Assembly: GCF_003129465.1 (NCBI RefSeq)
Contig: NZ_QFFF01000001.1
Span: 186,001-250,000, forward strand
Length of the DNA stretch: 64,000 bases
From: Sphingosinicella humi
Lineage (GTDB): Bacteria > Pseudomonadota > Alphaproteobacteria > Sphingomonadales > Sphingomonadaceae
Direction: 5' to 3'
Each line of letters opens with the position of its first letter. The stretch's first letter is position 1. The notes under the pieces are model-generated. The model had not been told where the DNA came from. It did not search any database and was given only the letters and a program-made list of their open reading frames with translations. Position numbers and translations under genes: made by a program. Positions 1 through 64,000 of the stretch are shown piece by piece.

Positions 1-333
1 CGGCACAAGAAGGACGCGCCCTCCGGCACCGGCCTCCTCCTCGGCCGGGCGGCGGCCGAAGGGCGCGGCGTCGATCTCGACGCCGTCGCCGATCGCGGAC
101 GCGACGGAATGGGCGAACGCGAGGCCGGCCGCATCGGCTTCGCGGCGCTGCGCGGCGGATCGGTCGCTGGCGATCACCATGTGATCTTCGCGGGCGACGG
201 CGAGCGCATCGAGCTCGGCCATCGCGCCGAAAGCCGCGCCATCTTCGCTCAGGGCGCCATCCGCGCCGCCCTCTGGCTCGCGGGCAAGCCCGCCGGCCGC
301 TACAGCATGAACGACGTTCTCGGGCTTAAATGA
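1..333 (+). CDS. dapB: 4-hydroxy-tetrahydrodipicolinate reductase, C-terminal part (cut by window edge)
   Basis: Open from the first base, so the N-terminal NAD(P)H-binding domain lies outside the window. The visible 110 residues begin at [11 protein letters not shown], the DapB active-site signature (catalytic His/Lys followed by the DAPSGT substrate loop), and end with the usual SMNDVLGLK tail. DapB reduces hydroxytetrahydrodipicolinate in cytoplasmic lysine and meso-diaminopimelate synthesis. Its TGA overlaps the ATG of the permease gene by 4 nt, so it is probably the first visible gene of an operon ending with nth. Confidence 0.95.
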
Positions 334-1682
334 ACGAATCCCCAGCGCCGATCATTCGGGAGGGCCTGGAGCGGCGGCTCGGCCTGTTCGACGTGACGAT
401 GCTCGTCATGGGCGGCATCATCGGCGCCGGCATCTTCGTCAACCCGGCCGAGGTGGCGCGCCATGTCGACACGCCTTTCCTCATCGTCGGCTTGTGGCTG
501 CTGGGCGGCCTCGTCGCGCTGGCGGCCGCCTTCGTCTATGCCGAGCTCGCCGCGCGGCGGCCGGAGGTGGGCGGGCAATATGCCTATCTGCGCGACGCCT
601 ACGGCCCGACGCCGGCCTTCCTCTATGGCTGGTCGCTGCTGCTCGTCATCCAGTCGGGCGGAATGGCCGCGGTCGCCATCACCTTCGCCCGCTATTTCCT
701 GGAGTTCACCCAGCTGCCGCTCGCTCCGGCCGCGGTCGCCGCGATGGCGCTGCTGCTGCTGACCGCGATCAACTGCCTCGGGGTGCGGGCGGGTGCGACA
801 GTGCAGAGCGGGCTGATGGTCCTGAAGCTGCTCGCCATCGCCGCGCTGGTCCTCGGCGGCTGGTGGTTCGCGACGGCTCACCCCGACATCACGCGGCCGC
901 CGGCAGCTCCGGAGCCGATCTCGCTTGGCACGCTCGCCGCGATCGGCGCGGCCATGACTCCGGTCATGTTCGCTTATGGCGGCTGGCAGACGTCGGGCTT
1001 CGTCGCCGGCGAGATGCGCAACCCCGGCCGCGACCTCGGGCGCGGTCTGCTGCTCGGGGTCACCGGGGTCGTGCTGCTCTACACCGCCGTCGCGTTCGTC
1101 TGCGTCTATGCGCTCGGCCCCGCCGGTCTCGCCCAGTCCGCGACGCCGGCCACCGACGCGATGCGGCTGGCGATCGGCGAGCAGGGCGCCACCCTCGTCG
1201 CGCTCGGTATCGCCATCTCTACCCTCGGCTTCCTGAGCCAAGGGATGCTGACCACGCCGCGCGTCTATTTCGCCATGGCGGAGGACGGCCTCTTCTTCGA
1301 CCAGATCGCGAAGGTCAGCCGCCGCACCCACGTTCCCGTCTACGCCATTCTGCTGCAGGGCGTGGCCGCCACCATCGTCGCCCTTTCCGGCACCTACGGC
1401 CAGATATTGAGCTATGTCGTCTCGGTCGACTTCATCTGGTTCGCCCTCACCGGCGCGGCCTTGTTCATATTCCGGCGGCGCGACGGGGAAGCGGGACAAG
1501 GCTTCCGCGTGCCCGGCCATCCCATCACCACCGGCTTCTTCGTCGTCGCCTGCGCCCTGGTGGTGGCCGCTACCGTCTTCAACCATCCGATCAACAGCGC
1601 GATCGGCTTCCTGATCCTCCTGGCCGGCATCCCCGCCTGCCGCTACTGGCAGCGCCGGAAGAGCGGGAAGGAAGGGGCATGA
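330..1682 (+). CDS. APC-superfamily amino acid permease
   Basis: A 450-residue polytopic inner-membrane protein with about 12 hydrophobic segments. The first contains [14 protein letters not shown], the glycine-rich APC motif for unwound-helix substrate binding. It probably imports an amino acid by proton symport or exchange; the substrate cannot be told from sequence. The start overlaps the dapB stop and the stop overlaps the aminotransferase start (ATGA at both ends), so translation is probably coupled. The pairing with an aminotransferase suggests uptake and transamination of the same amino acid; that is inference. Confidence 0.9.
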
Positions 1683-2763
1683 GGGAAGACCGGCGCCTGA
1701 TGCGCTCGGAATATATGCATTGGGCGAAGAACCAGCCGCCGGCGGGCTTCCCGCTTTCGTCGAGCGAGGTACCGTCCTGTCGCCTCGACCGCCTCTCCCT
1801 TTCCATCGCCGACCTGGAGCTGGACGGCAAAAGCTATCACCGATACCCGCCCTTGAGGCAGGCGATCGGCGACCAATACGGCGTGCCGATCGAGCGGATC
1901 GTGACCGCCGACGGCACCTCCATGGCCAATTTCCTTGCCCTCTCCGCCCTGGTCGCCCCGGGCGACGAGGTCTTGGTCGAGCATCCGGTCTACGAACCTC
2001 TCCTCGCCACCGCCCGCTTTCTCGGCGCCCAGATCACCCGCTTCGTCCGATCCCCGGAGAACGGCTTTCGTCTCGACCCCGACGCCGTGGAGCGGTCGCT
2101 GACGCCCGACACGCGCCTCATCATCCTCGCCAATCTCCATAATCCTTCGAGCGCCTATGCCGATGCGGACACGCTTCGGCGCGTGGGAAAACTGGCGGCG
2201 CGGGTCGGCGCGCCGGTGCTGATCGACGAAGTCTATCTCGACGCCGCCACGGATCCTGCGGCGCGGTCCGCCCATCATCTCGGCGATCAGTTCGTCTGCA
2301 CCAGCAGCCTCACCAAGGTCTACGGCCTCTCCGGCCTTCGCTGCGGCTGGATATTCGCCGCGCCGCCGCTGGCCGAAGCGATGTGGCGCCTCAACGAGCT
2401 GTTCGGCGTGGCGCAGGCGCATGCCGCCGAGCGCCTCTCCTGCATCGCCTTCGAGCATCTGGACGAGCTGACCGGCGGCAATGCGGCGTTGCTGGAGCGC
2501 AACCGCGGCCTCTATAACGCCTTCCTCGCCGGCCGCGACGATCTCGACGGAACGCCCATGACGGAGGGAATCACTGCCTTCCCCCGCTGGCGCGGCGGCG
2601 ACGTCGAGCCGCTCCGCGCCCTGCTGCGCTCGGACTATGACACCGCGATCGTGCCTGGCCGCTGGTTCGAGATGCCCGACCGTTTCCGCCTCGGCGTCGG
2701 CAGTCCGACTCCCCTGCTGGAAGAAGGCCTCGCCCGCCTCGGCGCGGCGCTGGATCGCCTCAG

Positions 2764-2767
<4 letters not shown>
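1679..2767 (+). CDS. Class I/II PLP-dependent aminotransferase
   Basis: Encodes 362 residues in fold-type I aminotransferase order: substrate-loop region, ADGTSMANF cofactor loop, NLHNPSSAY (NPxxP-like) near the middle, DEVYLD with the pyridine-N aspartate, and SSLTKVYGLSG with the Schiff-base lysine near residue 213. The start at 1679 overlaps the permease stop as ATGA; an in-frame ATG at 1700 (MRSEYMHWAK) is an alternative and matches where homologues commonly begin. The reading frame stays open far upstream, but that part is a shadow of the permease gene. Amino donor and acceptor are unknown. Confidence 0.9.
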
Positions 2768-3531
<764 letters not shown>

Positions 3532-3926
3532 CCTTCGTCCTTCGCGGAAATCAGCTCTGCACCCAGACGCGCTATCTGCTGGTCAAGCAGCAGCGCACCC
3601 AGCTTGTCGAGCGGCGGCAAGGAACAGCGCGGGGAGCTATCCACGCAAGACGTTCGGGGCGCAAGCGCGGCCGTCTCAGCCTAGACGTCGGCGCCCTCGA
3701 AGAGCGTAGCGCAGGTTGCCCGCTTGTGCATGAGCGACGCCTTCGCTCGGCGGAGGGAGTGAGTTCCATACTCATGTGCGCTTGGTGCCAATCGCCGAGA
3801 CCAAACCCTCGGTGAGGCGCGCGTATGCGCGCCCGCCCACAGCATAGGCCCGCGCAGCCTCGGGCTGTTGCCGCGCACTCCCCCTATCCCTGCTTCCGTA
3901 ACAATTCCCTCTCGACAGCCAGGTCC
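3532..3926 (+). other. Gene-free stretch between tRNA-Arg and the TonB-receptor promoter
   Basis: No convincing gene. One frame near 3556-3600 reads TRYLLVKQQRTQLVERRQ, which weakly resembles the internal (T/R)RxLLVRQRTQLIN segment of IS110-family transposases. The resemblance ends after about 20 residues, so it may be a decayed insertion beside the tRNA or chance. The long upstream extension of the receptor frame (from 3825) has no signal peptide or ribosome-binding site and was rejected as coding. Confidence 0.4.
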
Positions 3927-3955
3927 GTATATTGGATACAGGATTCTGTATACAG
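3927..3955 (+). promoter_or_regulatory. Candidate GntR/FCD operator upstream of the TonB-dependent receptor
   Basis: Holds GTATATTGGATACA (3927-3940), immediately followed by the 10-bp perfect palindrome CTGTATACAG (3946-3955). The first motif matches, with one T/C change, the motif in front of the S9 peptidase gene (10101-10114). TATATT at 3928-3933 could be a -10 box, so a bound repressor would occlude the promoter. The obvious candidate regulator is the GntR protein encoded at 7027-7698. Confidence 0.6.
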
Positions 3956-3986
3956 TCTACACAACAATTACAGAGGGGATGGTTTA

Positions 3987-6890
3987 ATGAGGAAAATGCC
4001 CAATCACCGTACGCTCAGGCTGGCGCTGCTCGGATCGATCAGCCTGTTTGCGGCCGGGGGACCGGCGTTCGCCGCGCAGGCGGCGGAGGAGACGGACGAA
4101 GCAGCCGCCGAGACCAGCGCGATCGTCGTCACCGGCTCCCGCATCGCCCGCACCGGCATCGATGCACCGACGCCCACCGTGTCGGTCGGCGCCGAGGACA
4201 TCGAATCCGGCGGGGTCACCAACGTCGTCGATCTCTTGAACGAGCTGCCCCAGATCTCGACCGGCTTATCCAACGCCAACACCAGCTTCAGCTTCGGCAA
4301 TGTCGGCCTCAACCAGATCGACCTGCGCAACTTGGGCGTGCGCCGCACGCTCACCCTAGTTGACGGCCGCCGCCGCGCCGGCACACCCGACGACTCGAAC
4401 TTCCTCGCCTTCGACCTCAGCAACATCCCGACGGCGCTCATCCAGCGCGTCGAGGTGCAGACGGGCGGCACCTCTGCCGTCTACGGCGCCGATGCGGTCG
4501 CCGGCGTCGTCAACATCATCCTGCGCGACGATTTCGAGGGGATGGAGGCGTTTGGCCAGTACGGCATCACCGGCGAGGGCGATTATCACACCGCCACTTA
4601 TGGCGTGACCGTCGGCGCCAATTACGACCGCGGCAATGCCGTCCTCCACGTCAGCCGCAGCGAGAACGGTCTCATCACTCGCGGCGAGCGCGACCAGGCC
4701 TTTCCCTTCGCCTTCGTTTCCAATCCGGCCAATACCGGCCCTGACGACGGCATCCCCGCGCGCATCCCGCGCGACGATCTGCGCTTCGCCTATTTCGGCC
4801 TGCCCAACCTCACCTCATATCTGCCGTTCGGTCCCAACGGGGCGTGGACCGACGTTATCTTCGATCCGGCGCTCCAGACCTTTCGCCCGCTGGCGGCCGG
4901 CCCAGACGGCGTGATCGACGGCACCTATTCGGCCGGCGAGGGCGGCACCCAGGCGGCAGACACCCGCGTCGCGCCGCTGAAGCGCACCAACATATACGCC
5001 AAGGCGGATTACGACCTCACCAACGACCTCACCTTCTTCACCGAGGCGATGTTTTCCGACACCAAGGCGGTCGACCGGATCGGCGCCGTCTTCGATTCCT
5101 GGAGCACCTTCGTCAGCATCGACAATCCGTTCATGCCGGAGGCCGTCCGCCAAGGCCTGATCGCGGCCGGCGAGGATTCCTTCGGCTATGCCCGCGAACA
5201 TGCCGAATTCGGCATGCGCACCAGCAAGATCCACCGGCAATATTACAGCGTCTCCGCGGGCTTCGAAGGAACGATCGCCGACAATTGGAACTGGTCGGTC
5301 GTCGGCGACTATGGCCAGTCGAGCACCAGCAACCGGCAGCTCAATGATCGCATCGACGAGCGCTGGTTCGCCGCGTCGGATGCCATCCGCGATCCCGTCA
5401 CCGGCCAGATCGTCTGTCGCAGCGCCGAGGCGCGGGCGGCGGGCTGCGTTCCGGTCAACGTCTTCGGTCAAGGGACGATCTCGCCGGCGGCCGTCGACTG
5501 GATCAGCGCCGATCACACGTCCGTCACCGACACCAGCCAATTCCTCGCCCAGGCGCTCGTCGCCGGCGACCTGTTCGAACTGCCCGCCGGCGCGGTCAAG
5601 GTTTCGGCCGGCGCCGAGTACCGCAAGGAATCGCTCGACTTCAAACCGTCCTACGTCTGGGAGCATGCGACCGGCTTCTTCGCCAGCCAGTTCTCGCCCG
5701 TCGACGAATCGAACGACGTGCGCGAAGCCTTTGCCGAGGTGCTCGTCCCCGTCCTGCGCGACCAGCCCTTTGCTCACTCGCTGGAGCTCGAAGGCGCCTA
5801 CCGCGTCTCCGACTATCAGCGCGCTGGCACGGTCGACAGCTGGAAGCTGGCCGGCTCCTGGGCGCCGGTCCGCGACGTCCGCTTCCGCGTGACCAAGGCG
5901 AAGGCGGTTCGCGCGCCCTCGCTCGGTGAATTGTTCGATCCGGGCAGCCGCGGCGCGACCGGTCTCGTCGATCCCTGCGATCCGCTAGCGCTCGACGCCG
6001 GCTCCTCGTCACGCCGGGACAACTGTCTCGCGCTCGGGCTTGATCCGGTGACGTTCGATCCGAACACCCGCCGCATGACCACCCTGCTCTTCACCACGGG
6101 CAATCCGAACCTCGATGTCGAGGAGGGCGATACCTGGACGGCGGGCGTGGTCGTGGCGCCGCGCTGGATACCCGGCCTCTCCTTCTCGGCCGACTGGTAC
6201 CGCATCAAGCTCGACGGCGGCATCGCCCGCATCGGCGCCCAGCAGACGGCCGACAATTGCGTCGACCTGCCCAGCCTCGACAACCAGTTCTGCGATTTCG
6301 TGACGCGCGGCCCCGGCGGCGACATTATCGAGGTCAAGGATTCCTACGTGAACGCCTCGTCCTTCGAGGTGGAGGGCATCGACTTCGAGCTGGCCTACCG
6401 GGCGCGTCTCAGCGACCTGTTCGGCGGCGACGGCGATCTCGGCAGCCTCAGCCTGCGCGGCCTCGCCTCGTACCTCAAGGACAATATCTTCGTCGATCGC
6501 GATCTCGTGACCGGCGAGGAGACGGCCTTTGACGACGCCGGTGAGGCGGACAATCCCAAGTTCCGGGCGGTCCTCAACGCAACCTACCTGAACGGGCCGT
6601 TCCGCCTGTCGTGGCAGAGCCGCTATGTCGATGGTACCGTCACCAACAACGATTTGGCCGATCCGGCCGAGGATGTGGGCGAATTCTACCACATCCCCTC
6701 GGTTTGGTATCACGACATGTCGATCGGCTATGACGGGATCGAGAATCTCAGCCTCTATGGCGGCGTCAACAATCTGTTCGACACCGGCCCGCGCTACCAT
6801 CCGTTCACCTATCGCGGCACGTCCGCCTATGACGACGTGGTCGGCCGCTTCTTCTATGTCGGCGCGAAGCTCCGCTTCGGCCGCGACTGA
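3987..6890 (+). CDS. TonB-dependent outer-membrane receptor
   Basis: Encodes 967 residues: a signal peptide (LALLGSISLFAAGGPAFAAQ), a TonB-box-like AIVVTGSRIAR near residue 48, a plug domain (QISTGLSNAN, LRNLGVRRTLTLVDGRR, GTSAVYGADAVAGVVNI), and a 22-strand-type barrel ending FFYVGAKLRF with the usual terminal aromatic. No N-terminal STN signalling domain is present. The start at 3987 has AGAGGGG about 8 nt upstream. This plug type, with DLRNLGxxRTL and VYGADAVAGV, is a large sphingomonad/Caulobacter group whose substrates are mostly unknown. The neighbouring regulator and exported peptidase, plus the shared operator, suggest peptide or amino-acid-derived ligands (inference). Confidence 0.95.
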   Translation: MRKMPNHRTLRLALLGSISLFAAGGPAFAAQAAEETDEAAAETSAIVVTGSRIARTGIDAPTPTVSVGAEDIESGGVTNVVDLLNELPQISTGLSNANTSFSFGNVGLNQIDLRNLGVRRTLTLVDGRRRAGTPDDSNFLAFDLSNIPTALIQRVEVQTGGTSAVYGADAVAGVVNIILRDDFEGMEAFGQYGITGEGDYHTATYGVTVGANYDRGNAVLHVSRSENGLITRGERDQAFPFAFVSNPANTGPDDGIPARIPRDDLRFAYFGLPNLTSYLPFGPNGAWTDVIFDPALQTFRPLAAGPDGVIDGTYSAGEGGTQAADTRVAPLKRTNIYAKADYDLTNDLTFFTEAMFSDTKAVDRIGAVFDSWSTFVSIDNPFMPEAVRQGLIAAGEDSFGYAREHAEFGMRTSKIHRQYYSVSAGFEGTIADNWNWSVVGDYGQSSTSNRQLNDRIDERWFAASDAIRDPVTGQIVCRSAEARAAGCVPVNVFGQGTISPAAVDWISADHTSVTDTSQFLAQALVAGDLFELPAGAVKVSAGAEYRKESLDFKPSYVWEHATGFFASQFSPVDESNDVREAFAEVLVPVLRDQPFAHSLELEGAYRVSDYQRAGTVDSWKLAGSWAPVRDVRFRVTKAKAVRAPSLGELFDPGSRGATGLVDPCDPLALDAGSSSRRDNCLALGLDPVTFDPNTRRMTTLLFTTGNPNLDVEEGDTWTAGVVVAPRWIPGLSFSADWYRIKLDGGIARIGAQQTADNCVDLPSLDNQFCDFVTRGPGGDIIEVKDSYVNASSFEVEGIDFELAYRARLSDLFGGDGDLGSLSLRGLASYLKDNIFVDRDLVTGEETAFDDAGEADNPKFRAVLNATYLNGPFRLSWQSRYVDGTVTNNDLADPAEDVGEFYHIPSVWYHDMSIGYDGIENLSLYGGVNNLFDTGPRYHPFTYRGTSAYDDVVGRFFYVGAKLRFGRD

Positions 6891-6919
6891 TCCCCGCCTC
6901 TCTCCCGTGGGATACCACT

Positions 6920-6950
6920 GGGCGGCCCTTCGCGGGCCGCCCTTTTTTTT
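6920..6950 (+). terminator. Rho-independent terminator after the TonB receptor
   Basis: GGGCGGCCC (6920-6928) and GGGCCGCCC (6934-6942) form a 9-bp GC stem with a TTCGC loop, followed by eight T residues. It separates the receptor transcript from the regulator gene, which must therefore have its own promoter or depend on read-through. Confidence 0.93.
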
Positions 6951-7026
6951 CAGTCCCTTGCCGAGAGCCCTTCCCGCTGCCTAAGACTTGTCCGACCAAA
7001 AAAAAGAGCGGGAGAGGCAGCCGAGA

Positions 7027-7698
7027 ATGAGCAAGGTGGCAATCGAGCCGATCGAACGGGTGAGCATCGTCGATTCCATCGCCGACCGGCTGCGCGACCG
7101 CATCCTCAGCAGCGACCTTCCCGAAGGGTGCCAGCTGCGCCAGGAAGCGGTGGCCGAGGAATATTCAGTAAGCCGGATGCCGGTGCGCGAAGCGCTGCGC
7201 CAGCTCGAAGCACAAGGCCTCGTCGTCTTCCACCCCCATCGCGGGGCCGTCGTCTCCCGGCTCGAGCCAGCCGAGATCGAGGAGTTATACGATCTCCGTG
7301 CTCTCATCGAGACCGACCTCGTCCGCCGCGCGGCCCCCCTCGCCACCGCCGCCGACATCTGCGCGTCCGAGGCCGCCCTCAAGGCCTCGGAGGAGATTTA
7401 CGAGCAGCGCGACGTCGGCCGCTGGGGCGAGCTCAACTGGCGCTTCCACGAGGCGCTCTACCGACCCGCCAACCGTGCCCGCTCGCTCGGCATCGCGCAG
7501 ACGCTCAATTTCAACACCGACCGCTATATACGGCTCCAGCTTTCGCTCACTGGCCGGTCGATCGAGCGCACTAAGCAGGAGCACCGCGACCTGTTCGATG
7601 CCTATTGCACTGGCCACGGGGACAAGGCCGCCGAGCATCTCCATGCCCACCTCGTCCACGCCCGGGACGCTCTGATGAGCCGCCTGCGCGCCCGCTGA
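7027..7698 (+). CDS. GntR-family transcriptional regulator, FCD subfamily
   Basis: Encodes 223 residues. An N-terminal winged helix (about residues 10-75) has the GntR signature SVSRMPVREALRQLEAQGLV; the C-terminal all-helical FCD domain senses a small acid or amino acid, usually with a metal. ATG 7027 follows GGGAGAGGC; a TTG at 6988 in frame is less likely. It lies between a receptor and a peptidase gene whose promoters share a GTATAyTGGATACA motif, a palindrome of the type FCD regulators often bind, so it probably represses both. No copy of the motif was seen in front of its own gene. Confidence 0.92.
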   Translation: MSKVAIEPIERVSIVDSIADRLRDRILSSDLPEGCQLRQEAVAEEYSVSRMPVREALRQLEAQGLVVFHPHRGAVVSRLEPAEIEELYDLRALIETDLVRRAAPLATAADICASEAALKASEEIYEQRDVGRWGELNWRFHEALYRPANRARSLGIAQTLNFNTDRYIRLQLSLTGRSIERTKQEHRDLFDAYCTGHGDKAAEHLHAHLVHARDALMSRLRAR

Positions 7699-7718
7699 GC
7701 GGACGATCGAAGCCCTCG

Positions 7719-7754
7719 CCTATGCCATCCCCGCGAAGGCGGGAATGGCATAGG
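7719..7754. repeat. Palindromic hairpin between convergent genes
   Basis: CCTATGCCAT (7719-7728) pairs with ATGGCATAGG (7745-7754), and the inner CCCGC-GAAG-GCGGG continues the stem. It sits between the stops of the regulator and peptidase genes and could act as a bidirectional terminator. Its core resembles the CCGGCGAAAGCCGG palindromes at 31921, 34748 and 63455. Confidence 0.7.
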
Positions 7755-7757
7755 CTC

Positions 7758-10079
7758 CTATTCCTCGAACGGCCGGATTGCATAGGCGGCGGGAGGCTCG
7801 CGGCCTTGCAACGCCCGGACGAAGAAGTCCCAACGCCGCCGCTGGAAATAGGGCGAGGAATCGAGGAAGTGATCGGCGTTGGGCACGATCAGGAACTCGA
7901 AATCCTTGTTCGCCGCGATCAGCGCATCGACCAGCCTGAGCGTCGCCGCCGGCGGTACATTCTCGTCGAGCTCGCCGTGGGCGAGGAACAGCCTGCCCTT
8001 CAGCTCCTTGGCCCAGGTGACGTTGGAATTGGCATCGTAGAGCGAGCCGAGCTCCGCCCCCATCCACTGTTCGTTCCACACCGCCTTGTCGAGCCGGTTG
8101 TCGTGATTGCCCGAGGCCGACACGCCCGCCTTGTAGAAGTCCGGGCGCCGGGTCAGCGCGCGCATGACGTCATAGCCGCCGGCCGAGAAACCAAAGACAC
8201 CGACCCGCTTCAGGTCCATAGCGGGATAGCGCTCGGCCATCGCTCTTATGCCGGCGATATGATCGTCGAGGCCAACGCCGTGCAGGTTTTGGTAGGCTGG
8301 TTGCTGGAAGGCGCGCGAGCGGCCCCAGGTGCCTCGCCCATCGATCAGAACGCCGAAGAAGCCCAGCTGCGCGATCGCGTTGACGTTGGTGCGAAACCCC
8401 GCCTCGAACGACTTGGGAGTCATCACATGGTGCGGCCCGGTATAGATGTCCTCGACGACCGGGTAAGAGTGGTCCGGATCGAACGCGGCGGGACGATAGA
8501 TGGCGCCGTAGACTGGCGTCTTTCCATCAGCCGCTGTCGTCTCGAACGGCTCGGGGAAGCTGTAGCCCGCGGCAAGATAGGCACTGGCGTCCGCCCGTCC
8601 CAGTTCCATTACGATCGCGCCGTCGCTGGTCCGCCGCAGCACCGATCGGGTGGGCTCGTCGATCAGCGACATGTTGTCGACGAAGAAGCGGCCGTCAGGA
8701 GAGACCGACACGTCATGATCGAGCGGTTCGGGCGTCAGCGCCACCGGCTCGCCCCCTCCCAGCGGGATACGATAGAGACTCCTGAGATAAGGATCACGCC
8801 CCGGCTCGCGGCCGGAACCCACGACCAGCAGGGCGCCGCCTTGCCGGTCGATCCCGGCGACGCTGCGCGCCCGCCATTCGCCCGACGTCAGCTGCCGCCG
8901 CGCCCCGCTCGTCCCGTCGATCGCATAGATGTGGGCGAAGCCCGTCGGATCGGCCGTCCAGAAATGCGTGTCGGACTCTTCATCATAGTCCCAGAAGTGG
9001 CCGTAATAATCGACATAGGTGTCGGAACGGTCCTCCGACAGCAAAGAGGCCTTGCCCGTCGCAGCTTCGATCCGGAACAGCCGCATCGCCTTGTAGCCGC
9101 GCGTTTGCACCTGCCGGAACAGGGCATTGCCATCCTCGCTCCAGTCGAACCAAGGCCCGCCATAATAGAGGACCGGCTCCGCCGGCATGGCGATATCGGT
9201 CCGCCTGCCCGTTGCCGCGTCGAAGATGACCCCCGTTGCAGTCGCGGTCTCCGCATCGCCGGTGAACGGGTAGACATAGTCGAACACCCTCGGTGGGGAG
9301 CCGTCCGGCGGCGTCGACTGGACGAGCGCAAGACGCCTCGCCCCCGTCGTGTCGATCCGGTAGGTGACGAAGCGCCGCGAATCCCGCGACCATTTGACGG
9401 CCGGCGCGACCTCGGGTTCGTCCGTCCCCGCTGCGATCATCCGCTTCACGTTGACCACCGCCCGGGCATAGGGGCGCTCGGCCGATCCGTCCCGCGTCAG
9501 CCGTCGTTCCGTGCCGGTCTTGGTCGACAGGAGGTAGAGGTCATGGTCGCGCACGACGACCCGCCAGGCGCCGTCCGGCGATAGAACACCCTTCTCCTCG
9601 TCGGCCTTGCGTTCCTCGAGCGTGCCCGTCTCGGGATCGAGCGACCATTGACTATCGGCGAAGGCGAAGCGCAGCACCTTCGTCTCCTCGTTATAATCGA
9701 GCCCCTTCAGCCGCAGCACGTTCGGGGCGATCTGCTTTCCCGTCGCCTCGGCGAGCGCGACCCTGAGCGCCTCATGATCGAACAGCGGCCGCATCGCCCC
9801 GCTCGCCGCATCGACGCGCACATAATCGAAGCCCTCCGGCCGCTCGCGCTCGAACCAGAAGACCGCCCCCTCGCCCATCCAGTCCGGCCGCACGGTCATC
9901 TGGCGGACGAGCCTGCCGACGTTGCGCGGCAGCACCGCTTCGGCACGAGCATAAGCGGCGGCATCGACGCTCCCGGCAACCGGCGCGGCGGCCACCGTCG
10001 GGCCGCTCTGAGGCAACGTCGCACAGGCCGCGGTGCCCAGAAGACACGCCAGCACCACCGTTCGCCCAAACCCCCTCAT
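7758..10079 (-). CDS. Exported S9-family peptidase (dipeptidyl peptidase IV / prolyl oligopeptidase type)
   Basis: Encodes 773 residues: a hydrophobic signal sequence ending near AAC (possible lipoprotein), a DPP IV-type beta-propeller (about 80-500) and an alpha/beta-hydrolase domain with GVFGFSAGGYD (nucleophile near Ser632), an acidic residue in HGELDENVPP and the histidine in PNADHFLDS. Such enzymes cut X-Pro or related dipeptides from peptide N-termini in the periplasm or at the outer membrane. The longest frame starts at 10115, inside the operator; ATG 10079 is preferred because AAAGGG precedes it and the signal peptide follows directly. Likely co-regulated with the receptor at 3987. 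Confidence 0.9.
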   Translation of the reverse strand: MRGFGRTVVLACLLGTAACATLPQSGPTVAAAPVAGSVDAAAYARAEAVLPRNVGRLVRQMTVRPDWMGEGAVFWFERERPEGFDYVRVDAASGAMRPLFDHEALRVALAEATGKQIAPNVLRLKGLDYNEETKVLRFAFADSQWSLDPETGTLEERKADEEKGVLSPDGAWRVVVRDHDLYLLSTKTGTERRLTRDGSAERPYARAVVNVKRMIAAGTDEPEVAPAVKWSRDSRRFVTYRIDTTGARRLALVQSTPPDGSPPRVFDYVYPFTGDAETATATGVIFDAATGRRTDIAMPAEPVLYYGGPWFDWSEDGNALFRQVQTRGYKAMRLFRIEAATGKASLLSEDRSDTYVDYYGHFWDYDEESDTHFWTADPTGFAHIYAIDGTSGARRQLTSGEWRARSVAGIDRQGGALLVVGSGREPGRDPYLRSLYRIPLGGGEPVALTPEPLDHDVSVSPDGRFFVDNMSLIDEPTRSVLRRTSDGAIVMELGRADASAYLAAGYSFPEPFETTAADGKTPVYGAIYRPAAFDPDHSYPVVEDIYTGPHHVMTPKSFEAGFRTNVNAIAQLGFFGVLIDGRGTWGRSRAFQQPAYQNLHGVGLDDHIAGIRAMAERYPAMDLKRVGVFGFSAGGYDVMRALTRRPDFYKAGVSASGNHDNRLDKAVWNEQWMGAELGSLYDANSNVTWAKELKGRLFLAHGELDENVPPAATLRLVDALIAANKDFEFLIVPNADHFLDSSPYFQRRRWDFFVRALQGREPPAAYAIRPFEE

Positions 10080-10097
10080 CGCGTGCCCTTTGCTGAA

Positions 10098-10140
10098 ATT
10101 GTATACTGGATACAATCTTCAGGGACACGGCACGAGTCAA
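10098..10140 (-). promoter_or_regulatory. Promoter and candidate operator of the S9 peptidase gene
   Basis: Reading the minus strand, TTGACT (10140-10135) is a good -35 box. About 18 nt downstream lies the 19-bp perfect interrupted palindrome ATTGTATACTGGATACAAT (+ strand spelling, 10098-10116), where the -10 box must be. Its core GTATACTGGATACA matches 13 of 14 bases in the receptor promoter site at 3927-3940. Confidence 0.65.
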
Positions 10141-10450
10141 GCACCCCTTTAGCCGCCAGAAGGAAGGCAACCGAGGTCGTAAGCGGCCTAGGGTTCGGGG
10201 GCGACAAGTAGATCTATAATGCCGGTGCGGGCCTCCAGCGCCTTCCAACCGGCCTGATTAGGATCGAACGCCCGAGCCAGAACTGGACGGGCGGCGAGGA
10301 GGAGTTGCACCCATCCCCGAACTGCCGGCCTGACGATACCGACACCGCACGCTCCACATTAAATATTCTTGCACCCATCCCCGGGCTTGACGTTCAGGAG
10401 GAATGCGCTCACGGACCTGCGACTGATTTGCAATAGCGAGAGGGGGCGTA
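10141..10450. other. Gene-free stretch upstream of the truncated TonB receptor
   Basis: No gene was recognised. The 15-mer TTGCACCCATCCCCG occurs twice in direct orientation (10305-10319 and 10369-10383), a possible duplication or deletion footprint. AT-rich ACATTAAATATTCTT lies between the copies and could hold a promoter. A short minus-strand open stretch around 10203-10310 reads like protein but matches no family I know. Confidence 0.4.
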
Positions 10451-11167
10451 ATGTCTGTGCGTTGGTTGTTGGCAGCTGGAGTATCTGCCCTGGTCGGTCC
10501 CGCCTTGTCAGCCCAGGCCCTGTCGCCAAGAGTCGCGGATGTCCGAGCAGCGGATCCCCTCAAATCGGTCGAAGAGAAGAGGCAATCGGACATCATCGTC
10601 ACCGCGACGAGGACGCCTACGCCGATTACGGCGATTCCGAGCACAGTCCGCGTCATCGATCGCGAGGCGCTCGATCAGCAACTGGCGGTGAGCGTCAGCC
10701 TGCTCGACAGCCTCAGCTTCTCCATCCCAAGCCTCGCGCCCGGTCGCCAGAAGCTGACCAGCACAGGCGAGTCGCTGCGCGGCCGGACGCCGCTCTATCT
10801 GGTCGACGGCGTCCCTCAGTCGACGCCGCTCCGCGACGGCAAGCGCAGCGGATTCACCGTCGATCCCGCTTTTGTCGACCGGGTGGAGGTGATCTACGGC
10901 GCCAACGCCATCCAGGGTATCGGCGCGACCGGTGGCGTCATCAACTATGTGACGGTCGACGCGCCCCGGAATGGCGACTGGCTCAATCGCGTCCAGGCGG
11001 AAATCTCGACTGACGACTTCGAGGAGAATGGCTTCCATTATCGCCTCTCCGGACTCACCGGTCGCCGCGTCGGCGCATTCGATTTCGTGCTCGGCGGCGC
11101 CTATCAGCAGCACGACCTCTTCTATGACGGGGCGAGCGAGCTCGACAGAAATTTCCCAATGATCTGA
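10451..11167 (+). pseudogene. Truncated TonB-dependent siderophore-type receptor (plug and first strands only)
   Basis: Encodes 238 residues: a signal peptide, a TonB box (SDIIVTATRTPTP), and a complete plug with GRTPLYLVDGVPQS, VDRVEVIYGANAIQGIGATG and VINYVTV, as in ferric-siderophore receptors. It then reaches the first barrel strands (FDFVLGGAYQQHDLFYDG) and stops abruptly after LDRNFPMI. About 450 residues of barrel are missing and nothing downstream continues them, so it cannot be a functional receptor. The 5' end is intact with ribosome-binding site AGAGGGGG. The break is most simply a deletion or insertion junction. Confidence 0.85.
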
Positions 11168-11305
11168 GTGCCCTTTTCAACATGTTGGGCGCGCCAATTT
11201 TGGAGCAACGGTAGAATTCTGCCGTTCCACACAAGCGTCTTCACCCGGCCGCCCCCCACGTTACGCCAGGTCACGGATACGAACGCGCCAGCAAATTTAG
11301 CGCCT
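11168..11305. other. Junction region after the truncated receptor
   Basis: Noncoding as far as I can tell. It contains an imperfect 18-bp palindrome, ACGGTAGAATTCTGCCGT (11208-11225), and is less GC-rich than its surroundings, as expected of remnant foreign or recombined DNA. A minus-strand frame across it is open for 77 codons but shows no recognisable domain. Confidence 0.4.
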
Positions 11306-12265
11306 TCATAGTCCGCTGGACCGTTGCACTCGGCTGTGGACATAATGCCCCGCACTCAAATCCTGGACGATGGTGCCGAGGGATTTGTAAAGGGTGACGT
11401 CGACGTCGCTCGTCCGACCGAGCAGGCGACCGCGCATTACGTCGCCGATTTCGCCCAGCAGATGATCGTCGCCGATGAAACCCGCCGAGCGGGCGCGGAT
11501 GAACTCGGCGCCTTGGGCGAGGACGCTCTCGCGATGGTCGGCGAAGAAACGGGCGCGGGCGACGAGGTCGCTGGCGATTTCGGCGGGCCCCGCACGGCTG
11601 GAGCCGACCGCGTTGATGTGCGTGCCGTCTGGCACCATCGCGCTTTCCAGGATCGGCTCGGGCGCAGCGGTGACGGTGCAGATGATGTCCGCTTCCGCCA
11701 CCGCCGTGGCAACGTCGGGAGCGGGCATGGTATCGAGGCCCGTATCCCGCACCCGGCGGGCGAAGGCGGCGGCGCGATCGGGCGAGCGGCCCCAGACGGT
11801 GACTCTTGTGATCGAGCGGACGTGACGGATGGCTGCGACGTGGCGCCAGGCCTGCTCGCCATAGCCGAGGATGGCGAGACGGCTGGCGTCCGGGCGGGCC
11901 AGCGCATCGGTGGCGGTCGCCGAGGCGGACGCGGTACGGATGGCGGTGATCTCGCCGGCGTCGAGAATAGCGACTGGGGCGCCGCTCTCAGGGTCGAACA
12001 GGGCGATCACACCCTGGTGCGAAGGGCCGCCACGTTCGAAATTATCCGGAAAGACGCTGACCAGCTTGGCCCCGAACGCCCCCCCTTCCATCGCACCGGG
12101 CATGACACCGAAGGCGCGGCCGCCATCGAGATCGATGATGCCGCGCAACAGCTGTCGGGTGCGGCCACTGGACAGGGCGATCATCGCCTCGCGCATCAGC
12201 GGGATGCACGCCTCGTAGGGCAGCAGGCGCGCAATCTCCTCGGCGGAGATGAAACGCAGTGTCAC
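11306..12265 (-). CDS. Ornithine cyclodeaminase / mu-crystallin family protein
   Basis: Encodes 319 residues. Family features are GAFGAKLVSVFPDN with the substrate lysine, the aspartate-rich segment, an NAD-binding fold around LAILGYGEQAWRH, INAVGSSRAGPAEI, and TLYKSLGTIVQDLSAG near the C-terminus. Members convert ornithine to proline with loss of ammonia, or act as ketimine/imine reductases and amino-acid dehydrogenases; which applies here is not clear. The start overlaps the BASS transporter stop (ATGA). The last residues (GHYVHSRVQRSSGL) differ from the usual ending and lie beside the junction region, so the 3' end may have been replaced. Confidence 0.85.
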   Translation of the reverse strand: MTLRFISAEEIARLLPYEACIPLMREAMIALSSGRTRQLLRGIIDLDGGRAFGVMPGAMEGGAFGAKLVSVFPDNFERGGPSHQGVIALFDPESGAPVAILDAGEITAIRTASASATATDALARPDASRLAILGYGEQAWRHVAAIRHVRSITRVTVWGRSPDRAAAFARRVRDTGLDTMPAPDVATAVAEADIICTVTAAPEPILESAMVPDGTHINAVGSSRAGPAEIASDLVARARFFADHRESVLAQGAEFIRARSAGFIGDDHLLGEIGDVMRGRLLGRTSDVDVTLYKSLGTIVQDLSAGHYVHSRVQRSSGL

Positions 12266-13161
12266 GCCATCTCCGGCGCCGGTCGCTCGACGGCGAGACG
12301 CGCGCGGAACCAGCGGATGAGAAGGAAGACGTTGAGGACCATGACGACGCCGTAGATGTTCTGGGTGACGGCAAGCGGAAGGCTACCGAGCACCGTGAGG
12401 GTGAGGAAGATTGCCAGAGTCGCATTCTGCACGCCCACCTCTATGCCGACAGTCATGGTGTCGCGGGTGCCGGCGCCGACGGCGCGGGCGAGGAGCAGGC
12501 CGACGGCCATGGCGGCGACGTTGAGCGCATAGATGGCGGGACCGGCGGCGAGAAGATTTTCGAGCACCATCTCGAGACTGATCGCCACCGAGAAGGCGAT
12601 CACTCCGATGAGGACGACCAGCGAAGTGGGCCTCAGCCACCGCTCCATGCGGGCCGCGAGACCAGGCGCGAAGCGGTGGACTAGCATGCCGGCGCCGATC
12701 GGCAGGACGGTGATCCGGATCAGCTGGAGCATGGTGTCCGGCACCGACAACTCCGGAACGTTCCCACCACCTTCGAGGAAGAAGGGGAGCGCCCAGGCGA
12801 GCAGCACGGGAATGGTGAAGACGGTAACGAGGCTGGAGACCGCCGTCAGCACCACCGCCAGCGCGACATTGCCGCGGCCGACGAACGTCAGCGCATTCGA
12901 TGTCGTGCCGGCCGGGCAGATGGCGATGATGAACAGACCCAGCGCCAGTTCCGGCGCGAGACCGAACAGAGTCCCGATCCCGAGGCCGAGCAGCGGCATC
13001 AGCAGCAGCTGGCCGACAAGGCCCGCGCCGACCAGCTTTGGGCTGCGCAGCACAAGCGCGAAATCCTTGAGCGCCAGCGTCAGGCCCATGCTGAACATGA
13101 TCAGCATCAGGCCCACCGGCACGAACACCGTGTTGACGAAGGCGATGAAGTCCGGCGTCAT
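12262..13161 (-). CDS. Bile acid:sodium symporter (BASS/SBF) family transporter
   Basis: Encodes 299 residues with about 9-10 membrane segments and the SBF-type motifs FIIAICPAGTTSNALTFVGR (crossover region) and GIEVGVQNATLAI. BASS proteins carry organic anions such as bile acids, pyruvate, pantoate or 2-keto acids with sodium. It lies between an ornithine cyclodeaminase-like gene and a dipeptidase-like gene, so its substrate may be an amino-acid-derived organic acid (inference). Confidence 0.9.
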   Translation of the reverse strand: MTPDFIAFVNTVFVPVGLMLIMFSMGLTLALKDFALVLRSPKLVGAGLVGQLLLMPLLGLGIGTLFGLAPELALGLFIIAICPAGTTSNALTFVGRGNVALAVVLTAVSSLVTVFTIPVLLAWALPFFLEGGGNVPELSVPDTMLQLIRITVLPIGAGMLVHRFAPGLAARMERWLRPTSLVVLIGVIAFSVAISLEMVLENLLAAGPAIYALNVAAMAVGLLLARAVGAGTRDTMTVGIEVGVQNATLAIFLTLTVLGSLPLAVTQNIYGVVMVLNVFLLIRWFRARLAVERPAPEMA

Positions 13162-13185
13162 TTCGTTTCCCCAGCCGTGGCTTGC

Positions 13186-14355
13186 TCAGGCGCCCCAGAT
13201 TTCTCGCGCGTAGTTGATGAAGTTGAGGCCCATGATCTTCTCGATCCGGTTCTCGGTATAGCCGCGCTGCCGCAGAAGATCGGCGAGCTTGTGAAACTGA
13301 GTGGGGCCGTTGAGGTCGAGCACGAACGGCACGGTGTCCGGGTTTTCGCCGATCGCGCCGATCCCGGCGGCGCGGCGGTCGGCGATCTGCTTGGCGATGC
13401 GGGCGCGATAGGCGGCCATGTCGTCGATGCCGGTGGTGCCGCCGTCGGTGCCGATGCCGACATGATCCTCGCCGCAGACATTCACCGCGTGATCGATATG
13501 GGCGACGACATCGTCGGCCGTGGCGCGGCTCTGAGGGTCGAGGAACGGCATGAAATAGATGCCCACGAAGCCGCCCTTCGACGCGACCAGCCGAAGCTCC
13601 TCATCCGTTTTGTTGCGCGGCAGGTCGACAAGGGCGCGGCAGCCGGTGTGATTGATCGAGATGGGTTGGCGCGAATGGGCCGCCGCCTCGAGGCAGGTGC
13701 GCTCGCCGCTGTGCGACAGGTCGACGATGACACGATCGGCGTTGAGCCGCTCGATCACCTCGCGGCCGAAGGGAGTGATCCCGAGATTCTCGGGCGCCAT
13801 GGAGCCGTCGCCGAGCTGATTGCCGGGATTGTAGGTGAGCTGGATGACGCGCACGCCCAAATCGGCGAAGATGTCGGCGCGGCTGGCATCGTCACCCATC
13901 ATCGCCGCGTTCTGGAAACCGTAGATGATGCCGATCTTGTTTTCAGCCTTGGCGCGGAGGATGTCGGCGGCGTTCAGCACCTTGAGGAGGTCGTGCGGGC
14001 GCTGCCTCAGGCGCGCATCCCAGATGCCGATCTCGCGCACGCTATATTCGAACGGCTCCATATCGCCGGCGACATAGCCGAGCGTGACGTTGACGGCGGT
14101 AAGTCCGGAGGCCCGGGCATCGTCTATCACCCTCTGCTCGATGCCGCCGCGCCCGGTGCCGTCAACGCCCGTGCCCGTATCCGGCCCGTCCGGCAGCTCG
14201 TTGGGATTGCCGAGCCCGCCCAGCGTGTTCACGATGATCATGTCCGATGCGCGGTGGCCCGGATGAGCCCCTGCCACGGCCGGCAGCGCGACGGCGGCCA
14301 CCCCCGTCATGGCCAGGAAGGCCCGGCGATCGACATCGCTTACGCGTTCACTCAT
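13186..14355 (-). CDS. M19-family (membrane dipeptidase-like) protein, Tat-type signal
   Basis: Encodes 389 residues. The N-terminus has DRRAFLAMTGVAAVALPAVAGA, a Tat-like DRRxFL signal. Renal-dipeptidase landmarks include VDLSHSG (second-metal His), INHTGCRAL (metal His), LPRNKTDEE (substrate Arg) and VGIGTDGG (catalytic Asp). The N-terminal HxD metal pair is not found: the mature protein starts MIIVNTLGGLGNP. The bridging glutamate position reads IIYGFQNA, with Gln. It may therefore bind one metal or act on an unusual substrate, and dipeptide hydrolysis should not be assumed. It overlaps the upstream amidohydrolase gene by 8 nt. Confidence 0.85.
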   Translation of the reverse strand: MSERVSDVDRRAFLAMTGVAAVALPAVAGAHPGHRASDMIIVNTLGGLGNPNELPDGPDTGTGVDGTGRGGIEQRVIDDARASGLTAVNVTLGYVAGDMEPFEYSVREIGIWDARLRQRPHDLLKVLNAADILRAKAENKIGIIYGFQNAAMMGDDASRADIFADLGVRVIQLTYNPGNQLGDGSMAPENLGITPFGREVIERLNADRVIVDLSHSGERTCLEAAAHSRQPISINHTGCRALVDLPRNKTDEELRLVASKGGFVGIYFMPFLDPQSRATADDVVAHIDHAVNVCGEDHVGIGTDGGTTGIDDMAAYRARIAKQIADRRAAGIGAIGENPDTVPFVLDLNGPTQFHKLADLLRQRGYTENRIEKIMGLNFINYAREIWGA

Positions 14356-15733
14356 CGTCGGGGATCTCCTCCGGGCTGATCGGGCGGTAGCCGGTGCGGT
14401 CGAACCGTCGCCCGCGTTTGACGGTGAAGACGACGCTTCTCAGATTGCCCAGGTCTTCGAGCGGGTTCTTCTCGACCAGGACGAGATTGGCGAGCTTGCC
14501 CGGCTCCACCGTCCCCATCTCGTCTTGCTTGCCGATGGTCATGGCGCCGACAAGGGTCGCGGAGCGGATCGCCTGCGCAGGCGGCATCCCTGCCCGCTCG
14601 ACGAGCAACTCCAGCTCATCATGAAGGGCGCTGTAGGCGTCGTTGCGCGGCGTGAAACCGTCCGTGCCGGCGGAGATCGTCACGCCTTCGCGATAGGCCT
14701 GGCTGGTGAGCTTGGCGGCGAGTGCCGCGGTACAATGATAGGGCGGCGCGTCGGGATCCTCGGCCGCCCTCTGGTCCATCTCCTCGTAGACGCGCAGGGT
14801 CGCGTCGAGGATGATGCCCTTCGCCCGCATCTCGCGGAACAGGCCCGCCATCACCGGATTGTCGCCGACTTCGAACTTCGAATAGTCGACGGGGAAGCGA
14901 TCCTGATAGCTTTGCGGCCGTTTATCGGAGACCTGATAGGCGAGATAACAGGTGTGAGAGACGACGTCCGGACCCGCCGCGATCACCTCGGCGGGCGGGG
15001 TCGGGAAGACCATGCCGTGCGCCCAGACCTTGAGCCCCTGCCGATGGGCCTCCTCGGTGAGGGCGCGGATGAGGGGCGCCGGGAGGTTGGCATAGATTTT
15101 GAGGCCGGTGGCGAAGGTGCCGCGCGCCACGGCCACGGCCAGCGGGATGTTCGTGCCCTCGTCGATCTTCTGCATCCACGGCGCCTCTCCCGGCACGGCG
15201 CCCGCGGCGATCGCCTTCGTTCTCGGATCCTCGAAGAAGCTGGGCCCGGCGACGAGCGCCGCGAAATAAAGGTCCGGCCCGGCGACTTCGCCGACCAGCG
15301 AGGCGCGCGCCAACTCCGCGACGGAGCGCAGATCGTCGGCCATGATGCGCGCGGCGGTGATGCCGCCATAGAGGTCGCGCCGCATCAGGGCCTCGGCACG
15401 GGCGCGATCAGGCGGCGTCGCGAGATGCTGATGGCTGTCGATGAGGCCGGGGAGCAGATAGCGGCCTTCAACGTCGACGACCTGCGCGCCTTCGATCATC
15501 TCCGGCGTGAGGTCGGCATCGCGAAGCACGGCCTCGATCAGCGGTCCGTTCGTCACCACCGCCATGTCCCGGCGCATCGGGCCGCCGCTGCCGTCGATGA
15601 GGTTGGCGCCCCGATAGACGACCCGCGCGCCGGCCTCGGGCGGTGCGAAAGGAGCCTTCGAAGCCGCCGCCGCGGCTACCGATAGGAGGGAGACGCAAAG
15701 GGCCGCCAACAGCCGCACGCACAAGAGTCTCAT
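14348..15733 (-). CDS. Exported amidohydrolase (imidazolonepropionase/prolidase-like, metal-dependent)
   Basis: Encodes 461 residues with a Sec signal peptide (LLAALCVSLLSVAAAAASK). Amidohydrolase-superfamily ligands are visible: HxH at His101/His103 (GLIDSHQHL), lysine in GLKIYANL, histidines in VWAHGMV and VVSHTCYL, and aspartate in ISAGTDGF. Close relatives cleave dipeptides such as X-Pro or X-Arg/Lys, or hydrolyse cyclic amides. First gene of a minus-strand operon with the M19-like protein, BASS transporter and cyclodeaminase-like protein; periplasmic hydrolysis followed by import and deamination would fit. Confidence 0.87.
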   Translation of the reverse strand: MRLLCVRLLAALCVSLLSVAAAAASKAPFAPPEAGARVVYRGANLIDGSGGPMRRDMAVVTNGPLIEAVLRDADLTPEMIEGAQVVDVEGRYLLPGLIDSHQHLATPPDRARAEALMRRDLYGGITAARIMADDLRSVAELARASLVGEVAGPDLYFAALVAGPSFFEDPRTKAIAAGAVPGEAPWMQKIDEGTNIPLAVAVARGTFATGLKIYANLPAPLIRALTEEAHRQGLKVWAHGMVFPTPPAEVIAAGPDVVSHTCYLAYQVSDKRPQSYQDRFPVDYSKFEVGDNPVMAGLFREMRAKGIILDATLRVYEEMDQRAAEDPDAPPYHCTAALAAKLTSQAYREGVTISAGTDGFTPRNDAYSALHDELELLVERAGMPPAQAIRSATLVGAMTIGKQDEMGTVEPGKLANLVLVEKNPLEDLGNLRSVVFTVKRGRRFDRTGYRPISPEEIPDDE

Positions 15734-16066
15734 CGGTCGATTGGTGCCCCCGCGGAATCGCTACCCAGCCGTCACGATACAGATCGGCCAAGGCAACTCC
15801 AGGAAAAACCAGGCCGTGAAAGCCGCAGATGGTGCGAGCCGTGAGTGTCCATGAAATGGCTTGCATCCTCCGGCGATTTGCATAGGTATCGGGCCGAGCT
15901 TCGATCGTCTCGGCGACGGAGCCACATGCATCAAGAGTGGGCCGGGTTCGGTCCACGCCAACCTGCCTTCCCGGGCAAGGTGGCGGTCCCATGAGGGGCG
16001 ATGCGGCCGGACCGGCAACGAAGCGGGTAACGAGCAGCGTCGTCCTTCGATTGTGAAGGAAGAAGG
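15734..16066. promoter_or_regulatory. Divergent intergenic region and leader of the methionine operon
   Basis: No gene was recognised in these 333 nt. I looked for SAM-II and other SAM riboswitch cores and did not find one. Two inverted repeats may form in the leader: CGGTCC (15984-15989) with GGACCG (16009-16014), and TCCTTC (16043-16048) with GAAGGA (16055-16060). The second covers part of the ribosome-binding site of the aspartokinase gene and could modulate its translation. Confidence 0.4.
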
Positions 16067-17827
16067 ATGAAGCCCTCGGTTCTCCCCCATGCCCAGCCAC
16101 AGGCGCGGCCCCTCAGCGGCGCGGCGGAGCCTCTGTACGTCCTCAAGTTCGGCAGCTCCGTCCTCCGCACGATCGAGGACCTGCCGAGGGTTGCCGGCGA
16201 GCTTTACCGGCTGCGCCGCGCGGGTCGTCGGATCGTCGCGGTCGTCTCGGCCCTGGCCGGGGAGACCGACCGGCTCTTCGCGGAGGCGGAGGCGGTGACG
16301 GGCCCGGTGTCCTGTCGCAGCATCCCGGACCTCGTCTCGCTCGGCGAGGAGCGGACGGCGGCGCTGCTCCGCCTCGCCTGCGACCGCATCGGCCTGCCCG
16401 CCGAGATCTGCCGTCCCGAAGAGTTGGGGCTGGAGACGAGCGGCGACGCCTGCGACAGCCAGCCGACGAGCCTCGACCCTTTCCATCTCGAGCACAAGCT
16501 GGCCGCCAGCGGGCTCGTCATCGTGCCCGGCTTCGTCGGCATGGGCGAGGATGGGCAGCGCAGCCTGCTCGGGCGCGGCGGCTCCGACTTCTCCGCCGTC
16601 TTTCTTGCCGGGGAGTTGGGCGCCGATCGGGTCCGGCTCTACAAGGATGTAGACGGCGTTTTCGAAAGCGATCCGGCGCGGACTCCCGATGCCCGGCGCT
16701 TTGCCGAGGTGAGCTGGGCCGACGCGCTCGAGGTCGCGCGACCGCTGATCCAGGCCGGCTCCGTAGAATATGCGGCGGCACGATCGCTGCCGATCGAGAT
16801 CGAAGCAATCGGAAGTACGCGGCCGACCTGCGTCGGGCCGATCACGTCAGAGCCACTTCCGCAGAAGCCGGAGCCTCGGCTGCGGATCGGTCTCGCGGGC
16901 TATGGCGTCGTCGGCCAGGCCTTGGCCGCGCGGCTGAAGGACGATCCCCGATTCGAGATCGCTTCCATCCTCGTTCGCCAGCCGCAGCGCACCCGGGCGG
17001 TGCCGCCGCCCTGTTCCCTCACCAACGACGTCGGCACCTTTCTCGACGCTGGCTTCGACATCTTCGTCGATGCCCTGTCCTGCGACAGCACCGGCGCTTC
17101 GCTGTGTCGAACGCTGCTGTCGCGCGGCATCCACGTGGCGAGCGCCAGCAAGCGCGTGGTGAGCAGCCACCTTCCCCTACTCGCCGGCGCGGCGGCTTCG
17201 GGCGGCGCGCGGCTGCTCTACTCGGCCGCGGTGGGGGGAAGCGCGCCGATCCTGGAGACGGTCTCGCGCGCGGCGGCGCAGGGGCGGATCGAAGAGGTCG
17301 TCTGCGTCGTCAACGGCACCGTCAACTTCATCCTCGATCGCCTGTCGCGCGGCGCCGGCGCCGACGAGGCCATCGCCCTGGCGCGTGCGGCAGGATTTGC
17401 CGAGGAGGATTGCGCCGCTGATCTGAGCGGCGCCGACGCGGCCGCCAAGCTCCGCATCATCGCCCACCACGCCTTCGACATCAGCCCGCAGGCACTGGAC
17501 GTCACCACCCAAAGCCTCGATGAGGAGGCGATCGCCCGCATCGAGGCGAGCGGCGAAAGGTGGGTTCAGGTGGCGCATCTTCGGCGGCTGGACGGTAGGA
17601 TCGAGGCCGGCGTGGGGTTGCGGCCCCTCAGCGAACTGCCGGAGCTCGGCGCTCCCGCGGAGGAATGGAACCGCGCCGTCGTCACCCTTGCCGATGGCTC
17701 CGTCTATCGCTGCGTCGGGCGCGGCGCCGGCGGCCCCGCCACCGCCGAAGCCATCGCCGCGGACCTCGACGAGATCAGCCGTGGCCGTGCTGGAATCGCG
17801 CAAGACCGGACGAGGCTCGCATCATGA
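16067..17827 (+). CDS. Aspartate kinase-homoserine dehydrogenase fusion lacking ACT domains
   Basis: Encodes 586 residues. Residues about 20-265 form an aspartokinase catalytic domain (KFGSSVL, SLGEERTAALL, GRGGSDFSAV, YKDVDGVFESDP). Residues about 275-575 form homoserine dehydrogenase (GLAGYGVVGQAL for NADP, ASASKRVV, VGGSAPILETV, VNGTVNFIL, AADLSGADAAAKL). E. coli ThrA and MetL are about 810-820 residues with ACT-like regulatory domains between the two; here the catalytic domains join directly, so usual threonine feedback inhibition is probably absent. KFGSS replaces the common KFGGTS. It heads an operon with 4-nt overlaps leading to methionine enzymes. Confidence 0.9.
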   Translation: MKPSVLPHAQPQARPLSGAAEPLYVLKFGSSVLRTIEDLPRVAGELYRLRRAGRRIVAVVSALAGETDRLFAEAEAVTGPVSCRSIPDLVSLGEERTAALLRLACDRIGLPAEICRPEELGLETSGDACDSQPTSLDPFHLEHKLAASGLVIVPGFVGMGEDGQRSLLGRGGSDFSAVFLAGELGADRVRLYKDVDGVFESDPARTPDARRFAEVSWADALEVARPLIQAGSVEYAAARSLPIEIEAIGSTRPTCVGPITSEPLPQKPEPRLRIGLAGYGVVGQALAARLKDDPRFEIASILVRQPQRTRAVPPPCSLTNDVGTFLDAGFDIFVDALSCDSTGASLCRTLLSRGIHVASASKRVVSSHLPLLAGAAASGGARLLYSAAVGGSAPILETVSRAAAQGRIEEVVCVVNGTVNFILDRLSRGAGADEAIALARAAGFAEEDCAADLSGADAAAKLRIIAHHAFDISPQALDVTTQSLDEEAIARIEASGERWVQVAHLRRLDGRIEAGVGLRPLSELPELGAPAEEWNRAVVTLADGSVYRCVGRGAGGPATAEAIAADLDEISRGRAGIAQDRTRLAS

Positions 17828-18783
17828 ACGCCGAAATGGTGAGACCGCTGGTCAGCGCACCGATCGCCCAAGACCTGGAGGTTCCGCTCCCGGAGTCACT
17901 CCATCGCTTCGGCAGGTCGACGCGGGCGACGGTGACTGGCCCGGTGGATGGACCAGCCGTCGTCGTGCTCGGCGGCATATCGGCTAACAGGCTGGTCTGC
18001 GGCCCCGGAGGCTGGTGGCCCGGCATGGTCGGCGAAGAAGGCGCCGTCGACCCGCGCCGCCACCGCATAATAGGCCTCGATTTCATTGCCGATGAAAGCG
18101 GACAAGCCGCTCCTTCCTGCCGGGACCAGGCGGCCGTCCTTTGCCAGGCGCTCGACCTTGCCGGAGTCGCCCAGGCCAACGCCATTGTCGGCGCCTCCTA
18201 TGGTGGCATGGTTGCCCTCAGCTTCGGCCAGCATTTTCCGGAGCGCGTGAAGCGGATCATCTCAATTTCGGCCGCCGCCTCGGCGCACCCCGCCGCCACC
18301 GCCCTTCGGGAGCTTCAGCGGCGGGTCGTGGCGCTCGGGATGGCCCACGGCGCCGCTGCCGAGGCGCTGTCCATCGCCCGCGGCATGGCGATGCTGAGCT
18401 ACCGGACCCGGGAGGAGTTCGACCAGCGCTTTACCGGCGGGCTCGATGGAGAGGAGGCGCTCGGGCCGACCGAGCCCGGAAGCTATCTCCGTGCCCGGGG
18501 CGAGGCCTTTCAGACGGTGATGTCGCCCGGGCGCTTCCTCAGCCTGTCGGCCTCGATCGACCGGCACCGGATCGATCCGGAAGCGATTGGCCTGCCCTGC
18601 CTGCTGATCGGCGCGGAGTCGGACCAGCTCGTGCCGCCCTCGCAGCTCGAGGCGCTCGCGACTGCGCTCGCCGGCCCGACGGCGCTTCGCATCCTGCCGT
18701 CGCTCTATGGCCATGACATGTTCCTGAAGAACGCAGCGCAAGTAGCTGAACTCGTGCGGCCTTTCCTGGACGCCAACCCATGA
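17824..18783 (+). CDS. MetX-like homoserine O-acyltransferase (alpha/beta-hydrolase fold)
   Basis: Encodes 319 residues. Features are an oxyanion segment VVVLGGISAN, nucleophile GASYGGM, acid IGAESDQLVPP and histidine YGHDMFLK, the catalytic layout of homoserine O-acetyl/succinyltransferases. It is shorter than usual MetX (about 370-390), mainly in the lid region. It would activate homoserine from the preceding fusion enzyme for sulfur incorporation by the following gene; the acyl donor cannot be read off. Start 17824 overlaps the upstream stop (ATGA). The frame is open upstream, but that is a shadow. Confidence 0.82.
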   Translation: MNAEMVRPLVSAPIAQDLEVPLPESLHRFGRSTRATVTGPVDGPAVVVLGGISANRLVCGPGGWWPGMVGEEGAVDPRRHRIIGLDFIADESGQAAPSCRDQAAVLCQALDLAGVAQANAIVGASYGGMVALSFGQHFPERVKRIISISAAASAHPAATALRELQRRVVALGMAHGAAAEALSIARGMAMLSYRTREEFDQRFTGGLDGEEALGPTEPGSYLRARGEAFQTVMSPGRFLSLSASIDRHRIDPEAIGLPCLLIGAESDQLVPPSQLEALATALAGPTALRILPSLYGHDMFLKNAAQVAELVRPFLDANP

Positions 18784-19934
18784 CAAAGCCCCGGAAAGTC
18801 TCCACGATAGTCGCTTCGGCCGGCGTCGCCGCGGATCCCGTCTATGGCGGGCTGATCCCGCCGCTCTTCGCGTCCGACACCTTCCGCTGGCCGGACTCCG
18901 ACACCAGGCCCGATTACGACTATTCGCGGACCGTCAATCCCAACCGCGACATGCTGGCTGCGGCCTTGGCGGAACTGGAGGGTGCGGCGGGCGGCGTCGC
19001 GACCAATTCCGGCCAATCCGCGGCACTGCTGGCGCTGTTGCTCCTGCCTACGGGCTCGCTCGTTGTGGCGCCGCACGATTGCTATGGCGGCACCTACCGC
19101 CTCATCAAGGGCTTCGAGGAACAGGGACGGTTGAGGTCCACCTTCATCGACATGCTCGACGACGAGGCCTTCGACCGGGCGATGGCCGAGGACCCCGCCC
19201 TCCTCTGGATCGAAACCCCCAGCAACCCTCTCCTTCGCATCACCGACATTGCCGACCGCGCCGCGCGCGCGAAACGGGCGGGCGCGCTGGTCATTGCGGA
19301 CAACACCCTCCCCACCCCTTGCCGGCAAAGGCCGCTGGCGCTGGGCTGCGATCTCGTCATGCACTCGACGACCAAGGCTCTGAACGGCCATGGCGACCTG
19401 TTCGGCGGCGCCCTGCTCGCCGCCGATGCCGGCCTGGTGGAGAAGATCCAGTGGTGGGCGAATGCAGCCGGTCTGTCGGCTTCCGCCCATGACAGCTGGC
19501 AGACGCTGCGCGGCCTTCGCACCCTTCCCCTCAGGGTCGAGCGGCAGGAAGCGACCGCGCAGCGAATCGCCGAATGGCTCGCCGCCCAGGACCGAGTGGC
19601 CGCCGTGCACTATCCCGGTCTTTCCACCCATCCCGGCCATGAGCTTGCCGAGCGGCAGCAGCAGGGACCCGGCTTCATGATCAGCTTTCGCGTCAAGGGC
19701 GGAGATGAGGCGGCTGCCGCCTTCCTGTCCGGCCTGGATTTGATCACCCTCGCCTCCTCGCTCGGCGGCTTCGCGACGCTCATCTGCAAGCCTTCGACGA
19801 TGACCCACGGCGGCATGCCGCCCAAGGTGCAAAAGGAGGCCGGCATCTATCCCGACCTGCTGCGGCTATCGATCGGTCTCGAGGATGCAGACGACCTGAT
19901 CGCAGATTTGGCGCGCGGATTCGGCAGCGCCTGA
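18780..19934 (+). CDS. Cystathionine gamma-synthase / O-acylhomoserine sulfhydrylase family enzyme
   Basis: Encodes 384 residues of the Cys/Met-metabolism PLP family: YDYSRTVNPNRD near the N-terminus, GVATNSGQSAALLAL, WIETPSNPLLRITD, ADNTLPTPCRQRPL, and MHSTTKALNGHGD with the PLP lysine. It catalyses gamma-replacement on O-acylhomoserine by cysteine (transsulfuration) or sulfide (direct sulfhydrylation); sequence alone does not decide. Position after the MetX-like gene, with a 4-nt overlap, supports methionine synthesis. Confidence 0.9.
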   Translation: MTKPRKVSTIVASAGVAADPVYGGLIPPLFASDTFRWPDSDTRPDYDYSRTVNPNRDMLAAALAELEGAAGGVATNSGQSAALLALLLLPTGSLVVAPHDCYGGTYRLIKGFEEQGRLRSTFIDMLDDEAFDRAMAEDPALLWIETPSNPLLRITDIADRAARAKRAGALVIADNTLPTPCRQRPLALGCDLVMHSTTKALNGHGDLFGGALLAADAGLVEKIQWWANAAGLSASAHDSWQTLRGLRTLPLRVERQEATAQRIAEWLAAQDRVAAVHYPGLSTHPGHELAERQQQGPGFMISFRVKGGDEAAAAFLSGLDLITLASSLGGFATLICKPSTMTHGGMPPKVQKEAGIYPDLLRLSIGLEDADDLIADLARGFGSA

Positions 19935-20008
19935 ATCCCACCGTCACTCCAGCGACGCTATCTTGCGCATCTGGCGGCGCGGGCCTGCGGCCCCTATAGG
20001 AAATCGCC

Positions 20009-21178
20009 ATGAGGACAGCGGATATCCTGGTGATCGGCGGCGGAGTCGCCGGACTGTCGGCGGCGGCGCGGCTGGCGCGGCACGGACGGGTGGTGGTGCT
20101 CGAGGCGGAAGATGCACACGGCTATCATTCGTCGGGACGCAGCGTTTCGTTTAGCCATTTCGGAATCGGCGACGCCGTCGTGCGCGGCCTCACCGCCTAC
20201 AGCCAGCCTTTCTTCGAAAATCCACCGGAGGGTTTCTGCCCGACGCCTTTGTGCCGGGTGATGCCGTCGCTCTACGTCGCCGGCGAGGAAACGATGCCCG
20301 CGTTGGAAGCGCTTTATGCCGAGATGGCGCGCTTCACCGATACGGTCGAATGGACCGATGAAGCCGGGCTGAAGGCCATTTGTCCGATCCTGAAAACCGG
20401 TTCCGGGGCAGCTGTCCGAGGGGTTGTGGATCGCTCCGGGCTCAAGCTCGACGCCGACGCCTTGCTTCAGTCGTTCGGCCGCGCCGCCCGCGGTGCCGGG
20501 GCGGAGCTGGTGACCGGGCGCCGCATTGCAGCGATCCGACGCGAGGGCGAAAGCTGGATCGTTCGCACCGAGGCAGGCGAGCAATGGTCCGCTCCCATCC
20601 TGGTCAATGCCGCCGGCGCCTGGGCGGACCGGGTCGCCGGCCTCGCGGGCGTCGAACCGCTGGGCCTGCAGCCCAAGCGGCGCACCATTATCGTCGTCGA
20701 TCCGCCCGCCGGGATGGACGTACGCGACTGGCCGTTCCTCCACAGCATCGTCAGCGATTTCTACATGATGCCGGAAGCAGGCCAGCTCCTCGTCTCGCCG
20801 GCCGACGAAGTGCCTGACGAACCGGGCGACGCGCAGCCCGAGGATTACGACATCGCCCTCGCCGCGGACCGGCTGGAGCATTATACGACGCTCAGCGTCA
20901 CCCGCATCGCCCACCGCTGGGCCGGGCTTCGTTCCTTCGTGGCGGACCGGGTGCCGACCGCAGGCTTCGCGCCCGACGCGCCGGGCTTCTTCTGGCTTGC
21001 GGGACAGGGCGGCTACGGTCTGCAGACTGCCCCGGCTATGGCGGAGATCGTCGAGACGCTGGTGACCGGCGGCCCGTGGCCGCAGGGCTTGGCCGAGCTT
21101 GGCGTCACGCCCGATAAAATCCTGCCCGACCGGCTCTTTACGCAACCAAAGCATTCAACTTCCGTTCGGACGGCGTAG
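20009..21178 (+). CDS. FAD-dependent oxidoreductase of the D-amino acid oxidase (DAO) family
   Basis: Encodes 389 residues with an N-terminal FAD fold DILVIGGGVAGLSAAARLA, an acidic ribose-binding residue in VVVLEAE, the internal ILVNAAGAWADRVAGLAG typical of DAO/glycine-oxidase enzymes, and a C-terminal FAD segment FFWLAGQGGYGLQTAPA. Probably oxidises an amine or D-amino acid or a related secondary amine. It lies 74 nt after the methionine operon and may be read from the same transcript, but there is no functional link I can defend. Confidence 0.88.
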   Translation: MRTADILVIGGGVAGLSAAARLARHGRVVVLEAEDAHGYHSSGRSVSFSHFGIGDAVVRGLTAYSQPFFENPPEGFCPTPLCRVMPSLYVAGEETMPALEALYAEMARFTDTVEWTDEAGLKAICPILKTGSGAAVRGVVDRSGLKLDADALLQSFGRAARGAGAELVTGRRIAAIRREGESWIVRTEAGEQWSAPILVNAAGAWADRVAGLAGVEPLGLQPKRRTIIVVDPPAGMDVRDWPFLHSIVSDFYMMPEAGQLLVSPADEVPDEPGDAQPEDYDIALAADRLEHYTTLSVTRIAHRWAGLRSFVADRVPTAGFAPDAPGFFWLAGQGGYGLQTAPAMAEIVETLVTGGPWPQGLAELGVTPDKILPDRLFTQPKHSTSVRTA

Positions 21179-21233
21179 TGCAAGGATCAGCGATGCGTCT
21201 TAGTCCAAGTCGCCTCGCCGGGACGGTACGCTG

Positions 21234-23294
21234 ATGCTGTTCGATCAGAGACCGAACGTTGCGCCGGCCGAACCCGCGGGGCCCCAACTCGCCGTGCCCG
21301 TTCCGCCCGAAGGCGAGGCTCCACGGCCGCGGCGACACTGGAAGATCGCGGCGGCCCTATTGGCCGCCTTTCTGCTGCTCTTCGCCTATCTCGCCGTCAC
21401 GGCGCCGCTGTCGAAATCGCTTCAGCCGATCGCGGCGCCGAGCCTCACCTTGCTTTCGGCCGACGGCACGCCGATCGCCCGCCGCGGCGCCATCACGGAC
21501 GATCCGGTCTCCGTCGCGGACCTGCCGGCGCATGTGCCCAACGCCTTCCTCGCCATCGAGGACCGGCGCTTCCACAATCATAGCGGCATCGACCCCTGGG
21601 GCATCCTCCGCGCCGCCGCCCGGAACGCCCTCGCGGGCGGAGTGGTCGAAGGTGGCAGCACCATCACCCAGCAGCTCGCCAAGCTCGCTTTCCTGAGCTC
21701 CGACCAGACTGCGACGCGCAAGCTCCGCGAGGCGCTGATCGCGGTGTGGCTGGAGGCGTGGCTCAGCAAGGAGGAAATCCTCTCCCGCTATCTTTCGAGC
21801 GTCTATTTCGGCGACAATGTCTACGGCCTGCGCGCCGCCTCCCATCATTATTTCGATCGACCGCCCGAGGACCTCACCGTCGGTCAGGCGGCGATGCTGG
21901 CGGGGCTGATGAAGGCGCCGTCCCGCCTCAATCCCACCAGCAATTTGGAAGGCGCACGCGAGCGGACGCAGGTCGTGCTGAACGCCATGGTCGAGGCGGG
22001 CATGCTGACCGCGGAGGAAGCGGCAGACGTGCCGCCGGTGAAGCTCGATCTCGGACCCGCCAAGGACCTCCCCAAGGGCAGCTATTTTGCCGACTGGGTT
22101 TTTCCGGAAGCTCGTGCCGCCGTCGAATGGGGCTATGGCGAGCAGACGATCGAGACCACTTTGGAAGACGATCTCCAGCGCCAGGCGGTGAACGCGGTTC
22201 GCCGCGCCAATCTCAACGGCGCGCAGGTCGCGCTGGTGGCGATGCGGCCGGACGGGCGGGTGGTGGCGATGATCGGCGGCAAGAGTTACCGCAAGAGCCC
22301 CTTCAATCGGGCCACCCAGGCGGTTCGCCAGCCGGGCTCGGCCTTCAAGCTGTTCGTCTATCTGGCGGCGCTACGGGCCGGCATGACGCCCGAATCCATG
22401 ATCCTCGACGAGCCCGTCACCATCGACGAATGGACGCCGGAGAATAGCGACGACAGGTACGATGGGCTGATCACCCTCCGCGAGGCCTTCGCCCGGTCGA
22501 GCAACGTCGCCGCCGTCCGCCTCCAGGAACGGATCGGCCGCCAGAATGTCATCGAGGCGGCGCGGGACCTCGGCATCTCCACCGAACTGAAGCCGACGCC
22601 CAGTCTTGCGCTCGGCACGTCCGGCACCAAGCTGATCGAAATGGTCGCCGCCTATGCCGCCGTCGCCAACGGCAATTATCCGGTGCGGCCGCATGGGCTG
22701 CCCGCGGCCGAAGCGGGCTGGTTCGAGTCGATGAGATCGCGCTTCCGGCGCTTCAACGAGCGTTCCACCTGGCCGATGCTGCTCGACCTTCTCTGGTCGG
22801 CGGCCAATGACGGCACCGGCCGCGCCGCGGCTCTCAGGGTCGAGACGTTCGGCAAGACGGGCACCACCCAGGACAATCGCGACGCCATCTTCATCGGCTT
22901 CGCCGGCGATCTGGTGACCGGCGTCTGGGTCGGCAATGACGACAACAGCCCGCTTGCCGGGAACATCCACGGCGGCGGCCTTCCCGCCCGCATCTGGCGC
23001 GACTTCATGTCGAACGCGATCGACCTTCCGCCGGCGCGGCGGCCGACCCGACAGCCCCAGCGCGAGGAGCCGGAAGCGCCGCCGACGGACGGACCCAGGC
23101 TCATCATCCCGCCGGCGGATGTGGGCGGGCTCGAAATGGGCGTGGAGATCACGCCCGATACCGTGACCATCACCGCAGAGCCGCCCGCCGGGCAAGATGA
23201 CGATGCGCCAACCGAACCGGTCGACATACCGATCGTCGCTCCTCCGCCGCCCGTTCCTCCCGAGGAGGACGGCGAGCCGCCGTTCGCACTCTAG
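21234..23294 (+). CDS. Class A penicillin-binding protein (glycosyltransferase-transpeptidase)
   Basis: Encodes 686 residues: a cytoplasmic tail, one membrane helix (WKIAAALLAAFLLLFAYLAV), and a GT51 domain with IEDRRFHNHSGID (catalytic Glu near 109) and EGGSTITQQLAKL. The transpeptidase domain has PGSAFKLF (SxxK, Ser near 369), ARSSNVAA (SxN) and GKTGTTQD (KTG). A proline- and acid-rich tail follows. It polymerises and crosslinks peptidoglycan in the periplasm. It is shorter than PBP1a of about 800 residues because it lacks the long insert between the domains. Confidence 0.94.
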   Translation: MLFDQRPNVAPAEPAGPQLAVPVPPEGEAPRPRRHWKIAAALLAAFLLLFAYLAVTAPLSKSLQPIAAPSLTLLSADGTPIARRGAITDDPVSVADLPAHVPNAFLAIEDRRFHNHSGIDPWGILRAAARNALAGGVVEGGSTITQQLAKLAFLSSDQTATRKLREALIAVWLEAWLSKEEILSRYLSSVYFGDNVYGLRAASHHYFDRPPEDLTVGQAAMLAGLMKAPSRLNPTSNLEGARERTQVVLNAMVEAGMLTAEEAADVPPVKLDLGPAKDLPKGSYFADWVFPEARAAVEWGYGEQTIETTLEDDLQRQAVNAVRRANLNGAQVALVAMRPDGRVVAMIGGKSYRKSPFNRATQAVRQPGSAFKLFVYLAALRAGMTPESMILDEPVTIDEWTPENSDDRYDGLITLREAFARSSNVAAVRLQERIGRQNVIEAARDLGISTELKPTPSLALGTSGTKLIEMVAAYAAVANGNYPVRPHGLPAAEAGWFESMRSRFRRFNERSTWPMLLDLLWSAANDGTGRAAALRVETFGKTGTTQDNRDAIFIGFAGDLVTGVWVGNDDNSPLAGNIHGGGLPARIWRDFMSNAIDLPPARRPTRQPQREEPEAPPTDGPRLIIPPADVGGLEMGVEITPDTVTITAEPPAGQDDDAPTEPVDIPIVAPPPPVPPEEDGEPPFAL

Positions 23295-23353
23295 GTCCAA
23301 CCTTTCGGCACCGTATCGGACCTGCCGCGTTCATGACCCGAGAGGAGGAGGCG

Positions 23354-23725
23354 ATGGAAGTCGACGAGAGGGAGCGTCTGGCCCACAGCCGGACCGATCT
23401 GGCGGAAGACCGGACGGCGCTCGCCAACGAACGTACCTTCGCCAGCTGGGTCCGAACCGGCCTCGCCGCCATCGGCATCGGTCTCGGCTTCTCGGCCCTC
23501 TACCGCCAGATCGAGCCGGTCTGGATCCCCAAGGCGCTGGCCACCGTCTTTTTGATCGCCGGCATCTACATCTTCATGTCGAGCCAGGAACGCGCCTGCG
23601 CCGTGCTCGAGCGCCTGAAGACGCATGAGGTGAAGACGGTGCAGGGCCGCAACATCAAGCTCGTCACCAGCGGCATGATCGTGGCGACCCTGGCACTCAT
23701 CGCGGCGCTGTGGATCCTCGAATGA
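23354..23725 (+). CDS. DUF202 (YidH-type) small membrane protein
   Basis: Encodes 123 residues. DLAEDRTALANERTFASWVR is the DUF202 signature before the first of three membrane helices (GLAAIGIGLGFSAL, ALATVFLIAGIYIF, SGMIVATLALIAALWIL). Function unknown; some relatives affect inner-membrane transport or stress traits. The start at 23354 is chosen because AGAGGAGGAG lies 3-4 nt upstream; an ATG at 23333 has no such site. Confidence 0.85.
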   Translation: MEVDERERLAHSRTDLAEDRTALANERTFASWVRTGLAAIGIGLGFSALYRQIEPVWIPKALATVFLIAGIYIFMSSQERACAVLERLKTHEVKTVQGRNIKLVTSGMIVATLALIAALWILE

Positions 23726-23754
23726 AGGACGCCCGCGCCTCCGTCCGCATGAAC

Positions 23755-23961
23755 TCAGTGGCGGACGCGGGCCTTCCGGGCCTGGCGGCCGTCATAATAT
23801 TTCTTGGCCGCATAGCCTCCCATCAGCGCGAAGCCGAGCGGAGTGAAGGCGCGGCGGGCGACGACCGGAACCAGCGCGCCGATCAGAGCCCCCTTGGCTC
23901 CGTCGCCGTAGCGGGCGCCCATCCTCTTGCCGACAGCGGCGCCGATAATCTTGCCGATCAT
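23755..23961 (-). CDS. Small glycine/alanine-rich hypothetical protein
   Basis: Encodes 68 residues (MIGKIIGAAVGKRMGARYGD...), with a glycine-zipper-like GAAVGxxxGxxxGxxxKGALIG pattern, a possible membrane-associated segment and a basic tail. Start 23961 follows GGAG; the longer frame to 23988 has no separate site. Divergent from the AI-2E-family transporter. No family or function recognised. Confidence 0.65.
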   Translation of the reverse strand: MIGKIIGAAVGKRMGARYGDGAKGALIGALVPVVARRAFTPLGFALMGGYAAKKYYDGRQARKARVRH

Positions 23962-23987
23962 ATTCTGGTCTCCATTACAGGGGCACA

Positions 23988-25073
23988 ATGATGTCCGAGA
24001 AAGAGCGCCGCAGCCAGCCGATTGTTCCCGTGCCGGCGGCGGCGGACATGGGCCATCGCCGCTTTATCGAGCGGCTGCTGATTACGGTCGCGGTTGCAGC
24101 TGTCGCTTTGCTGCTGTGGCGGCTGCGCGGGCTCCTGATTCTCGTATTCGGGGCGGTGCTGGTTGCGGTGGTGCTCAGCGCCATGGCGGACCCGCTGCGC
24201 AAGCGCCTCGGTCTTCCAAATGTGCTCGCCCTGCTGCTGGCGCTCGCCGCCCTCCTCGCCCTGTTCGGCACCGCCTTCTGGCTGTTCGGTGCGGAAGTGA
24301 TCGGGCAGGCGAGTGCGCTCCGCGAATCCATCCCCGAAGCCTGGCAAGACCTGCAGGACCGGCTGGAGCCCTTCGGCCTCGCCGAACCGCTCCGCGAATG
24401 GGTGCAGAGCCTGGGCTCGGGGGATGGCGTTCTGACCCGGGTCGGCGGCATCGTGGCGTCGATCGGCGGCGGGCTCGCCGACCTGCTGCTGGTGCTGGTC
24501 GGCGGCATCTATCTCGCCGCCCAGCCGCGGCTCTATCGCAGCGGCCTCATCAAGCTGGTGCCGGAACGCGGGCGATCGCTGGCGGCGCAGGCGTTCGACG
24601 ACAGCGGCCGGGCCCTGCGGCTGTGGCTGCTCGGGCGGTTGGTGTCGATGACGCTGGTCGGCCTTCTCACCTGGATCGGCCTGTGGCTGATCGGCGTGCC
24701 GGCGGCGCTGACCCTGGGTCTCGTCTCGGCCATCCTGGAGTTCGTGCCGTTCCTCGGCCCGATCATCGCCTCCGTGCCGGCGATCCTGCTCGCCTTCGCC
24801 CTCAGCCCCGAGGCGGCGCTGTGGACGGCCGGCCTCTACCTTGTGGTTCAGCAGCTCGAGGGCAATCTGATCGAGCCGATGGTCCAGCAGCGCGCGGTCA
24901 GCCTGCCGCCGGCCCTGCTCGTCTTCGCGCTCGTCTCGGGCGGCCTGCTGTTCGGCATGGCCGGCATCCTCCTCGCCGCGCCGCTGACTGTAGTGTTGTT
25001 CGTGACGGTAAAGCGCCTCTACGTCCGCGAAGCGCTCGGCACGCCTACGTCGCTGCCGACGGAGGGGGATTAG
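23988..25073 (+). CDS. AI-2E family transporter (PerM/YdiK-like)
   Basis: Encodes 361 residues with seven to eight membrane helices in the family's pattern. A periplasmic segment lies between helices 3 and 4, VLVGGIYLAAQPRLY marks the centre, and ILEFVPFLGPIIASVPAILLA and VQQLEGNLIEPMVQ form the signature C-terminal half. Members export autoinducer-2 in some bacteria, while others are sodium/proton antiporters or have no known substrate; the name should not be read as function. Confidence 0.9.
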   Translation: MMSEKERRSQPIVPVPAAADMGHRRFIERLLITVAVAAVALLLWRLRGLLILVFGAVLVAVVLSAMADPLRKRLGLPNVLALLLALAALLALFGTAFWLFGAEVIGQASALRESIPEAWQDLQDRLEPFGLAEPLREWVQSLGSGDGVLTRVGGIVASIGGGLADLLLVLVGGIYLAAQPRLYRSGLIKLVPERGRSLAAQAFDDSGRALRLWLLGRLVSMTLVGLLTWIGLWLIGVPAALTLGLVSAILEFVPFLGPIIASVPAILLAFALSPEAALWTAGLYLVVQQLEGNLIEPMVQQRAVSLPPALLVFALVSGGLLFGMAGILLAAPLTVVLFVTVKRLYVREALGTPTSLPTEGD

Positions 25074-25076
25074 CCG

Positions 25077-25154
25077 CCGTCATTGCGAGCGAAGCGACAA
25101 TCCAGCATGGCACTGGGATGGATTGCTTCGTCGCTCCGCTCCTCGCAACGACGG
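25077..25154. repeat. Palindromic repeat, CATTGCGAG family, copy 1
   Basis: Begins CGTCATTGCGAGCGAAGCGA and ends with its inverse (TCGCTCCGCTCCTCGCAACG...). The inner arms AATCCAGC and GGATTGCTTCG also pair, so the whole 78 nt can fold into one long hairpin. It lies between convergent stops and could terminate both transcripts. Related copies are at 29356 and 35551. Confidence 0.85.
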
Positions 25155-25162
25155 CCAAGCGT

Positions 25163-27481
25163 TTAGTCCAGGAACAGCTCGGCCGCCGCTTCGACGATCG
25201 CGTCGACGTCGAGGCGGTAATAGCGGTATAGATCGGCGAGGTTGCCGGTCTGGCCGAAGCGGTCGAGGCCGAGCGGGCTGACCTTGTGGCCGGCAACGCC
25301 GCCGAGCCAGGACAGAGCCGCCGGCGCGCCGTCGAGAAGGGTGACGAGGCCGGCGTCGCGGGAGAGCGGGGCGAGGAGCGTTTCGACGTGGCTCGGCTCC
25401 GCCGCCTTCCCCGCCCAGCGGCCGCTCCGCTTCGCGCTCCAGCCGCGATGAAGGAGGTCGGGCGAGGTGACGGCGAGGAGGCCGAGACCGGGCATGTCGT
25501 CCTTCAGCGCCTCCCAGGCGGCGAGCGCTTCGGGGGCGATGGCGCCCATATAGACGAGCGCCGCCTCGGCGCCCGGCGCGGGCTCTCGGAGCCAATAGCC
25601 GCCCCGGATCGCGTCTTCCTTCCAACTATCATCGGAGCGGTCGATCTGGCGGATGGTGCGGGTCGTGAGGCGAAGGTAGACACTCTCGCCCTCCTCCCGC
25701 TGCACGAGGCGGAAGCCTTCCTCCATCATCAGCGCCAGCTCGTCGGCATAGGCCGGCTCGTAGTGGCGGAGGCCCGGCTGGCCCATGGCGATGAGCGGCG
25801 GGTTGATCGACTGGTGAGCGCCGCCTTCCGGCCCCAGGGTCACGCCCGAGGGGGTGCCGGCCAACATGAAGCGCGCGTCCTGATAGCAGGCATAGTTCAG
25901 CGCATCGAGGCCGCGGGCGATGAAGGGATCGTAGACGGTGCCGATCGGGAACAGCCGCTCGCCGAACAGGTCGCCGGCGAGGCCGAGCGCGGCCAGCATC
26001 AGGAACAGATTGTTCTCGGCAATGCCGAGCTCGATATGCTGGCCGGCCTGCGATCCGCCCCATTTCTGGGCGGACGGGATCTTGGCGGCGGCGAAGACGT
26101 CGGCCAGCTCCCGGCGGCGGAACAGCCCGCGCTGGTTCACGAAGCCGCCGAGGTTGGTCGAGACGGTGACGTCCGGCGAGGTCGTGACGATCCGGTCGGC
26201 GAGCGGCCCGCCCGCCTTGGCAAGGTCGAGCAGGATGCGGCCGAAGGCGGCCTGGGTGGACTGCTCCTCTCCGGCGGGCGGGACGATGGCCGGTACCTCC
26301 GCCACATTCCATGGCCGCTCGCGCTTAGCCCTGGCGATACGGCTTCCCTCGACCAGCGACTTGGCGGCTTCCGCGCTGTTGCCGCCGAGCCCGGCATAGG
26401 GCTCCCACTCCTCCCCTTCGGCGATGCCCATCTTCTCGCGCAGCGCGGCGATCTGGCCGGGGTTCATGAGGCCGGCATGATTGTCCTTGTGGCCGGCGAA
26501 GGGCAGGCCTTGGCCCTTGATCGTGTAGGCGATGAACAGGGTCGGTACATCGTCCTGAGCCTCGTCGAACGCCGCGACCAGAGCCTCCATGTCGTGGCCG
26601 CCAAGATTGGTCATCAGCCGGTGCAGCGACTCATCATCATGCTTGTCGAGGATCGGCTTCGTCTCGGGTACATCCTTCAACAGCCGCTCGCGCCAGGCCG
26701 CACCGCCGAGATAGGTGAGCGCCGCATAATCGGCATTGCCGCACCCGTCGATCCAGCGCTCCAGCGCCGCGCCGCCTTTCTCCTTGAACGCCGCCTCGAG
26801 CAGCTTGCCATATTTCAAGGTCACGACCCGCCAGCCGAAGCTCGCGAATATCTCGTCGAAGCGGCGGAACATGCGCTCGGCCGTGGTCGCGTCGAGGGAC
26901 TGCCGGTTATAGTCGACGATCCACCAGCAGTTGCGGATGTCGTGCTTGTACGCCTCGATCAGGCACTCGTAGATATTGCCCTCGTCCAGTTCCGCGTCGC
27001 CCATCAGCGCCACCATCCGACCCGCCTCCTCGGGCTTCATCAGACGATGGGCGAGCAGATAATCCTGGACCAGGCTGGCAAAGGCGGTGACGGCGACGCC
27101 GAGGCCGACCGAACCGGTCGAGAAATCGACGGGGATCCGATCCTTGGTTCGGCTCGGATAGCTCTGCATGCCCCCGAACCCGCGGAAAGCCTCCAGCTGC
27201 TCGCGGCTCTGGCTGCCCATCAGATAGTGGATGGCGTGCAGCACCGGCCCGGCATGCGGCTTCACCGCGACCTTGTCGTTCGGCCCCAGCGCATGGAAGT
27301 AGAGCGCCGCCATGATCGCCGTCATCGACGCGCAGGACGCCTGGTGCCCGCCGACCTTCAGGCCGTCGGTGCTTTCGCGGATGTGGTTGGCATGATGGAT
27401 CGTCCAGGACGACAGCCAGCGCAGGCGATCGTCCAGCAAACGGAGGGAGTCGAGATCGGGAGCGGAAGTCTTTTTCAGCAT
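25163..27481 (-). CDS. Thiamine-diphosphate enzyme of the homodimeric pyruvate dehydrogenase E1 / transketolase type
   Basis: Encodes 772 residues. The N-terminal half has GGHQASCASMTAIMAALYFH and the ThDP-binding segment GDAELDEGNIYECLIEAYK...YNRQSLD, as in AceE. The middle has TLFIAYTIKGQGLPFAGHKDNH. The second half has the Pyr domain (HIELGIAENNLFLMLAALGL) and GVTLGPEGGAHQSINPP before PAYADELALMM. AceE proteins are about 880-900 residues, so this is a shorter relative often named transketolase. It lies downstream of the branched-chain E1/E2 genes on the same strand, separated by an opposite-strand gene. Start 27481 (MLKKTSAPD) is preferred over the longer frame. The substrate is undetermined. 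Confidence 0.8.
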   Translation of the reverse strand: MLKKTSAPDLDSLRLLDDRLRWLSSWTIHHANHIRESTDGLKVGGHQASCASMTAIMAALYFHALGPNDKVAVKPHAGPVLHAIHYLMGSQSREQLEAFRGFGGMQSYPSRTKDRIPVDFSTGSVGLGVAVTAFASLVQDYLLAHRLMKPEEAGRMVALMGDAELDEGNIYECLIEAYKHDIRNCWWIVDYNRQSLDATTAERMFRRFDEIFASFGWRVVTLKYGKLLEAAFKEKGGAALERWIDGCGNADYAALTYLGGAAWRERLLKDVPETKPILDKHDDESLHRLMTNLGGHDMEALVAAFDEAQDDVPTLFIAYTIKGQGLPFAGHKDNHAGLMNPGQIAALREKMGIAEGEEWEPYAGLGGNSAEAAKSLVEGSRIARAKRERPWNVAEVPAIVPPAGEEQSTQAAFGRILLDLAKAGGPLADRIVTTSPDVTVSTNLGGFVNQRGLFRRRELADVFAAAKIPSAQKWGGSQAGQHIELGIAENNLFLMLAALGLAGDLFGERLFPIGTVYDPFIARGLDALNYACYQDARFMLAGTPSGVTLGPEGGAHQSINPPLIAMGQPGLRHYEPAYADELALMMEEGFRLVQREEGESVYLRLTTRTIRQIDRSDDSWKEDAIRGGYWLREPAPGAEAALVYMGAIAPEALAAWEALKDDMPGLGLLAVTSPDLLHRGWSAKRSGRWAGKAAEPSHVETLLAPLSRDAGLVTLLDGAPAALSWLGGVAGHKVSPLGLDRFGQTGNLADLYRYYRLDVDAIVEAAAELFLD

Positions 27482-27609
27482 GGCCGCGGCCTTAGCCCCG
27501 TTGGATCGAAAGCTGAAATCATAGTTTAGACCCAAGGCGGACGTTGGGGCAAAGCCGACCCCCCAGAGCTGCACTTGCTGCGCTCGGAGCTGAGATGCAT
27601 CATCAAAGC

Positions 27610-27948
27610 ATGACCAAATATCTCATCTCCTTCCCGAGCGAAGCCATGGTGCTCACCGAGGACGAACTCCCGATTGTCTCAGCCGAGGCTCATGCGGTGA
27701 TCGAGGAAGCCAAGGCAGCCGGCGTCTACATTTTCGGCGGAGGGATCGATGAGCAGGTGGACCCCGTGCTGGTCTCCGGCGACGGATCGGTGTCCACGGA
27801 AATTTATCCCGGCAGCCGCCTGAAGGGCGGGTTCACAGTGCTGGAGTTGCCGACGCGCGAGGAGGCCCTGGAATGGGCAAGGAAGATCGCGGTCGCCTGC
27901 CGTTGCTCGCAAGAAGTGCGCGAATTCATGTACGATCCGGCGAGCTAG
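27610..27948 (+). CDS. YCII-related (DGPF-type) small protein
   Basis: Encodes 112 residues with the ferredoxin-like YCII pattern: MTKYLISFPSE at the start, GVYIFGGGID in the centre and GGFTVLELPTREEALEWARKIA before the end. Some relatives hydrolyse chlorinated aromatic intermediates, but most, including those beside ECF sigma factors, have no known reaction. An alternative ATG at 27595 has GGAG upstream and would add five residues. It sits alone on the plus strand between two minus-strand dehydrogenase genes. Confidence 0.85.
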   Translation: MTKYLISFPSEAMVLTEDELPIVSAEAHAVIEEAKAAGVYIFGGGIDEQVDPVLVSGDGSVSTEIYPGSRLKGGFTVLELPTREEALEWARKIAVACRCSQEVREFMYDPAS

Positions 27949-27995
27949 ACCGGACGTCAATCCGGCCCAGCCTGTTCCGCCGCTTCAGCAGAATC

Positions 27996-29327
27996 TCAGA
28001 GCGACAGCAGCCTCAGCGGATTTTCCAGCAGCTTCTTCAGATCCTGGATGAAGCTCGCCGCATCCCAGCCGTCGACGACGCGGTGGTCGCAGGAGAGCGA
28101 GAGGTTCATCATCTTGCGGATCTCGAGGTCGCCATCGACGACCACCGGCATTTCCTTGACCTTGTTGACGGCGATGATCGCGACCTCCGGGCGGTTGATG
28201 ACCGGGGTGGAGACGATGCCGCCCATCGGCCCGAGGCTGGAGATGGTGATGGTGGAACCCGAAAGCTCCTCCCGGGTCGCCTTGCCGGCGCGGGTGGCGT
28301 CGGCGAGGCGGAGGATCTCGGCGGCGAGCTGCCAGACGCTCTTGTCCTGCGCGTCGCGGATCACCGGAACGGCGAGACCGTTATCGGTCTGGGTCGCCAT
28401 GCCCATGTGGACCGCGCCCGAGCGGGTGATGATATTCGCCTCGTCGTCGTAGCGAGCGTTGATCTGCGGGTAATCGGCCAGCACGCGGCACATGCCGGTG
28501 ATGAGCAAGGGGAGCAGGGTGAGCTTGGGGCTCCCGCCGCGATCCGCGTTCATCATGGCGCGGGTCTGCTCCAGCGCCGTCACGTCGACCTCGTCGACAT
28601 AGGTGAAGTGCGGGATGTGGCGCTTGGCCGCCTGCATATTCTCGGCGATCTTGCGGCGGAGGCCGACGACTTTCACCTGCTCGTCCTGGCGGCGGGTGGC
28701 GGCGCCGGGGCGGGCGACGGCGCCGCCATTGTAGAGGAGATAGGCGTCTAGATCGGTGTGGCGGATGCGGTCCGACGTGGCTTGCACCTGGGCGAGGTCT
28801 ATGCCGAGATCACGCGCCCGCTGGCGCACGGCGGGGGAGGCGAGCACGTGCTTCTTGTTCCCGCCAACCTCGTTCGTGCCGAGCGTAGTCGAGGCGCGCT
28901 GCACCGAGTCCGAGCTGCGCCCCTCGACTACGCTCGGGACGAACGGCTTTTGGGCTTGGCGCGGTTCTTCCACGTCGGCGCTGGGGACCGCTTCTTCAAT
29001 CCCCGCAGTGACTTCAACCAGCCCATCCGCCAACGCGGCTTCTTCGCCCGTCTCCTCCGCCTCGGCCGCGGCTTCGGCAGCCTCGGCGCTGGTCTCGAAC
29101 ACCACCAGCACGGAGCCGATGGCGATCTGGTCGCCGACTTCGCCGGCCACTTCGATGACCTTGCCGGCGACAGGGCTCTCCATCTCCACGGTGGCCTTGT
29201 CGGTCATCATGTCGGCGAGCGGCTGGTCTTCCTCGACCGCGTCACCGACCTTCACGTGCCAGGCGACGACCTCGGCCTCGGCGATGCCTTCGCCGATATC
29301 GGGCAGCTTGAATTCGTAGCGCGCCAT
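27996..29327 (-). CDS. bkdB: Branched-chain 2-oxoacid dehydrogenase E2 (dihydrolipoyl acyltransferase)
   Basis: Encodes 443 residues: one lipoyl domain with MMTDKATVE (lipoyl Lys44), an acidic Ala/Glu linker, a peripheral-subunit-binding domain (VLASPAVRQRARDLGI, about 161-185) and a catalytic domain with IHMGMATQTDNGLAVPV-like core and CDHRVVDGWDAASF. It transfers acyl groups to CoA in the catabolism of valine, leucine and isoleucine. Residues about 128-152 (KPFVPSVVEGRSSD...STTLGTNE) are encoded by an in-frame palindromic repeat in the linker. E1beta lies 130 nt upstream; no E3 gene is in the window. Confidence 0.93.
   Translation of the reverse strand: MARYEFKLPDIGEGIAEAEVVAWHVKVGDAVEEDQPLADMMTDKATVEMESPVAGKVIEVAGEVGDQIAIGSVLVVFETSAEAAEAAAEAEETGEEAALADGLVEVTAGIEEAVPSADVEEPRQAQKPFVPSVVEGRSSDSVQRASTTLGTNEVGGNKKHVLASPAVRQRARDLGIDLAQVQATSDRIRHTDLDAYLLYNGGAVARPGAATRRQDEQVKVVGLRRKIAENMQAAKRHIPHFTYVDEVDVTALEQTRAMMNADRGGSPKLTLLPLLITGMCRVLADYPQINARYDDEANIITRSGAVHMGMATQTDNGLAVPVIRDAQDKSVWQLAAEILRLADATRAGKATREELSGSTITISSLGPMGGIVSTPVINRPEVAIIAVNKVKEMPVVVDGDLEIRKMMNLSLSCDHRVVDGWDAASFIQDLKKLLENPLRLLSL
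28871..28946. repeat. Palindromic repeat (GTTCGTCCCGAG family) inserted in frame in the E2 gene
   Basis: Left arm CGTTCGTGCCGAGCGTAGTC plus GAGGCGC and right arm GCGCCCCTCGACTACGCTCG plus GGACGAACGG are inverted copies with a single-base mismatch or gap. It lies wholly within the E2 coding sequence and is read without a stop or frameshift. The closest relative is at 37850-37926, inside the SDR gene. Confidence 0.9.
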
Positions 29328-29355
29328 AGTCTTAGACCCCGAAAATGTTTGTGTT

Positions 29356-29433
29356 CGTCATTGCGAGGAGCGGAGCGACGAAGCAATCCAGCTCGGCTCC
29401 GGACTGGATTGCTTCGCTCCGCTCGCAATGACG
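29356..29433. repeat. Palindromic repeat, CATTGCGAG family, copy 2
   Basis: CGTCATTGCGAGGAGCGGAG...CAATCCAG and CTGGATTGCTTCGCTCCGCT...CAATGACG pair along nearly the whole 78 nt. It occupies the gap between the E1beta stop and the E2 start, inside an operon, where a strong hairpin may alter RNA stability or the ratio of subunits. Confidence 0.87.
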
Positions 29434-29457
29434 TTCTGGACGTAGACGCATCGCGCT

Positions 29458-30470
29458 TCAGTCCTCCAATGTCTTCTTGAGGGCCTGGCCGAGGCGGACC
29501 GGCCCCGGGAAATAGGCCCATTCGAGCGAATGCGGATAGGGGGTGTCGAAGCCGGTGACCCGCTGCACGGGGGCTTCGAGATGGTAGAAGCAGCGTTCCT
29601 GCACCAGCGCGGAAAGCTCGGCGCCGAAGCCGGCGGTGCGGGTCGCCTCGTGGACAACGACGCAGCGACCGGTCTTCTTCACCGACGCTTCGATTGTGTC
29701 GATGTCGACGGGCACGATGGTGCGAAGGTCGATCACCTCGGCGTCAATCCCTTCGGCCTCCGCCGTGGCGAGGGCGACATGGACCATCGTGCCATAGGCG
29801 AGGATCGTCACCGCCTCGCCTTCGCGGACGACTTCAGCCTTGCCCAGCGGGACGGTGTAATAATCCTCCGGCACCTCGGCCTTCGGATGCTTGGCCCAGG
29901 GCGTCACCGGGCGCTCGTAGAAGCCATCGAACGGTCCATTGTAGATGCGCTTGGGCTCGAAGAAGACGACCGGGTCATTGTCCTCGATCGATGCAATGAG
30001 GAGACCCTTGGCGTCATACGGGTTGGAGGGGACGACGACCTTCAGACCCGCGACATGGGCGAAGAGCGCCTCGGGCGACTGGCTGTGGGTCTGGCCGCCG
30101 AAGATGCCGCCGCCATAGGGCGTGCGGATGGTGAGCGGCACCGTCCATTCGCCGGCGGTACGGTAGCGGATGCGAGCGGCTTCCGACACGATCTGGTCGA
30201 AGCCGGGATAGATGTAATCGGCGAACTGGATCTCGGCGACGGGACGGAGGCCATAGGTCGCCATGCCGATGGCGGTGCCGACGATGCCGCCCTCGGCGAT
30301 CGGCGTGTCGAAGACGCGCGACTTGCCATATTTCTTCTGGAGGTTCGCGGTGGCGCGGAAGACGCCGCCGAAATAGCCGACATCCTCGCCCAGTACGACG
30401 GTGTTGGGGTCGCGCTCCATCATCACGTCGTGGGCGCTGTTGATCGCCTCGATCATGTTCATGGGTTTCA

Positions 30471-30471
<1 letters not shown>
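29458..30471 (-). CDS. bkdA2: 2-oxoisovalerate (branched-chain) dehydrogenase E1 beta subunit
   Basis: Encodes 337 residues of the E1beta/transketolase Pyr-domain family: GEDVGYFGGVFRATANL near the start, FDTPIAEGGIVGTAIGMA with the ThDP glutamate, IRTPYGGGIFGGQTHSQSPE, and the C-terminal transketolase domain (VHEATRTAGFGAEL, VTGFDTPYPHSLE). It pairs with E1alpha in the decarboxylating alpha2beta2 component. Its ATG overlaps the E1alpha stop as TGATG, so translation is probably coupled. Confidence 0.93.
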
Positions 30472-31983
<1,512 letters not shown>

Positions 31984-32002
31984 AGAAGTGGGAGCCTTGC
32001 CG

Positions 32003-32503
32003 ATGACCTTTGCCCGTGCGTTCCTCGCCGCCGCCTTGATCCTGGTCCTCGGAGCCTGCGCCTATATGGCGCCCTACCAGGCGCCTTCCACCTTCTACGT
32101 CATGCGGCACCTCCACACGCCCGAAGGCGCGGCCGATCCGGACCTGACCGAGGAGGGGCAGCGATACGCCGAGCGGCTCGCGGATTTCTTCGTGGACCAG
32201 GAGCCGCCGGCGACGATCTTCGTCAGCACGACCAAGCGGGCACAGCAGACGGCGGCGCCCCTCGCAGCGACACTCGGCATCACGCCGCGGCTCTACGATC
32301 CTCGGGATACGGCGGGGCTGATCACCGAAGTGATGAAGGAGCCGCCACCGGTGCTGATCGTCGGGCACAGCAACACCGTGCCGGACATCGTGGCCGCGCT
32401 GGGCGGCCAGCGGCCGGGGCCGCTGGTGCACGAGGATTTCGGGGATGTGTGGAAGATTTCGGGACAGAGGCGCGTGACGACCCGGATGAAGCTGGTGGAA
32501 TAA
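32003..32503 (+). CDS. Histidine phosphatase (phosphoglycerate mutase-like) lipoprotein
   Basis: Encodes 166 residues. The signal peptide ends in the lipobox VLGAC, giving a lipid-anchored periplasmic protein. The branch-1 motif TFYVMRHLHTPE holds a catalytic His in an RH(L)H version of RHG, and VGHSNTVPDI provides the second His. It probably dephosphorylates a small molecule or protein in the periplasm; the substrate is unknown. Start 32003 follows GGGAG. Confidence 0.85.
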   Translation: MTFARAFLAAALILVLGACAYMAPYQAPSTFYVMRHLHTPEGAADPDLTEEGQRYAERLADFFVDQEPPATIFVSTTKRAQQTAAPLAATLGITPRLYDPRDTAGLITEVMKEPPPVLIVGHSNTVPDIVAALGGQRPGPLVHEDFGDVWKISGQRRVTTRMKLVE

Positions 32504-32504
32504 T

Positions 32505-32665
32505 TCCTCCCCAAGCTCGCCTGGGGGAGGGCGACCAGCTGAAAGCTGGTGGAGGGGTGAAAGGCACTGGTCCTGGCGTTCGCCGCGATCCCTTTGACCT
32601 CGGTGCCAGCTACCCCTCCACCATGCGTCGCATGACCCCCCTCCCCGAGACCAGCCCGGGCAGGA
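32505..32665. repeat. Long imperfect palindromic repeat with a CTCCCC/GGGGAG core
   Basis: Begins TTCCTCCCCAAGCTCGCCTG with GGGGGAGGG, contains CCAGCTGAAAGCTGG as an inner hairpin and AGGGGTGAAA...CTACCCCTCCACC as outer arms, and ends with CCCCCTCCCCGAG. It fills the gap between the convergent phosphatase and small-membrane-protein genes and probably acts as a terminator. Confidence 0.6.
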
Positions 32666-32666
32666 T

Positions 32667-32900
32667 TTAGAGGTCGACGCCAGAAGCGATCGACTCCAGC
32701 TTGCGGATACGTTCCTTGAGGTCGGCCATCTCGATCCGCTCAAAGGCGGGGGACCGTGCCTCGGACCGCTGGCTCCCGGCCAGTTCCATCCGCTTCAGGT
32801 CCAACCAGCCCTGCCAGCCCTTCAAGGCGGCCAGGACGGCGATCGACAGGCCGAGCAATCCGACGCTCGCCACGGCGATCATTGTCAGCGGTTCGCTCAT
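32667..32900 (-). CDS. Small membrane protein of the psp locus
   Basis: Encodes 77 residues: one N-terminal membrane helix (MIAVASVGLLGLSIAVLAAL) and a charged C-terminal helix (ERIEMADLKERIRKLESIA) that could form a coiled coil. This resembles the PspB/PspD layout. It lies 33 nt after pspC on the same strand, so it is probably the last gene of the phage-shock operon; no named family was recognised. Confidence 0.7.
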   Translation of the reverse strand: MSEPLTMIAVASVGLLGLSIAVLAALKGWQGWLDLKRMELAGSQRSEARSPAFERIEMADLKERIRKLESIASGVDL

Positions 32901-32933
32901 CTTACACCTCCCTCCTTTTAGTCTCGTTGACGC

Positions 32934-33278
32934 TCAGCGCAGCTCTTCGATCTCACGCGCCAGGCGGCTGTTGTTGTCGGTGACATATTGCTCGACCTCG
33001 GCCATGCGGCGGTCGATGTCGCGCATGCTCGAGCGGATCTCGTGGGTGGACGTCCTCGGCGCCCGATACTCATAGCCGAGAGTGTCGTAGGGCGCGGGCT
33101 TGGCGGCCCAGGCGGCGACCCCATAGGCGATCAAGGTCCAGGGGAAGAGCCCGACCAGGGTCAGCAGCACGGCCCCGACCCGCACCCATGTCGCGTCCCA
33201 GCCAGTGTATCTGGAGATGCCGGCGCAGACGCCCATCAGCATGCCGTTCCGCCGGTCGAGATAGAATTTCTTGCGCAT
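32934..33278 (-). CDS. pspC: PspC-domain phage-shock protein
   Basis: Encodes 114 residues. FYLDRRNGMLMGVCAGISRYTGWDATWVR is the PspC signature, followed by the membrane helix VGAVLLTLVGLFPWTLIAYGVAAW. The C-terminal half is a predicted helix (IRSSMRDIDRRMAEVEQYV). PspC is an inner-membrane sensor that with PspB relieves PspA-mediated inhibition of PspF under envelope stress. It lies downstream of pspB in the same operon. Confidence 0.92.
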   Translation of the reverse strand: MRKKFYLDRRNGMLMGVCAGISRYTGWDATWVRVGAVLLTLVGLFPWTLIAYGVAAWAAKPAPYDTLGYEYRAPRTSTHEIRSSMRDIDRRMAEVEQYVTDNNSRLAREIEELR

Positions 33279-33335
33279 GTCCCGTTCCTTCCTGCCCTGT
33301 ATTCCAGGCCCACGCCTCGGCGCGGGCGGTCTTCC

Positions 33336-33626
33336 TCAATTGATCCGTTTCGCCTGCTCGGCTCCGTTCGCCCGGCCCGGGCGCTCATCATCAATCGTCC
33401 GCTCCAGCACAGCGAGCCTGCGCTCCATCCGGTCGACGAGCGCGCGAAGGTCTTCGCGGTCCAACTCGTCGTCCGCGATCGGCGTCGGCTCCTCCCGCCG
33501 CCTCGGCGGCCGCACCAGGAGGTAGAGCGCCAGCCCGGCGATCAGCATGAAGGCCACCCCGCCGATCCACGCGGCGATCTCCATCCCCGTGATCATTTGG
33601 GCGAGGCCTTCGATCTCGATGGTCAT
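33336..33626 (-). CDS. pspB: PspB-like phage-shock protein
   Basis: Encodes 96 residues with one membrane helix (IAAWIGGVAFMLIAGLALYLLV), a basic stretch, then a helical segment DREDLRALVDRMERRLAVLERTID close to the PspB leucine-heptad pattern. The start overlaps the pspA stop (ATGA). The N-terminus is slightly longer than in E. coli PspB (74 residues). Confidence 0.85.
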   Translation of the reverse strand: MTIEIEGLAQMITGMEIAAWIGGVAFMLIAGLALYLLVRPPRRREEPTPIADDELDREDLRALVDRMERRLAVLERTIDDERPGRANGAEQAKRIN

Positions 33627-34405
33627 GCCGCGTCCTTCCGGGCCGCCTTCATCGCCTCGAGCTCCGTCTCGACCATTTCGGCGGTCCGCAGCTCGGCCAG
33701 TTCCTCCTCGAGGGTCTTCGCCGGCGCGCCGAGCGCCAGCGCATCGGCATGGCCCTCGGCCATGTCGACCCGGCGCTCGAGCAGCTCGAAGCGGGCGAAG
33801 GCCTCGTCGACGCGCGCGCCGGCCGTCATCTCGCGCATGCGGGCGCGGTGGTGGGCGCTTTGCAGCCGGGCGACGATGGCGCTCTGGCGGGCGCGGGCCT
33901 CGCGAAGCTTGGCCTCCACCCGGGCGATGTCGATCTCCGAAGCCTTCATCGCATTGTCGAGCAGCGCGATCTCGCCTTGGAGATGATCCGCCATGTCGGC
34001 GGCCTTCTGCTTCTCGATCAGCGCCGCCTTGGCGAGGTCTTCGCGATCCTTGCTCAGCGCCAGCTCGGCCTTTTCGGCCCAGCTCGCCTGGAGCGTCTCC
34101 AGGCGGGCCAGCTGGCGGCGCATTTCCTTCTGGTCGGCGATCGTCCGGGCGGTGGAGGCGCGGACGTCGATCAGCGTCTCCTCCATCTCGACGATCATCA
34201 GCCGGATCATCTTCGCCGGGTCCTCCGCCTTGTCGAGCAGGTCGGTGACGTTGGCGGCGACGATGTCGCGGGTCCGCGAGAAGATCGCCGACCGCCGGCC
34301 GCGCTGGACCTGGGAGCGGATGTGGACGCGGGGCGTCGGCCGGGGCGGAATGGGGGTGAGATCCTCCCGGCCGACGATGACCAGATCGGGGTTCGCGTCA
34401 GCCAT
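33623..34405 (-). CDS. pspA: PspA/IM30 membrane-repair protein with an N-terminal extension
   Basis: Encodes 260 residues. The PspA core starts at IFSRTRDIVAANVTDLLDKAEDP and continues as long coiled coils (VRASTARTIADQKEMRRQL ... AEKAELAL). PspA oligomerises on the inner membrane to stabilise it and inhibits PspF. E. coli PspA begins MGIFSRFADIV; here about 40 extra residues, including PIPPRPTPRVHIRSQVQRG, precede the first helix, and there is no start codon at the canonical position. Start 34405 (MADANPDL) is preferred to 34435. Its start overlaps the upstream small gene by 8 nt. Confidence 0.92.
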   Translation of the reverse strand: MADANPDLVIVGREDLTPIPPRPTPRVHIRSQVQRGRRSAIFSRTRDIVAANVTDLLDKAEDPAKMIRLMIVEMEETLIDVRASTARTIADQKEMRRQLARLETLQASWAEKAELALSKDREDLAKAALIEKQKAADMADHLQGEIALLDNAMKASEIDIARVEAKLREARARQSAIVARLQSAHHRARMREMTAGARVDEAFARFELLERRVDMAEGHADALALGAPAKTLEEELAELRTAEMVETELEAMKAARKDAA

Positions 34406-34559
34406 GGGCCTGGTCCGCGACCTGGACCTGGGCATAAACCGCAGGGGCGTTTTCGAGGGCGCGGGCGGGGCCGACGGCGGCGCCTACCATCACGCTGCTG
34501 AAGACGAGAGCCGCCACAATGGCAGCGGCGGTGCGCTGGACTTTGTCACGGTTGAACAT
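34398..34559 (-). CDS. Small exported or membrane peptide leading the psp operon
   Basis: Encodes 53 residues: a basic N-terminus (MFNRDKVQRT), a hydrophobic segment (AAAIVAALVFSSVMVGAAVG) with a possible AxA cleavage site after PARA, and a short polar tail. AGGAGA precedes the ATG, and the end overlaps pspA by 8 nt. It could be a signal-peptide-like stress peptide or only a translational leader for pspA. No family recognised. Confidence 0.6.
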   Translation of the reverse strand: MFNRDKVQRTAAAIVAALVFSSVMVGAAVGPARALENAPAVYAQVQVADQAHG

Positions 34560-34620
34560 GGACGGTCTCCTGAACCTTGGCCTTGTCTCCACCGCGTATC
34601 GGCGGAGATGAACCCAAGGT

Positions 34621-34636
34621 TACAAGAGGCGTGCCA
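34621..34636 (-). promoter_or_regulatory. Sigma-54-type promoter for the psp operon
   Basis: The minus strand reads TGGCACG-CCTC-TTGTA, the RpoN -24/-12 pattern TGGCACGnnnnTTGCW with one change (TTGT instead of TTGC). The start would be about 50 nt upstream of the small leading gene. A perfect inverted repeat, AAACCGC (34636-34642) and GCGGTTT (34660-34666), lies just upstream, possibly for an enhancer-binding protein. psp operons are classically sigma-54/PspF-dependent; no pspF gene is in the window. Confidence 0.65.
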
Positions 34637-34747
34637 AACCGCGCGAGTGGCGGAAATCAGCGGTTTTTGGAGAGGGCGGCGGACCAAGGCGCGAAGAGCG
34701 AGGCTACGAGTTGGCGAAATACACCAAAGGTTGGCATCACCACACTA

Positions 34748-34866
34748 ACGTCATCCCGGCGAAAGCCGGGACCCAAGAACACAGATGTTCGATACGCCAG
34801 GCGAAGAAGCCCTTCAGAACTACAGATGCCCGTGTTCTTGGGTCCCGGCGTCCGCCGGGATGACGT
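34748..34866. repeat. Palindromic repeat, CCGGCGAAAGCCGG family, copy 2
   Basis: ACGTCATCCCGGCGAAAGCC plus GGGACCCAAGAACAC and its inverse GTGTTCTTGGGTCCCGGCG...GGGATGACGT flank a central 45 nt that also contains partial symmetry. At 119 nt it could be two fused units. It lies between the psp promoter region and the next small gene. Confidence 0.85.
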
Positions 34867-34880
34867 TCCGTTTGTCGCCG

Positions 34881-35114
34881 TTAATCCCGCTCGACCTCGT
34901 CGGCGCCCGCCTCTCCGGCCGGCGCATTGGCGTTGCCGCCGACCTTCTTGTCGCCCAGCCGGCCTTTGCCGTGATAGGCCATGTCGCTCTGGCCGCCATG
35001 GCCCATAAAGCCGCCTCCCTTGGGCTTTTTGCCCTGGTGCGGATTGGGATAGGCGCCGCCGCCGGACTCGCCGGCGCCGCCCTTGCCGTGAAGCTTGTCG
35101 TCCTTGCCCGTCAT
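34881..35114 (-). CDS. Small glycine/lysine-rich hydrophilic protein
   Basis: Encodes 77 residues without a signal peptide or membrane segment. GKDDKLHGKGGAGESGGGAY, HQGKKPKGGGFMGHGGQSD and YHGKGRLGDKKVGGNANA suggest a disordered, KGG-type stress protein; function unknown. Start 35114 is supported by GAGG 8 nt upstream. That site lies in one arm of a perfect 9-bp hairpin (35120-35142), which may control its translation. Confidence 0.7.
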   Translation of the reverse strand: MTGKDDKLHGKGGAGESGGGAYPNPHQGKKPKGGGFMGHGGQSDMAYHGKGRLGDKKVGGNANAPAGEAGADEVERD

Positions 35115-35119
35115 CGATC

Positions 35120-35142
35120 GATCCTCAACTCTTTTGAGGATC
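35120..35142 (-). promoter_or_regulatory. Hairpin covering a ribosome-binding site
   Basis: On the minus strand GATCCTCAA pairs perfectly with TTGAGGATC across a five-base AAGAG loop, and the GAGG Shine-Dalgarno of the gene starting at 35114 lies in the second arm. It could be a temperature- or factor-sensitive switch, or simply the terminator stem of the upstream small membrane-protein gene, though no U-run follows. Confidence 0.5.
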
Positions 35143-35171
35143 AACACTTCACCCGAGGGCACCGTTCCGCT

Positions 35172-35429
35172 TCAGGCGGCCGCCCGCCTGTCGCCGCGGC
35201 GGCGGTCCTCATCCTTTTTGCGCTTGGGCGCGGTCGAGTCGAGGATCTTGGCGCCGGCGACGAAGACGACGCCCGTGCAGGCGGCGAAAAAGACGTGGCC
35301 GATGGGGCCGGGATAGACGTCCATATAATGGTAGCCGCGGCTGACCGCGCCGACGGCGATGGCATAGATCACGGCCCACGCCTCGAGACGAGTCCTGATC
35401 GTGAACAGCCGGGCCAGCTTCTTCAGCAT
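35172..35429 (-). CDS. Small membrane protein, hypothetical
   Basis: Encodes 85 residues: two hydrophobic segments (LEAWAVIYAIAVGAVSRGYHY and IGHVFFAACTGVVFVAGAKIL) and a strongly basic tail (KRKKDEDRRRGDRR). ATG 35429 has GAGG about 6 nt upstream; the longer start at 35447 does not. Function unknown. Confidence 0.75.
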   Translation of the reverse strand: MLKKLARLFTIRTRLEAWAVIYAIAVGAVSRGYHYMDVYPGPIGHVFFAACTGVVFVAGAKILDSTAPKRKKDEDRRRGDRRAAA

Positions 35430-35550
35430 CGGTCCTCGCTTCCGCAAGAAACGGGCCAGCGGCGGAAAAGCTGGCCTCCGGCTTCAAAACGTTAAGAGTT
35501 TGTAAACCGTTCCGACGCCGGAGCGACTTTCATGGTTAACGCGGGCCGGT

Positions 35551-35627
35551 CGTCATTGCGAGCGGAGCGAAGCCATCCAGGCGGCGCAGGACTGGATTGC
35601 TTCGTCGCTACACTCCTCGCGGTGACG
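35551..35627. repeat. Palindromic repeat, CATTGCGAG family, copy 3
   Basis: CGTCATTGCGAGCGGAGCGA begins it and TCGCTACACTCCTCGCGGTG with ACG ends it, with inner arms CATCCAG and CTGGATTG. It lies between two genes, 14 nt past the end of the CoA ligase gene, and probably terminates that operon. Confidence 0.82.
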
Positions 35628-35640
35628 GAGGGCCGTCCGC

Positions 35641-37239
35641 CTACCCCTCACGCAGCGCGTAGCGCTGGAGCTTTCCGGTGGCGGTCTTGGGCAGCGCCTC
35701 GGCGAACTCCACCTCGCGAGGATATTTGTAGGGGGCGATGGTGGCCTTCACATGGGCCTGGAGCTCGGCGGCGAGCGCTTCGCACGCCGCATGGCCGGGC
35801 GCACAGACGACGAACGCCTTCACCTTCTGCCCCCGCTCCTCGCAGGGGGCGCCGATGACGGCGCATTCCTGCACCGCCGGGTGCGAGAGGAGCGCATTCT
35901 CCACCTCCGGCGCGGCGATATTGTATCCGGATGAGATGATCATGTCGTCGGAGCGGGCGAGATACCAGAAATAGCCTTCTTCATCCGCGCGGTAGGTATC
36001 GCCCGTGACGTTCCAGCCATTGATCACATAGTCCGCCTGGCGCGGATCGTCGAAATAGCGGCAGCCGGTGGGACCTTTGATGGCGAGGCGCCCGGTGCCG
36101 GGAGCCGGAAGTGGCTGATCGTCGTCGCCCAGCACGCAGGCGCGATAGCCCGGAACGGCCTTGCCGGTGGCGCCGGGGCGGACATCGTCACCGGATGCGG
36201 AGATGAAGATGTGCATCATCTCGGTCGAGCCGATCCCGTCGACAATCGAGAGGCCGGTCGCTTCCTTCCAGGTGTGCCAGGTGGCGGCGGGCAGATGTTC
36301 GCCGGCGGAGACGCAGGTGTGGAGGCTGGAAATGTCGCGACCGGCGAGCTGCCCCAGTATCGCCTTGTAGGCGGTGGGCGCGGTGGCGAGGGTGGTGATC
36401 TTATGGCGATCGATCGCATCGAGGAGTGCGGCGGGGCTCGGCGCCTCGATCGTCACCGCCGTGCCGCCCGAGCGGAAGGGGAAGATGAGGAGCTGGCCCA
36501 GGCCGAAAGTGAAGGCGATCGGCGGCGACCCGGCCCAACGATCGCCGGGCTTGGGCTTCAATATGTTGGCGGCGAAAGCGTCGGCTGAGGCCAGGATGTC
36601 GCGGTGATAGTGGATGCAACCTTTGGGCTTGCCGGTGGTGCCGGAGGTGAAGGCGATGAGAGCCACGTCGTCGCGGCATGTCTCGACCGGCGCGAAGCCG
36701 GGGGCGACAACCTCCAGCCGCCGCTCCAACTCGCCGGTGCCGGCGTCGCCGTCATAGGTGAGGAGCGAGCGAACGAGACCGGTCTTTTCGGCGGCGGGCG
36801 TGTAGTCGGCGAGGCATCTTGCATCGACGATCGCATGACTGACCTGGGCACGTTCCAGCACGGTCGCGATCTCGCCGGAGCGGAGGATCGGCATGGTGGC
36901 GACGACGATGCCGCCCGCCTTGAGGATGCCGAGCCAACAGGCGAAGAGCATCGCATTGTTCGGCCCGCGCATGAAGACGCGGTTGCCGGGGACGAGCCCC
37001 TCCTCCTCGACCAGCAGGCGGGCGATGCGGTCCGAGAGCGCCCGCATCTCGCCATAGGTCCAGGTCCCGGCATCGTTGAGGACGGCGAGCGCGTCGGGGT
37101 CGTTCTTGTCGATCAGCTCGACAGCGGCGTTGAGCCGTTCCGGATAGCGAAGCTCCGGCAGGTCGAAGAGGAATTCGGGCTGCTGCTCGGGCGGCGGCAA
37201 ACGGTCGCGGACGAAAGTGTCGATATGCGCAGTCTCCAT
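35641..37239 (-). CDS. Benzoate/2-aminobenzoate-CoA ligase family acyl-CoA synthetase
   Basis: Encodes 532 residues. The AMP-binding P-loop is IAFTSGTTGKPKGC, later DGIGSTEMMHIF (adenine motif), NVTGDTYRADEEGY (ATP-binding Asp) and the C-terminal lysine in LPKTATGKLQRY. The overall form matches the benzoate/anthranilate-CoA ligase subgroup. It is probably the activating enzyme for the monooxygenase-reductase two genes upstream: aromatic acid + ATP + CoA gives the aryl-CoA. Start 37239 overlaps the SDR stop as TGATG; the frame open further upstream is a shadow of the SDR gene. Confidence 0.87.
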   Translation of the reverse strand: METAHIDTFVRDRLPPPEQQPEFLFDLPELRYPERLNAAVELIDKNDPDALAVLNDAGTWTYGEMRALSDRIARLLVEEEGLVPGNRVFMRGPNNAMLFACWLGILKAGGIVVATMPILRSGEIATVLERAQVSHAIVDARCLADYTPAAEKTGLVRSLLTYDGDAGTGELERRLEVVAPGFAPVETCRDDVALIAFTSGTTGKPKGCIHYHRDILASADAFAANILKPKPGDRWAGSPPIAFTFGLGQLLIFPFRSGGTAVTIEAPSPAALLDAIDRHKITTLATAPTAYKAILGQLAGRDISSLHTCVSAGEHLPAATWHTWKEATGLSIVDGIGSTEMMHIFISASGDDVRPGATGKAVPGYRACVLGDDDQPLPAPGTGRLAIKGPTGCRYFDDPRQADYVINGWNVTGDTYRADEEGYFWYLARSDDMIISSGYNIAAPEVENALLSHPAVQECAVIGAPCEERGQKVKAFVVCAPGHAACEALAAELQAHVKATIAPYKYPREVEFAEALPKTATGKLQRYALREG

Positions 37240-38072
37240 CACGCCTCCCCACCCGTTATCGCGATCGCCTGTCCGTTCACCGAGCGGCTTTCCGGTAGGC
37301 AGAGCCACAGCACGGTGCTCGCCACTTCCTCGGGCTGGATGAGGCGGCCCTGCGGATTGGTGGCGGTGAGCGCGGCGCGAGCCTCTTCCTCGCTGCGGCC
37401 GGTCTTCTCGCGGATATTGGCAATGGCGCCCGCGACGATGTCCGTCTCGACATAGCCGGGACAGACGGCGTTCACCGTCAGATGGGTCTTGGCGAACTCG
37501 GCCGCCATCGCGCGGGTGAGGCCGACGGCGCCATGCTTGGCCGCGACATAAGGCGCGATATAGGCGCCGCCCTTGAGGCCAGCGATCGAGCTGATGGTGA
37601 CGATGCGGGCCGAGGGCGCGGCGAGCAGGTCCGGCAGCGCCGCCTGGCAGCAATGGAGCAGCGCGTCGAGATTGACCGCCATCACTTGGCACCAGGCTTC
37701 GGGCGTGACCTTGGCAAAGGGCGAAGCGGCAGCGGTGCCGGCGTTGTTGACGAGAATGGTGATCGGACCGTTGGCGGCACGGGCGGCGGTGAAGGCTGCA
37801 TCGACTTCCTCCCGCTCGGTCACATCGGCGGGTGCAACGAGCACAGCCTCGTTCGTCCCGAGCGTAGTCGAGGGGCGTTTCTCGGAGTCGGTGCCAGCGC
37901 CCCTCGACTTCGCTCGGGACGAACGGATGTCGTTTGCGACTTCCTCCAGCGGGCCGCGGCGGCGGCCGACGAGGGTCAGCTTTGCCCCCTCCTCGGCCAA
38001 GACCCTGGCGATGGCGGCGCCGATGCCGGTGCCCCCGCCGGTGACGAGCGCGTGGTGGCCCCGGAGACGCAT
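37239..38072 (-). CDS. Short-chain dehydrogenase/reductase with an in-frame palindromic repeat
   Basis: Encodes 277 residues: Rossmann motif TGGGTGIGAAIARVLAEEG, NNAG in VNNAGTAAAS, catalytic Ser in IVTISSIAG and YxxxK in YVAAKHG, PG motif VCPGYVETD. Classical SDRs are about 250 residues; here about 25 extra residues (about 49-75, SSRAKSRGAGTD...STTLGTNE) follow the early LVGRRRGPLEEVAND helix and come from the palindromic repeat at 37850-37926. It sits between an aryl-CoA ligase and an aryl-CoA monooxygenase with 1-nt overlaps, so it probably oxidises a hydroxyacyl-CoA or ring-derived intermediate. Confidence 0.88.
   Translation of the reverse strand: MRLRGHHALVTGGGTGIGAAIARVLAEEGAKLTLVGRRRGPLEEVANDIRSSRAKSRGAGTDSEKRPSTTLGTNEAVLVAPADVTEREEVDAAFTAARAANGPITILVNNAGTAAASPFAKVTPEAWCQVMAVNLDALLHCCQAALPDLLAAPSARIVTISSIAGLKGGAYIAPYVAAKHGAVGLTRAMAAEFAKTHLTVNAVCPGYVETDIVAGAIANIREKTGRSEEEARAALTATNPQGRLIQPEEVASTVLWLCLPESRSVNGQAIAITGGEA
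37850..37926. repeat. Palindromic repeat (GTTCGTCCCGAG family) inserted in frame in the SDR gene
   Basis: CGTTCGTCCCGAGCGTAGTC plus GAGGGGCG and GCGCCCCTCGACTTCGCTCG plus GGACGAACGG form nearly perfect 28-nt inverted arms around a 20-nt loop. It is the same element as at 28871-28946. On the minus strand one arm is read in both genes as STTLGTNE. Confidence 0.92.
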
Positions 38073-40369
38073 CAGGCCTTCAATGCCGCTTCTTGCTCAC
38101 GCTGGAGATTGCGCGCGAGTTGAGCCTGGCCGCCGAGATATTGGGGCGGGACGTGGATCTTGCGATAATCCTGGGCCGCGGCGGCGCGCAGCGTCCACAT
38201 CGGGTCGATGAGGTGCGGCCGTGCGAGCGCCACCAGGTCGGCGCGGCCGGCGGCGAGGATCGAGTTGACGTGGTCGGTCTCGTAGATGTTGCCGACGGCC
38301 ATGGTCGAGACGCGGGCTTCGTTGCGGATCTGGTCGGCGAAGGGGGTCTGGAACATGCGGCCGTAGATCGGCTTGCACTCCGCCCAGGTCTGGCCGGCGG
38401 AGACGTCGATGAGGTCGGCGCCCTCCTCCCAGAAGGCGCGGGCGATCTCGACCGCTTCGTCGGGGGTGACGCCGAGGTCGCCCATCCAGTCATTGGCCGA
38501 GATGCGGACGGACATGGGTTTGTCCGAAGGCCAAACGGCGCGCATGGCTCGGAGCACTTCGAGCGGGAAACGGAGCCGGTTTTCGAGGCTGCCGCCATAT
38601 TCGTCGCTGCGCTTGTTGGTGAGCGGGGTGATGAAGCTGGAGAGGAGATAGCCGTGGGCGGCGTGGAGCTCGACCATGTCGAAGCCGCATTCCAGCCCCA
38701 TCTTCACCGCCGCTACGAACTGGTCGCGCACCGCGTCCATGTCGGCGCGCGTCATCGGGCGCGGCACCTGGTTGTCGGGGCTCCAGGGCACGTCTGAGGC
38801 GGCCATGACCGGCCAGTTGCCGCTCTCCAGCGGCACGTCATAGCCTTCCCAGCCGACCTTGGTCGAACCCTTGGGACCGCTATGGCCGAGCTGGAGGCAG
38901 AATTTAGCCCGGCCGTGGCTATGGACGAAATCGACGATCCGCTTCCACGCGGCGAGATGCTCTTGGCGATACAGGCCGGCGCAGCCGGGGGTGATGCGGC
39001 CCTCCGGCGAGACGCAGGTCATCTCGGTGTAAAGGAGCCCGGCGCCGCCCTGGGCGCGGGTGCCGTAATGGACGAGGTGGAAGTCGGTGGGCGTGCCGTC
39101 CCGCGCCGAATACATCGCCATCGGCGAGACGACGACGCGGTTCGCCAGCTCCAGCTCACGCAGCTTGTAGGGCGCGAACATGGGCGGGGCGGGATCGTTG
39201 ACCGGTGTGCCGACAGCCCGCGACTGGAACCAGCGCTCGACGCCCTCGAGCCAGGGTCTGTCACGCAGGCGCAGATTTTCGTGGCTGACGCGCTGCGAGC
39301 GGGTGAGCAGCGAATAGGCGAACTGGATCGGCTCGAAATGCAGGTAGCGGTCCAAGGTCTCGAACCATTCGGTCGAGTTCCGCGCGCTGTTCTGGAGCTT
39401 CAGAACCTCCAGGTTCCGCTCCGCCTGATATTCCTCCAGCGCCTTTTCGCGGGAAAGGCCGGGGCGGTTCAGCACCTGGGCAAGCTTGATCGCGTCCTCC
39501 AGCGCCAGCTTGGTGCCCGAGCCGATCGAGAAATGGGCGGTGTGGGCAGCGTCGCCCAGGAGGATGAGGTTCTTGTACGACCATTGGTCGCAGATGATGC
39601 GGCGGAAGTTGAGCCAGGCGTCGGGCCCCTTCAGATGCGCCGCGTTGGACATGAGGCTGTGGCCGCCGAGATAACGGGCGAAGATCTTCTCGCACAGGGC
39701 GATCGCTTCTCCCTGGTCCATCCGATCGAGGCCGAGTTTCGCCCAGGTGTTCGGGTCCATCTCGACGATGAAGGTCGAAAGGTCGTCGTCAAAGCGGTAG
39801 GCGTGGGCCCAGACCCAGCCGGCCTCGGTCTCCTCGAAGGCGAAGGTGAAGGCCTCGAACACCTGCCTGGTGCCGAACCAGAAGAACTTGTTCTTCCGCG
39901 TCTGGATGTCGACGCCGAAATGCTCGGCATGGCGGGTGCGGATGCGGCTGTTGGCGCCGTCGGCGGCGATAACGAGATCGTAGTCCTTCCAGTCGTCGAG
40001 ATCGGGGCTCGCCTCATGCTCGAAATGGAGGGTGACGCCGAGCTCGCGCGCCCGCGCCTGGAGGATGCTCAAAAGCCGCTTGCGGCCGATGCCGATGAAG
40101 CCGTGGCCCGACGAGCGGATCGTCTCGCCATGGATATGGACGTCGATATCGTCCCAATGGGCGAATTCGCTCTGGATGATCTCGCCGCTGACGGAATCGT
40201 TCGCCATCAGATTCTCGACCGTCTGGTCGGAGAAGACCACCCCCCAGCCGAAGGTGTCGTCCGGCCGGTTGCGTTCGAACAGGTCAATCTCGTGGCGCGG
40301 ATCGCGCAGCTTCATCGAGATGGCGAAATAAAGCCCGGCGGGACCCCCGCCCAGGCACGCGATCCGCAT
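38072..40369 (-). CDS. Bifunctional aryl-CoA monooxygenase/reductase (2-aminobenzoyl-CoA or salicylyl-CoA type)
   Basis: Encodes 765 residues. The N-terminal ~390 form a flavin monooxygenase ([36 protein letters not shown] with the FAD-binding GDAAH). The C-terminal ~365 form an old-yellow-enzyme-like reductase ([53 protein letters not shown]). This exact fusion is known as 2-aminobenzoyl-CoA monooxygenase/reductase (Azoarcus) and in salicylyl-CoA 5-hydroxylases. Start 40369 begins the flavoprotein; the open frame further upstream is a shadow. First gene of an operon with SDR and ligase. Confidence 0.92.
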
Positions 40370-40428
40370 CCAACTCTCCCTCCAGCGCAGGCGTAAAAGG
40401 CTCCGGCGGCGCTGGCAAGGGAGTGGCG

Positions 40429-41637
40429 TTATTCGTGCCGCAACGCGTCGATCGGGTTGAGTGAGGCGGCGCGCCGCGCCGGGAAATAGCCGAAGACGAT
40501 GCCGATCAGCGCCGAGAAGAGGAAGGCGACGATATTGATCTGCGGATCGAACAGGAACGGCACCTGGATGAGCGGCGCCACCACCATCGTCGCGACCAGC
40601 GCCAAGGCGAGGCCGATGAGCCCCCCGAGGCAGGCCAACACGACCGCCTCGACCAGGAACTGCAGCAGCACCTCCCGCGCGACGGCGCCGATGGCGAGGC
40701 GGATGCCGATCTCGCGCGTCCGCTCCGTCACCGAGACAAGCATGATGTTCATGATGCCGATGCCGCCCACCAGCAGGCTGACGGCGGCCACCGCCCCCAT
40801 GACCATGGTGAGGATGCGCGTCGTGCCGGACAGGGTCTCTGCGATCTGCTGCGTGTCGGTGACTCGGAAATTGTCCGGTTCGCCGCGGCCGATGCCGCGC
40901 CGCTCGCGGAGCAGGTCCTCGATCGAACGCTGCACGGTCGCCGTCTCGTAGGCCGGATTCACGGCGACGGTGATATTCTCGATCTCGCGGTTGCCAGTGA
41001 AGCGGCGTTGCACCGCCTTGATCGGCATCAGCACCGTGTCGTCCTGGTCGCCGCCGAAGCCGGACTGGCCGCGCCGGGACAGCGTGCCGATCACCTCGCA
41101 GGCGACGTCGCCGAGGCGGAAGCGCTCGCCGAGCGGGTTTTGGCGGCCGAAGAGATTGTCGCGCACCGTCGCGCCGATGATGCAGACGGCGCGGCCGCTC
41201 TGTTCCTCGGCGTCGGTGAAGGTGCGGCCGGAGTCGAGCGGCCATTGCTGCGCGGTCAGATAGTCGCCGGTCGTGCCGTTCACCGTCGTCGACCAGTTGG
41301 CGGCGTTGCGTACCGCGGTGGTCGAGGCCTGGGCGCGCGGCGCGACGGCGCTGACGCCGACCACCTGGCCGCGGATCGCCTCGACATCCGCTTCATCGAA
41401 ATTGGGCGGACGCGGACCGCCTCCACCTCGCCCGAACCCCTGCCCCGGCCGGATGGTGAGAATGTTGGAGCCGAGGCTCGAAATCTGGTCCGACACAGCC
41501 TGGGTCGCGCCGTTGCCGAGCGTGACCATCGTCACGACGGCGGCGACGCCGATGACGATGCCGAGGATAGTGAGGAACGAGCGCAACAGATGACGCCGTA
41601 TCTCGCGAATGGCGAGGATGATGGTGGTGCCGAACAT
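40429..41637 (-). CDS. macB: MacB-type ABC transporter permease (FtsX-like)
   Basis: Encodes 402 residues: one N-terminal membrane helix, a large periplasmic MacB_PCD domain (about 40-240) and three C-terminal helices with the FtsX signature, ending [19 protein letters not shown]. In MacB proper the ATPase is fused to this part; here it is a separate gene 131 nt upstream. It works with the ATPase, adaptor and outer-membrane channel of the same operon to drive substrates such as macrolides, peptides or lipids through a periplasmic tunnel. Confidence 0.88.
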
Positions 41638-41639
41638 CT

Positions 41640-41760
41640 AGCCCTCGCCTCCCGCTCGCGCGAGGGGCCGGGGGAGGGAATGTCGTGTGCGGATCGAGAG
41701 GGAACCGGCCCACAGCCCCTCCCCTAGCCCCTCCCGCAAGCGGGAGGGGGATTGGATTGC
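41640..41760. repeat. Palindromic repeat rich in CCCTCCCGC/GCGGGAGGG
   Basis: CCCTCGCCTCCCGCTCGCGC with GAGGGGCCGGGGGAGGG at one end and CCCCTCCCCTAGCCCCTCCC with GCAAGCGGGAGGGGG at the other. It lies between the separate ATPase and permease genes of the efflux operon, so a strong hairpin there may lower permease expression. Confidence 0.6.
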
Positions 41761-41768
41761 CACCCCCC

Positions 41769-42464
41769 TCACGCCGCGATCCTTTCGTCTACCCGCTCGA
41801 CCAGACCATCCTTGAAGTGGACGATGGTGCGGGCATAGGCGGCCATGTCGGGTTCGTGAGTGACCATGAGGACGGTGATGCCGCTCCGGTTGAGGTCGGC
41901 GAGCAGTTCCATGATTTCCACCGAGCGTTCGCTGTCGAGATTGCCGGTCGGCTCGTCGGCGAGGAGCACGTCGGGGCTGGTGACGATGGCGCGGGCGATG
42001 GCGACCCGCTGCTGCTGGCCGCCCGAAAGCTCGGCCGGCGTATGATCCCACCAATCTGCGAGGCCGACCTTGTCGAGCGCGGCCATTCCGGCCTCGTGCC
42101 GCCTGGCCTTGTCCTCGCCCCGATAGAGCAGAGGCAACTCGACATTTTCGAGCGCGGTGGTGCGCGCGAGGAGATTGAAACCCTGAAAGACGAAGCCGAG
42201 ATAGCGGCGGCGGAGCAGCGCCCGCTGGTCGCGGTCGAGCCGCTCGACATGATGGCCCTTGAACAGAAACTCGCCCGTCGTCGGCACGTCGAGGCAGCCG
42301 AGGATGTTCATCGTCGTCGACTTGCCGGAACCGGACGCGCCCATGATCGCGACGAAATCGCCCCGCCCGATGTCGAGATCGATGCCCTTCAGCGCCTGGA
42401 AGGCGGTCGGGCCGCTGCCGTAGGTCTTGGTGACCCCGCGAAGGGAGATCAGGGTCTCGTTCAT
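41769..42464 (-). CDS. MacB/LolD-type ABC transporter ATP-binding protein
   Basis: Encodes 231 residues. Walker A is GASGSGKST, the Q-loop is in VFQGFNLL, the signature is [14 protein letters not shown], Walker B is [12 protein letters not shown] and the H-loop is VTHEPDMA. It powers the permease encoded downstream as a mechanotransmission-type exporter. Its start overlaps the adaptor gene stop by 4 nt. Confidence 0.94.
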
Positions 42465-43819
42465 TCCCGCGGCGCCGCCAGCCTTCCGGTGATCACTTTC
42501 ATCCCGGGCTTCAGACCCTCGCCGCGGACCGCGGTGCGGCGGCCGTCCGACGCGCCGGTGGTGACTTCGATCGGCTGCGGCTGGCCGTCCTCGCCGAGAA
42601 TGTAGACGGTCTGGCGGCTGCCCCGCCCGATCGTGACCTGCGCGTCATTGCCGCCCCGGCCGCCGCGGCCGCGGCGCGGCACCAGCACGCTGGTCACCCC
42701 GCCTTTCTCGCCCCGCGAGGCTCGCGCGGCTTCCCGCTCCGGCGAGAAGCGGAGCGCCGCATTGGGGACGAGCATCTGCGCCCGCTCCTCTGACGTGACG
42801 ATGTCCGCCGTCGCGGTCATGCCGGGCCTCAGATCGAGGTCCGGATTCTGCACCGACAGCACGGCGGTGTAGGCGACGACATTTCCGGCCGAACTGTTCG
42901 TGGACGCGGTTGCGTCCGTATTCGCCCCGAGGTCGACGCGAACGATCTCGGCCGGGAACCGCCGGCCCGGGAAGGCGTCGACTGTGAAGGTGGCGCGCTG
43001 GCCCGCCTTCACTTGGCCGACATCGGCCTCGTCGACCTTCACCTCGAGCTGCATCTGCGCCAGATCCTCGGCGATGGTGAACAGCACCGGCGCCTGGAAG
43101 GAGGCGGCGACGGTCTGGCCCGGATCGATCTGGCGCGAAAGCACGACCCCCGTGACGGGCGAATAGATGGTCGCCTTGGAAAGATTGGTCTGGGCGGACG
43201 AAAGCGCGGCGCGGGCCTGCGCGACCTGGGCGTTCGCGGCGCGAACCGCGGCCTGGGCCCGCTGGTTTTCGGCACGGCCCGTGTCGAGCTCGGTCTGGGA
43301 CGGCACCTTGCCGCCCGAGAGCCGATAGACCTCCTCGAGGCGATTGAGGTTGGCGCGCGCCTGCACCGCCGAGGCCTGGGCCTGCGCCACCTGCGCCTGC
43401 GCGGAGGCAAGCGCCGCCTGGTTCTGGACGATCGTGTCGCGGAGGCGGGACGTATCGAGGCGGGCGAGCGGCTGGCCGCGCGTGACCCGGTCGTTATTCT
43501 CGACATAGACGTCGGTGACGAGCCCGGACTGTTCCGAGCCGACCTCGACCTTGTTGGTCGGCTGGAGGTTGCCGGTCGCGGAGACGGTGACGGTAAGGCC
43601 GCCGCGCTGCACCTCGGCCGTGGCATAGCCGGCCTCTGCCTCGCCCGTGAAGAGACGGGCGATCACAAGCAGGAGGATGACGAGGCCGATCGCCGCCGCG
43701 ATCCACGCGGGGCGCTTCCACCACGGCCGCTCAGCCGTGACGCCGAGGAATTCGTCGAGGCCCGCCGGAGAGGCGGCGCCGCTGGCGGCGTCGGGGCTGG
43801 GGTGGGTCACATCGTTCAT
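42461..43819 (-). CDS. macA: Periplasmic adaptor (MacA/HlyD family) of the efflux system
   Basis: Encodes 452 residues: a single membrane helix (IAAAIGLVILLLVIARLF), a split lipoyl domain, a long alpha-helical hairpin with heptads (ALASAQAQVAQAQASAVQAR ... LSSAQTNLSKA), a beta-barrel (PGRRFPAEIVRVDLG) and a membrane-proximal C-terminal domain. It bridges the MacB-type permease to the TolC-like channel. Start 43819 (MNDVTHPS) overlaps the stop of the channel gene (ATGA). Confidence 0.92.
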   Translation of the reverse strand: MNDVTHPSPDAASGAASPAGLDEFLGVTAERPWWKRPAWIAAAIGLVILLLVIARLFTGEAEAGYATAEVQRGGLTVTVSATGNLQPTNKVEVGSEQSGLVTDVYVENNDRVTRGQPLARLDTSRLRDTIVQNQAALASAQAQVAQAQASAVQARANLNRLEEVYRLSGGKVPSQTELDTGRAENQRAQAAVRAANAQVAQARAALSSAQTNLSKATIYSPVTGVVLSRQIDPGQTVAASFQAPVLFTIAEDLAQMQLEVKVDEADVGQVKAGQRATFTVDAFPGRRFPAEIVRVDLGANTDATASTNSSAGNVVAYTAVLSVQNPDLDLRPGMTATADIVTSEERAQMLVPNAALRFSPEREAARASRGEKGGVTSVLVPRRGRGGRGGNDAQVTIGRGSRQTVYILGEDGQPQPIEVTTGASDGRRTAVRGEGLKPGMKVITGRLAAPRE

Positions 43820-45225
43820 GCGTTCGTTCCGATCTCGGGGGTCGCCAGCGGGTCCCATCCCCCGCCCAACGCGCCATAAAGCTGAATCAGGGCGAGCGCT
43901 TGCTCGGCCCGGCTGGAATCGATGCCGTCACGGGCCGATAGCAATGAGCGCTCCGCCTCCAGCAGGGTCTGGAAATCGGTGAGGCCGGCTCGATACTGGC
44001 TTCGGGCGAGGATGGCGGTGTTGTTCGCGGCCTCGAGCGCGACGGCGAACTGTTCCTGGCGGCGCTGCGCGGCATCGAGGGCGAGGAGGCCATTCTCCAC
44101 ATCTTCAAGCGCGACCAGTACCGACTGGCGATAGCTGGCGAGCGCCGCCTCCGCCGCCGCTTCCTGCGAGCGGACCTGGGAGCGCAGCCGGCCGCCCTCG
44201 AACAGGCTCTGGCTGAGGCCGCCGAAGATGCCGCCGGTGATGACGTCGACCAGCCCGCCGAGCGAGACGGCCGAGCTGCCGATGTTCCCGGTCAGGCGGA
44301 GGCCCGGATAAAGCTGCGCCTCGGCGACGCCGATCCGCGCCGTCTGCGCCGCTAGCGTGCGTTCGGCCGCGCGGACGTCGGGGCGCTGGCGAAGCGTGTC
44401 CGCGGGGATGCCGACGGCGATGCTGTCGGGGCCGGTGGGGATGGTCCGCGGCTCCCTGAGGGCGGCGGTCAGCGCGCCCGGCGCCTGGCCGGTGAGCACC
44501 GCCAGCCTGTAGGTCGCGCTGGCGAAATCGCGTTCTATTCCCGGGATGGAGGCGGCGGTCTGTGCCCGCTGCGCCCTTGCCTGCTCCTGATCCTGCGAGG
44601 AGACCAGCCCCGCCTGCACGCGCCAGCCGGCGATCTCCAGATTCTCGTCGGCGATGGCGAGCGTGTCCCGGGCCGTCTCCAGCCGCTGCTGGGCGAGCCG
44701 CGCCTGGATGTAGTTGGTCGCGACGTCGCCGATGATCGCCACCTGTACCGCCGCCAGGTCGAATACCGCGCCCTCGGCGTCCGCCTCGGCCGCCTCGACC
44801 CCGCGACGGATCCCACCGAACAGGTCAACCTCCCAGGCGGCGTCCGCGCCCAGGGAGAAGCTGCTGCGATCCTCGCCGTCGCTGTCGAAATTCCGGCCCG
44901 CCCCGGCCGAAGCGCCGACGCTGGGCAGGGCGCCGGCGCGCGCCTGGACGACCCCCTCCCGCGCCTGGCGTAGCCGTGCCGAGGCGACGGCGAGATCGAG
45001 ATTCTGCGTGACGGCCTGCTGGACCAGCTCGTTCAGCACCGGATCGTCGAAGCGAGTCCACCAGTGGGCGAGCTCCTCGGGCGATCCGGGCGTCGCTTCC
45101 ACCGAATAATAGCTCGCCGGGACGTTCAGCGCGCGAGCGCCCGGCGCGCCGTAATCGGGCCCGACCGTGGCACAGGCTGAAAGCGGGATCGCGAGAAACG
45201 CCGCGAGGGACACAAGCCTCTTCAT
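43816..45225 (-). CDS. NodT-family outer-membrane efflux lipoprotein (TolC-like)
   Basis: Encodes 469 residues. The signal peptide ends in IPLSAC, a lipobox giving an N-terminal lipid anchor. Two tandem OEP repeats follow, with helical barrels such as LVQQAVTQNLDLAVASARLR and LRQRPDVRAAERTLAAQTAR, the conserved RPDVRxAE of RND-type channels. It is the exit duct of the MacAB-type pump encoded downstream. Start 45225 (MKRLVSLAAF) is chosen because the signal peptide starts there. Confidence 0.92.
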   Translation of the reverse strand: MKRLVSLAAFLAIPLSACATVGPDYGAPGARALNVPASYYSVEATPGSPEELAHWWTRFDDPVLNELVQQAVTQNLDLAVASARLRQAREGVVQARAGALPSVGASAGAGRNFDSDGEDRSSFSLGADAAWEVDLFGGIRRGVEAAEADAEGAVFDLAAVQVAIIGDVATNYIQARLAQQRLETARDTLAIADENLEIAGWRVQAGLVSSQDQEQARAQRAQTAASIPGIERDFASATYRLAVLTGQAPGALTAALREPRTIPTGPDSIAVGIPADTLRQRPDVRAAERTLAAQTARIGVAEAQLYPGLRLTGNIGSSAVSLGGLVDVITGGIFGGLSQSLFEGGRLRSQVRSQEAAAEAALASYRQSVLVALEDVENGLLALDAAQRRQEQFAVALEAANNTAILARSQYRAGLTDFQTLLEAERSLLSARDGIDSSRAEQALALIQLYGALGGGWDPLATPEIGTNA

Positions 45226-45371
45226 CCTTGACGCCCTACCATCCCGAGCCATGAACTCCCGCTGAAGCGAGATTTCTCCCGGATGAATCGATTGCACACT
45301 CTTGCCGGGTAGCGAAGCGCGATTGCAGGACCTATCAACGCCGGGCCGTGAATATTGGAAGGAATGACCGC

Positions 45372-46571
45372 GTGACGAAGGGAATAGGAGGCTCGACCGC
45401 CGCAGCCGAACTGCAAGCGCTGGTGCCCTGGTCCGACGTCGCGCCCGCCATCGCCACGTCGGAACGCGAGGGTCGGCTCGAAAAGGCGCGCCGCCTGCTG
45501 GCCAACAGCGGCGCCGACGCGCTGCTGATCGGCGCGGGCGCGAGCCTGCGCTATTTTGCCGGCGTGCCCTGGGGCGCGAGCGAGCGGCTGGTCGCGATGC
45601 TGCTGCCGCGCACCGGAAAGCCCATCATCATCTGCCCGCGATTCGAGCTCGGCACGCTCGAGGCCGATCTCGCTGTCGAGGCGGACATCCGCCTGTGGGA
45701 GGAGGATGAGAGTCCGTCGGCGCTGCTCGCCGACGCGTTGCGCGATCGGCAGGTGGCGACGCTGGCCGTCGATCCCGCCATGGCCTTCCTGTTCGTCGAC
45801 CGTATCCGCAAGGCCGCGCACTCGGTCGAGCTGGTCGACGGCTCCGGCGCCATCGACGGCTGCCGGATGCTCAAATCACCCGCCGAGCTGGCGCTGATGG
45901 CTCAGGCCAAGGCGATGACCTTGGAGGTGCAGCGCCGCGCGGCCCTCATCCTGCGCGAGGGGATCACCGCCACCGAAGTCCGCCGCTTCATCGACGAGGC
46001 GCACCGGGCGCTGGGCGCCTCGGGCAGCAGCTTCTGCATCGTCCAGTTCGGCCGTTCGACCGCCTTCCCGCACGGGCTCCCCGGGGAAAGCTATCTCCAT
46101 GAAGGCGATGTGGTGCTGATCGACACCGGCTGCACCATCGAGGGCTATAACAGCGACATCACCCGCACCTATGTGTTCGGCGAGGCGAGCGACGAGCAGC
46201 GCTCCATGTGGACGCTGGAACAGGAGGCGCAGCAGGCGGCCTTCGACGCGGCTCGGCCAGGCGTTCCCTGCGAAGAGGTGGATGCCGCCGCGCGCGCCGT
46301 GCTGGAGCGGGCGGGCCTGGGGCCGGACTACAAGCTTCCCGGCCTGCCCCACCGCACCGGCCACGGCATCGGCCTCTCGATCCACGAGCCCTGCTATCTC
46401 GTCAGGGGCGACCTGACGCCGCTCGCGCCGGGCATGTGCTTCTCCAACGAGCCGATGATCGTGGTGCCGGACCGCTTCGGCATCCGGCTTGAGGATCACT
46501 TCCATGTCACCGAGGACGGCGCCGCCTGGTTCACCCGCCCCTCGCCGTCGATCGACGCGCCGTTCGGGTGA
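45372..46571 (+). CDS. M24-family metallopeptidase (Xaa-Pro aminopeptidase/dipeptidase type)
   Basis: Encodes 399 residues: a creatinase-like N-terminal domain (about 1-165) and a pita-bread catalytic domain with all five metal ligands visible: Asp in LIDTGCT, Asp in NSDITRTY, His in GHGIGLSIHE, Glu in SNEPMIV and Glu in RLEDHFHV. It releases the residue preceding proline from peptides; no signal peptide, so cytoplasmic. Start GTG 45372 has GGAAGGA upstream; a GTG at 45348 has none. Confidence 0.87.
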   Translation: MTKGIGGSTAAAELQALVPWSDVAPAIATSEREGRLEKARRLLANSGADALLIGAGASLRYFAGVPWGASERLVAMLLPRTGKPIIICPRFELGTLEADLAVEADIRLWEEDESPSALLADALRDRQVATLAVDPAMAFLFVDRIRKAAHSVELVDGSGAIDGCRMLKSPAELALMAQAKAMTLEVQRRAALILREGITATEVRRFIDEAHRALGASGSSFCIVQFGRSTAFPHGLPGESYLHEGDVVLIDTGCTIEGYNSDITRTYVFGEASDEQRSMWTLEQEAQQAAFDAARPGVPCEEVDAAARAVLERAGLGPDYKLPGLPHRTGHGIGLSIHEPCYLVRGDLTPLAPGMCFSNEPMIVVPDRFGIRLEDHFHVTEDGAAWFTRPSPSIDAPFG

Positions 46572-46579
46572 CGGCGGCC

Positions 46580-47563
46580 ATGGAGATCGTCGCGGCGGAC
46601 ATAGGCGGCACCAACGCCCGTTTCGTCCTCGCCACCATCGATGAGAACAAGGCGGTGCGCCTCGGCGAGCCCTATACCGCCCCGACCGCCGGCCATGGCG
46701 GGCTGGAAAGCGCCTGGGCGGCCTTTGCCGCGCATCTCGGCCGCCCCCTCCCCGCCGCCGCGAGCATCGCCGTCGCCGGCAACGAGCGGGAGGACGTGCT
46801 CTATCTCACCAATGGCGACTGGGCGATCCGGCCGGCGGAGCTGAGCACGACCTTGGGGCTGGAACGGCTGCTGATCCTCAACGACTTCGGCGCCGTGGCC
46901 CATGCCGTGGCGCAGCTGGGCGAGGACGCGTTCACCCATCTGTGCGGCCCCGACCTTTCTCTGCCGACGCAAGGCGTCATCAGCGTCATCGGGCCGGGGA
47001 CGGGCCTCGGGGCCGCCCAGCTCCTGCGGGTCGACAGCCACCATCACGTCATCGAGACCGAAAGCGGCCATATCGGCTTCGCGCCGCTCGACGAGGTCGA
47101 GACGCGCATTCGCGAACGGCTCGCCCAACGCTATGGCCGCGTCTCGGTCGAGCGGATCGTCGCCGGACCGGCACTCGACGACATCTACGCAGCCTTAGGA
47201 GGCACCCCGCCCGCCGACGACCGCGCGCTCTGGACGGCGGCAATGAACGGGACCGATCCGCTCGCCGCCGAGGCGCTGGAGCGCTTCTGCCTCAGCCTCG
47301 GCTCCGTCGCGGGAGACCTGGCGCTCGCCCACGGTGCGGTCGCCGTGGTCATCGGCGGTGGGCTCGGTCTTCGGCTCGCCGGCCACCTCCCCCGCTCCGG
47401 ATTTCACGAGCGCTTCCTCGCCAAGGGCCGCTTCCGGCCCCGCATGGAGGCGATGCCGGTCAAGCTCATCACCCACCCCCAGCCGGGCCTGTTGGGCGCG
47501 GCGGTGGCGTTTGCCGAAACCTATGGCCCTGCGCGCAGGGAGCCTTCTAACCGCTCATCCTGA
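46580..47563 (+). CDS. glk: Glucokinase
   Basis: Encodes 327 residues of the bacterial Glk type: VAADIGGTNARF (phosphate-1), LLILNDFGAVAHA with the catalytic Asp, VIGPGTGLGAAQL, ESGHIGFAPLDE (glucose-binding) and VVIGGGLGLRL. It phosphorylates glucose in the cytoplasm for the Entner-Doudoroff or glycolytic routes. A GTG at 46568 that overlaps the upstream stop is an alternative start. The last codons (NRSS-stop) lie in the arm of a palindromic repeat, which supplies its stop codon. Confidence 0.94.
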   Translation: MEIVAADIGGTNARFVLATIDENKAVRLGEPYTAPTAGHGGLESAWAAFAAHLGRPLPAAASIAVAGNEREDVLYLTNGDWAIRPAELSTTLGLERLLILNDFGAVAHAVAQLGEDAFTHLCGPDLSLPTQGVISVIGPGTGLGAAQLLRVDSHHHVIETESGHIGFAPLDEVETRIRERLAQRYGRVSVERIVAGPALDDIYAALGGTPPADDRALWTAAMNGTDPLAAEALERFCLSLGSVAGDLALAHGAVAVVIGGGLGLRLAGHLPRSGFHERFLAKGRFRPRMEAMPVKLITHPQPGLLGAAVAFAETYGPARREPSNRSS

Positions 47564-47653
47564 GTAGCCGCTGAGCAAAGTCGAAGCGGCGTATCGAAGG
47601 ACGTCCTTCGATACGGGACTTCGCCAAGCTCAGTCCCTACTCAGGATGAGCGG
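47551..47653. repeat. Palindromic repeat overlapping the end of glk
   Basis: CCGCTCATCCTGAGTAG (47551-47567) is exactly inverted at 47637-47653. Inside, 47591-47614 is a perfect 24-nt palindrome with half-site GTATCGAAGGAC. The left arm contains the glk stop codon; the right arm ends 7 nt before the convergent nadC stop. It probably acts as a shared transcription terminator. Confidence 0.9.
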
Positions 47654-47660
47654 GATCATT

Positions 47661-48506
47661 CTAGGCGTAGTCGAGGCCGATGTCGGCGGCGGGTGCCGAT
47701 TGAGTGATGCGGCCGACCGAGACATAGGTGACGCCGGTCTCGGCGATGGCGCGGATGGTGTCGAGGCGAACGCCGCCCGAGGCCTCGGTAGGAACCCTTC
47801 CCGCCACCAGTTCCACCGCCGCGCGAAGGACATCGGGCGGCATGTTGTCGAGCAGCAGCCGGTCCGCGCCGGCGACCAGAGCCGGCTCGATCTGGTCGAG
47901 CCGGTCGACCTCCACCTGGACCGGGAGCGACAGCCCTGCCGCCTTCGCCCGCCGGACCGCCTCGGAGACGCCGCCGGCGACGGCGATATGATTGTCCTTG
48001 ATGAGCACGCCGTCGTCGAGCCGCATGCGGTGATTCTCGGCGCCGCCCATGCGCGTCGCATATTTCTCCAGCGCACGGAGGCCCGGGATGGTCTTGCGCG
48101 TGTCGAGGAGGACGCAACCGGTGCCCGCGAGCGCATCGACATAGGCGCGGGTCATGGTGGCGATGCCGGTCAGGTGCTGGACGGTGTTGAGGGCCGACCG
48201 CTCGGCCGTCAGCATCGCTCTCGCATTGCCCGACAGACGCATCAGCGCGGTTCCGGGAGCGACGGACGCGCCGTCTTCGACCAGCTGCTGGATGTGCACC
48301 TCGGCGTCGAGCGACCGGAAGAACAACGCCGCCAGCGGCAGCCCCGCCACCACCACCGGGTCCCGACTCGCCATCACGGCATCGAGCCGCGCGTCCGCCG
48401 GGATCGTCGCGGCGGAGGTGACGTCGCCGCCCTCCCCCAGATCCTCTTCAAGCGTGCGGCGGACGAAGGCGTCGAGATCGACGCCGCTCAAGGAAAAATG
48501 CGACAT
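47661..48506 (-). CDS. nadC: Nicotinate-nucleotide pyrophosphorylase (quinolinate phosphoribosyltransferase)
   Basis: Encodes 281 residues. Motifs: LGEGGDVTSAA at the start, SALNTVQHLTGIATMTRAYV, LDTRKTIPGLRALEKYA (quinolinate-binding Arg/Lys), RMGGAENHRMRLDDGVLIKDNH and VEVDRLDQIEPAL. It converts quinolinate and PRPP to nicotinate mononucleotide in NAD synthesis. Convergent with glk, divergent from the pirin gene. Confidence 0.96.
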   Translation of the reverse strand: MSHFSLSGVDLDAFVRRTLEEDLGEGGDVTSAATIPADARLDAVMASRDPVVVAGLPLAALFFRSLDAEVHIQQLVEDGASVAPGTALMRLSGNARAMLTAERSALNTVQHLTGIATMTRAYVDALAGTGCVLLDTRKTIPGLRALEKYATRMGGAENHRMRLDDGVLIKDNHIAVAGGVSEAVRRAKAAGLSLPVQVEVDRLDQIEPALVAGADRLLLDNMPPDVLRAAVELVAGRVPTEASGGVRLDTIRAIAETGVTYVSVGRITQSAPAADIGLDYA

Positions 48507-48593
48507 GGCCGCGCCCTATCAGCTAGAATGGGTCCGGCAAATGGGAACTTCGCCGATGAGCTCCCGTTGCAAAGACAGCCAAGGGGAACGACC

Positions 48594-49487
48594 ATGATCG
48601 ACCTCGTCATCGAACAAAGGCGCAGGGACCTGGGCGGTTTCGAGGTCGGGCGCGTGCTGCCTTACGCGAAGCGCCGGATGGTGGGGCCGTTCATCTTCTT
48701 CGATCATATGGGGCCGGTCGACATGGCGCCGGGCATTCCCCGCTCGGTCGACGTCAGGCCGCATCCGCATATCGGCCTCTCCACCATCACCTATCTGTTC
48801 GACGGCGAGATCATGCACCGCGACAGCGTCGGCTCCGAACAGCCGATCCTGCCGGGAGAGGTGAACTGGATGACGGCCGGCCGCGGCATCACCCATTCGG
48901 AGCGGTTTGAGAAGGCGCGCGCGGTGGGCGGCCACATGAACGGCATCCAGGCCTGGGTCGCGCTTCCGGAGGGCGAGGAGGAGCGCGACCCCGGCTTCTG
49001 GCACCATGAGGGCGACGACCTGCCCATGATCGAGGAGGACGGCCTCTCGGCGCGGCTAATCGCCGGGAGCGCTTTCGGCCTGTCGGCGGGGGTCAAGACG
49101 CACTCGCCCATGTTCTACCTTCATTGCGAGATGGCGCCTGGCGCCCGCATCGGCCTCGTCGACAACTATCCCGAGCGCGCCGCCTATGTCGCCGCCGGCT
49201 CGATCGAGGCGGAAGGGCAGCGCTTCAGCGAAGGCCAGATGCTCGTCTTCGCGGCGGGCCACCCGGTCGAGATCCGCGCCGACAGCCATGCCAAGGTAAT
49301 GCTGCTCGGCGGCGAGCCCATCGGTCCGCGCTTCATCGAATGGAATTTCGTTTCCTCGTCCAAGGATCGGATCGAACAGGCCAAGGCCGACTGGCGGGCG
49401 GGCCGCATGAAGCTACCCGATCTCGACAATGAGGAATTCATCCCCCTCCCCGAAGATCCCGCCCAGCCGCCGAACCCGATGTCGTAA
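48594..49487 (+). CDS. Pirin-family bicupin protein
   Basis: Encodes 297 residues. The N-terminal cupin has the metal site RPHPHIGLSTITYLFDGE and GITHSERFE (three His and one Glu). RRMVGPFIFFDHMGP and GIQAWVALP are family hallmarks; the C-terminal cupin has no obvious site. Pirins show quercetinase activity or act as redox regulators; the role here is unknown. ATG 48594 is preceded by AAGGGGAA. Confidence 0.92.
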   Translation: MIDLVIEQRRRDLGGFEVGRVLPYAKRRMVGPFIFFDHMGPVDMAPGIPRSVDVRPHPHIGLSTITYLFDGEIMHRDSVGSEQPILPGEVNWMTAGRGITHSERFEKARAVGGHMNGIQAWVALPEGEEERDPGFWHHEGDDLPMIEEDGLSARLIAGSAFGLSAGVKTHSPMFYLHCEMAPGARIGLVDNYPERAAYVAAGSIEAEGQRFSEGQMLVFAAGHPVEIRADSHAKVMLLGGEPIGPRFIEWNFVSSSKDRIEQAKADWRAGRMKLPDLDNEEFIPLPEDPAQPPNPMS

Positions 49488-49517
49488 GCGGACACGGGGA
49501 GACAGCAGTCTCGCGGC

Positions 49518-51443
49518 TCAGCCGCGGGGGTGGAAATAGTCGTAAATCTGGCGGGCCATCGTCCGCGAGATGCCTGGAGCCTTTTCCAAATCCTCCAGCG
49601 CCGCGCCCTTGACGGCGCGGGCCGTGCCGAAATGCATGAGGAGTGCGCGCTTGCGGCCGGGGCCGATGCCGGGCACGTCGTCGAGGGTGCTGACGGCCAT
49701 GCTCTTGGCGCGCCGCGTGCGATGGGCGCCAATGGCGAAGCGGTGCGCTTCGTCGCGGAGGCGCTGGAGGTAGAAGAGCACCGGATCGTTGGGCGGCAAG
49801 GTCATCTCGCGGCCGCCCGGAAGGTGAAAGACCTCGCGGCCGGCATTGCGGTCGGGGCCCTTGGAGATGGCGACCACCGGCACATCGTGCACGCCCGCAT
49901 CCTCCATCACTTCGCACACGGCGGACAGCTGGCCCTTGCCGCCATCGATCAACATCAGGTCCGGCCATTCGCCGCGGCTCTTGTCGGGGTCCTCCTTCTC
50001 CAGCCGCGCGAAACGGCGGCCGAGCACTTCGCGCATCATCGCGAAATCGTCGCCGGGGACAGTCTCCGGCCGCTTGATGTTGAACTTGCGATAGGCGTTC
50101 TTGCGGAAGCCCTCCGGCCCGGCGACGATCATCGCGCCCACGGCATTGGTGCCCATGACGTGGCTGTTGTCATAGACCTCGATCCGCTCCGGCGGCCCTT
50201 CCAGCTCGAACAGCTCGGCCAGCGCGCGCAGATTGCGTGCCTGGGTGCTGGTTTCGGCGAGCCGGCGATCGAGTTCCTCCTCGGCATTGCGGGCCGCCTG
50301 TCGGATCATCTTGGCGTGCGCGCCCCGCTGCGGAACCCGCAGGCTGACCTTCCGTCCCGCCCGCCCCGACAGCGCCTCGGCCAGCAGCTCTCCTTCGGCC
50401 AGCACGCGGTCGAGCAGAACGAGCTTGGGAGGCTGCACTTCCTCGTAGAATTGGGTGAGGAAGCTGGTCAGCACCTCCTCTTCCGGCACGTCATTCGTGT
50501 GCGCCGGGAAGAAGCTGCGATGGCCCCAATTCTGGCCGCCCCTGATGAAGAAGGCCTGGATGCACATCACGCCGCCCTTGCAGGCGAGCGCGAAGATGTC
50601 GGCATCGCCCAGCCCCTCGGCATGGATGGTCTGCGTGCCCTGGATGAAGGTGAGCGCGCGCAGGCGGTCGCGGTAGACGGCGGCGAGCTCGTAATCCATC
50701 GCCTCGGCGGCGGCGGACATCAGCTTGCCGAGCTTGGCCTGGACCTTGGTCGACTTGCCGCCGAGGAAGTCCTTCGCGTCCTGGACCAGCTCGGCGTAGC
50801 CGGCTTCGTCGATCCGGCCGACGCAGGGCGCCGAGCAGCGCTTGATCTGGTAGAGCAGGCAGGGCCGCGAGCGGTTGGCGAAAAAGCTGTCGGAGCAGCT
50901 CCTTAGCAGGAACAGCTTCTGAAGCGCGTTAAGCGTCCGCGTGACGGAGCCGGCGCTGGCGAAGGGACCGTAATATTGCCCCTTGGCCCGCCGCGCGCCG
51001 CGATGCTTCTGGACGCGCGGAAAGGCGTGGTCCTCGCGCAGCAGGATGAAGGGAAAGCTTTTGTCGTCGCGCAGCAGCACATTGTAGGGCGGCCGGAAGC
51101 GCTTGATGAGCTGCGCCTCCAGCAGCAGCGCCTCCGCCTCGGTGTTGGTGGTGACGATCGTCATCGCGCGGGTCTGCGCGACCATGCGCTGCAGCCGCTT
51201 GGTCAGCCGCGAGACCTGGGTGTAGTTGGAAACGCGGTTCTTCAGCGCCCGCGCCTTGCCGACGTAGAGCACATCACCCCGCGCATCGAGCATCCGGTAG
51301 ACGCCCGGCCGCACGGGCAGCGTCCTCACCACGCCACGGATCGCCGCCACGCCCGCCTCGATATCGGGCTGGTCGCTGCCGCGCACCGTATAGGTGGCGC
51401 GCTCCTCATGGAAGCGATCGGAGGAAGTGGGGTCGTCGTTCAC
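49518..51443 (-). CDS. uvrC: Excinuclease ABC subunit C
   Basis: Encodes 641 residues: GIY-YIG nuclease (GVYRMLDARGDVLYVGKARAL, about residues 45-85), UVR region (AKLGKLMSAAAEAMDYELAAVYRD), UvrC homology domain with RNase H-like site (IEVYDNSHVMGTNAVGAMIV; DLMLIDGGKGQLSA) and C-terminal tandem HhH (LDDVPGIGPGRKRALLMHFG). It makes the 3' and 5' incisions in nucleotide-excision repair. Confidence 0.97.
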   Translation of the reverse strand: MNDDPTSSDRFHEERATYTVRGSDQPDIEAGVAAIRGVVRTLPVRPGVYRMLDARGDVLYVGKARALKNRVSNYTQVSRLTKRLQRMVAQTRAMTIVTTNTEAEALLLEAQLIKRFRPPYNVLLRDDKSFPFILLREDHAFPRVQKHRGARRAKGQYYGPFASAGSVTRTLNALQKLFLLRSCSDSFFANRSRPCLLYQIKRCSAPCVGRIDEAGYAELVQDAKDFLGGKSTKVQAKLGKLMSAAAEAMDYELAAVYRDRLRALTFIQGTQTIHAEGLGDADIFALACKGGVMCIQAFFIRGGQNWGHRSFFPAHTNDVPEEEVLTSFLTQFYEEVQPPKLVLLDRVLAEGELLAEALSGRAGRKVSLRVPQRGAHAKMIRQAARNAEEELDRRLAETSTQARNLRALAELFELEGPPERIEVYDNSHVMGTNAVGAMIVAGPEGFRKNAYRKFNIKRPETVPGDDFAMMREVLGRRFARLEKEDPDKSRGEWPDLMLIDGGKGQLSAVCEVMEDAGVHDVPVVAISKGPDRNAGREVFHLPGGREMTLPPNDPVLFYLQRLRDEAHRFAIGAHRTRRAKSMAVSTLDDVPGIGPGRKRALLMHFGTARAVKGAALEDLEKAPGISRTMARQIYDYFHPRG

Positions 51444-51609
51444 AGGACGGATTTAGGCCCTCGTTTCCTCGCTAGCCACCCCGTCATTCCGCCACGCCTT
51501 GGCTCCGCCGCTAGTCGCTTCTGAGGAACGCTCTGTCGCAGTCCCAAAAACCCGGGTGCGGCCTGAAACGCTTTTACGCAGAGCGCAGGGTGCAGTGGGA
51601 GTTGGAGAT

Positions 51610-52476
51610 ATGAACAAAATAATCATGACCCTGGCCGCAGTTTCGGCCCTCACCCTTGCCGGGTCCGCGACAGCGCAATACCAGCCGCGCGACGCGCGCG
51701 CCGACCGATTGCAGGCGGAAATCGACGCCGGCCTCAGGAGCGGCACCATCGCTACGGCCGATGCGCGCAATCTTCATGAGCAGCTGCGTCAGCTTCGCTA
51801 TACCGAGTATCAATATAGCCGCGACGGGCTGACCCAGACGGAGCGGCGAGACCTCCGGGATCGGACGCGCAACCTTCGCGAGCAGATACGCTACGCCGAA
51901 CAGGCGCGTTCCGGCTACGGCTATGCGCAGAACCAGTGGATCGACAGCAACCGCGACGGCTTCGACGATCGCGATTATGACCGCGACGGCCGTTGGGACG
52001 ACGACCAGCGCTACGGCAGCTCGGACCGTATCGACCGCGATCGCGACGGTTGGGACGATCGCGATTACGATCGGGACGGGCGCTGGGAAGACGATCTGCG
52101 CTATGGCAGCGCCGACCGTATCGATCGCAACCGCGACGGCTGGGACGATCGCGACCTCGACCGCGACGGACGCTGGGACGATGACGGCTACTATGGCCAG
52201 GGCGGCCCCTATTACGGCCAGGGCGGTCCCTTGGAAGAGGTGAATCAGGTCTGCCCGGACCGGTCGGGATTTTCCGGCGTCCTCGGCAGCCTCCTCGGCA
52301 TGGACAACTGCCTGAGCGTCGGCGAGCGCGTGACCGGCGGCCTCTACGCGCTGCCCCCCGAATATCAGGCGCAATTCCGTGACGGCGGTGGTTATTACTA
52401 CCGCTATCTGGACGGCAACGTCGTGCAGATCGACGCTCGCACCGGAGTGGTCGCCCACATCTACGACGTCGACTGA
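51610..52476 (+). CDS. Exported protein with tandem calcium-loop-like repeats and an RcnB-like C-terminus
   Basis: Encodes 288 residues: a signal peptide (ALTLAGSATAQ), a helical region with LRQLRYTEYQYSRDGLTQTE, then three tandem repeats of about 30 residues, each with two DxDxDGxxD motifs (DSNRDGFDD, DRDRDGWDD, DRNRDGWDD and DYDRDGRWDDD types). The tail YYYRYLDGNVVQIDARTGVV resembles the end of RcnB-like periplasmic proteins. The repeats match the DxDxDG loop used for calcium in EF-hands and dockerins, without clear flanking helices. Periplasmic metal binding is probable; no reaction can be named. ATG 51610 has GGAG about 5 nt upstream. Confidence 0.8.
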   Translation: MNKIIMTLAAVSALTLAGSATAQYQPRDARADRLQAEIDAGLRSGTIATADARNLHEQLRQLRYTEYQYSRDGLTQTERRDLRDRTRNLREQIRYAEQARSGYGYAQNQWIDSNRDGFDDRDYDRDGRWDDDQRYGSSDRIDRDRDGWDDRDYDRDGRWEDDLRYGSADRIDRNRDGWDDRDLDRDGRWDDDGYYGQGGPYYGQGGPLEEVNQVCPDRSGFSGVLGSLLGMDNCLSVGERVTGGLYALPPEYQAQFRDGGGYYYRYLDGNVVQIDARTGVVAHIYDVD

Positions 52477-52497
52477 CCGGAACGGGTCAAGGAAATG

Positions 52498-52538
52498 AAG
52501 GAAGGCGCGTCGACCCGGTTGGCGCGCCTTCTCTTATG
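52498..52538 (+). terminator. Rho-independent-like terminator
   Basis: GAAGGCGCG (52501-52509) pairs perfectly with CGCGCCTTC (52523-52531) across a 13-nt loop and is followed by TCTTAT. It follows the calcium-repeat gene; the convergent atpF gene ends 50 nt further on. Confidence 0.8.
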
Positions 52539-52581
52539 CTCGGATCAACAGGAAGATTTTCCGGACGAGCCCGGGTGACGA

Positions 52582-53226
52582 TCAGTGTGGACGCGAAAGG
52601 CCTGCAATTGTCTGATCGACCATGGTCTTGTCGGCGGTTGCATCATGCTGCTCGGCAATGAGCTTGGCGGCGGCCGCTGCGGCAGCACTGGCAGCCTTGG
52701 CACGGACGTCCGCGATGGCAGCGCGCTCGGCGGCGGCGATCTTGTCCTCGGCCATGCGGGCGCGACGCTCGATCAGCGCGGCGCTGTCGACCTTGGCCTG
52801 CTCGACGATGCCCTCAGCCTCATGGCGGGCCCGCTCCAGCATGGTCGCGGCCTCGGCCCCGGCAGCAGCGGCCTTGGCCTCATACTCCGCCTTCAGGGCT
52901 TCGGCCTCGGCGCGCAGCTTGGCGGCTTCGTCGAGCTGCTCGCGGATGCCCGCGATCTTCTTGTCGAGCGCCTTGCCGATGGCGGCGGGCACCTTCTTCC
53001 ACAGCATGATGGCGATGACGAGCAGCATCGCCAGCGCCACCCAGGCCGTGGCGTCCATGCCCAAAGCGGCCGGCTCGGCCACCGCGCCGTGCCCCTCGAC
53101 CGCTTCGGACGTGAGCGCTTCCTCGCCCGTCACCGGCACCGCGCCATGCTCGCCGGCGGTCGATGCCTCGGCCAGATTCTCGGCCACGGTCAGGCTGTTG
53201 GAGTCGATCGTCGTAACGTTAGCCAT
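52582..53226 (-). CDS. atpF: ATP synthase F0 subunit b with an extended N-terminus
   Basis: Encodes 214 residues. One membrane helix (TAWVALAMLLVIAIMLWKKV) is followed by the long polar stalk helix (DKKIAGIREQLDEAAKLRAEA...). In most relatives the helix begins almost at the N-terminus (total ~160 residues); here about 55 residues, acidic and Ala/Gly/His-rich (EHGAVPVTGEEAL, EGHGAVAEPA), come first. It forms the peripheral stalk with b'. The start overlaps the b' stop by 8 nt. Confidence 0.92.
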   Translation of the reverse strand: MANVTTIDSNSLTVAENLAEASTAGEHGAVPVTGEEALTSEAVEGHGAVAEPAALGMDATAWVALAMLLVIAIMLWKKVPAAIGKALDKKIAGIREQLDEAAKLRAEAEALKAEYEAKAAAAGAEAATMLERARHEAEGIVEQAKVDSAALIERRARMAEDKIAAAERAAIADVRAKAASAAAAAAAKLIAEQHDATADKTMVDQTIAGLSRPH

Positions 53227-53713
53227 TGGCGAGCGCCGCCTTCACTGCCTTGGTTGCCTGTGCCTTGGTCACCTTGGCTCCGGAGAGCCGGGCGACCATA
53301 TCCTGCGCCGCCTCGGCGGCGACGGTCTCGATGTCCGCCATGGCCGCGTCGGCGGCCCCGCGGATGCGGGCCTCGGCCGCGGCGACCTTCTCCGATGTCT
53401 CGGCGTCGGCGGCCTTGACCTTCTGCTCGGTCTCCCGGGCCGAGGCGTCCTTGGCGGCTTGCGTCACCTTGAGCGCTTCGGCGCGGTTGGCTTCGGTCTT
53501 CGCCCGATAGGCCTCCTCGGTCTCGTCGGCGGCCGCGCGGGCACGGTCCGCCGCTTCGAGATCGTCGGCAATCTTCTTGTCGCGGGCATCCACGGTCGCG
53601 CTGATCTTGGGCAGCATCCCCCGGCCGATGATCAGATAGACCAGGCCGAAAGTGACGATCAGCCAGAACAGCTGCGACGCGAAGATTTCCGAGATTTGAT
53701 CGATTTGAGGCAT
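53219..53713 (-). CDS. atpG: ATP synthase F0 subunit b'
   Basis: Encodes 164 residues: a membrane helix (IFASQLFWLIVTFGLVYLI) and a long charged coiled coil (VDARDKKIADDLEAADRARA). Photosynthetic and many alphaproteobacteria have a b/b' heterodimer; gene order I-a-c-b'-b is standard. It overlaps atpF. Some annotations call this gene atpF' or atpX. Confidence 0.92.
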   Translation of the reverse strand: MPQIDQISEIFASQLFWLIVTFGLVYLIIGRGMLPKISATVDARDKKIADDLEAADRARAAADETEEAYRAKTEANRAEALKVTQAAKDASARETEQKVKAADAETSEKVAAAEARIRGAADAAMADIETVAAEAAQDMVARLSGAKVTKAQATKAVKAALANG

Positions 53714-53730
53714 CGGACCTGACCCTTGCT

Positions 53731-53805
53731 CCGTTCGCCCTGAGCTTGTCGAAGGGCTTTCCTTGTTGAAGAAAAGCAGGGCTTCGACAGGCTCAGCCCG
53801 AACGG
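53731..53805. repeat. Palindromic repeat inside the F0 ATP synthase operon
   Basis: CCGTTCGCCCTGAGCTTGTC plus GAAGGGC and GCTTCGACAGGCTCAGCCCG plus AACGG are inverted arms around about 22 nt. It lies between the c-subunit stop and the b' start, where a hairpin could stabilise the upstream RNA and help give excess c subunit. Confidence 0.82.
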
Positions 53806-53821
53806 GATTGGGAGTGGCTCT

Positions 53822-54049
53822 TTACGCGACGAAGAGCAGGATCATCGCGACGACGAACGCCAGCAGGCCGAGAAGCTCGGCGGCGGCGAAGCCGATGAAG
53901 AGGCGGCCCTGCTGACCGTCGGCGGCGGCCGGGTTGCGCAGCGCGCTCTCGAGGAACGAGCCGAACACGTTGCCCACGCCAAGTGCGGCCATGCCCACGC
54001 CGATGGCGGCCAGACCAGCACCCAACAGCTTAGCTGCTTCTGCGTCCAT
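53822..54049 (-). CDS. atpE: ATP synthase F0 subunit c
   Basis: Encodes 75 residues: two membrane helices with the glycine-rich GAGLAAIGVGMAALGVGNV in the first and the proton-carrying glutamate in FAAAELLGLLAFV in the second, separated by the polar loop RNPAAADGQQG. No sodium-type liganding pattern is evident, so it is a proton ring. Needed in about ten copies per complex. Confidence 0.97.
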   Translation of the reverse strand: MDAEAAKLLGAGLAAIGVGMAALGVGNVFGSFLESALRNPAAADGQQGRLFIGFAAAELLGLLAFVVAMILLFVA

Positions 54050-54092
54050 GATGTAAACTCCCTTTGTAAAAGCTTGGATAGGTTGACGAAAA

Positions 54093-54878
54093 CTAGTGCA
54101 GATTGACCGCGTCGTTGATGTAGAGCGAGGTCAATAGCGCGAAGACATAGGCCTGGATGGCGGCGACCAGCATTTCGAGGACGCTGATGCCGATCATCAG
54201 AACCAGGCTCGGCAGGCTCACCACCGGCGCCACCCAGGCGGCATCGGCGTTGAGGCCGTTGATGACGAAGCCGGCCAGCACCTTGAGCAGGATGTGCCCC
54301 GCCGTCATCGCCACGAAGAGTCGCAGGCCGAGGCTGAACGGACGCACCATGAAACTCACGAACTCGATGACCGCGATGAGCGGGATCATCGGCAGCGGCG
54401 TTCCGTGCGGCACGAACAGCGAGAAGAAATGGAGGCCGTGCCGCCAGAAGCCGACGACCAGCACGATCGAGAAGGAGAGGATGGCGAGCACGCCGGTGAT
54501 CGTCAGGTGGCTCGTCACCGTGAAGGGATGAAGCCCGAAGACGCCGATCGGGAGCATGCCGAGCAGGTTGGCAAAGAGGATGAACATGAAAAGCGAGAAG
54601 ACGTAGGGGGTGAACTTCTTCCCCTCCGGGCCCACGCTCGTCATCATCATATTGTCGACAAAGCCGGTGACGCCCTCGACGGCGGCCTGCCAGCGCCCGG
54701 GGACGAGCTGGCGCTTCATGCCGCCCAGCATGAACACCCACAGCGCGCCCAGGGTGATCAGCATCCACAACGCGGAATTGGTGAAGGCGATCTGCTGCCC
54801 CGCCAGCTCGAAGCCGTCGAAGATGGCCTGCACCTCGAACTGGTGCATCGGATCGATCTTGCCTGATTCGGCCGCCAC
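54093..54878 (-). CDS. atpB: ATP synthase F0 subunit a
   Basis: Encodes 261 residues with about six membrane helices. The conserved proton-path region is VRPFSLGLRLFVAMTAGHI with the essential arginine and HILLKVLAGF; the C-terminal helix has LVAAIQAYVFALLTSLYI. It forms the proton half-channels against the c ring. Downstream of atpI in the same operon. Confidence 0.97.
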   Translation of the reverse strand: MAAESGKIDPMHQFEVQAIFDGFELAGQQIAFTNSALWMLITLGALWVFMLGGMKRQLVPGRWQAAVEGVTGFVDNMMMTSVGPEGKKFTPYVFSLFMFILFANLLGMLPIGVFGLHPFTVTSHLTITGVLAILSFSIVLVVGFWRHGLHFFSLFVPHGTPLPMIPLIAVIEFVSFMVRPFSLGLRLFVAMTAGHILLKVLAGFVINGLNADAAWVAPVVSLPSLVLMIGISVLEMLVAAIQAYVFALLTSLYINDAVNLH

Positions 54879-54915
54879 GCTCTTGAACCCCGTCTATAAT
54901 CCAAGCGCCCGAAAA

Positions 54916-55236
54916 TCAGTCCGGGCGCTTGCTTGAAATCCTAATGATGTTCCTGAACCCCACCACGAACCCCAGAAGGAGCATGATGATCAGGAGCCAT
55001 GGGTCGGTGCCGAGCAGCCGGTCGATGACCCAGCCCACCAGCGCACCGCCGAGAGGAGCCCCAATGAGATAGGACAGGACCATATTGCCCATCCGATAAT
55101 TCTCATCGGCGGGCTTTCGGGTCCGGCCGGTCCTCACCGCTTCCTCCGCCTGCGCCCGCCGAAGCCGCTCTTCGAGAGAAGCCAGCCGCGCGTCTTCTGG
55201 AAGCTTAGGGTCCTGCCCGGGTTCGTTTTCCTGCAT
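54916..55236 (-). CDS. atpI: ATP synthase assembly protein I (AtpI/AtpQ)
   Basis: Encodes 106 residues: an acidic cytoplasmic N-terminus (KLPEDARLASLEERLRRAQ) and two membrane helices (MVLSYLIGAPLGGALVGWVID and WLLIIMLLLGFVVGFRNII), the AtpI/F0F1-I pattern. It helps c-ring assembly or magnesium uptake. Start 55236 (MQENEPGQ) has GGGAG upstream; the frame open beyond it is unlikely to be coding. Confidence 0.9.
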   Translation of the reverse strand: MQENEPGQDPKLPEDARLASLEERLRRAQAEEAVRTGRTRKPADENYRMGNMVLSYLIGAPLGGALVGWVIDRLLGTDPWLLIIMLLLGFVVGFRNIIRISSKRPD

Positions 55237-55411
55237 GCCAAACTCCCATGGTGCAGCCCCGCGCGATACGGAGTGCAGCAAGGGCGTGGGACGTGCCGGC
55301 GAACGAACCCGCCAAGGCGCGGTCCCTTTAGGAAGGGGTGGAGGCCAAGTCAACAGCAGCGAGACCTTTGCGCAATGGCGCTCGCCCGCGCTCTGGGATA
55401 GCCTCGGGCCA

Positions 55412-56212
55412 ATGAAGAAAAGCTCGCTCGCCGCCATGCTCCTCGCCCTTTCCGCCTGCTCGGGAGAATCGGGGCCTTCTCCCTCCCCTGCCGCCGACGA
55501 AGCGCAGCCGCCGACCGATGCCGCCCCCGTCGCCCCACCCGCGGTCAAGGCCAAGGCCAGGGCGGTGGAGGAAAAGAATGAGCTCCTCGAGTTCACCTAT
55601 GGCTGGCCCGGCGAGGCGGCGGCGATTCCTGGCCTGAACGCGCGCCTGGAATCGGAGCTTGAACGTGATCGGGCCGAGGCGCTGGGCATGGCGCGCGAGG
55701 ATAGGGCAGCCCGGCCGCCGGAGGCCCCGTTTCACGGCCATTATTTGGCAAAGGAGTGGAAGAGCTACGGCGACACGCCCCACCTCCTCTCCCTGGCGGC
55801 GCAGGTCGCCACCTTCACGGGCGGCGCCCACGGCAACACCCTGTTCGACTCCATCTTGTGGGATCGGACCCTCGGCCGCGCCATCAAGCCGGCGGACCTC
55901 TTCACCGACCCCGCGGTTGCATTTGCAACGATCAGCGGCGCCTATTGCGCCGCACTCGATCGAGAGCGTGTCGAGAAACGCCAGGAGCCGCTGCCGCTGG
56001 AAGGCGAAGACTGGCTGATCGGCTGTCCATCCCTGGCGCAACAGGCGATCGTGCCGGTCGACGGCGATGGGGACAGCCGCTTCGAGCTCCTAAGAGTGCT
56101 GATTCCGCCTTATGAAGCCGGCCCCTATGTCGAAGGGACCTATGAAGTGGATGTGCCGGTGACGGACCCGGTGCGAGGCCTGATCAAGCCGGACTATCGG
56201 ACTGTGTTCTAG
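55412..56212 (+). CDS. DUF3298/DUF4163-type lipoprotein
   Basis: Encodes 266 residues: a signal peptide ending in the lipobox ALSAC, a Pro/Ala-rich linker (PSPSPAADEAQPPTDAAPVA), and a globular domain with FTGGAHGNTLFDSILWDRT and IKPADLFTD. The GGAHGN..W pattern is typical of DUF3298/RsiV-like proteins, some of which bind lysozyme or glycans. Envelope-located; function unknown. Divergent from the ATP synthase operon. Confidence 0.82.
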   Translation: MKKSSLAAMLLALSACSGESGPSPSPAADEAQPPTDAAPVAPPAVKAKARAVEEKNELLEFTYGWPGEAAAIPGLNARLESELERDRAEALGMAREDRAARPPEAPFHGHYLAKEWKSYGDTPHLLSLAAQVATFTGGAHGNTLFDSILWDRTLGRAIKPADLFTDPAVAFATISGAYCAALDRERVEKRQEPLPLEGEDWLIGCPSLAQQAIVPVDGDGDSRFELLRVLIPPYEAGPYVEGTYEVDVPVTDPVRGLIKPDYRTVF

Positions 56213-56249
56213 GGCTATTCCTCCCCATCGCTATGCGACGGGAAGGATA

Positions 56250-56648
56250 TCAGGCGCAATAGCCGGGCAGCGTGATCGTCTGGCCCGCCTCGCGCTGGCG
56301 CCAGACGCCGTCGGGAAGGCGGTAATATTGCCCCGGCTCGACCTTGCTGGCGAACAGCTGACAGGCCGTCGCGGCGGCGACTTCCTCGATCTTCGCATTC
56401 CGCTTGGCGGCGAGGTCGGTGTAATAGGCGCGGCGCTTGATGTTGATCGCGTCGACCTGGGCGCGCAGGCCCGCATCGGCCGAGCCGACGATGCCGAGAT
56501 AGCCGTCGGCCTGCTCGCCGACCTTGCCGGTGGCGCGCAACTGCGCCGAATTGTCGGCCTGCATCATCGCATAGGCAACGCCCGTGCCGCCAACGATGGC
56601 GGCGAGGCCGATGCCGGCGGCGAGGATCATCTTCAGTCGGCGGCTCAT
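56250..56648 (-). CDS. ydbL: YdbL-type periplasmic protein (DUF1318)
   Basis: Encodes 132 residues: a signal peptide (ILAAGIGLAAIVGGTGVAYA) and a DUF1318 domain with GKVGEQADGYLGIV, VDAINIKRRAYYTDLAAKRN and YYRLPDGVWRQ. In E. coli YdbL assists the YdbH-YnbE intermembrane bridge. It is the third gene of this operon and overlaps ynbE by 1 nt (TGATG). Confidence 0.88.
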   Translation of the reverse strand: MSRRLKMILAAGIGLAAIVGGTGVAYAMMQADNSAQLRATGKVGEQADGYLGIVGSADAGLRAQVDAINIKRRAYYTDLAAKRNAKIEEVAAATACQLFASKVEPGQYYRLPDGVWRQREAGQTITLPGYCA

Positions 56649-56827
56649 CAAAACACTCCCGGATTCTCTTGTATGAGATCGCGTACATCCTGTTGGAGAC
56701 GCACGACAACCTCTTGTCGGATATTGATGTTGAGGTTGATCTCGATCGGCTTGTCCGGCGCGCTTACCTGGACGCATCCGCCCAGTCCGGCCAGGGAAGC
56801 GGCAAACAACCATTTCCCGAGCCCCAT
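56648..56827 (-). CDS. ynbE: YnbE-type small lipoprotein
   Basis: Encodes 59 residues: a signal peptide with lipobox GLGGC, then VQVSAPDKPIEINLNINIRQ and VVVRLQQDVRDLIQENPGVF, the YnbE signature. In E. coli it forms an outer-membrane beta-stack continuing YdbH. An alternative start at 56878 would overlap the ydbH stop as ATGA and add 17 residues to the signal peptide; the shorter form looks more like a lipoprotein precursor. Confidence 0.85.
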   Translation of the reverse strand: MGLGKWLFAASLAGLGGCVQVSAPDKPIEINLNINIRQEVVVRLQQDVRDLIQENPGVF

Positions 56828-56874
56828 CGCACCCGGCCTCGCCTGGAGACCCTCTCTCGTCAATATCGGCACTG

Positions 56875-59800
56875 TCATTGCACAGTCTCGCTTTCTTCAG
56901 GCTGAACGGTGGTTTCGGTGGGAAGCTCCTGCAGGAGCTCCGGCAGGACCGGCTGGATCAGCAGGCTCGGGTCCTCCAGGGAGCGCGCGGTGGCGATCAG
57001 CGAGCGGAAGGGGCCCCGGATGGTGATGTTGAATTCGAACGGGATCTTCGCCAGCTGCCCGACGATCATCCCGGCAATGCCGCCGAGCGGCTCGGCGTTG
57101 GTGGCGATGCCGTCCAGCTCGATCTCAGTCAGGAACTCGCCGGCGAGCTCGCCGTCCAGCTCGATGATCAAGCGGTCGTAGCGAAGCGACTTCAGCGCGT
57201 CGAAGGCGAGCTTGCCATAGGCGCCCAGATCCTGGTCGCTGACCGCGCCGATATAGGAGAGGGTGCCGCCCGCCGGTCGCGCTTCGAGGCGCCCCCCGAC
57301 GATGCGGCCGCCGCGCTCGTCGAAGACCATCGGCACGATCCCATCGAAGATGCCGGTGGCGGCGATGTTGGAAAATTCCATCATCTCCACGAACCGGGCG
57401 GCATCGAGCCCGGCGACGCGGAAAGTAAGATTCTTGGGCGCCGGCTTGCTGAAGTCGAGGATCGTCTCCTCCAGGGTCAGCTCGCCGCCGGCGAAGGGCC
57501 ACCGCGCCCCTTCGACCCGGACGCGCAGGTCGGGCAGCAGCTGATAGCGGATGACGCCGTCGAACACGTCGATGCCGGTGCGGATGAGATCGACCTCGGC
57601 CACCTGCCCCGGCGCGGAGACGAGCCCGAGCAGATCAGTGAAGTTGATCGTCGTGCTGAGTCCTTCGACCGGGCCGAAAGTGGCGGCGAGATCCATGTCC
57701 CTCGTGGAGAAGCTGCCGCTGCTCGTCACCCCTTGCGCGTTCCAGGCGATCTCCCCCCGGCCCGTCACGGTTCCGTTGACCAAGGCAACGATGCCGGCGG
57801 TGAGGCGCGTGAGCTCGTCCGGCTGATAATCCGGGCCGAAGGTGATGCCGGGAACGTCGAGCACCGCCTGGCCGCCCCCCGTTTCGAGCGAATGGCTTAT
57901 GTCGGCTTGAGTGATGCGCGTGCCCGTTTCCGGATCGAGCAGCCATCCATTGGCGTCGATCAGGCTGTCGATCAGGGTCAGGTGAAAATCCCTGGTGACG
58001 AGCGGATAGAATCGCGCCGGGTCCTGCTCGTCGGCGACGGTCATCGAAGCATCGAGCGTGAGATCGCCGCCGAGCAGGCTCCAGTCGCCACTGGCGGCGC
58101 TGAGCAGCAGGGGGACGTTGGCGATCTTGCCCGAACCGCTGGAGAAGGTGCCGACCACCCCGCCGCCCGTGAAGCGGCCCGAAAGCTCGCCGAGATCGAG
58201 GCGGTGAACGGACTCGCCGGTCCCGAGCCGGACGGCGGCTTTGGCGGTGGTGAAGCCGGGCTCGGCCAGGCCGAATCGCAGGCGATCGGCGGTGAGGGCG
58301 ATGGGCGATCCGCCGAGCTGGCCGGCGAGCCGAAGCGCGCGGATGTCGGCGCCGCCCTGGACGCTCCCGCCGGGCGTTTTCCAGACAAGCGCGCGGCCGC
58401 TTGGGCAGAGCGGCAGCCGCGTGGCACCGAGTTGCAGGCCGGCCACCTGGAGAGACCGAAAGGCCACGGGCACGCAGCTCTCGCCAAAGGCGAAGCCGCC
58501 GCTGCCGAATCGGCCGGCGATGGGAACCAGCAGGTCGGTGACGCGGCCATCGCCGATCGGCCCGCTGACGAGGGCCCGCGTTTGAACCTCGGTCGCGCCT
58601 CCGTCGCCGGCGGTGAAGCGGATCGGGGCTAGGCGCAGGCTGGCCTCGCCAACGCGCATCGGCTGGACCTGGGCGACCCCGCTCAGCGGCTGGCCGGCGC
58701 GCGGCTGGCTGAGGCTGGCGCGGGCGGTCGGGAAGCCGCCCCCCGCCAAGGCGACATTGCCGTCCAACCGCGCCATCCCGGCGGGCCAATAATAGGTGAG
58801 ACCGTCACCGGCGCCGCCCAGGGCGAGCCGGGCACCGCTGCTACTGACGGCGTTCAACCGGCCGATACGGACGGCACCGCCGGACCGGCCGTTGACGAGG
58901 CGGAGCGCAGCCTTGGCGTTGACGCCTGTCACCGCCCGCTCGACCGCGCCCGCCAGCGCGTCGCCGATCGGCTCCAGCGGAGTGCCGCCCGTCGAGGAGA
59001 GTGCGGAGACGATCGGCGCCACCAGCGGCGCGCCCCCAACGATATTCTCCGCGGCCGCGTCTCCCACGAGCGACAGCCGATTGTCCTTGGCCGCGTAGGC
59101 ATAGCGCCCATCGAAGGTCGTTCGGCCGGTTCCCACTCCGTTCATCGCCGTATCGGCCACGGCCAGGGTGATATCGCCCCGCGTGAGATTGCCGTCGCCC
59201 CGAAAGCCGAGCGAACCCACCAGGCCCGAGACCTGGTTGCCACCCAGGCTCAGCCGCGCCAGGCGGACGGCGCCCTTGCCGTCCCACTCGTGCACATCCT
59301 CGGCGAAATTCGCGTCGAGAAGCAGGATCGGGTCGATCGCTTCTACATCGTCCTTATCGCAGACCACCCTCTCCGCCCGCACAGGCCCCTCGACGCTGGG
59401 ACGATGGTCGTCGACGGCGACCTTCAGATAGGCGCGGGGATTGCCGATCGCGCAGCCGGAGACGAGCAGGGAAGAGGACGCCGCCGCCGCCTTGCCCGCG
59501 AAGCCGTCGGCGAGATTGCCTCTCCCCTCCAGCGCCACGCCAAGGCGACCGAGCGGGGTGGTGAGGCCGATCGCTGCGTCGGCCAGATCGACGTTGAGGT
59601 CGGGCAGCGCGAACGGCTTGCCCGTAGGCGGTGGCAGCAACCGATCGACGCTGCCGAAAGTGAGCTTGCCGTCGACGACTGCGCCATAGAGCCGCACGCC
59701 GCGCGCGACGATCAGGCTCACCTCAGGGCCGAGCAGCGTGTGCCGGATCCTCAGCTCCGCGAAGCGGGCGGTAAGATCCGGGTCCCCCGGATCGCCGATG

Positions 59801-60027
59801 ACGAGATTTTCGACCTGCTGGCGCGTGAAGCCGATCCGCTTCACCTCATAGCTGCCCTGGACCCCGCGCCGGGCCAGCTCACGATCGATGAAGTCCTCGG
59901 CGATCTGCCGCCGCTGCGTCCAGACAATCAGGATGATGAGCAGGATGAGGAGCAGGAATCCGACGAGAACGAGCTGCCATCGTGGCCTTCTCCGCCGGAC
60001 TTCTTCCTCTTCGATCTCTTCCGTCAC
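56875..60027 (-). CDS. ydbH: YdbH/AsmA-like intermembrane phospholipid transport protein
   Basis: Encodes 1050 residues: one N-terminal membrane helix (WQLVLVGFLLLILLIILIVW), then a long beta-rich, repetitive body (about 60-1000) typical of AsmA-like repeating beta-groove proteins, with the YdbH domain near GIFDGIVPMVFDERGGRIVG and VKSLRYDRL-like end; a Pro/Glu/Val-rich tail follows. In E. coli YdbH, TamB and YhdP carry phospholipid to the outer membrane, partly redundantly. It heads the ydbH-ynbE-ydbL operon. About 170 residues longer than E. coli YdbH (879). Confidence 0.92.
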   Translation of the reverse strand: MTEEIEEEEVRRRRPRWQLVLVGFLLLILLIILIVWTQRRQIAEDFIDRELARRGVQGSYEVKRIGFTRQQVENLVIGDPGDPDLTARFAELRIRHTLLGPEVSLIVARGVRLYGAVVDGKLTFGSVDRLLPPPTGKPFALPDLNVDLADAAIGLTTPLGRLGVALEGRGNLADGFAGKAAAASSSLLVSGCAIGNPRAYLKVAVDDHRPSVEGPVRAERVVCDKDDVEAIDPILLLDANFAEDVHEWDGKGAVRLARLSLGGNQVSGLVGSLGFRGDGNLTRGDITLAVADTAMNGVGTGRTTFDGRYAYAAKDNRLSLVGDAAAENIVGGAPLVAPIVSALSSTGGTPLEPIGDALAGAVERAVTGVNAKAALRLVNGRSGGAVRIGRLNAVSSSGARLALGGAGDGLTYYWPAGMARLDGNVALAGGGFPTARASLSQPRAGQPLSGVAQVQPMRVGEASLRLAPIRFTAGDGGATEVQTRALVSGPIGDGRVTDLLVPIAGRFGSGGFAFGESCVPVAFRSLQVAGLQLGATRLPLCPSGRALVWKTPGGSVQGGADIRALRLAGQLGGSPIALTADRLRFGLAEPGFTTAKAAVRLGTGESVHRLDLGELSGRFTGGGVVGTFSSGSGKIANVPLLLSAASGDWSLLGGDLTLDASMTVADEQDPARFYPLVTRDFHLTLIDSLIDANGWLLDPETGTRITQADISHSLETGGGQAVLDVPGITFGPDYQPDELTRLTAGIVALVNGTVTGRGEIAWNAQGVTSSGSFSTRDMDLAATFGPVEGLSTTINFTDLLGLVSAPGQVAEVDLIRTGIDVFDGVIRYQLLPDLRVRVEGARWPFAGGELTLEETILDFSKPAPKNLTFRVAGLDAARFVEMMEFSNIAATGIFDGIVPMVFDERGGRIVGGRLEARPAGGTLSYIGAVSDQDLGAYGKLAFDALKSLRYDRLIIELDGELAGEFLTEIELDGIATNAEPLGGIAGMIVGQLAKIPFEFNITIRGPFRSLIATARSLEDPSLLIQPVLPELLQELPTETTVQPEESETVQ

Positions 60028-60201
60028 GCGGTATGCCTCAGCGGACGGATGCAGCGGCCGCCGCGGTCATATTCGGGAACCATCGTGCCTTAACCTCCGT
60101 CCCCCAAGAGCGTTCCGCACCCGTCACTGTTCGACGATCTAGCGCCGCTGTTTGCCTAAGAACAGGATCAAGCTTAATCCAGACTGATGGGGGAGCATCC
60201 G

Positions 60202-60870
60202 ATGGATGGAAGCGGCCACCGCGCCAGGTTGCGCCGGCGCCTGTTCGAAGGCGGCCCGGATGCGCTGCTGGACCATGAGCTGGCCGAATATCTGCTCGCC
60301 CTCGCCTTGCCGCGCCGCGACACGAAGGATCTCGCCAAGCGGCTGATCGCCGACTTCGGCGGCTTCGGCGCGCTGTTGTCGGCGGACGGAGAGGCGATCA
60401 TGCGGCTGGGCGGAGTCAGCGAAGGCACGGCCGCGGCGATCAAGATCGCCCAGGCCGCCGCCCTGCGCCTGCTCGAAAGCCAGGTGAAGGAACGGCCGGT
60501 GCTCGGCTCCTGGCAGGCGCTGCTCGACTATCTCCACGCCGACATGGCCCATTACCCGGTGGAGCGCGTGCGAGTCCTCTATCTCAACGCGCGCAATATG
60601 CTGATCCGCAACGAGCCGGTGTCGGAAGGGTCGGTGGACGAAGCGGCGGTCTATGTTCGCGAGATCATCCGCCGCGCGCTCGAATATCAGGCGACGGCGC
60701 TGATCCTGGTCCACAACCATCCGAGCGGCGACCCCGAGCCGAGCCAGCAGGATATCCGCCTCACCCGCGACATCATCGATGCCGGGCGGCATCTCAAGAT
60801 TACCGTCCACGATCACGTCATCATCGGCGCCAAGGGTCATAGCAGCCTGAGGGCGATGGGGTTGATCTAG
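60202..60870 (+). CDS. radC: RadC/JAB-domain protein
   Basis: Encodes 222 residues: a UPF0758 HhH-like N-terminus (LLDHELAEYLLALALPRRDT) and a JAMM metalloprotease-like domain with LVHNHPSGDPEPSQQDI and the upstream Glu in NEPVSEGSVDEA. The original RadC repair role was withdrawn; function is still uncertain. Start 60202 (MDGSGHRAR) is preferred over 60187 as GGGGAG sits about 7 nt before it. Confidence 0.9.
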   Translation: MDGSGHRARLRRRLFEGGPDALLDHELAEYLLALALPRRDTKDLAKRLIADFGGFGALLSADGEAIMRLGGVSEGTAAAIKIAQAAALRLLESQVKERPVLGSWQALLDYLHADMAHYPVERVRVLYLNARNMLIRNEPVSEGSVDEAAVYVREIIRRALEYQATALILVHNHPSGDPEPSQQDIRLTRDIIDAGRHLKITVHDHVIIGAKGHSSLRAMGLI

Positions 60871-60956
60871 GGGTCGCGTCTTCTCGCGAGGCGCCCGCGA
60901 TTGATGCCCCCGCATGGCCCTGCTATCGGACCGCAACTCCAAGCACAGGACACACC

Positions 60957-62267
60957 ATGATCCCCCGTTATTCGAGGCCTCAGATGGCAAGCATCTGGGA
61001 GCCGGAAGCCAAATTCCGCATCTGGTTCGAGATCGAGGCCCACGCGCTCGACAAGATGGCCGAGCTGGGGGTGGTACCCAAGGAGTCCGCCAAGGCCGTC
61101 TGGGATTGGTGGGCGACCAACCCGCCGATCGACGTCGCCCGCATCGACGAGGTCGAGGCGGTGGTGAAGCACGACGTCATCGCCTTCCTAACCTGGGTGG
61201 CGGAGGGCGTGGGAGCGGAAGCCCGCTTCCTTCACCAGGGCATGACCAGTTCGGACGTGCTCGACACCTGCCTCGCCGTCCAGCTGAAGCGCTCGGCGGA
61301 CCTGCTCATCGACGATCTCGACCAGCTTCTCGAGGTGCTGAAGCGCCGCGCCATCGAGCATAAGCTCACGCCCACGATCGGCCGCAGCCACGGCATCCAT
61401 GCCGAGCCCGTCACCTTCGGCCTGAAGCTCGCCCAAGCCTATGCCGAGTTCGCCCGCAACCGCGCCCGCCTCGTCGCCGCGCGCGACGATGTCGCGACCT
61501 GCGCCATTTCCGGCGCGGTCGGCACCTTCGCCAATATCGACCCCAAGGTCGAAGCCCATGTGGCCGAAAAGATGGGCCTCGCCATCGAGCCGGTCTCGAC
61601 CCAAGTCATCCCGCGCGACCGGCACGCCATGTTCTTCGCGACCCTCGGCGTCATCGCCTCCTCGATCGAGCGGCTGGCGACGGAAATCCGCCATCTGCAG
61701 CGCACCGAAGTGCTGGAGGCGGAGGAATATTTCTCGCCCGGCCAGAAGGGCTCGTCGGCCATGCCGCACAAGCGCAATCCGGTGCTGACCGAGAACCTCA
61801 CCGGCCTCGCCCGCGTGGTCCGCGGCTATGTGACGCCGGCGCTGGAGAATGTCGCCCTCTGGCACGAGCGCGACATCAGCCACTCATCGGTGGAACGCTA
61901 TATCGGGCCCGATGCCACTGTGACGCTCGATTTCGCGCTCGCCCGGCTGACCGGCGTCATGGACAAGCTCCTCGTCTATCCCGAGCGGATGCAGAAGAAT
62001 CTCGACCGGATGGGCGGCCTCGTCCACTCCCAGCGCGTCCTCCTCGCCCTCACCCAGGCCGGCGCCAGCCGCGAGGACGCCTATCGCCTCGTCCAGCGCA
62101 ACGCGATGAAGGTGTGGGAGTCGGACGGCGAGCTTTCGCTGATGGAACTGCTCAAGGGCGATCCCGAAGTCTCCGCGCTCCTATCGGCGGAGGAGATCGA
62201 GGAGCGATTCGACCTCGGCTATCATTTCAAGTACGTCGACTCGATCTTCGAGCGGGTATTCGGCTGA
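60957..62267 (+). CDS. purB: Adenylosuccinate lyase
   Basis: Encodes 436 residues of the fumarase/aspartase superfamily: MIPRYSRPQMASIWEPEAKF, TIGRSHGIHAEPVTFGLK (catalytic His region), and signature GSSAMPHKRNPVLTENLTG with the mobile-loop serine. It catalyses two steps of purine synthesis (SAICAR to AICAR; adenylosuccinate to AMP). Alone on the plus strand, convergent with dnaJ. Confidence 0.97.
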   Translation: MIPRYSRPQMASIWEPEAKFRIWFEIEAHALDKMAELGVVPKESAKAVWDWWATNPPIDVARIDEVEAVVKHDVIAFLTWVAEGVGAEARFLHQGMTSSDVLDTCLAVQLKRSADLLIDDLDQLLEVLKRRAIEHKLTPTIGRSHGIHAEPVTFGLKLAQAYAEFARNRARLVAARDDVATCAISGAVGTFANIDPKVEAHVAEKMGLAIEPVSTQVIPRDRHAMFFATLGVIASSIERLATEIRHLQRTEVLEAEEYFSPGQKGSSAMPHKRNPVLTENLTGLARVVRGYVTPALENVALWHERDISHSSVERYIGPDATVTLDFALARLTGVMDKLLVYPERMQKNLDRMGGLVHSQRVLLALTQAGASREDAYRLVQRNAMKVWESDGELSLMELLKGDPEVSALLSAEEIEERFDLGYHFKYVDSIFERVFG

Positions 62268-62276
62268 ACTTTCCCT

Positions 62277-62299
62277 CCCCCTGAGCGGACCTCAGGGGG
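62277..62299. terminator. Hairpin between purB and dnaJ
   Basis: CCCCCTGAG (62277-62285) and CTCAGGGGG (62291-62299) form a perfect 9-bp stem with a CGGAC loop. It follows the purB stop by 9 nt and precedes the convergent dnaJ stop by 7 nt. There is no U-run on the purB side, so it may act bidirectionally or simply protect the 3' ends. Confidence 0.7.
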
Positions 62300-62306
62300 A
62301 CGATGA

Positions 62307-63431
62307 TCAGCCGGTCACTTCCTCCCAGAAGCCCTTGATCTTCTTGAAGAAGCTGGAGCTTTCCGGGCATTCTTCGCCGGTCTCGGTGGCGCGGAACTCT
62401 TCCAGCAGTTCCTTCTGACGCGCGGAGAGGCGCGTCGGCGTCTCCACCTCGACCTGGATGACCATGTCGCCATGGCCGCGGCCGTTGAGGACCGGCATGC
62501 CGGCGCCGCGCTGGCGGATCTGCTTGCCGGACTGGATGCCGGCGGGAATCCTGATCTCGTGCCGGGTGCGGTCGAGGCCTGGCACCTCGATCACGCCGCC
62601 GAGCGCCGCCGTGGTGAAGCTCACCGGGCACCTTGCGAACAGGGTCGTTCCCTCACGCTGGAACAGCGGATGACGGGCGACATGGACGAAGATGTAGAGG
62701 TCGCCCGCGGGGCCGCCGCGAACGCCCGCCTCGCCTTCGCCGGAGAGACGGATGCGCGTGCCTTCGTCGACCCCGGCCGGAACGCGGACCTGGAGCATCT
62801 TGCGCTTTTCGACGCGCCCCTCGCCCCGGCAGCTCGGGCAGGGATCGGCGATGACTTCGCCGACGCCCCGACAGCTGGGACAGGTGCGCTCGACCACGAA
62901 AAAGCCTTGTGACGCCCGAACCTGGCCGCGGCCGCCGCACATCTGGCAAGTGCGCGCCGACGTGCCCGGCTTGGCGCCGCTGCCGCCGCAAGGCTCGCAG
63001 GCCGCGGTGCTGTCGACCTGAAGCTCTACTTCCTTGCCGCTGAACGCATCCTCCAGCGTGATCTCGAGATCGTAGCGCAAGTCCGATCCGCGCAGCACAT
63101 TGCCGCGACGGTCGGCGTGGGCGCCGTTCATGAACTCGCCGAAGATGTTCTCGAAAATGTCGGAGAAGCTGCCGAAGTCCTGCGCCGCGCCGCCGAAGCC
63201 GCCATTCTGGAAGGCGGCCTTGCCGAAGCGATCATAGGCGGCCCGCTTCTGTGGGTCCTTCAGGCAGTCATAGGCTTCGGTGATGGCCTTGAACTTGGCC
63301 TCCGAGTCCCGGCAGCCGCCGTTGCGGTCCGGATGGCACTCCATCGCGAGCCGGCGATAGGCGGACTTAATCGTCTTCTCGTCCGCGTCGCGCGAGACCT
63401 GGAGCAACTCGTAATAGTCGGTGTCAAGCAT
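62307..63431 (-). CDS. dnaJ: Chaperone DnaJ (Hsp40 type I)
   Basis: Encodes 374 residues: J domain with HPD (AMECHPDRN, residues 32-36), Gly/Phe region (FQNGGFGGAAQDFGS), four CxxCxGxG zinc repeats (CEPCGGSG, CQMCGGRG, CPSCRGVG, CPSCRGEG), and C-terminal substrate domains (VRVPAGVDEGTRIRLSG). It delivers substrates to DnaK and stimulates its ATPase. Downstream of dnaK, the usual pairing. Confidence 0.97.
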   Translation of the reverse strand: MLDTDYYELLQVSRDADEKTIKSAYRRLAMECHPDRNGGCRDSEAKFKAITEAYDCLKDPQKRAAYDRFGKAAFQNGGFGGAAQDFGSFSDIFENIFGEFMNGAHADRRGNVLRGSDLRYDLEITLEDAFSGKEVELQVDSTAACEPCGGSGAKPGTSARTCQMCGGRGQVRASQGFFVVERTCPSCRGVGEVIADPCPSCRGEGRVEKRKMLQVRVPAGVDEGTRIRLSGEGEAGVRGGPAGDLYIFVHVARHPLFQREGTTLFARCPVSFTTAALGGVIEVPGLDRTRHEIRIPAGIQSGKQIRQRGAGMPVLNGRGHGDMVIQVEVETPTRLSARQKELLEEFRATETGEECPESSSFFKKIKGFWEEVTG

Positions 63432-63454
63432 GGCCCGCCCACAAACACCACGGA

Positions 63455-63548
63455 GTTACCCCGGCGCGAGCCGGGGCCCAAGAACACGGGTTCATCGAAT
63501 AATCTCTTTCATCGGTGTTCCTAGGCTCCGGCTTTCGCCGGAATGACC
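63455..63548. repeat. Palindromic repeat, CCGGCGAAAGCCGG family, copy 3, between dnaK and dnaJ
   Basis: GTTACCCCGGCGCGAGCCGG plus GGCCCAAGAACAC and the inverse GTGTTCCTAGGCTCCGGCTTTCGCCGGAATGAC form arms around about 30 nt. It fills the space between the dnaK stop and dnaJ start, where it may reduce or stabilise the dnaJ part of the message. Confidence 0.8.
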
Positions 63549-63556
63549 CCATCGGT

Positions 63557-64000
63557 TCAGCCCTTCTTTTCGTCGTCGACCTCGGAGAATTCGGCATCGA
63601 CGACTTCCTCGTCGTTGCCGGCCTCGCCGCCCTCGGCGGCGCCCGCTTCCGGAGACGCTGCGGCGGCTTGCTCCTTCTCGTAGATGGCCTGGCCGAGCTT
63701 CATCGCGACCTGAGCGAGCGCCTGCGCCTTCTCGGTCATCGCGTCGACATCGCCGCCTTCGACGGCCTTCTTGGCATCGTCGACGGCCGACTGGATCTCG
63801 CCCTTCAGGGCGTCGTCGATCTTGTCGCCATGCTCTTCGAGCTGACGCTCGGTGGTGTGGATGAGGCTCTCGGCATTGTTCTTGGCCTCGGCCGCGGCGC
63901 GCCGCTTCTTGTCCTCCTCGGCGAACTGCTCGGCATCCTGGACCATCTTCTCGATGTCGGAATCGCTGAGCCCGCCTGACGCCTGGATGCGGATCTGCTG
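63557..64000 (-). CDS. dnaK: Chaperone DnaK (Hsp70), C-terminal part (cut by window edge)
   Basis: The last 147 residues: end of the substrate-binding domain (QQIRIQASGGLSDSDIEKMV) and the helical lid (DAEQFAEEDKKRRAAAEAKN, ESLIHTTERQLEEHGDKI, KAQALAQVAMKLGQAIYEKE), then the disordered tail ending VVDAEFSEVDDEKKG, with the EVD motif that contacts co-chaperones. Most of the protein, including the ATPase domain, is beyond the window. dnaK-dnaJ is a heat-shock operon in alphaproteobacteria. Confidence 0.96.
   Translation of the reverse strand, partial: QQIRIQASGGLSDSDIEKMVQDAEQFAEEDKKRRAAAEAKNNAESLIHTTERQLEEHGDKIDDALKGEIQSAVDDAKKAVEGGDVDAMTEKAQALAQVAMKLGQAIYEKEQAAAASPEAGAAEGGEAGNDEEVVDAEFSEVDDEKKG

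Follow-up and report, generated by a model that had tools for sequence, protein, structure and literature searches.

A dispersed palindromic dimer read in frame in an SDR-family oxidoreductase gene of Sphingosinicella humi, and reuse of its insertion position in the genus

One copy of a REP-like palindromic dimer, dispersed and non-autonomous and here called type A, forms an in-frame insert in an SDR-family oxidoreductase of Sphingosinicella humi. The element is present in many copies in the genome, and the gene that carries it is intact. In-frame coding palindromes are already described for REPs and for Rickettsia palindromic elements (RPEs), and their kind is known. The new element is the independent use of one codon position by different palindrome families, tested on a gene tree. 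We consider it quite probable that REP-like dimers insert widely and that selection keeps the coding copies only in frame, at a few permissive loops and linkers.

The SDR gene and its insert

In the window, the whole stretch of 64,000 nucleotides analyzed here, the SDR gene occupies positions 37239..38072 of the minus strand and encodes 277 amino acids. Its identity is supported by an intact open frame, Pfam matches to adh_short (8.7e-54) and adh_short_C2 (1.7e-49), and orthologues in the genus. The type A dimer with its end bases is 78 nt long (37849..37926, no strand), as delimited by own-genome matches and an inverted-repeat search. The same search placed arm 1 (28 nt, CGTTCGTCCCGAGCGTAGTCGAGGGGCG) at 37850..37877 on the plus strand, a spacer of 20 nt at 37878..37897 (no strand), and arm 2 (28 nt) at 37898..37925 on the minus strand. 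Arm 2 is an inverted copy of arm 1 with one mismatch, and the arms are 96% complementary. In the alignment with insert-free orthologues, the insert comprises 26 codons (37848..37925, minus strand) that encode residues 50-75, RSSRAKSRGAGTDSEKRPSTTLGTNE.

With 10 flanking nt, the insert folds with an energy 8.0 SD lower than that of dinucleotide shuffles, compared with a mean z of -0.05 and a minimum of -4.22 in 30 control windows of insert-free SDR genes. A hairpin of about -60 kcal/mol is predicted at the insert in the SDR message. A search of positions 37700-38100 against Rfam gave four matches, all far under the gathering scores (the best 30.4 bits against 200).

Among 38 aligned relatives, residues S161, Y174, and K178 are invariant and the glycine-motif columns nearly so; this alignment took 37 of the 80 loci from named genomes. 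Comparison of the window SDR with four orthologues, on 235 codons that exclude the insert, gave dN/dS values of 0.27 (L010), 0.18 (L014), 0.23 (L016), and 0.36 (L011), with dS between 0.75 and 1.06. In the structure model (mean pLDDT 92.9), a helix at residues 38-57 runs into the insert and is followed by a loop at 58-75 and a strand at 76-80. The confidence is low within the insert, with a mean pLDDT of 56 over residues 61-70 and values below 50 at 69-72. On this model, the insert falls in a surface loop, predicted with low confidence, that joins this helix to the strand. In the Rossmann fold, the sheet edge at this position points away from the active site. By sequence, the nearest relative with a solved structure is 9fe6; its aligned part is shorter by 22 residues, with the gaps in the insert region. 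Most likely the added peptide is a neutral, polar spacer.

The first-pass annotation had described a palindromic repeat inserted in frame in this SDR gene, adding about 25 residues at positions 49-75 in what might be a surface loop. The repeat, its frame, and the predicted loop after the helix all stand, but its extent is corrected to 26 residues at 50-75. The alternative that the gene is a decayed pseudogene, also raised there, does not hold in view of the open frame, the Pfam match, the conserved residues, and the dN/dS of 0.18-0.36.

Copies across the genome and inside other genes

The S. humi genome (G000) comprises 3.03 Mb in 4 contigs. With a 97-nt query, BLAST gave at least 80 strand matches in it, from 40 scored candidates of 73. 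A pattern of the arm that allowed 3 mismatches matched 126 times, against 1 match for the reversed control. The window and 60 fetched stretches hold at least 52 distinct type A dimers (53 found, one seen twice) and 17 single arms; the dimer census drew on 100 of the 126 arm matches listed, and further copies are possible. The dimers are uniform, with arm starts 45 nt apart in 32 of 53 and 44 nt apart in 10 of 53. The base composition around them is skewed, with C enriched on the left side and G on the right. From this dispersal we infer that the type A element is mobile.

Coding candidates were selected by a codon-usage score that required the same best frame on both flanks and an open frame, and were then searched against Pfam. 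At least 8 of the 52 dimers lie in Pfam-supported genes, a lower bound because the codon-score criterion would have missed the SDR copy itself. Five of the eight fall between Pfam domains. The second dimer of the window (28871..28945, no strand) lies in the linker of an E2 acyltransferase gene (27996..29327, minus strand), between the lipoyl and E3-binding domains, and a second E2 of the same genome (L041) carries a dimer in the linker between the same two domains. Others separate the two domains of a hydantoinase A/B (oxoprolinase-type) fusion (L053), Helicase_C and HrpB_C in an HrpB-type helicase (L062), and UPF0004 and Radical_SAM in a MiaB-type radical SAM protein (L071). The remaining three lie within a Pfam domain, in GlyS (L063), a class V aminotransferase (L076), and the SDR. 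Single or decayed type A arms were also seen in CarA (L074:1405-2739), UvrA (L088:1-2862), and methylmalonyl-CoA mutase (L089:1297-3594) of this genome; those in CarA and UvrA fall between Pfam domains.

The other dimers in open frames were judged non-coding; five were tested against Pfam and none was counted. L039, L051, and L059 have a Pfam match, but the insert precedes it and the start codon is unsure. The dimers of L057 and L083 are in spanning open frames with no Pfam match. If about 90% of the genome is coding, an assumed value, 8 of 52 is far below the random expectation (p 3e-36), the remaining 44 not each being proven intergenic; therefore most coding insertions have been lost or avoided.

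Seven of the eight coding dimers read arm 2 as [RH][PA]ST-x-[LF]GTN. The same arm-2 frame occurs in 79 of 188 open frames in other copies, which gives p 0.012 for a frame picked post hoc. The first-pass annotation had viewed the repeat as a mobile palindrome tolerated in coding DNA, not a chance event, and had proposed a genome scan for CDS-embedded copies with an eye to a non-random frame. The 52 distinct dimers, 8 of them in frame within Pfam-supported genes, agree with that view. Its statement that one arm is read in the same frame in the SDR and the E2 was right because arm 2 gives RPSTTLGTNE in the SDR and, in the E2, RASTTLGTNE. As for a non-random frame in general, the frame is indeed shared by seven of the eight coding dimers, but the bias is weak.

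Reuse of one position in SDR, GlyS, and E2

The 25 other genomes of the genus gave 19 SDR orthologues (L010-L028), of which 13 have no insert, counting L027, which falls outside the main SDR clade and may be a paralogue. The best match in G002, G005, G013, G020, G023, and G025 (L029-L034) has 35-37% identity and was treated as a paralogue; the G013 and G020 genomes are 81% and 68% complete. An insert of similar size is absent from all 50 further aligned SDR relatives. These are 27 loci from a family search (31 of 249 genomes with a match at an E value of 1e-50 or below) together with 23 of the 80 loci from named genomes; L182, L187, and L200 were omitted because they duplicate included rows, and G262 gave no locus. 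An insert ancestral to the SDR family, which the first-pass annotation had named as the other outcome against its reading, is ruled out by these insert-free orthologues and relatives.

Six of the 19 orthologues carry an insert after the same codon, plus or minus one. The inserts of L011 and L013 are type A (fold z -7.9 and -3.3). Those of L012 and L017 have no significant dyad (z -0.2 and -1.4) and, judging from their end sequences only, look like decayed type A. The inserts of L010 and L015 come from another palindrome family (z -8.6 and -8.1), the same one for both as judged by eye. A search of G018, the genome of L010, with the L010 insert gave 15 strand matches including the insert, and this form has no match in G000. 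The L015 insert has at least 69 strand matches in its own genome G010, itself included (40 of 160 candidates scored).

We placed insert presence on an SDR tree of 39 proteins, taken from 70 aligned rows with the insert columns excluded. It requires 6 changes (bootstraps 5-7), and the starred branches alone force 3. A single clade that unites the 7 bearers is rejected (AU p 6e-83), and L012 with an insert and L022 without one are sisters (support 100/98). L010 and L015 stand apart on the tree, requiring 2 changes. The number of gains is soft because 10 of the 36 inner branches are open, and because shuffling the labels yields a similar number of changes (mean 6.6), with 169 of 500 shuffles reaching a count no higher than the observed one. 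The tree shows the scatter of the bearers, not a precise count of gains. A minimum of three SDR insertions is likely, type A once or more and the other family twice. In the type A inserts of the window, L011, L012, and L013, the starting junction is the same to the nucleotide: AT precedes CCGTTCG or an altered version of it. A common origin or a sequence preference would also give this. A few additional residues stand at the insert site in L019 and L020. By eye, the empty SDR sites share no motif (18 of 20 rows).

Within its own genome, the window insert shares 96% identity with the L041 copy. Compared with L011, the one insert of another genome set against it, it is 83% identical (65/78), whereas the two SDR genes agree at 52% of 106 fourfold sites. 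The fourfold identity of the window SDR to the insert-free L014 and L016 is 0.52 and 0.49, and that to L011 is equally low. As the inserts are more alike than the fourfold sites, they must be younger than the divergence of the gene, unless they were refreshed from other copies.

GlyS was chosen as a further case because the S. humi genome has a type A dimer in this gene; 25 of 26 genus genomes have a match, and L260, the second piece of a split GlyS, was excluded. At the loop block, 12 of the 24 other orthologues carry 22-66 residues with a fold z of -5.6 to -11.3, L248 has 23 residues with no dyad (z 0.1), and 11 of 24 have 0-8 residues. The S. humi GlyS insert has a z of -6.7, and 36 control windows have a mean of -0.11 and a minimum of -2.80. 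By eye, the loop peptides are of at least 3 unrelated kinds, type A among them (S. humi and L241). The GlyS loop shows the same recurrence pattern as the SDR. Further insert positions were noticed in GlyS (L236-L259) near S. humi residues 295, 648, and 674. We take the peptides at these positions, such as IPAYAGMT and GLRRND, to be translations of REPs.

In the E2 linker, type A arms with up to 4 mismatches are found in 6 of 25 orthologues (L210, L211, L213, L215, L216, and L227); a single arm match with 3 mismatches lies further along in L231, which was not counted. Other linker peptides, such as GFDKLSPNG and RAPAKAGAQ, are presumably translations of other palindromes. The E2 case is weaker because E2 linkers are variable anyway.

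Relation to known elements and origin of the inserts

The RAYT-type transposase domain Y1_Tnp has no match in G000, while 5 of 14 control genomes match. Mobilization by a RAYT gene of the own genome is ruled out on this result, Y1 being the only transposase family searched. Y1_Tnp is present in 11 of the 26 genus genomes. G000, G002, G011, and G025 are arm-rich without Y1_Tnp, G005, G016, and G019 have Y1_Tnp without arms, and G003, G010, and G015 have both. The 52 dimers gave no signal of target-site duplication: in 36 offset-length combinations their flank identity was never more than 2 SD above shuffles, and in five it was more than 2 SD below. Flank complementarity stood out at one of 60 position-shift combinations (z 3.5). 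A search for longer flank dyads gave no convincing signal.

Type A is a REP-like dispersed palindrome in the general sense, with many copies, inverted pairs, and 8 of 52 dimers in supported genes. The parts of Di Nocera et al. 2013 (PMC3733652) available to us describe intragenic GTAG/CGTC REPs that encode 20-30 residues as head-to-head dimers. There, a CGTC-tagged REP has an unpaired CGTC tag, a stem of 8-9 bp starting with AT, a loop of 4-5 nt, and a CCA tail; the CGTC repeats have no dedicated transposase, loops and linkers are proposed to be tolerant, and two Xanthomonas recB genes carry different REPs at about one site. Type A is alike in its short inverted head-to-head arms, mostly intergenic with some in genes, and in having tRNA synthetase and uvrA genes among the hosts. 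It differs in having no unpaired CGTC or GTAG end tag, no AT-started stem, and no CCA tail, as far as the text descriptions of that paper allow the comparison. When the type A arm folds, CGTCCC lies within its stem. No GTAG is seen by eye at the arm ends, which, with no Y1_Tnp in G000, also sets type A apart from a GTAG-tagged REP/RAYT system. A further difference is that different families here reuse a position in the SDR and GlyS of one genus, tested on a tree for the SDR.

Two other palindrome families and a tandem repeat were noticed in the window. One family, CGTCATCCCGGCGAAAGCCGGGACCCA-like (34747-34782 / 34832-34867, 31923-31946, 63455-63490, and 63510-63547), fits the CGTC REP description by eye. 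The other dispersed palindrome is CGTCATTGCGAGGAGCGGAGCGACGAAGCAATCCAG-like (25098-25153, 29356-29411, and 35551-35628). Three tandem 90-nt units, 71-81% alike, lie at 51940-52209.

In the accessible text of PMC10969869 and PMC3767692, RPEs are palindromic repeats read in frame in unrelated genes. They are described as about 100-150 bp, and solvent-exposed positions are reported for the RPE-4 kind. Type A is alike in being in frame and stop-free within eight unrelated genes, a likeness of kind. It differs in its patchy presence, since the Rickettsia japonica inserts are at the same sites in all aligned rickettsial orthologues (PMC3767692, as far as its text was available), where hotspots were kept possible. 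Prokaryotic MITEs, in the part of PMC10969869 at hand, are non-autonomous dispersed inverted repeats able to fuse to host ORFs. Type A shares the non-autonomous, dispersed, inverted-repeat form with such in-frame fusions, but has no target-site duplication signal and is not classed as a MITE; a search for a parent transposase, which covered the Y1 family, identified none. Coding palindromes are also reported in Nematomorpha mitochondria (PMC6649704, partial text). The available portion of PMC12306157 makes no mention of sphingo, intragenic, within-coding, or in-frame. We did not find the type A sequence family in the open-access papers searched, either under its arm strings or under sphingomonad palindrome and REP subjects.

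In the explanation that we favor, several palindrome families would move or be copied around these genomes with little target specificity, and most coding hits would be purged by selection. The survivors would be those that keep the frame, bring no stop, and sit in a permissive loop or linker. Survival only at permissive places would then lead to the same few protein positions being used again. We infer this selection filter from the in-frame state of the copies, their loop and linker positions, and their depletion from genes. A single ancient type A insertion in the SDR of the genus ancestor, followed by many hairpin-mediated deletions and refreshed by gene conversion, would also explain the shared junction of the window, L011, L012, and L013. 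The few extra residues in L019 and L020 could then be scars, and the R. japonica inserts shared by all aligned orthologues (PMC3767692, in the text available) offer a parallel. We regard it as improbable, since the other family in L010 and L015 at the same codon, plus or minus one, needs extra insertions anyway, a single clade of bearers is rejected, the inserts are far less diverged than the fourfold sites, and the outgroups and most orthologues have no insert.

A mobilizing enzyme might instead direct the palindrome families to a preferred DNA sequence or structure, so that selection would not act alone. The junction identical to the base in four type A bearers and the skewed flanks of the own-genome dimers point this way, but no target-site duplication signal accompanies them, flank complementarity is notable at one combination of 60, different families share the same loop, and the empty SDR sites have no common motif. 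Such targeting seems about as improbable as the ancient insertion. Adoption of the insert for a function, either as a peptide for docking or for contacts in an oligomer, or as a hairpin in the mRNA that would slow translation, would fit the one arm-2 frame of seven of the eight coding dimers, the strong predicted hairpin, and the helix that the model extends into the insert. It is very unlikely, given the post hoc frame bias, the 13 of 19 orthologues that manage without an insert, the unrelated peptides from different families at the same point, and the low model confidence in the loop. A chance palindrome or pseudogene debris has next to no probability: it is refuted by the copy number, and the fold z of -8.0, the intact gene, and the dN/dS well below 1 also speak against it.

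Insertion at permissive places followed by selection remains our preferred reading, and it bears on a question raised for R. japonica, whether coding palindromes at one site reflect common ancestry or hotspots (PMC3767692, in the text available). This genus offers a test, because different families are found at the same enzyme position in a patchy pattern on the gene tree. The SDR and GlyS loops also form a natural insertion scan in which roughly 17-65 extra residues are tolerated. Peptides such as RPSTTLGTNE and FVPSEVEG in predicted proteins should be taken as a warning that the segment is repeat-derived and not domain sequence. A bolder and rather doubtful idea is that several unrelated families, sharing a mobilizing machinery with a real target preference, independently use these loops as landing sites at one and the same codon. 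If it is true, such loops would mark natural safe harbors in essential enzymes.
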